Of a DNA stretch of 13,702 nt, positions 1-13,702 are shown piece by piece. The position numbers and the translations under genes are program-made. The DNA comes from Flavobacteriaceae bacterium (lineage in GTDB: Bacteria > Bacteroidota > Bacteroidia > Flavobacteriales > Flavobacteriaceae). The notes beneath the pieces are model-generated. The model did no database searches. It saw only the letters and a program-made list of their open reading frames with translations, and was not told the origin of the DNA. The first letter of the stretch is position 1. Every line of letters begins with the position of its first letter. The stretch spans positions 1-13,702 of the forward strand of contig NZQO01000050.1 of assembly GCA_002693605.1 (NCBI GenBank). Reading direction: 5' to 3'.

Positions 1-975
1 AACTGGTGTATCGAGCAGACCCTCTTTTTTGGCGAGGAGCGCGAGCCCCTAAATATGATCTTGGACGACGGGGGTGACCTAACCAATATGGTGTTCGACG
101 AATATCCTGAGTTGGCGCAGGGCATCAAGGGACTTTCGGAAGAAACTACCACCGGGGTTCACCGCCTGTACGAGCGTATGAAGAACGGCACCTTGGTAAT
201 GCCCGCCATTAACGTGAACGACAGTGTAACCAAGAGCAAGTTCGACAATAAATACGGATGTCGCGAGAGCGCCGTAGACGCCATTCGCCGTGCTACAGAT
301 GTGATGCTGGCCGGAAAACGCGTGGTTGTTTGCGGGTATGGTGATGTAGGAAAGGGTACGGCAGCATCCTTTAAAGGAGCCGGCTCAATCGTTACCGTAA
401 CCGAAATTGACCCTATTTGTGCACTGCAAGCGGCAATGGACGGGTTTGAGGTAAAAAAACTGGAAAGCGTAGTTGGCACCGCAGATATCGTGATTACCAC
501 CACCGGTAATAAGGATATTGTTAGGGGCGAGCATTTTGAGGCTATGAAGGATAAGACAATCGTTTGCAATATTGGCCATTTTGATAATGAAATTGATGTT
601 TCCTGGTTGAAGAAAAACCACGGAAATACCCACGTTGAAATTAAGCCACAAGTAGACAAGTATACCGTAAACGGAAAGGATATCATCCTACTTGCCGAAG
701 GCCGCCTGGTAAACCTTGGTTGCGCTACGGGACACCCCAGTTTTGTGATGAGCAACTCGTTTACCAACCAGACCTTGGCACAAATAGAACTGTGGAAAAA
801 TACCGATCAGTACGAAAACAAGGTATATATGCTGCCCAAGCATTTGGACGAGAAAGTGGCCAAGCTCCACCTGGAGAAAATTGGCGTAGAGCTTACCGAG
901 CTTTCCGAAGCGCAGGCAAAATATATTGGCGTAGAGGTAGAAGGGCCCTATAAGCCTGAATATTACCGCTACTAG
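1..975 (+). CDS. ahcY: Adenosylhomocysteinase (S-adenosyl-L-homocysteine hydrolase), 5' end cut off by the window
   Basis: Hydrolyses S-adenosylhomocysteine to adenosine and homocysteine with bound NAD in the cytosol, removing the inhibitory product of methyltransferases. The frame is open from base 1 (first codons read N-W-C-I-E-Q-T-L), so about the first quarter of the family's usual roughly 430-470 residues is missing and 324 codons remain. Visible hallmarks are [10 protein letters not shown] just inside the window, the substrate/catalytic segment [16 protein letters not shown], the NAD-binding Rossmann loop [13 protein letters not shown] (about visible residues 109-121), and the canonical C-terminal end PYKPEYYRY. 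The methionine at base 55 lies inside the conserved ILDDGGD region and is not the start. The gene converges on the next one and ends in a shared hairpin terminator. Identification is very secure. Confidence 0.98.
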
Positions 976-1000
976 AATAATCCTATTTGCAATTATAAAA

Positions 1001-1031
1001 AAACCCACCGAAGCAATGCGCCGGTGGGTTT
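1001..1031. terminator. Bidirectional intrinsic terminator between ahcY and the DUF3332 gene
   Basis: A perfect 10-bp stem (AAACCCACCG at 1001-1010 with its complement at 1022-1031) encloses an 11-nt loop. On the minus strand it is followed by a run of T residues (the complement of the A-run before 1001), so it works best for the minus-strand DUF3332 gene. On the plus strand the T-run is only three bases, so ahcY termination may be weaker. Confidence 0.85.
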
Positions 1032-1052
1032 CTCAATTTATGGGAGAAACGC

Positions 1053-1634
1053 TTAGTTTCCTACCGCCATCATACAATCTTCATAATTGTAAACGGCACT
1101 GTTTATTTGTGCCAAACCTTCTTCCCTAGACGTACGTGGGTCCAGCTTGACGTTGCTGCCATCGGGCAGATGGTACACAATCATGCCCTCTTCCATAGTA
1201 GAGATCTTGATCATCTCGCCATCTTGTTTCACGACGTTCCAAGATTTTTCTGAAGGACGGTACACCAAGTCAAAGCGCTCACCGGCACGATCGCCCTCGA
1301 GCACCTTAACCATCATTCGGTTTTTGGTAGCGGTCATTTCATATTTATTGCCGTCGTGGTGCACAATATGCGTCTCATATTCACCCTCTGCCATGGCAAT
1401 GGGGTTGCTACCGCTCCAGAACTCTATTACGTTGAAGATTATGGTGTCTCCCAAAAAGAAGAGCCCATATACGGGAATGATGTTTAGGCCCCAGAAAACG
1501 AGGTTGTTCACGAACTTACTGTCGCTAATTTCCATATTCCAGTCCTTGAGGTTGTTAAAGGCACTGAACGAGCCCAGGCAGCTAGTACAGAGTACAGATG
1601 CAGAAAGCGCAATACAAATGATCGATTTTTTCAT
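1053..1634 (-). CDS. DUF3332 family predicted lipoprotein
   Basis: A 193-residue protein of unknown function. The N-terminus (MKKSIICIALSASVLCTSC) is a short positively charged hydrophobic signal ending in cysteine 19, a relaxed Bacteroidota-type lipobox. A hydrophobic stretch at about residues 42-72 ends in the motif IEFWSGSNP, which with the preceding NNLVFWGLNIIPVYG is what I recognise as DUF3332. The remaining C-terminal half is hydrophilic, rich in beta-type sequence (YEMTATKNRMMVKVLEG, VYHLPDGSNVKLDP), and presumably periplasmic. It is monocistronic, with its own putative promoter upstream and the terminator at 1001-1031 downstream. No biochemical role is established for the family. Confidence 0.88.
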   Translation of the reverse strand: MKKSIICIALSASVLCTSCLGSFSAFNNLKDWNMEISDSKFVNNLVFWGLNIIPVYGLFFLGDTIIFNVIEFWSGSNPIAMAEGEYETHIVHHDGNKYEMTATKNRMMVKVLEGDRAGERFDLVYRPSEKSWNVVKQDGEMIKISTMEEGMIVYHLPDGSNVKLDPRTSREEGLAQINSAVYNYEDCMMAVGN

Positions 1635-1662
1635 ATTAATGGATTTTAAGGTTAATTATGTA

Positions 1663-1692
1663 GAAAATTACTTATTAATAAGCCTTTTTCAA
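1663..1692 (-). promoter_or_regulatory. Putative Bacteroidota-type promoter of the DUF3332 gene
   Basis: On the minus strand, TTG (1690-1692) is followed after 19 nt by TAATTTTC (1663-1670), a one-mismatch fit to the -7 consensus TAnnTTTG, about 28 bp before the start codon. It lies in the AT-rich gap between the rpmA terminator and the DUF3332 start. Motif matching only. Confidence 0.35.
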
Positions 1693-1716
1693 TCCAATTT
1701 AACAAATTATTGCATA

Positions 1717-1746
1717 AAAAAGCCCCGGCTACTGCCAGGGCTTTTT
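1717..1746 (-). terminator. Intrinsic terminator of the rplU-rpmA operon
   Basis: AAAAAGCCC (1717-1725) pairs with GGGCTTTTT (1738-1746), and the stem continues with three more G-C pairs (GGC/GCC) beyond one C-A mismatch, closing a 4-nt loop. On the minus strand it lies about 20 bp after the rpmA stop and is followed by a T-rich run. Confidence 0.85.
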
Positions 1747-1767
1747 AAATTCAATCAATTCTATGTT

Positions 1768-2031
1768 CTAGGCTTCCGCGTTCGGAACGATAGAAACGTA
1801 CGATTTGTTGTTCTTCTTTTTGGTGAACTTAACCAAACCGTCAACTCTTGCGTGCAGCGTATAGTCCTTACCGGCATATACGTTATCTGCTGGATGGTGC
1901 TCCATACCACGTTGTCTTACAATGATATTTCCCGCAGTGGCAGCTTGTCCTCCAAAAATCTTAACACCTAGGCGTTTCGATTCTGATTCTCTACCGTTCT
2001 TGGAACTACCAACTCCTTTTTTATGTGCCAT
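1768..2031 (-). CDS. rpmA: 50S ribosomal protein bL27
   Basis: A structural protein of the large ribosomal subunit whose N-terminal tail reaches toward the peptidyl-transferase centre. It has 87 residues, the family's usual size. The N-terminus [19 protein letters not shown] is the canonical bL27 start, followed by [23 protein letters not shown], then the [10 protein letters not shown] and [14 protein letters not shown] segments. There is no Firmicutes-style cleavable N-terminal extension: the mature A-H-K-K sequence follows the initiator methionine directly. It lies 25 bp downstream of rplU, the widespread L21-L27 order, and shares its promoter and terminator. No Shine-Dalgarno sequence precedes the ATG, which is usual in this phylum. 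Confidence 0.98.
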
Positions 2032-2056
2032 AATTCAGGGGGTTTTTAATGGTTTA

Positions 2057-2737
2057 TTATTTTCTTCCGCCGTCAAGTTTCTCTTGAAGCTCTTTCAGTT
2101 CGTCCCACTTGCCATCGGCAGCCAATTGGGCTTGCTGTGGCCAAGTATCGGTTACCAAATGAGCCAATCTTGAACTTGCCTCGGAAAGGATCTCGCTCAA
2201 TTTCTCAGGACTTGTCTTTGCTACCTTCTCGAAGGTGTCAATTCCCGCGGCTACGAAAGCTTCCATTGCCTTTGGGCCCACACCTTCAATTTTCTTCAGG
2301 TCGTCTGCCGAGGCCGATTTCTTTGAAGTCTCTTTCTTGGCTTCTGGTTTTGCCGCTGGCTTGGTCTCCTTTTTTGGAGCTGCTTTCTTGGTTTCCTTTT
2401 TCTCTGAAGACTTTTTGCTTCCTCCAGAAGCTGCAATGCTCTCAATAACGATTTCTGAAAGGGCCTGTCTGTGACCGTTCTTTACACGGTAGCCTTTTCT
2501 GCGTTTCTTCTTGAAAACGATTACTTTGTCACCCTTTAGGTGTCTTAAGACTTTTGCTCCAACTAGAGCGCCATCTATAGCCGGGGCGCCAACAGTGATG
2601 TTATCACCATCGCCAATAAGAAGAACGTTGTCGAAATCAACTTTATCGCCCTCTTCGTTGGCCAAACGGTGCACAAACACTTTTTGGTCTTTCGCAACCT
2701 TAAATTGCTGCCCTGCTATCTCTACAATTGCATACAT
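2057..2737 (-). CDS. rplU: 50S ribosomal protein bL21 with a C-terminal Lys/Ala-rich linker and helix-hairpin-helix domain
   Basis: Large-subunit ribosomal protein that binds 23S rRNA. Residues 1-103 are a complete bL21, from MYAIVEIAGQQFKVAKDQ to the signature KVIVFKKKRRKGYRVKNGHR (71-90). The protein then continues to 226 residues, about twice the usual 100-110. Residues 105-143 are a low-complexity linker of Lys, Ala, Glu and Pro. Residues 145-225 form a second folded region that begins DDLKKIEGVGPKAMEAFVAAGI, a helix-hairpin-helix pattern of the type seen in COG3743-like proteins, and ends WDELKELQEKLDGGRK. From memory, such extended L21 proteins occur in other Flavobacteriia, so this looks like a lineage trait and not an assembly fusion. 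The extension's function is unknown; binding RNA or DNA is only an inference from the fold. Confidence 0.96.
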   Translation of the reverse strand: MYAIVEIAGQQFKVAKDQKVFVHRLANEEGDKVDFDNVLLIGDGDNITVGAPAIDGALVGAKVLRHLKGDKVIVFKKKRRKGYRVKNGHRQALSEIVIESIAASGGSKKSSEKKETKKAAPKKETKPAAKPEAKKETSKKSASADDLKKIEGVGPKAMEAFVAAGIDTFEKVAKTSPEKLSEILSEASSRLAHLVTDTWPQQAQLAADGKWDELKELQEKLDGGRK

Positions 2738-2797
2738 AGCGTACTTATTAATATATTAATATTATAATCGCCCTTACCATTTTGGTTTAGGAGGGTG

Positions 2798-2829
2798 CAA
2801 ATATAATTTTAAATATCGAAACCCGCAAA
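2798..2829 (-). promoter_or_regulatory. Bacteroidota sigma-type promoter of rplU-rpmA
   Basis: On the minus strand, TTTG (2826-2829) is separated by 20 nt from TATATTTG (2798-2805). Both elements match the Bacteroidota consensus (TTTG at -33, TAnnTTTG at -7) exactly. The predicted transcription start leaves a leader of about 55 nt before the rplU ATG. This is the best promoter match in the window. Confidence 0.75.
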
Positions 2830-2846
2830 GGGTTTTAGGTGTTATT

Positions 2847-3302
2847 TTACAGGGTGTTCCGTTTCCCTTCGGCGGTGTTCCAAGAATCTTTGAGAAGTTG
2901 CATAAAGGCTAAGGTAAGCACAATAGAAGTAGAAAGGCCCATTAGCACTGACATAACCAACATAATTAAGGAACCCTTATTGAAATTGATGCCCCACGAA
3001 TCGAGAATGGCATAGGCAAATTCAGTATCGATCATAAAGATATAGATGGCCATGAAGGCTGTAAAGATAATCGTTGCCACTGCCCCGCACAGAAAACCTA
3101 CCTGAAATCCCTCCTCATATTTAAACTTTGTTGATTCCGACCTATATTTCTTGATAGCCATTAAGATTCCGGCACCGTAAATTACCCCGTTGAACGCGCT
3201 AAGCACGGGATATTCGTGCAGTCCGAATAATTTCAAGATTAAAAAATAGGCAATCAATACGGCTGCAATAAGCAATCCGTACCGGGAATAGATCGTGAAC
3301 AT
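2847..3302 (-). CDS. DUF4199 family integral membrane protein
   Basis: A 151-residue protein with four predicted membrane segments, at roughly residues 8-25, 35-50, 68-91 and 111-135. The loop after the second helix carries KYEEGFQVGFLCG, the Y-E-x-G-F-x-x-G pattern I associate with DUF4199, a family common in Bacteroidota and of unknown function. It has no catalytic motif and no signal peptide beyond the first helix. It is transcribed on the minus strand, 71 bp beyond the EamA transporter gene and 109 bp before rplU. A weak hairpin lies between it and the transporter, so co-transcription is uncertain, and no good promoter match was found directly upstream. Confidence 0.82.
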   Translation of the reverse strand: MFTIYSRYGLLIAAVLIAYFLILKLFGLHEYPVLSAFNGVIYGAGILMAIKKYRSESTKFKYEEGFQVGFLCGAVATIIFTAFMAIYIFMIDTEFAYAILDSWGINFNKGSLIMLVMSVLMGLSTSIVLTLAFMQLLKDSWNTAEGKRNTL

Positions 3303-3340
3303 GATTGTTGGTTTTGTAATTTAATTAAACCGAAAGTTAA

Positions 3341-3360
3341 GGAAAGTTACAAAACTTTCC
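3341..3360 (-). terminator. Weak hairpin downstream of the EamA transporter gene
   Basis: GGAAAGT (3341-3347) pairs perfectly with ACTTTCC (3354-3360) around a 6-nt loop, just after the transporter stop. The downstream minus-strand tract (CTTAACTTTCGGTTT) is T-rich but broken, so this is at best a leaky terminator. Confidence 0.35.
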
Positions 3361-3373
3361 TCTAAACGGTTTG

Positions 3374-4246
3374 TTAACTTTTATTGACAAGCAAGACGCC
3401 CACCAAGATTACGGCAGCGGCCCCCAATTGGAAAAGGGTAAATTGCTCTCCGTCCAACAGCCCCCAAAATAATGCGATTATAGGAATTGTATAGGTAACC
3501 GATGAGGCGAAAACCGGTGTGCTCAACTGCACCAGCGCGTTGAAGAGGGCCTTGGCAAGTCCGGTGCCCACCACGGCGAGTAACAGTAAATACCCCAATG
3601 CCGGTATCAGTTTTGGCGACTGGAAGGTCGCCTCGGTAAAGAAGCCGGAAAATAATAACACCACAAGGGCGGGCACGAAAATGACCACAAAATGACCTAC
3701 CGTTATGGCTAGGGCGGGCACCGTCTGCAAGTGCCGTTTAATTATGTTCACATTTATGGCATAGCAAATAGAGGCGAACAGCACCAAGCCCGTATACCAG
3801 TAGTTTTGGTTCGGGTTTACCTCGCTGCCGCTCCAAATAAGCATGAAGCTACCCATTAAACCTACCGCCACGCCCACCAACTGGTTTTTCGAAAAACCGA
3901 TACTGAAGAGGGCCGCCCCCAACAGCAAGGTCATAATAGGGGTGGTAGAATTTAGAATGGAGGCCACGGCACTATCTATCTCCGTTTCGGCAAAGGCAAA
4001 TAGAAAGGCCGGCACGAAGGTGCCGAGAATAGCCGAGATGGCAATCCACTTCCATTCCTTCTTCTTTATTTTGGCTATTTTCCGATGTGCAATGGAAAAA
4101 AGGAACAGCGAGGCGAAAATAATGCGAAGCGACCCTAATTGCAGCGGACTTAAACCATTAAGCGCTTTCTTAATAAGAATAAACGAACTGCCCCATACCA
4201 AGGAGAGGATTATGAGGTAAAACCATTTGCGCTGCGTATTTTTCAT
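3374..4246 (-). CDS. EamA/DMT-superfamily transporter (10-TM drug/metabolite transporter type)
   Basis: A 290-residue integral membrane protein with about ten hydrophobic helices arranged as two EamA repeats (roughly residues 8-137 and 150-288), the usual length and architecture of the 10-TM drug/metabolite transporter superfamily. The first repeat starts with the typical WFYLIILSLVWGSSFILIKKAL. Each half ends in the family's conserved glycine-rich helix, for example LVGVAVGLMGSFMLIWSG and LGAAAVILVGVLLVNKS. Members move metabolites such as amino acids or nucleosides, often as efflux; the substrate here cannot be read from the sequence. It lies 51 bp after gldD on the same strand. The intervening sequence holds a hairpin and an imperfect -7-like GACTTTTG close to the start codon, so it may have its own promoter. 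Confidence 0.9.
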   Translation of the reverse strand: MKNTQRKWFYLIILSLVWGSSFILIKKALNGLSPLQLGSLRIIFASLFLFSIAHRKIAKIKKKEWKWIAISAILGTFVPAFLFAFAETEIDSAVASILNSTTPIMTLLLGAALFSIGFSKNQLVGVAVGLMGSFMLIWSGSEVNPNQNYWYTGLVLFASICYAINVNIIKRHLQTVPALAITVGHFVVIFVPALVVLLFSGFFTEATFQSPKLIPALGYLLLLAVVGTGLAKALFNALVQLSTPVFASSVTYTIPIIALFWGLLDGEQFTLFQLGAAAVILVGVLLVNKS

Positions 4247-4262
4247 AAGAAAGGCACAAAAG

Positions 4263-4281
4263 TCTGAAATTATATTTCAGA
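4263..4281 (-). terminator. Hairpin after gldD, possible weak terminator
   Basis: An 8-bp perfect inverted repeat (TCTGAAAT at 4263-4270, ATTTCAGA at 4274-4281) with a 3-nt spacer, followed on the minus strand by CTTTTGTG. It is AT-rich and close to the next start codon, so it could end the ssb-gldE-gldD transcript or act as a protein-binding palindrome. Confidence 0.35.
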
Positions 4282-4297
4282 AAGGCCAAAAAAAACG

Positions 4298-4852
4298 CTA
4301 ATTGTTTCGCCAGGAAATACTCTCCATAATTTTCCGGATATCCTGTTGCAGGTAGACAATGGCCGGATAGAGCGAGTCATAATTCGGCTTGGTATTGAAG
4401 TAGAGCGAACCCGTTAGAAAGTGGCGGGTGCTGTCGGTTACGTAAAATTGCGCCTGGGTAGCGGCATCGCCCTCGAGCGCATAGAACATTCCGTACACGT
4501 TCTTTAACGAATCGACGCGCGGCTGTTCAATGATTGAATTGGCCTTTACCGTATGGTCATATGTGAGTTTCTGGGCGTCGTACAGCAACGAATCCAGGTT
4601 GTTGCCAACCCGCTGGTACGTGATGTATAGCGAGGCATCCATTTGGGGATAGTGAAGATTTATCCAACAATTGGGACGTTCTTCCAGTAGGGCAATCTCA
4701 TTTTTTTCGAAGGTGAAGGGACAGGTTGAGTCGATACGCTCGTACCGCTGTACGGGATAGTCCAATCGCAGCTTGGCCGATGGCTTTACTACGGTGTCCT
4801 CGCCACAGGAAAAAAACGTAACTGCCAGTAAAATTATCAATAGAAATCGCAT
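4298..4852 (-). CDS. gldD: Gliding motility lipoprotein GldD
   Basis: A 184-residue lipoprotein of the gliding/type IX secretion set of Bacteroidota; in Flavobacterium johnsoniae gldD is needed for gliding. The N-terminus MRFLLIILLAVTFFSC is a lipoprotein signal with Cys16 as the acylated residue, followed by GED. The body has the family's features: the LRLDYPVQRYERID segment, the CPFTFE motif and the later NCWINLHYP stretch. It begins one base after the gldE stop (TAA, one T, then ATG), so the two are almost certainly translationally coupled. It is the last gene of the apparent ssb-gldE-gldD unit. The assignment rests on sequence pattern plus the conserved gldE neighbour. Confidence 0.93.
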   Translation of the reverse strand: MRFLLIILLAVTFFSCGEDTVVKPSAKLRLDYPVQRYERIDSTCPFTFEKNEIALLEERPNCWINLHYPQMDASLYITYQRVGNNLDSLLYDAQKLTYDHTVKANSIIEQPRVDSLKNVYGMFYALEGDAATQAQFYVTDSTRHFLTGSLYFNTKPNYDSLYPAIVYLQQDIRKIMESISWRNN

Positions 4853-4853
4853 A

Positions 4854-6185
4854 TTATCGCTTTATGGAAACCTTCACCTGCTTGATTCGCTTATTGTCGA
4901 ACGCCTCTATGGTGAAAGAATATTGGTGAAACGGAATGACCTCGTTCTTCTTCGGAAATCCCTTCGATATTTCAAGCAAAAACCCCGCCAAGGTCTCTGC
5001 TTCTCCCTTTGCCGCCTCAAACGGCTGGACATCCATCAATTTTATGACCTTATAGAAATCCTTAAGGGGCGTTTTCCCCTCGAAAACGAAGGTGTCATCA
5101 TCCAACTTCGAGAAAATCAGGTCCTCGTCATCAAACTCGTCGCTAATTTCACCGACGATTTCCTCTATAATATCTTCGAGCGAAATGAGCCCGCTGGTAC
5201 CTCCGTACTCATCAACCACTATGGCTAGGTGCATCTTCATGTCCTTAAACTCATTGAGCAGATCGTCCAATTTCTTATTCTCCGGAACAAAGTAGGGCTT
5301 TCGCTTCAGCTCCTGCCAATCCAAGTTCTTGCGCTCTAGGTAGGGCATTAGGTCCTTCACGTACAAGATACCCGTAATATTGTCTATAGAGTCCTTAAAC
5401 ACGGGGATGCGGGAATACCCGTTGGTGATTATGGCCGGCATAATTTCGCGATAGTTCCAGTCTTCGTTCAGGGCAAAAATATCCATCCGGGGTCGCATTA
5501 CCTGTTTGGTGTCGGTATTCCCAAAGGTTACGATACCCTTCAGGATTTTCTGCTCCTCGTGGGTAGTGTCCGCTCCGGAGGTCAACTCGAGCGCCTGCGA
5601 AAGTTGATCGACGCTGATGTTCGATTTCTGCTTTCCGAAGCGATCCTGCATATAGATAGTCGTGGCCCGCATGGGCAAGCTAATAGGCGACAGGAACCAA
5701 TCTAGGGCGCGCAACGGATAGGCCATAAAAATTGCAAACTGCACCTTGTTCCTGCTCGCGTATATTTTAGGAAGGATCTCGCCGAAAAGCAATATGAGGA
5801 AAGTGGCAACTACAATCTTTACCAAAAAGAGCGAATCTACCTGAAACAGGTAGAAGTCGAGCACATAGTCTAATTGGTAGAACCACACGGTGCTCAGCGA
5901 CTCGAACAAGAGAACGATAGCTATGTTAATGGCGTTGTTGGCAACAAGGATCGTGGCCAGTAATTTTTTGGGACGCGTCAATAGGCGTTGCACCATTTCC
6001 AGCTTCTTCGCCTTCGGCGTTTCCTCGGAAATATCGAAATCGGTGCCAGTTAACGAAAAAAACGCCACCTCGGCGCCAGAGATCAATGCCGAGCAAAGCA
6101 AGAGCAAGAGCAATACAACGATGCTCGAAATATGCGCGACGTCCAGGAGAGCTAGTAAAAGTAAACTGGGAGGTTCTGTATCCAA
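4854..6185 (-). CDS. gldE: Gliding motility-associated protein GldE (CNNM/CBS/CorC-HlyC architecture)
   Basis: A 443-residue inner-membrane protein. Domain order: a DUF21/CNNM transmembrane region at about 15-180 with AEVAFFSL (38-45) and GEILPK (135-140); a CBS pair at about 225-345 with MRPRMDIFALN (230-240) and AIVVDEYGGTSGLISLEDI (321-339); and a C-terminal CorC/HlyC-type domain (about 360-440). This family includes Mg/Co efflux-linked proteins. In F. johnsoniae gldE sits next to gldD and has been linked to gliding by multicopy suppression; its exact role is unclear. The start is TTG at 6183-6185: it gives the expected N-terminus (D-T-E-P-P-S-L-L) and no ATG or GTG lies between it and the in-frame ssb stop 21 bp upstream. 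Confidence 0.93.
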   Translation of the reverse strand: MDTEPPSLLLLALLDVAHISSIVVLLLLLLCSALISGAEVAFFSLTGTDFDISEETPKAKKLEMVQRLLTRPKKLLATILVANNAINIAIVLLFESLSTVWFYQLDYVLDFYLFQVDSLFLVKIVVATFLILLFGEILPKIYASRNKVQFAIFMAYPLRALDWFLSPISLPMRATTIYMQDRFGKQKSNISVDQLSQALELTSGADTTHEEQKILKGIVTFGNTDTKQVMRPRMDIFALNEDWNYREIMPAIITNGYSRIPVFKDSIDNITGILYVKDLMPYLERKNLDWQELKRKPYFVPENKKLDDLLNEFKDMKMHLAIVVDEYGGTSGLISLEDIIEEIVGEISDEFDDEDLIFSKLDDDTFVFEGKTPLKDFYKVIKLMDVQPFEAAKGEAETLAGFLLEISKGFPKKNEVIPFHQYSFTIEAFDNKRIKQVKVSIKR

Positions 6186-6206
6186 AGTGGCACGGTTAGT
6201 TAAACA

Positions 6207-6659
6207 TTAAAACGGAAGATCGTCCTCATCGCCACTCGGAGAATCATGTTGCGGTTGCGAGGGCTGTTGCGGCGATCTGGAATCGTTCTGGCCTCCGCCC
6301 CCCTGTTCGGGCTGGCCGTCGCCCTTGGGCGTTAGGAAGGTAAAATCGGTGCACTGGATCTCGGTGCTGTACCGTTCCTGCCCCTTGTCATCCTGCCATT
6401 TCCTGGTTTTTAGACGCCCCTCGATATAGACCTTGTCGCCCTTTTTCAAGTATTTCTCGCAAATCTCGGCTGCCTTGTTACGCACCACGATGTTGTGCCA
6501 CTCGGTATTGTTTACGCGCTCACCGCTCGTGCGGTTTGTATAAGTTTCGTTAGTCGCCAACGGAAATCGGCCAATAGCGCCTCCTCCCTCAAAATAATGC
6601 ATCTTCACATCATCGCCGGTATGGCCAATTAGCATTACTTTATTCAATGTTCCGTTCAT
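6207..6659 (-). CDS. ssb: Single-stranded DNA-binding protein
   Basis: Coats single-stranded DNA during replication, recombination and repair. Residues 1-110 form the OB fold, with MNGTLNKVMLIGHTGDDVKM at the start, NNTEWHNIVVRNKAAEICEKY (50-70, shown over its length), KKGDKVYIEGRLKTRKWQD and the strand IQCTDFTFL. Residues 113-142 are a disordered Gly/Gln/Ser/Pro linker, and the tail ends DEDDLPF, the acidic hydrophobic tip that recruits partner proteins. At 150 residues it is slightly shorter than the E. coli protein. It lies between mutY and gldE and has its own good -7 element. The gldE start lies only 21 bp downstream. Confidence 0.97.
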   Translation of the reverse strand: MNGTLNKVMLIGHTGDDVKMHYFEGGGAIGRFPLATNETYTNRTSGERVNNTEWHNIVVRNKAAEICEKYLKKGDKVYIEGRLKTRKWQDDKGQERYSTEIQCTDFTFLTPKGDGQPEQGGGGQNDSRSPQQPSQPQHDSPSGDEDDLPF

Positions 6660-6676
6660 AGTTACTATTTAAGGTA

Positions 6677-6684
6677 CAAAGGTA
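6677..6684 (-). promoter_or_regulatory. -7 promoter element of ssb-gldE-gldD
   Basis: TACCTTTG on the minus strand matches TAnnTTTG exactly and lies 17 bp before the ssb ATG, just downstream of the mutY stop. The -33 region lacks a clear TTTG. It predicts a short leader of about 10-15 nt and independent transcription of the gliding genes from mutY. Confidence 0.5.
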
Positions 6685-6709
6685 TATTATGTTTTAAATA
6701 TAGCGAATT

Positions 6710-7777
6710 TTAAAGGTCGAAAACAGGGAAATTGGCAATAAAGTTTTCGATCAGCACCGGTACCGCATAGCGATGCACCTCCGAAAAATCGATGCCATTC
6801 TCGCCAAGGGCACTACATTCCCCCACCCAAAAGGTCGTGTGCAAATGCTGGTGCGAAAGTTTGTGCACAATGGGCCTCACGTTGTATTGGGAAAGCTCTC
6901 CAATACCGAAATTTTCAGAAAGATTTCTATACTCCTCATTTTTTAGCAAGGTCGCCAGGGATACCTTTCTGCTAGTTTCAAGAAGGGGGAATTCGTACAG
7001 CTGTTGCCAGATTCCCCTTTCCGTTCGTTGTTGCAACAGGGTTTTTGAGTCTGCCGAAAGCAGCACGAGGAAATTGAAATGCCTCTTTTTAACGGGTGAT
7101 GGCTTTACCTTTACTGGAAGTTGCCCGACACTCCCGGTCCTGAAGGCAGTACAGCTATCCCTAAATATGCAACTTTCGCAACTGGGGTTCTGGGGCACGC
7201 AAAACCGTGCGCCAAACTCCATTAGCGCCTGGTTGTGGGTGCCGGGTTGCGACACATCGAGCAAATCCTGGGCGAGTTCCTTAAATTGCCGGGCGCCCTC
7301 GGCACTGTTAATGGGCGTGGCAATGCCAAATACCCGTGCGAGCACCCTGAAAACGTTGCCATCCACCACGGCGGTTGGCTCGTTAAAGCATATGGATACG
7401 ATGGCGCTAGCGGTATAATCGCCCACTCCCTTTAAGGTAATGATCTCATTATAGGTGTTGGGAAAGTTCCCCTCCCGCTGATAGACAATGTCCTTGGCGG
7501 CGGCGTGCAGGTTTCGGGCCCGCGAATAGTACCCCAGGCCCTGCCATAGCTTGAGCACCTGGTGCTCGGGGGCGTCTGCCAAATCCTTGACGGTGGGAAA
7601 TGCCTCAACGAACGCTTCGTAATACGGCAAACCTTGGGCGACTCGAGTTTGTTGAAGGATAACTTCAGAGAGCCAAATAAAATAGGGAGCCGAGACGGCC
7701 CTCCAAGGAAGATCCCTTTTGTTTTCTAAATACCACGATATGAGCTTTTTACTGAAATGCAGCGTATTTTTGGGCAT
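6710..7777 (-). CDS. mutY: A/G-specific adenine DNA glycosylase MutY
   Basis: Removes adenine mispaired with 8-oxoguanine, preventing G-to-T transversions. The 355 residues are usual for the family. Visible features are SEVILQQTRV with catalytic Glu38; QGLGYYSRARNL (79-90); the helix-hairpin-helix LKGVGDYTASAI (115-126) leading to VVDGNV with catalytic Asp139; and the [4Fe-4S] cysteines C193-x6-C200-x2-C203-x5-C209. The C-terminal NUDIX-like 8-oxoG recognition domain (about 232-352) includes RGIWQQLYEFPL. All key residues are present, so the enzyme should be active. It is transcribed divergently from hup, and its -7 promoter element sits only four bases before the ATG, suggesting a leaderless or nearly leaderless mRNA. 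Confidence 0.97.
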   Translation of the reverse strand: MPKNTLHFSKKLISWYLENKRDLPWRAVSAPYFIWLSEVILQQTRVAQGLPYYEAFVEAFPTVKDLADAPEHQVLKLWQGLGYYSRARNLHAAAKDIVYQREGNFPNTYNEIITLKGVGDYTASAIVSICFNEPTAVVDGNVFRVLARVFGIATPINSAEGARQFKELAQDLLDVSQPGTHNQALMEFGARFCVPQNPSCESCIFRDSCTAFRTGSVGQLPVKVKPSPVKKRHFNFLVLLSADSKTLLQQRTERGIWQQLYEFPLLETSRKVSLATLLKNEEYRNLSENFGIGELSQYNVRPIVHKLSHQHLHTTFWVGECSALGENGIDFSEVHRYAVPVLIENFIANFPVFDL

Positions 7778-7781
7778 AGCG

Positions 7782-7789
7782 CAAAAGTA
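7782..7789 (-). promoter_or_regulatory. -7 promoter element of mutY
   Basis: TACTTTTG on the minus strand is an exact TAnnTTTG match ending four bases before the mutY ATG (7775-7777). If it is used, transcription would start at or next to the start codon. No TTTG was found at the expected -33 spacing. Confidence 0.45.
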
Positions 7790-7811
7790 TGCTATATCTG
7801 TTTATATTTTA

Positions 7812-7824
7812 ATAGGTTACCTAT
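7812..7824. promoter_or_regulatory. Palindrome in the mutY-hup divergent promoter region
   Basis: ATAGGT (7812-7817), one T, ACCTAT (7819-7824): a perfect 6+6 inverted repeat roughly midway between the mutY and hup -7 elements. It may be an operator acting on one or both promoters. Its arms are short, so chance is possible. Confidence 0.3.
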
Positions 7825-7847
7825 ATAGTTTTTGAATTTAAAATACT

Positions 7848-7855
7848 TATATTTG
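7848..7855 (+). promoter_or_regulatory. -7 promoter element of hup
   Basis: TATATTTG matches TAnnTTTG exactly, 50 bp before the hup ATG. A TTTG occurs upstream at 7831-7834, but the spacing of 13 nt is shorter than the usual 17-21, so the -33 element is uncertain. The leader is A-rich, which favours initiation in Bacteroidota. Confidence 0.55.
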
Positions 7856-7905
7856 CCCTCTTGAAAAAATAAAACCCAGATTTACAAACTTAAATTTTTA
7901 AACGA

Positions 7906-8196
7906 ATGACGAAAGCAGATATCGTAGCGAAGATCTCAGAAAAAGAGGGAATGGAAAAAGCTGATGTACAAGCTGTAATTGAAACTTTTATGGATACCGT
8001 GAAAGATTCCCTTGAAAGTGGTGACAACGTATATCTAAGAGGTTTTGGTAGCTTTATTATAAAGAAAAGAGCCGAAAAGACCGGAAGAAACATTTCAAAG
8101 AACACAACCATTAAGATCCCCGCTCACAACATTCCTGCATTTAAGCCTGCCAAGGTTTTTGTAGAAGGCGTAAAAACCAACGTTGAAGTAAAGTAA
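7906..8196 (+). CDS. hup: HU-family nucleoid DNA-binding protein
   Basis: A 96-residue histone-like protein that binds and bends DNA as a dimer. The N-terminal helical dimerisation part (MTKADIVAKISEKEG onward) is followed by the signature RGFGSFIIKKRAEKTGRN (45-62), the beta arm (about 53-75) and the closing KIPAHNIPAFKPAK. The length is typical. At the arm tip the usual G-R-N-P becomes G-R-N-I (Ile63), so the proline that intercalates into DNA in E. coli HU/IHF is absent; from memory this is frequent in Bacteroidota HU proteins. It is probably co-transcribed with the basic peptide gene downstream. An IHF-like paralogue role cannot be excluded. Confidence 0.96.
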   Translation: MTKADIVAKISEKEGMEKADVQAVIETFMDTVKDSLESGDNVYLRGFGSFIIKKRAEKTGRNISKNTTIKIPAHNIPAFKPAKVFVEGVKTNVEVK

Positions 8197-8211
8197 AACA
8201 AACAATAACCC

Positions 8212-8231
8212 GTCCCGCCCCCCGGCGGGAC
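8212..8231 (+). other. GC-rich intercistronic hairpin between hup and the basic peptide gene
   Basis: GTCCCGCC (8212-8219) pairs with GGCGGGAC (8224-8231) around CCCC. It is very stable, but no T-run follows, so it is more likely an RNA-stabilising or processing hairpin than a terminator. It lies 15 bp after the hup stop and 18 bp before the next start. Confidence 0.6.
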
Positions 8232-8249
8232 CTATAAAACAAGTACACT

Positions 8250-8339
8250 ATGCCTAGTGGTAAAAAAAGAAAAAGACATAAGGTAGCAACTCACAAGCGT
8301 AAAAAGAGAAGACGCGCTAACCGCCACAAGAAAAAGTAG
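8250..8339 (+). CDS. Very basic 29-residue peptide, candidate small ribosome-associated protein
   Basis: An ATG-initiated frame of 29 codons that begins MPSGKKRKRHK and ends ANRHKKK. It contains 10 Lys, 7 Arg and 3 His and no acidic residue. The composition resembles tiny ribosomal proteins such as bTHX or bL34 or the recently described flavobacterial bL38, but I cannot match it to any of them by sequence. It lies between hup and rng on the same strand, with no promoter of its own visible, and its final lysine codons and stop form the 5' arm of an intrinsic terminator. That tight fit between frame and terminator supports a real gene. Its short length means standard gene callers would usually miss it. 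Function is inferred from composition only. Confidence 0.75.
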   Translation: MPSGKKRKRHKVATHKRKKRRRANRHKKK

Positions 8340-8357
8340 TTTTCATACTACTTTTTT
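8331..8357 (+). terminator. Intrinsic terminator overlapping the end of the basic peptide gene
   Basis: AAAAAGTAGT (8331-8340) pairs perfectly with ACTACTTTTT (8347-8356) around a 6-nt loop, and a T-run ends the element. The stop codon TAG (8337-8339) lies inside the 5' arm. It ends the hup-peptide transcript. Confidence 0.85.
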
Positions 8358-8370
8358 CGTTTAAGAAAGT

Positions 8371-8510
8371 CGCCTGCCCACCCAGGCGAGAGAAGATCAA
8401 TTACATGTTCTTTGACAACGAGATTGCGCCCCGGTTGGGGCACCATTTCAACGGGTTTAAAAACCTACAACAAATTTATTGTTTAATCTGTCCCGAATTA
8501 AGATCGGGAC
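8371..8510 (+). promoter_or_regulatory. Structured 5' leader region of rng with a boxA-like motif
   Basis: Between the upstream terminator and the rng start I see several hairpins: CGCCTG/CAGGCG (8371-8388), GCCCC/GGGGC with a GGTT loop (8428-8441), GGTT/AACC (8454-8465) and a perfect 7-bp GTCCCGA/TCGGGAC (8490-8510) ending 15 bp before the GTG. TGTTCTTTGAC at 8406-8416 resembles the boxA antitermination motif of rRNA leaders. RNase E of E. coli autoregulates through its structured leader, so a similar loop is plausible here. No exact TAnnTTTG was found, and the promoter is unplaced. Confidence 0.4.
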
Positions 8511-8525
8511 CAAAATCATTCACAC

Positions 8526-10067
8526 GTGAGCTATGAATTATTCATAAGATCCGGTTCACAAGAAGTTGATTTTGCCCTTTTAAAAGATGGAAGACTCCTC
8601 GAGTTGCACAAGGAAGAAGAGGACAACAAGTTTACCGTTGGCGACGTATTTCTCGCCAAAATCAGGAAAACTGTCCCTGGCCTAAACGCCGCCTTTGTGA
8701 ACGTGGGCTACGAGAAAGATGCATTTTTGCACTACCACGACCTCGGCCCCAAAGTAACCTCCCTGCTAAAATTCGTGAAACGGGTTAGCACAGGCAAACT
8801 CAGAGAGTATTCGTTAAAAGATTTTCCTTTCGAAAAGGAGATTGATAAAAATGGAGGCATTAACAATGCCCTCAAGAACAATCAATCCATTTTGGTACAG
8901 ATCGTAAAGGAACCCATTTCCACCAAGGGACCGCGCATTAGCTCAGAGCTTTCCATAGCCGGGCGCTATATCGTACTGGTCCCGTTTTCAGACCGCGTTT
9001 CCATTTCACAGAAAATAGAATCGAAAGAAGAAAAGGAACGCCTAAAGCGCTTGATCATGAGCATTAGGCCCAAAGGATTTGGCGTTATTATTCGAACTGT
9101 AGCAGAGGGCAAAAAAGTAGCAGAACTGGATGGAGATTTACAAAATCTCATGGATCGCTGGACAGCGATGTGCAAAAAGCTACGAGGGGCGCACCACCCT
9201 AGCAAGGTGCTAAGCGAGCTAGACCGTGGAGCCTCGATTATACGAGATGTGTTCAATGACGATTTTTCGGCCATACACATCGATGACGAGACCCTCTACT
9301 TACAAATTAAGGATTATGTGCAGCAAATTGCACCCAAGAAAGAGAATATCGTAAAGCTCTACGACTCGAAAGTACCGATGTACGAGAAGTTCGGGATCGA
9401 GCGTCAAATTAAAACTTCGTTCGGAAAGACCGTTTCCGGCAGCAAGGGCACCTATTTGGTGATTGAGCATACCGAGGCCATGCACGTAATAGACGTGAAC
9501 AGTGGCAACCGTAGCAACAAATCAAAAAACCAAGAGGACACCGCGCTAGAGGTAAATATGATCGCTGCCACTGAAGTGGCAAGGCAATTACGATTACGCG
9601 ACATGGGCGGAATTATCGTGGTAGATTTCATTGATATGGGAAATGCCAACAACCGCAAAAAGCTCTACAACCACCTTCGCGACGAGATGAAGGACGACAG
9701 GGCCAAGCACAAGATATTGCCCCCAAGTAAATTTGGACTCATCCAAATAACCCGCCAACGCGTGCGGCCAGAAATGAACATCAAGACCCGGGAGGAAGCC
9801 CCTACCGGTGAAGATGGAGAAATAGAGGCACCCATTATCGTGGTGCAACGCATTACCGAAGAGCTAAAGCGGCTCTTCAAGAAGGACTATAAGAAACTTA
9901 CGTTAAGTACGCATCCTTTTATTGCGGCCTTCTTGGTGAAGGGCTTCCCCTCCGTACGAACCAAATGGTTCATGGAGCATAAAAAATGGGTCAAGATTCA
10001 GCCCAGGGACGCTTACACCTACCTTGAATATCATTTCTACGACAAGGACGGCGAAATGATAAAATAA
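8526..10067 (+). CDS. rng: Ribonuclease E/G family endoribonuclease
   Basis: Endonuclease for rRNA maturation and mRNA decay. The 513-residue length is close to RNase G and lacks RNase E's long scaffold tail. It has an S1 domain (about 36-130; VGDVFLAKIRKTVPGLNAAF) with an insertion around 75-118; a 5'-sensor/RNase H-like region (KEPISTKGPRISSELSIAGR); and the catalytic site with IDVNSG (Asp323) and VVDFIDM (Asp367/Asp370). After ITRQRVRPE (408-416), where E. coli enzymes carry the CPxC Zn-link, there is no cysteine pair; residues 420-437 are acidic instead. The start is GTG at 8526, preceded in frame by a stop with no other start codon between. It ends in a strong terminator. Confidence 0.95.
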   Translation: MSYELFIRSGSQEVDFALLKDGRLLELHKEEEDNKFTVGDVFLAKIRKTVPGLNAAFVNVGYEKDAFLHYHDLGPKVTSLLKFVKRVSTGKLREYSLKDFPFEKEIDKNGGINNALKNNQSILVQIVKEPISTKGPRISSELSIAGRYIVLVPFSDRVSISQKIESKEEKERLKRLIMSIRPKGFGVIIRTVAEGKKVAELDGDLQNLMDRWTAMCKKLRGAHHPSKVLSELDRGASIIRDVFNDDFSAIHIDDETLYLQIKDYVQQIAPKKENIVKLYDSKVPMYEKFGIERQIKTSFGKTVSGSKGTYLVIEHTEAMHVIDVNSGNRSNKSKNQEDTALEVNMIAATEVARQLRLRDMGGIIVVDFIDMGNANNRKKLYNHLRDEMKDDRAKHKILPPSKFGLIQITRQRVRPEMNIKTREEAPTGEDGEIEAPIIVVQRITEELKRLFKKDYKKLTLSTHPFIAAFLVKGFPSVRTKWFMEHKKWVKIQPRDAYTYLEYHFYDKDGEMIK

Positions 10068-10071
10068 TACT

Positions 10072-10110
10072 AAAACCCCTCCCACTATTTTTTTTGGAGG
10101 GGTTTTTTTT
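10072..10110 (+). terminator. Strong intrinsic terminator of rng
   Basis: AAAACCCCTCC (10072-10082) pairs perfectly with GGAGGGGTTTT (10096-10106) around a 13-nt T-rich loop, followed by T residues to 10110. It starts five bases after the rng stop and lies just before recX, so recX needs its own promoter, which I could not place. Confidence 0.93.
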
Positions 10111-10138
10111 ATGCCGAAATTTTAGCTATTTTCCCTAC

Positions 10139-10621
10139 GTGAACACCCATAAGACCTTTACCGTACAGGAGGCCACACTGCGAGTGGAGCGCTATTGCGC
10201 GTACCAGGAGCGCTGCCACAAGGAGGTAGCGCGCAAGCTGAAAGAGCTGCGCATGATCCCCGAAGCGGTAGACCATATACTGCACCACCTCATTACGCAC
10301 AATTTCCTGAACGAAACCCGCTTTGCACAGGCCTTCGCCCGCGGAAAATTCAAAAGTAAGCACTGGGGCAAAAACCGGATCGTGCGCGAGCTAAAACTAC
10401 GGGACATTTCTAAGTACAACATACAGCTAGCGCTAAAGGAAATTTCGGAACGCGATTATCTGCAAACCTTTGAAGAACTTTCCGAAAAACGCCTGCGGCA
10501 ACTGCATGGGGAGACCAACCTTCAGAAAAAAAGAAAGAAGCTGGCAGATTATCTCTTGTACAGAGGGTGGGAGAGCGAATTGGTCTATGAAAAAACCTAT
10601 TCTTTGTTCCCCGCAGTGTGA
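10139..10621 (+). CDS. recX: RecX family regulator of RecA, with a replaced 3' end
   Basis: RecX proteins bind and restrain RecA filaments. From GTG (10139) the product has 160 residues, in the usual range. It reads NTHKTFTVQEATLRVERYC, then CHKEVARKLKELRM, HNFLNETRFAQAFARGK, HWGKNRIVRELKLRDIS and YLLYRGWE, the repeated three-helix pattern of the family. An earlier in-frame TTG at 10094 lies inside the rng terminator and is rejected. Codons about 130-146 lie in a 50-bp sequence repeated at 11408-11457. The last 14 codons (ELVYEKTYSLFPAV) differ from the homologous end left at 11458-11505 (HLVYDVVSRLIPFSD). The present gene is thus a chimera whose end was probably supplied by the inserted unit; it still looks functional. 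Confidence 0.92.
   Translation: MNTHKTFTVQEATLRVERYCAYQERCHKEVARKLKELRMIPEAVDHILHHLITHNFLNETRFAQAFARGKFKSKHWGKNRIVRELKLRDISKYNIQLALKEISERDYLQTFEELSEKRLRQLHGETNLQKKRKKLADYLLYRGWESELVYEKTYSLFPAV
10527..10576 (+). repeat. Left 50-bp direct repeat (within recX)
   Basis: Identical over 50 bp to 11408-11457, at an offset of 881 bp. It encodes part of the RecX C-terminus (KKRKKLADYLLYRGWES). It includes the small imperfect palindrome CTCT-TGTAC-AGAG at 10553-10565, which could be a recombination core. Beyond its right end the two copies diverge to related but non-identical recX sequence. Confidence 0.97.
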
Positions 10622-10674
10622 TACAGCTTACACCTTTTCAAAAAATTTTTAACGTATATTTAACGCTTTCAATA

Positions 10675-10684
10675 CCCCCCCCCC
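10675..10684 (+). repeat. Homopolymeric C10 tract
   Basis: Ten consecutive cytosines in otherwise AT-rich DNA, 157 bp upstream of the lipoprotein gene. Such tracts slip easily and are used for phase variation in some bacteria; here it lies outside any convincing gene, so any effect would be on transcription or RNA structure. Confidence 0.95.
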
Positions 10685-10719
10685 GCTACAATTATTTAAT
10701 TTTACCATACTCCCCGTAC

Positions 10720-10768
10720 AAATTGGTTGCATTTATGGCCACGTGCACTACGCCGTTGCAGGCAATTT
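10720..10768. other. Imperfect hairpin, attC-like in outline
   Basis: AAATTG (10720-10725) pairs with CAATTT (10763-10768). After a G-G mismatch and a T-G wobble, TGCA (10728-10731) pairs with TGCA (10757-10760). After an asymmetric internal loop (5 nt against 2), GGC (10737-10739) pairs with GCC (10752-10754), with a 12-nt loop. Long imperfect palindromes with unpaired bases are typical of integron attC sites, but the consensus ends RYYYAAC/GTTRRRY are not present. It could equally be an RNA structure. Confidence 0.5.
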
Positions 10769-10840
10769 TATATTATTTCTCACATAGGCGTAAGCCGAAA
10801 AGCCTGTAACAGAGTAGGTGTTATTTTTTAATTTTATATT

Positions 10841-11344
10841 ATGAGAAATTACAGAATTGTGTTACCATTTATTGCTTTCCTATTATTCATATTTACAAGT
10901 TGTCAAAATGAAGAGATACAAAGCTTAGATTCGGATTCGATAGATTTAGTGATTCAAAAAAATGAAGACGCAAAAATCATTAACCAATTGCTTGCAGACG
11001 CAAAAGTAGATTTAGAAAATCAATCTCGAAATTTGAACGAGTTTCAAAACATTACTTTTGAGGTGGTAAAAAACCTTGAAACCAATGAGATAACCCTACA
11101 AAATTTTGAAGAAAAAAGTTTTTTTCCTATTGCTAGTAAAGAAAAATATCAATCTCGTTCCGGAGGATATCAAGTAGATTGTGACCTTGGTGGACCACCA
11201 AATGATTGGAGCGAAGAATGCTCTGGAAAGTGGAGTTGTGGTCAATTAATTGCAGACTGTCTAGACCAAGGTGGATGTGCCACAGTATGTGAAAGAAATC
11301 CTACTGGACAATTTGCCTCCGTATTAGTAACTTATATACCCTAA
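10841..11344 (+). CDS. Predicted lipoprotein with six-cysteine C-terminal domain, function unknown
   Basis: I do not recognise this 167-residue protein. Residues 1-20 form a lipoprotein signal and Cys21 the lipid anchor (LLFIFTSC). It is followed by QNEE, which resembles the acidic lipoprotein export signal that sends flavobacterial lipoproteins to the cell surface. Residues 24-105 are acidic and Asn/Gln-rich, probably helical. After SRSGG (105-109) comes a compact region with six cysteines, C114-x12-C127-x5-C133-x6-C140-x5-C146-x3-C150, including WSEECSGKWSCGQLIADC; three disulfides are likely outside the cytoplasm. Its codons are markedly AT-rich (AAA, GAT, TTA, ATT) compared with neighbours such as the cupin and bioB genes, consistent with acquisition by transfer. 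It has its own terminator. A role in competition, adhesion or binding is speculation. Confidence 0.85.
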   Translation: MRNYRIVLPFIAFLLFIFTSCQNEEIQSLDSDSIDLVIQKNEDAKIINQLLADAKVDLENQSRNLNEFQNITFEVVKNLETNEITLQNFEEKSFFPIASKEKYQSRSGGYQVDCDLGGPPNDWSEECSGKWSCGQLIADCLDQGGCATVCERNPTGQFASVLVTYIP

Positions 11345-11370
11345 TAAATAAAAAATAAACTGTAAACCTA

Positions 11371-11400
11371 AAAAGCCGTCTAAAAAAATAGGCGGCTTTT
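11371..11400 (+). terminator. Intrinsic terminator of the lipoprotein gene
   Basis: AAAAGCCGTCT (11371-11381) pairs with AGGCGGCTTTT (11390-11400), one pair being G-T, around an A-rich loop. It lies 27 bp after the stop and ends just before the right-hand direct repeat, so the cargo gene is insulated from the recX remnant. Confidence 0.85.
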
Positions 11401-11407
11401 ATATTGG

Positions 11408-11457
11408 AAAAAAGAAAGAAGCTGGCAGATTATCTCTTGTACAGAGGGTGGGAGAGC
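11408..11457 (+). repeat. Right 50-bp direct repeat (displaced recX end)
   Basis: Perfect copy of 10527-10576. It joins directly to the native-looking recX end at 11458-11505, while the sequence to its left is unrelated to recX. Confidence 0.97.
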
Positions 11458-11505
11458 CATTTGGTGTACGATGTTGTTTCGCGACTCATCCCTTTTTCAG
11501 ATTAA
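11408..11505 (+). pseudogene. recX: Displaced native 3' end of recX
   Basis: Read in the recX frame this stretch gives KKRKKLADYLLYRGWES, then HLVYDVVSRLIPFSD and a TAA stop (11503-11505), which is homologous to the end of RecX. It has no start codon, and the rest of the gene lies 881 bp upstream. Its stop overlaps the cupin stop on the opposite strand (shared TTAA at 11502-11505), as expected if recX and the cupin gene were originally convergent and abutting. That makes this copy the ancestral end and the one at 10577-10621 the newcomer. Confidence 0.85.
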
Positions 11506-12374
11506 TTGGAAGACCTTATCTTCAATTCGGCGTGGGTGCGCTGTATGGCTTTTTCATTCTTCCAATCGATCCATTCTTGCCCTTTTAGTCTTCGCATCAA
11601 GGTGTCGAAATGCCGCATCACAACTACATTATACACAGCCTTCGCCAAATTTTTCGGGTCGCGGGCCAGTGCTCTAAGGCTCATGGAGAATCCCGGGGTT
11701 AGGTACCGCATATAATGCCAATACCCCTCAGGCATATACAGCACGTGGCCATGCTCCAAATGGCCTACAAAACCAGTAGCTTTTTTGAGGGCAGGCCATT
11801 TTTCGTAATCGGGATCGTTGAAATCGATGTCCTCGCGTACAATGAGCGAATGCGGTATCTTGTACAGGTACTCGTTCTGCGACTGGTCAAAAAGGATGAC
11901 CTTTTTCTTTCCGTGGAAATGGAAATGGAATATGTTCGCCAAATCGATATCGTAATGCATAAAGGTATAGCTGTCCTTTCCGCCAAAAAACAGCATTGGC
12001 AACCCTTTCAGTAAGCGAAGGCCAAAATCGGGCCAACGGTAATCATCCTGCAACTGGGGCACTTCCTTCAAGATGTTCCAAAGGAAGATACGGTACTTGA
12101 TAGGCTCTTTCTTCAGCAGCTCGACATATTCGGCCATCTTCATTTTGGCGTGCGGCTCGTTGAATCCATCTTCATGGCTCACGGGCCTATTGTCGTATAG
12201 CGGTACGGTTTTATCGCCAGCCATCTCGGCCATATAGTCGAGATCCCATTTTTTGAAAGCGGGCCAGTCTTCTATGAACCGCTCGATAATGACCGGTTTC
12301 TGCGGCTTGAAATATTTATTTAAAAAATCTTCCTTCGTAATGGTTTGTACCCTATCTATTTCCTGTAACTGCAT
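11502..12374 (-). CDS. Cupin-like/JmjC-domain protein, probable Fe(II)/2-oxoglutarate dioxygenase
   Basis: A 290-residue cytosolic protein of the cupin_8/JmjC-like group, related in layout to FIH-type hydroxylases. The N-terminal part has the family phrase FKPQKPVIIERFIEDWPAFKKW (23-44, shown over its length). The double-stranded beta helix carries the metal-binding HxD as H140-Y-D142, then HFHFHGKKKVILFDQSQ with a candidate 2-oxoglutarate lysine, and the distal histidine H220 in MPEGYWHYM. The substrate is unknown; relatives hydroxylate proteins or small molecules. It is transcribed away from bioB after a 60-bp gap holding an exact -7 element, and it formerly converged on recX. The metal ligands all appear intact. 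Confidence 0.88.
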   Translation of the reverse strand: MQLQEIDRVQTITKEDFLNKYFKPQKPVIIERFIEDWPAFKKWDLDYMAEMAGDKTVPLYDNRPVSHEDGFNEPHAKMKMAEYVELLKKEPIKYRIFLWNILKEVPQLQDDYRWPDFGLRLLKGLPMLFFGGKDSYTFMHYDIDLANIFHFHFHGKKKVILFDQSQNEYLYKIPHSLIVREDIDFNDPDYEKWPALKKATGFVGHLEHGHVLYMPEGYWHYMRYLTPGFSMSLRALARDPKNLAKAVYNVVVMRHFDTLMRRLKGQEWIDWKNEKAIQRTHAELKIRSSN

Positions 12375-12391
12375 ACCTTAGCTGAATAGTT

Positions 12392-12419
12392 CAAAATTAC
12401 GAAACATCGCACAAACAAA
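12392..12419 (-). promoter_or_regulatory. Putative promoter of the cupin gene
   Basis: TAATTTTG (12392-12399, minus strand) matches TAnnTTTG exactly, 17 bp before the start codon; a TTTG (12416-12419) lies 16 nt further upstream, slightly closer than usual. The gene may therefore be transcribed separately from bioB as well as by read-through. Confidence 0.5.
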
Positions 12420-12434
12420 TTCGCAAAGCAGGAT

Positions 12435-13532
12435 TTACTTTGAGGAGGGCCTAGCCTTGGCCTTGGCCTCTTCGTTGCGCACGATGGTATGGCCGGGGCG
12501 TGTCCATTTTGGTTTTTCGCCCTGTGCTTGATAGGCCGAGTACTGCGCCTCTACGGTTTCGGGCTGGGCCTTTTTTACGAAAGGCTTCATAGGTTGTAGT
12601 CCTAACAACTGGAACATTTCCATATCTTCGTTCACATCGGGGTTGGGCGTGGTTAAGAGCTTATCGCCGGCAAAGATGCTATTGGCACCCGCAAAGAAGC
12701 ACATGGCCTGACCCTCGCGGCTCATTCCGGTGCGACCTGCGGATAGACGCACTTGGGTTTGCGGCATCACAATGCGGGTGGTGGCCACCATTCGAATCAT
12801 TTCCCAGATGGAAACGGGCTCCACGTCTTCCATAGGGGTGCCTTCAACGGCTACAAGGGCGTTAATGGGAACGCTCTCCGGCTGCGGATTCAACGATGCG
12901 AGCGCCACGAGCATTCCGGCACGGTCCTCGAGTTTTTCCCCCATTCCTATAATTCCGCCACTGCAAACCGTAACGTTGGTTTTTCGAACGTTGCCTATGG
13001 TATCCAATCGATCTTGGTAGGCCCGGGTAGAGATTACATCCTTGTAATAATCTTCGGAAGTATCCAGGTTATGGTTGTAGGCGTAGAGGCCGGCCTCTGC
13101 CAGGCGTTTGGCCTGGTTTTCGGTAATCATCCCCAGCGTACAACATACTTCCATATCGAGTTTGTTAATGGTTCGCACCATTTCCAGCACCTGGTCAAAT
13201 TCTGCGCCATCTTTCACGTTTCGCCACGCCGCCCCCATACACACGCGCGAACTGCCGGAGGCCTTTGCCCGCAACGCTTGGGCCTTTACCTGTGGTACGC
13301 TCATTAAATCATTGCCCTCAATATCGGTATGGTAGCGCGCCGCTTGTGGGCAGTAGCCGCAATCTTCGGGACAGCCGCCCGTTTTAATGGATAACAGCGT
13401 TGAAACCTGAACTTGGTTGGGGTCGTGATTTTGCCTATGTACCGACGCCGCTTCGTAAAGCAGTTCCATAAGCGGTTTGTTGTAGATGTTTAAAATTTCT
13501 TCCTTGGTCCAAGTGTGCTTGATACTGTCCAT
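12435..13532 (-). CDS. bioB: Biotin synthase
   Basis: Radical SAM enzyme that inserts sulfur into dethiobiotin in the last step of biotin synthesis. The 365 residues fit the family. The [4Fe-4S] motif is C54-x3-C58-x2-C61 in GGCPEDCGYCPQ. The [2Fe-2S] ligands are Cys98, Cys130 and Cys190 with Arg262 (VRLSAGR), matching Cys97, Cys128, Cys188 and Arg260 of E. coli. Other hallmarks are YNHNLDTS (152-159), CSGGIIGMGE (190-199) and FFAGANSIF (279-287). The C-terminus has a charged, Lys/Ala-rich tail of about 25 residues. No other bio gene lies within the window, so it may stand alone or lead a unit with the cupin gene. Confidence 0.98.
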   Translation of the reverse strand: MDSIKHTWTKEEILNIYNKPLMELLYEAASVHRQNHDPNQVQVSTLLSIKTGGCPEDCGYCPQAARYHTDIEGNDLMSVPQVKAQALRAKASGSSRVCMGAAWRNVKDGAEFDQVLEMVRTINKLDMEVCCTLGMITENQAKRLAEAGLYAYNHNLDTSEDYYKDVISTRAYQDRLDTIGNVRKTNVTVCSGGIIGMGEKLEDRAGMLVALASLNPQPESVPINALVAVEGTPMEDVEPVSIWEMIRMVATTRIVMPQTQVRLSAGRTGMSREGQAMCFFAGANSIFAGDKLLTTPNPDVNEDMEMFQLLGLQPMKPFVKKAQPETVEAQYSAYQAQGEKPKWTRPGHTIVRNEEAKAKARPSSK

Positions 13533-13571
13533 AGCAGATTTTTAGGCGGAAAACTCCAGACAAGAGAATAT

Positions 13572-13597
13572 CCTATTTTCAGAAACCCAAAAATAGG
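13572..13597 (-). promoter_or_regulatory. bioB promoter element overlapped by an inverted repeat
   Basis: TATTTTTG (13588-13595, minus strand) matches TAnnTTTG exactly, 55 bp before the bioB ATG. It lies in the arm of an 8-bp inverted repeat, CCTATTTT (13572-13579) and AAAATAGG (13590-13597), with a 10-nt spacer, a layout suited to a repressor site. It does not resemble the BirA operator patterns I know. No clear -33 TTTG is present. Confidence 0.45.
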
Positions 13598-13702
13598 GAA
13601 AAAACGAACAATTGATGGCTGAATTTTCTAAATGGGCCAAAACCAAATTTTAGCTCATTTTCTATGTAATTATATTCTAGCGAAAATCTATGCACTTTCC
13701 AA
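13598..13702. other. AT-rich intergenic DNA at the right edge
   Basis: About 105 bp upstream of the bioB promoter. I see no coding frame of note, hairpin or promoter consensus here; it probably separates bioB from a gene outside the window. Confidence 0.6.

Follow-up and report, generated by a model that had tools for sequence, protein, structure and literature searches.

A lipoprotein gene between two different recX 3′ ends in a Flavobacteriaceae genome

Architecture of the recX locus

The analyzed window is one whole contig (C51) of 13,702 nucleotides from the assembly of a Flavobacteriaceae bacterium, which comprises 2.19 Mb in 161 contigs and is 68% complete. Among the 397 genomes of this family that were searched, the genus is represented by this one genome. 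The following features could be annotated at the recX locus:

10139..10621, + strand: complete recX gene of 160 aa with a GTG start and the putative newcomer 3′ end (Pfam RecX_HTH2 and RecX_HTH3 above their cut-offs)
10527..10576, + strand: left copy of the 50-bp core, within recX (repeat comparison)
10577..10621, + strand: left recX tail, ELVYEKTYSLFPAV, and stop (sequence comparison)
10785..10820, + strand: DUF805b leader RNA (Rfam RF02914, cis-regulatory), 20 nt before the lipoprotein start (47 bits vs. a gathering cut-off of 35.6)
10841..11344, + strand: lipoprotein gene of 167 aa, the sole cargo gene, with the lipobox cysteine at position 21 by eye (ORF list)
11371..11400, + strand: terminator-like hairpin after the cargo gene (-16.7 kcal/mol, z -4.6)
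11408..11457, + strand: right, displaced copy of the 50-bp core (repeat comparison)
11458..11504, + strand: displaced recX tail, HLVYDVVSRLIPFSD, and stop; its protein equals the end of the RecX protein P0011 (protein comparison)
11502..12374, - strand: convergent Cupin_8 gene on the right flank, with a stop overlapping the displaced recX stop (ORF list, Pfam)

The original prediction had described perfect 50-bp repeats 881 bp apart that are followed by diverged recX ends, and both observations could be confirmed. Positions 10527-10576 and 11408-11457 are identical over the full 50 bp, with a start-to-start distance of 881 bp. The match extends by 0 bp to the left, where the 40 upstream bases agree at 12/40 positions, and no recX sequence is present upstream of the right copy. 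On the 3′ side the tails diverge (SELVYEKTYSLFPAV on the left, SHLVYDVVSRLIPFSD on the right), with 10/21 and then 6/24 identical bases (16/45 overall), and the predicted synonymous GTC/GTG and TAT/TAC differences are present between the two recX ends. The left protein end reads ...RGWESELVYEKTYSLFPAV and stop, the right one ...RGWESHLVYDVVSRLIPFSD and stop. The right recX piece consists of the displaced end only and completes no gene; its overlap with the cupin stop is the arrangement also seen in relatives that have no DNA between recX and cupin.

The core is the only direct-repeat family of at least 20 nt in positions 9000-13702. The search for other core copies that had been proposed with the original prediction gave this locus alone when the own genome was searched with positions 10480-11520, and the core is absent from 20 further stretches of this genome (259 kb). 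In a control for flanking direct repeats of 25-150 bp, 1/320 points in 48 loci was positive, and this point is located inside a repetitive gene of 1609 aa. The 50-bp flanking repeat is not a chance occurrence.

Between the repeats, the ORF list and Pfam confirm the predicted content of one accessory lipoprotein gene and no recombinase gene, the cargo being without a Pfam family. The stretch from the lipoprotein gene to the displaced core does not wholly contain another ORF of at least 60 aa. The G + C content of the cargo is 0.34 compared with 0.46 for the window. An inverted-repeat pair of at least 20 nt, the mark of an insertion sequence or MITE, was not found at the two ends of the unit, and the duplication amounts to 50 bp. 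The hairpin at 11371-11400 was not listed by a terminator consensus scan.

The C-terminal part of the lipoprotein is cysteine-rich. The protein has no Pfam or PHROG match and no usable solved-structure match; NCBIfam and PADLOC revealed weak partial matches only (e.g., PbeA, E 0.00019, 86/722 positions), and the structure model is poor (mean pLDDT 69, pTM 0.44). The protein search resulted in nine proteins including the lipoprotein itself, the nearest being that of Rasiella sp. SM2506 (84%). The RecX of Rasiella rasia, another species, matches the window RecX at 76%. Upstream of the lipoprotein gene lies a run of ten C (10675-10684), the only run of at least seven C/G or at least nine A/T in the window, which may either allow slippage (phase variation) or represent an assembly risk.

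The leader is the only DUF805b match in its own genome and the only Rfam match in the window. In the family, DUF805b (RF02914) was detected in 229/397 genomes at E ≤ 0.001, in 168 of them above the cut-off. Individual genomes have up to 16 matches, a number that coincides with the per-genome scoring limit. The ORF starts 53-62 nt after the first base of DUF805b in 24/29 other loci and 57 nt after it in the window, and many of the ORFs led by DUF805b appear by eye to encode short secreted proteins, lipoproteins or proteins with double-glycine-like leaders. DUF805b thus seems to precede genes for small exported products as a leader at a fixed distance; none of the literature matches listed names it. 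A role of DUF805b as a mark of cassettes could not be supported. Short flanking repeats are present at 2/29 other loci vs. 1/320 controls (Fisher p 0.019), and one of these two loci (in G033) is a multi-copy repeat array. In this array, a 32-34 bp repeat (L216 855-888, 3125-3158 and 3984-4015) is located between small unrelated genes and within longer imperfect repeats, and one unit has a DUF805b leader. The array may be integron-like or a toxin/immunity array.

The recX 3′ end in relatives

Among the matches listed in the protein search, the named relatives of the window recX belong mostly to the Flavobacteriaceae. Around recX, 45 loci of relatives were compared, corresponding to 44 distinct ones, as L004 and L033 have identical DNA. 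All relatives sharing the same two recX ends would have spoken against the original prediction; a second recX end was found in 0/45 loci. Empty sites, by contrast, could be identified in 17/45 loci, where the cupin end lies at most 100 bp from the recX stop. Another 15/45 loci have other intervals of 219-3478 bp between recX and cupin, and 13/45 have no cupin within the compared stretch. Judging from the empty relatives, the right end occupies the usual position of the recX end and the left end would have arrived with the insert. DNA identity to the relatives over the core region has a mean of 71% and a maximum of 82% (45 loci), compared with 100% between the own two cores. This suggests that the core itself was the site of a crossover, a target duplication or a conversion.

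Evidence on the origin of the two ends was obtained at the protein level. The window RecX was searched against about 5.8 billion proteins; 8,000 candidates were scored, of which 539 reached E ≤ 1e-60, and the best 120 of these were compared. The best match after the window's own cluster is P0011, a JGI metagenome protein of 161 aa. Its last 16 residues equal the displaced end (16/16), and its body is 79.4% (0.794) identical to the window RecX over 107 residues with the core excluded, which is no higher than for four others among the matches listed. For a control of tail against body identity, 95 of the best 120 proteins were used, and 25 were dropped because the body differed in length or the anchor was missing. 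Pairs with a body identity below 0.80 (n = 3,518) have a mean tail identity of about 0.4 and a maximum of 0.85, with 0 pairs at 0.9 or above. Tails of at least 0.9 occur in 5/477 pairs with bodies of 0.80-0.85 and in 4/353 pairs with bodies of 0.85-0.90, with a maximum of 0.92, and a tail identity of 1.00 occurs only with bodies of at least 0.9. The tail is the fast-changing part of RecX.

Since the tail of P0011 matches at 16/16 despite a body of 0.794, the displaced end is assigned to a different allele from that of the recX body and left end. This bears out the earlier claim of foreign DNA carrying its own recX end, as opposed to a tandem duplication. The displaced end appears to exist on a complete gene elsewhere, which at the protein level would amount to an empty-site allele. 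P0011 is known as a protein only, and its longest contig is 74,699 bp. No cupin with a longest contig of 74,699 bp is among the 120 listed of 4,376; as a weak hint, the cupin neighbor of P0011 may be within the 90% cluster of the window cupin, which has 3 members vs. 2 for recX.

The original prediction had also considered a class of recX-targeted mini-cassettes, and this part could not be supported. A recX match was present in 384 of the 397 family genomes at E ≤ 0.001, and a partial second recX end was found at this threshold in 1/397, namely the own genome. With a profile of 45 positions of the recX end, at least two matches were obtained at E ≤ 0.5 in 116 genomes (own included, counted from the table), and the extra matches are fewer than the approximately 200 allowed by chance. 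After 80 of the 116 had been rechecked at E ≤ 0.03, weak second matches persisted in five genomes in addition to that in the own genome (G018, G038, G114, G167, G281); the best of them (G018, 3e-4) is a reading frame that is interrupted by stops and located within another gene. Within the sensitivity of these searches, the recX end was found neither in phages or plasmids (tblastn, 34 residues) nor in viral contigs (degenerate patterns), and viral contigs contained no relatives of the lipoprotein or of P0011.

Elements at the recX end are absent among the literature matches listed. Where the listed literature mentions recX, the cited passages concern a pyocin located upstream of cinA-recA-recX, an IME in the vicinity of recX-recA-lexA, and recA carrying an insertion. 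One of the other 36 genomes with at least two profile matches (G342, L128/L129; G342:C5:220092-221367) was examined separately and contains two equal-scoring recX in tandem, 832 bp apart, which are either a real duplication or an assembly artefact.

Lipoprotein relatives and displaced comM ends

Matches to a profile of the lipoprotein, mostly weak, were found in 23/397 family genomes (own included), and the surroundings of nine other loci with homologs were examined. In one of these (G266, L084), the homolog and a second lipoprotein gene are located between two comM 3′ ends. The two copies of the comM end are 57 bp long and 89.5% identical, with a spacing of 1276 bp (right copy at L084 5673-5729), and the displaced comM end abuts a convergent gene, as at recX. 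The sequences of the recX and comM repeats are unrelated. No gene-end copy was found in the other eight loci, save for paralogous lipoproteins that resemble each other; such paralogs in L083, L084 and L085 have a mutual resemblance of 43-53%.

A protein test for gene ends was positive for 1/80 ORFs in the nine lipoprotein loci vs. 0/397 ORFs in control loci of 427 kb. Short flanking repeats were present at 2/9 lipoprotein loci (L081 and L084) vs. 1/320 controls (p 0.002), an enrichment that is weakened by a third partial copy 3 kb off in L081, by the comM hotspot and by controls taken from other genomes. In L081 (G079), a 46-bp repeat (4952-4997 and 5590-5635) flanks the lipoprotein homolog as a unit of 638 bp, and its third, partial copy lies at 8710-8745. 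An integrase remnant seen by eye beside the homolog of G045 (L083) was not confirmed by Pfam or PDB.

The genus of G266 comprises 23 genomes, and 5/19 of its comM loci contain a displaced comM end (31-104 bp), each behind different cargo; the protein test recovers 3/19, the remaining two of the five resting on the DNA test. In some other loci of this genus, comM is directly followed by the next conserved gene. Among 18 tested ORFs from the five comM intervals no recombinase family was found, and 8/18 matched nothing. Decay is visible in the displaced comM ends of G403 and G045 (internal deletion, frameshift). Gene turnover in these 23 genomes has a hotspot on the 3′ side of comM (L132-L149, L122, L123); the displaced comM ends of G400 and G416 lie in a common sequence of about 165 bp, and the two genomes differ in cargo. 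Furthermore, comM is split near codon 280 in G412 (L126) and G406 (L127). The inserts measure about 12 and 15 kb, and their ORFs of 589 and 571 aa look by eye like large serine recombinases.

Origin of the insertion and comparison with known systems

We favor reading the recX locus as a recombination scar, left when the 3′ end of recX received a single-gene unit. That the insertion took place by homologous or short-homology recombination between recX alleles, without a dedicated recombinase, is given a slightly better than even chance. Incoming DNA from a related flavobacterium, in which a recX allele was followed by the lipoprotein gene, may have entered by homologous recombination in recX; the conserved core, or its A-run, would be the place where its other end was linked to the resident recX. 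This joining would be transformation-like, an ‘insertion with target duplication’ without a dedicated recombinase, after which the core may have undergone exchange or conversion; identical cores might alternatively stem from the transfer of an already duplicated arrangement. The former recX end would have been pushed 881 bp downstream, no longer completing a gene, and the added unit would comprise the recX end, leader RNA, lipoprotein gene and hairpin, with the cargo then kept or lost through ordinary recombination.

Because the two recX pieces belong to different alleles, the locus fits homologous recombination rather than a bare att site. Allele import explains the mismatch of body and tail, the missing recombinase and the empty relatives (17/45). 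It is further supported by the lipoprotein family being located between duplicated comM ends in G266 as well, and by the lipoprotein being 84% identical to that of Rasiella sp. SM2506 when RecX reaches 76% with Rasiella rasia. The import is weakened by the P0011 body of 0.794, as this value adjoins the 0.80-0.85 bin with tails of up to 0.92 (none at 1.00), and by the eight of nine lipoprotein loci without a gene-end copy. It also needs an extra conversion or crossover step, since the core is 100% identical and about 71% is expected for alleles this different. From the original idea of recombination at a gene end, the foreign end is retained. The P0011 mismatch speaks for an exchange of alleles through homologous recombination and not for a small att site alone.

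Site-specific integration is classically recognized by a restored gene end and an identical, sharply bordered core. On this reading, the attP of the element would contain the 50-bp core plus a substitute 3′ end of recX, and a tyrosine recombinase acting in trans would have crossed over within the core, which directly explains the core identity of 100%. A candidate enzyme elsewhere in the genome, as the original prediction had asked for, could be provided by any of eight Pfam Phage_integrase matches, all above the cut-off, in this only 68% complete genome. This explanation deserves serious consideration, but is rated as rather unlikely: neither the unit nor the 18 comM-interval ORFs contain a recombinase family, the recX and comM repeats are unrelated, searches of phages, plasmids and viral contigs did not reveal the recX end, 0/396 other family genomes contain a partial second recX end (E ≤ 0.001), and the displaced end is of a lineage that the recX body does not fit.

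The decay of a larger, integrase-bearing recX island to one gene between its att sites is improbable. Scars do decay, as the eroding comM ends in G403 and G045 demonstrate, and the own genome is incomplete; at recX, however, the core is still perfect over 50 bp, leader, ORF and hairpin are intact, and from the lipoprotein gene to the displaced core there is no room taken by a further whole ORF of at least 60 aa. A similarly low probability is assigned to an assembly or strain chimera, in which two recX contigs were joined at the core. A 50-bp exact repeat in a metagenome-type contig is a classic joining point and the two ends belong to different alleles, but the cargo runs directly into the recX core at 11408, a duplication that was not made by the join. 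Moreover, the RecX, lipoprotein and cupin proteins of the window each occur in 3 contigs (longest 29,681 bp), and these counts suggest a second assembly with the same gene order. Tandem duplication of the recX end and subsequent drift would account for direct repeats flanking the insert, but is very improbable and was rejected, because drift would not leave 50/50 beside 16/45, the displaced tail equals the RecX end of another lineage (P0011), and no source is given for a gene with homologs elsewhere.

Under the favored allele recombination, the locus is a small, clean case of an accessory gene added beside a core gene, which is left unbroken, without mobile-element machinery. Quite tentatively, and with considerable doubt, it can be proposed that Flavobacteriaceae carry a class of recombinase-free cassettes, each a single transcription unit, for secreted lipoproteins, which spread through replacement of the 3′ ends of conserved genes (recX; comM in G266). 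Each cassette would bring a homologous gene end by which ordinary recombination could install it and leave the gene unbroken. The comM parallel raises the testable question whether displaced gene ends are marks of recombinase-free insertions.

Insertion with long target duplication was reportedly described by Nobusato et al. in 2000. The exact combination of a foreign gene end and one small gene is absent among the literature matches listed, and the following systems come near to it in parts. Restriction-modification genes flanked by target repeats have been described as insertions with long target duplication (PMC3031569, PMC4978471, PMC3154945). According to the cited passages, they likewise form a gene unit between long direct target repeats without an own recombinase. 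Their cargo is restriction-modification genes and not one lipoprotein gene, and in the window the cores are identical whereas the tails represent two alleles of the target gene.

Among gene-end islands, SGI1 is integrated at the 3′ end of trmE and other elements at yicC and dusA, where incoming DNA restores the reading frame of dusA (PMC8409611). Like these elements, as far as the cited passages describe them, the unit is inserted at the end of a conserved gene and the gene end is restored (dusA there, recX here). The repeat lies inside the 3′ end of the target, and the native end is displaced, as in integrative elements at gene 3′ ends; the integrase that such elements encode is missing. In contrast to their integrase-mediated integration and excision, the unit consists of 881 bp with one gene and no integrase. 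In Vibrio parahaemolyticus, an insertion in recA leaves a truncated RecA (PMC4334540). There, too, a repair gene of the recA-recX neighborhood is interrupted by foreign DNA and a truncated native piece is left, but the insert, in the cited passages, contains a phage-family integrase and several genes.

Finally, hotspots without integrases, at which the flanking core genes recombine, are documented (PMC5635113). The gene-end duplication seen at recX is not part of the cited description, yet the cited passages and the window have in common that accessory DNA is placed between core genes, that relatives contain different cargo or none at all, and that the flank is mosaic.
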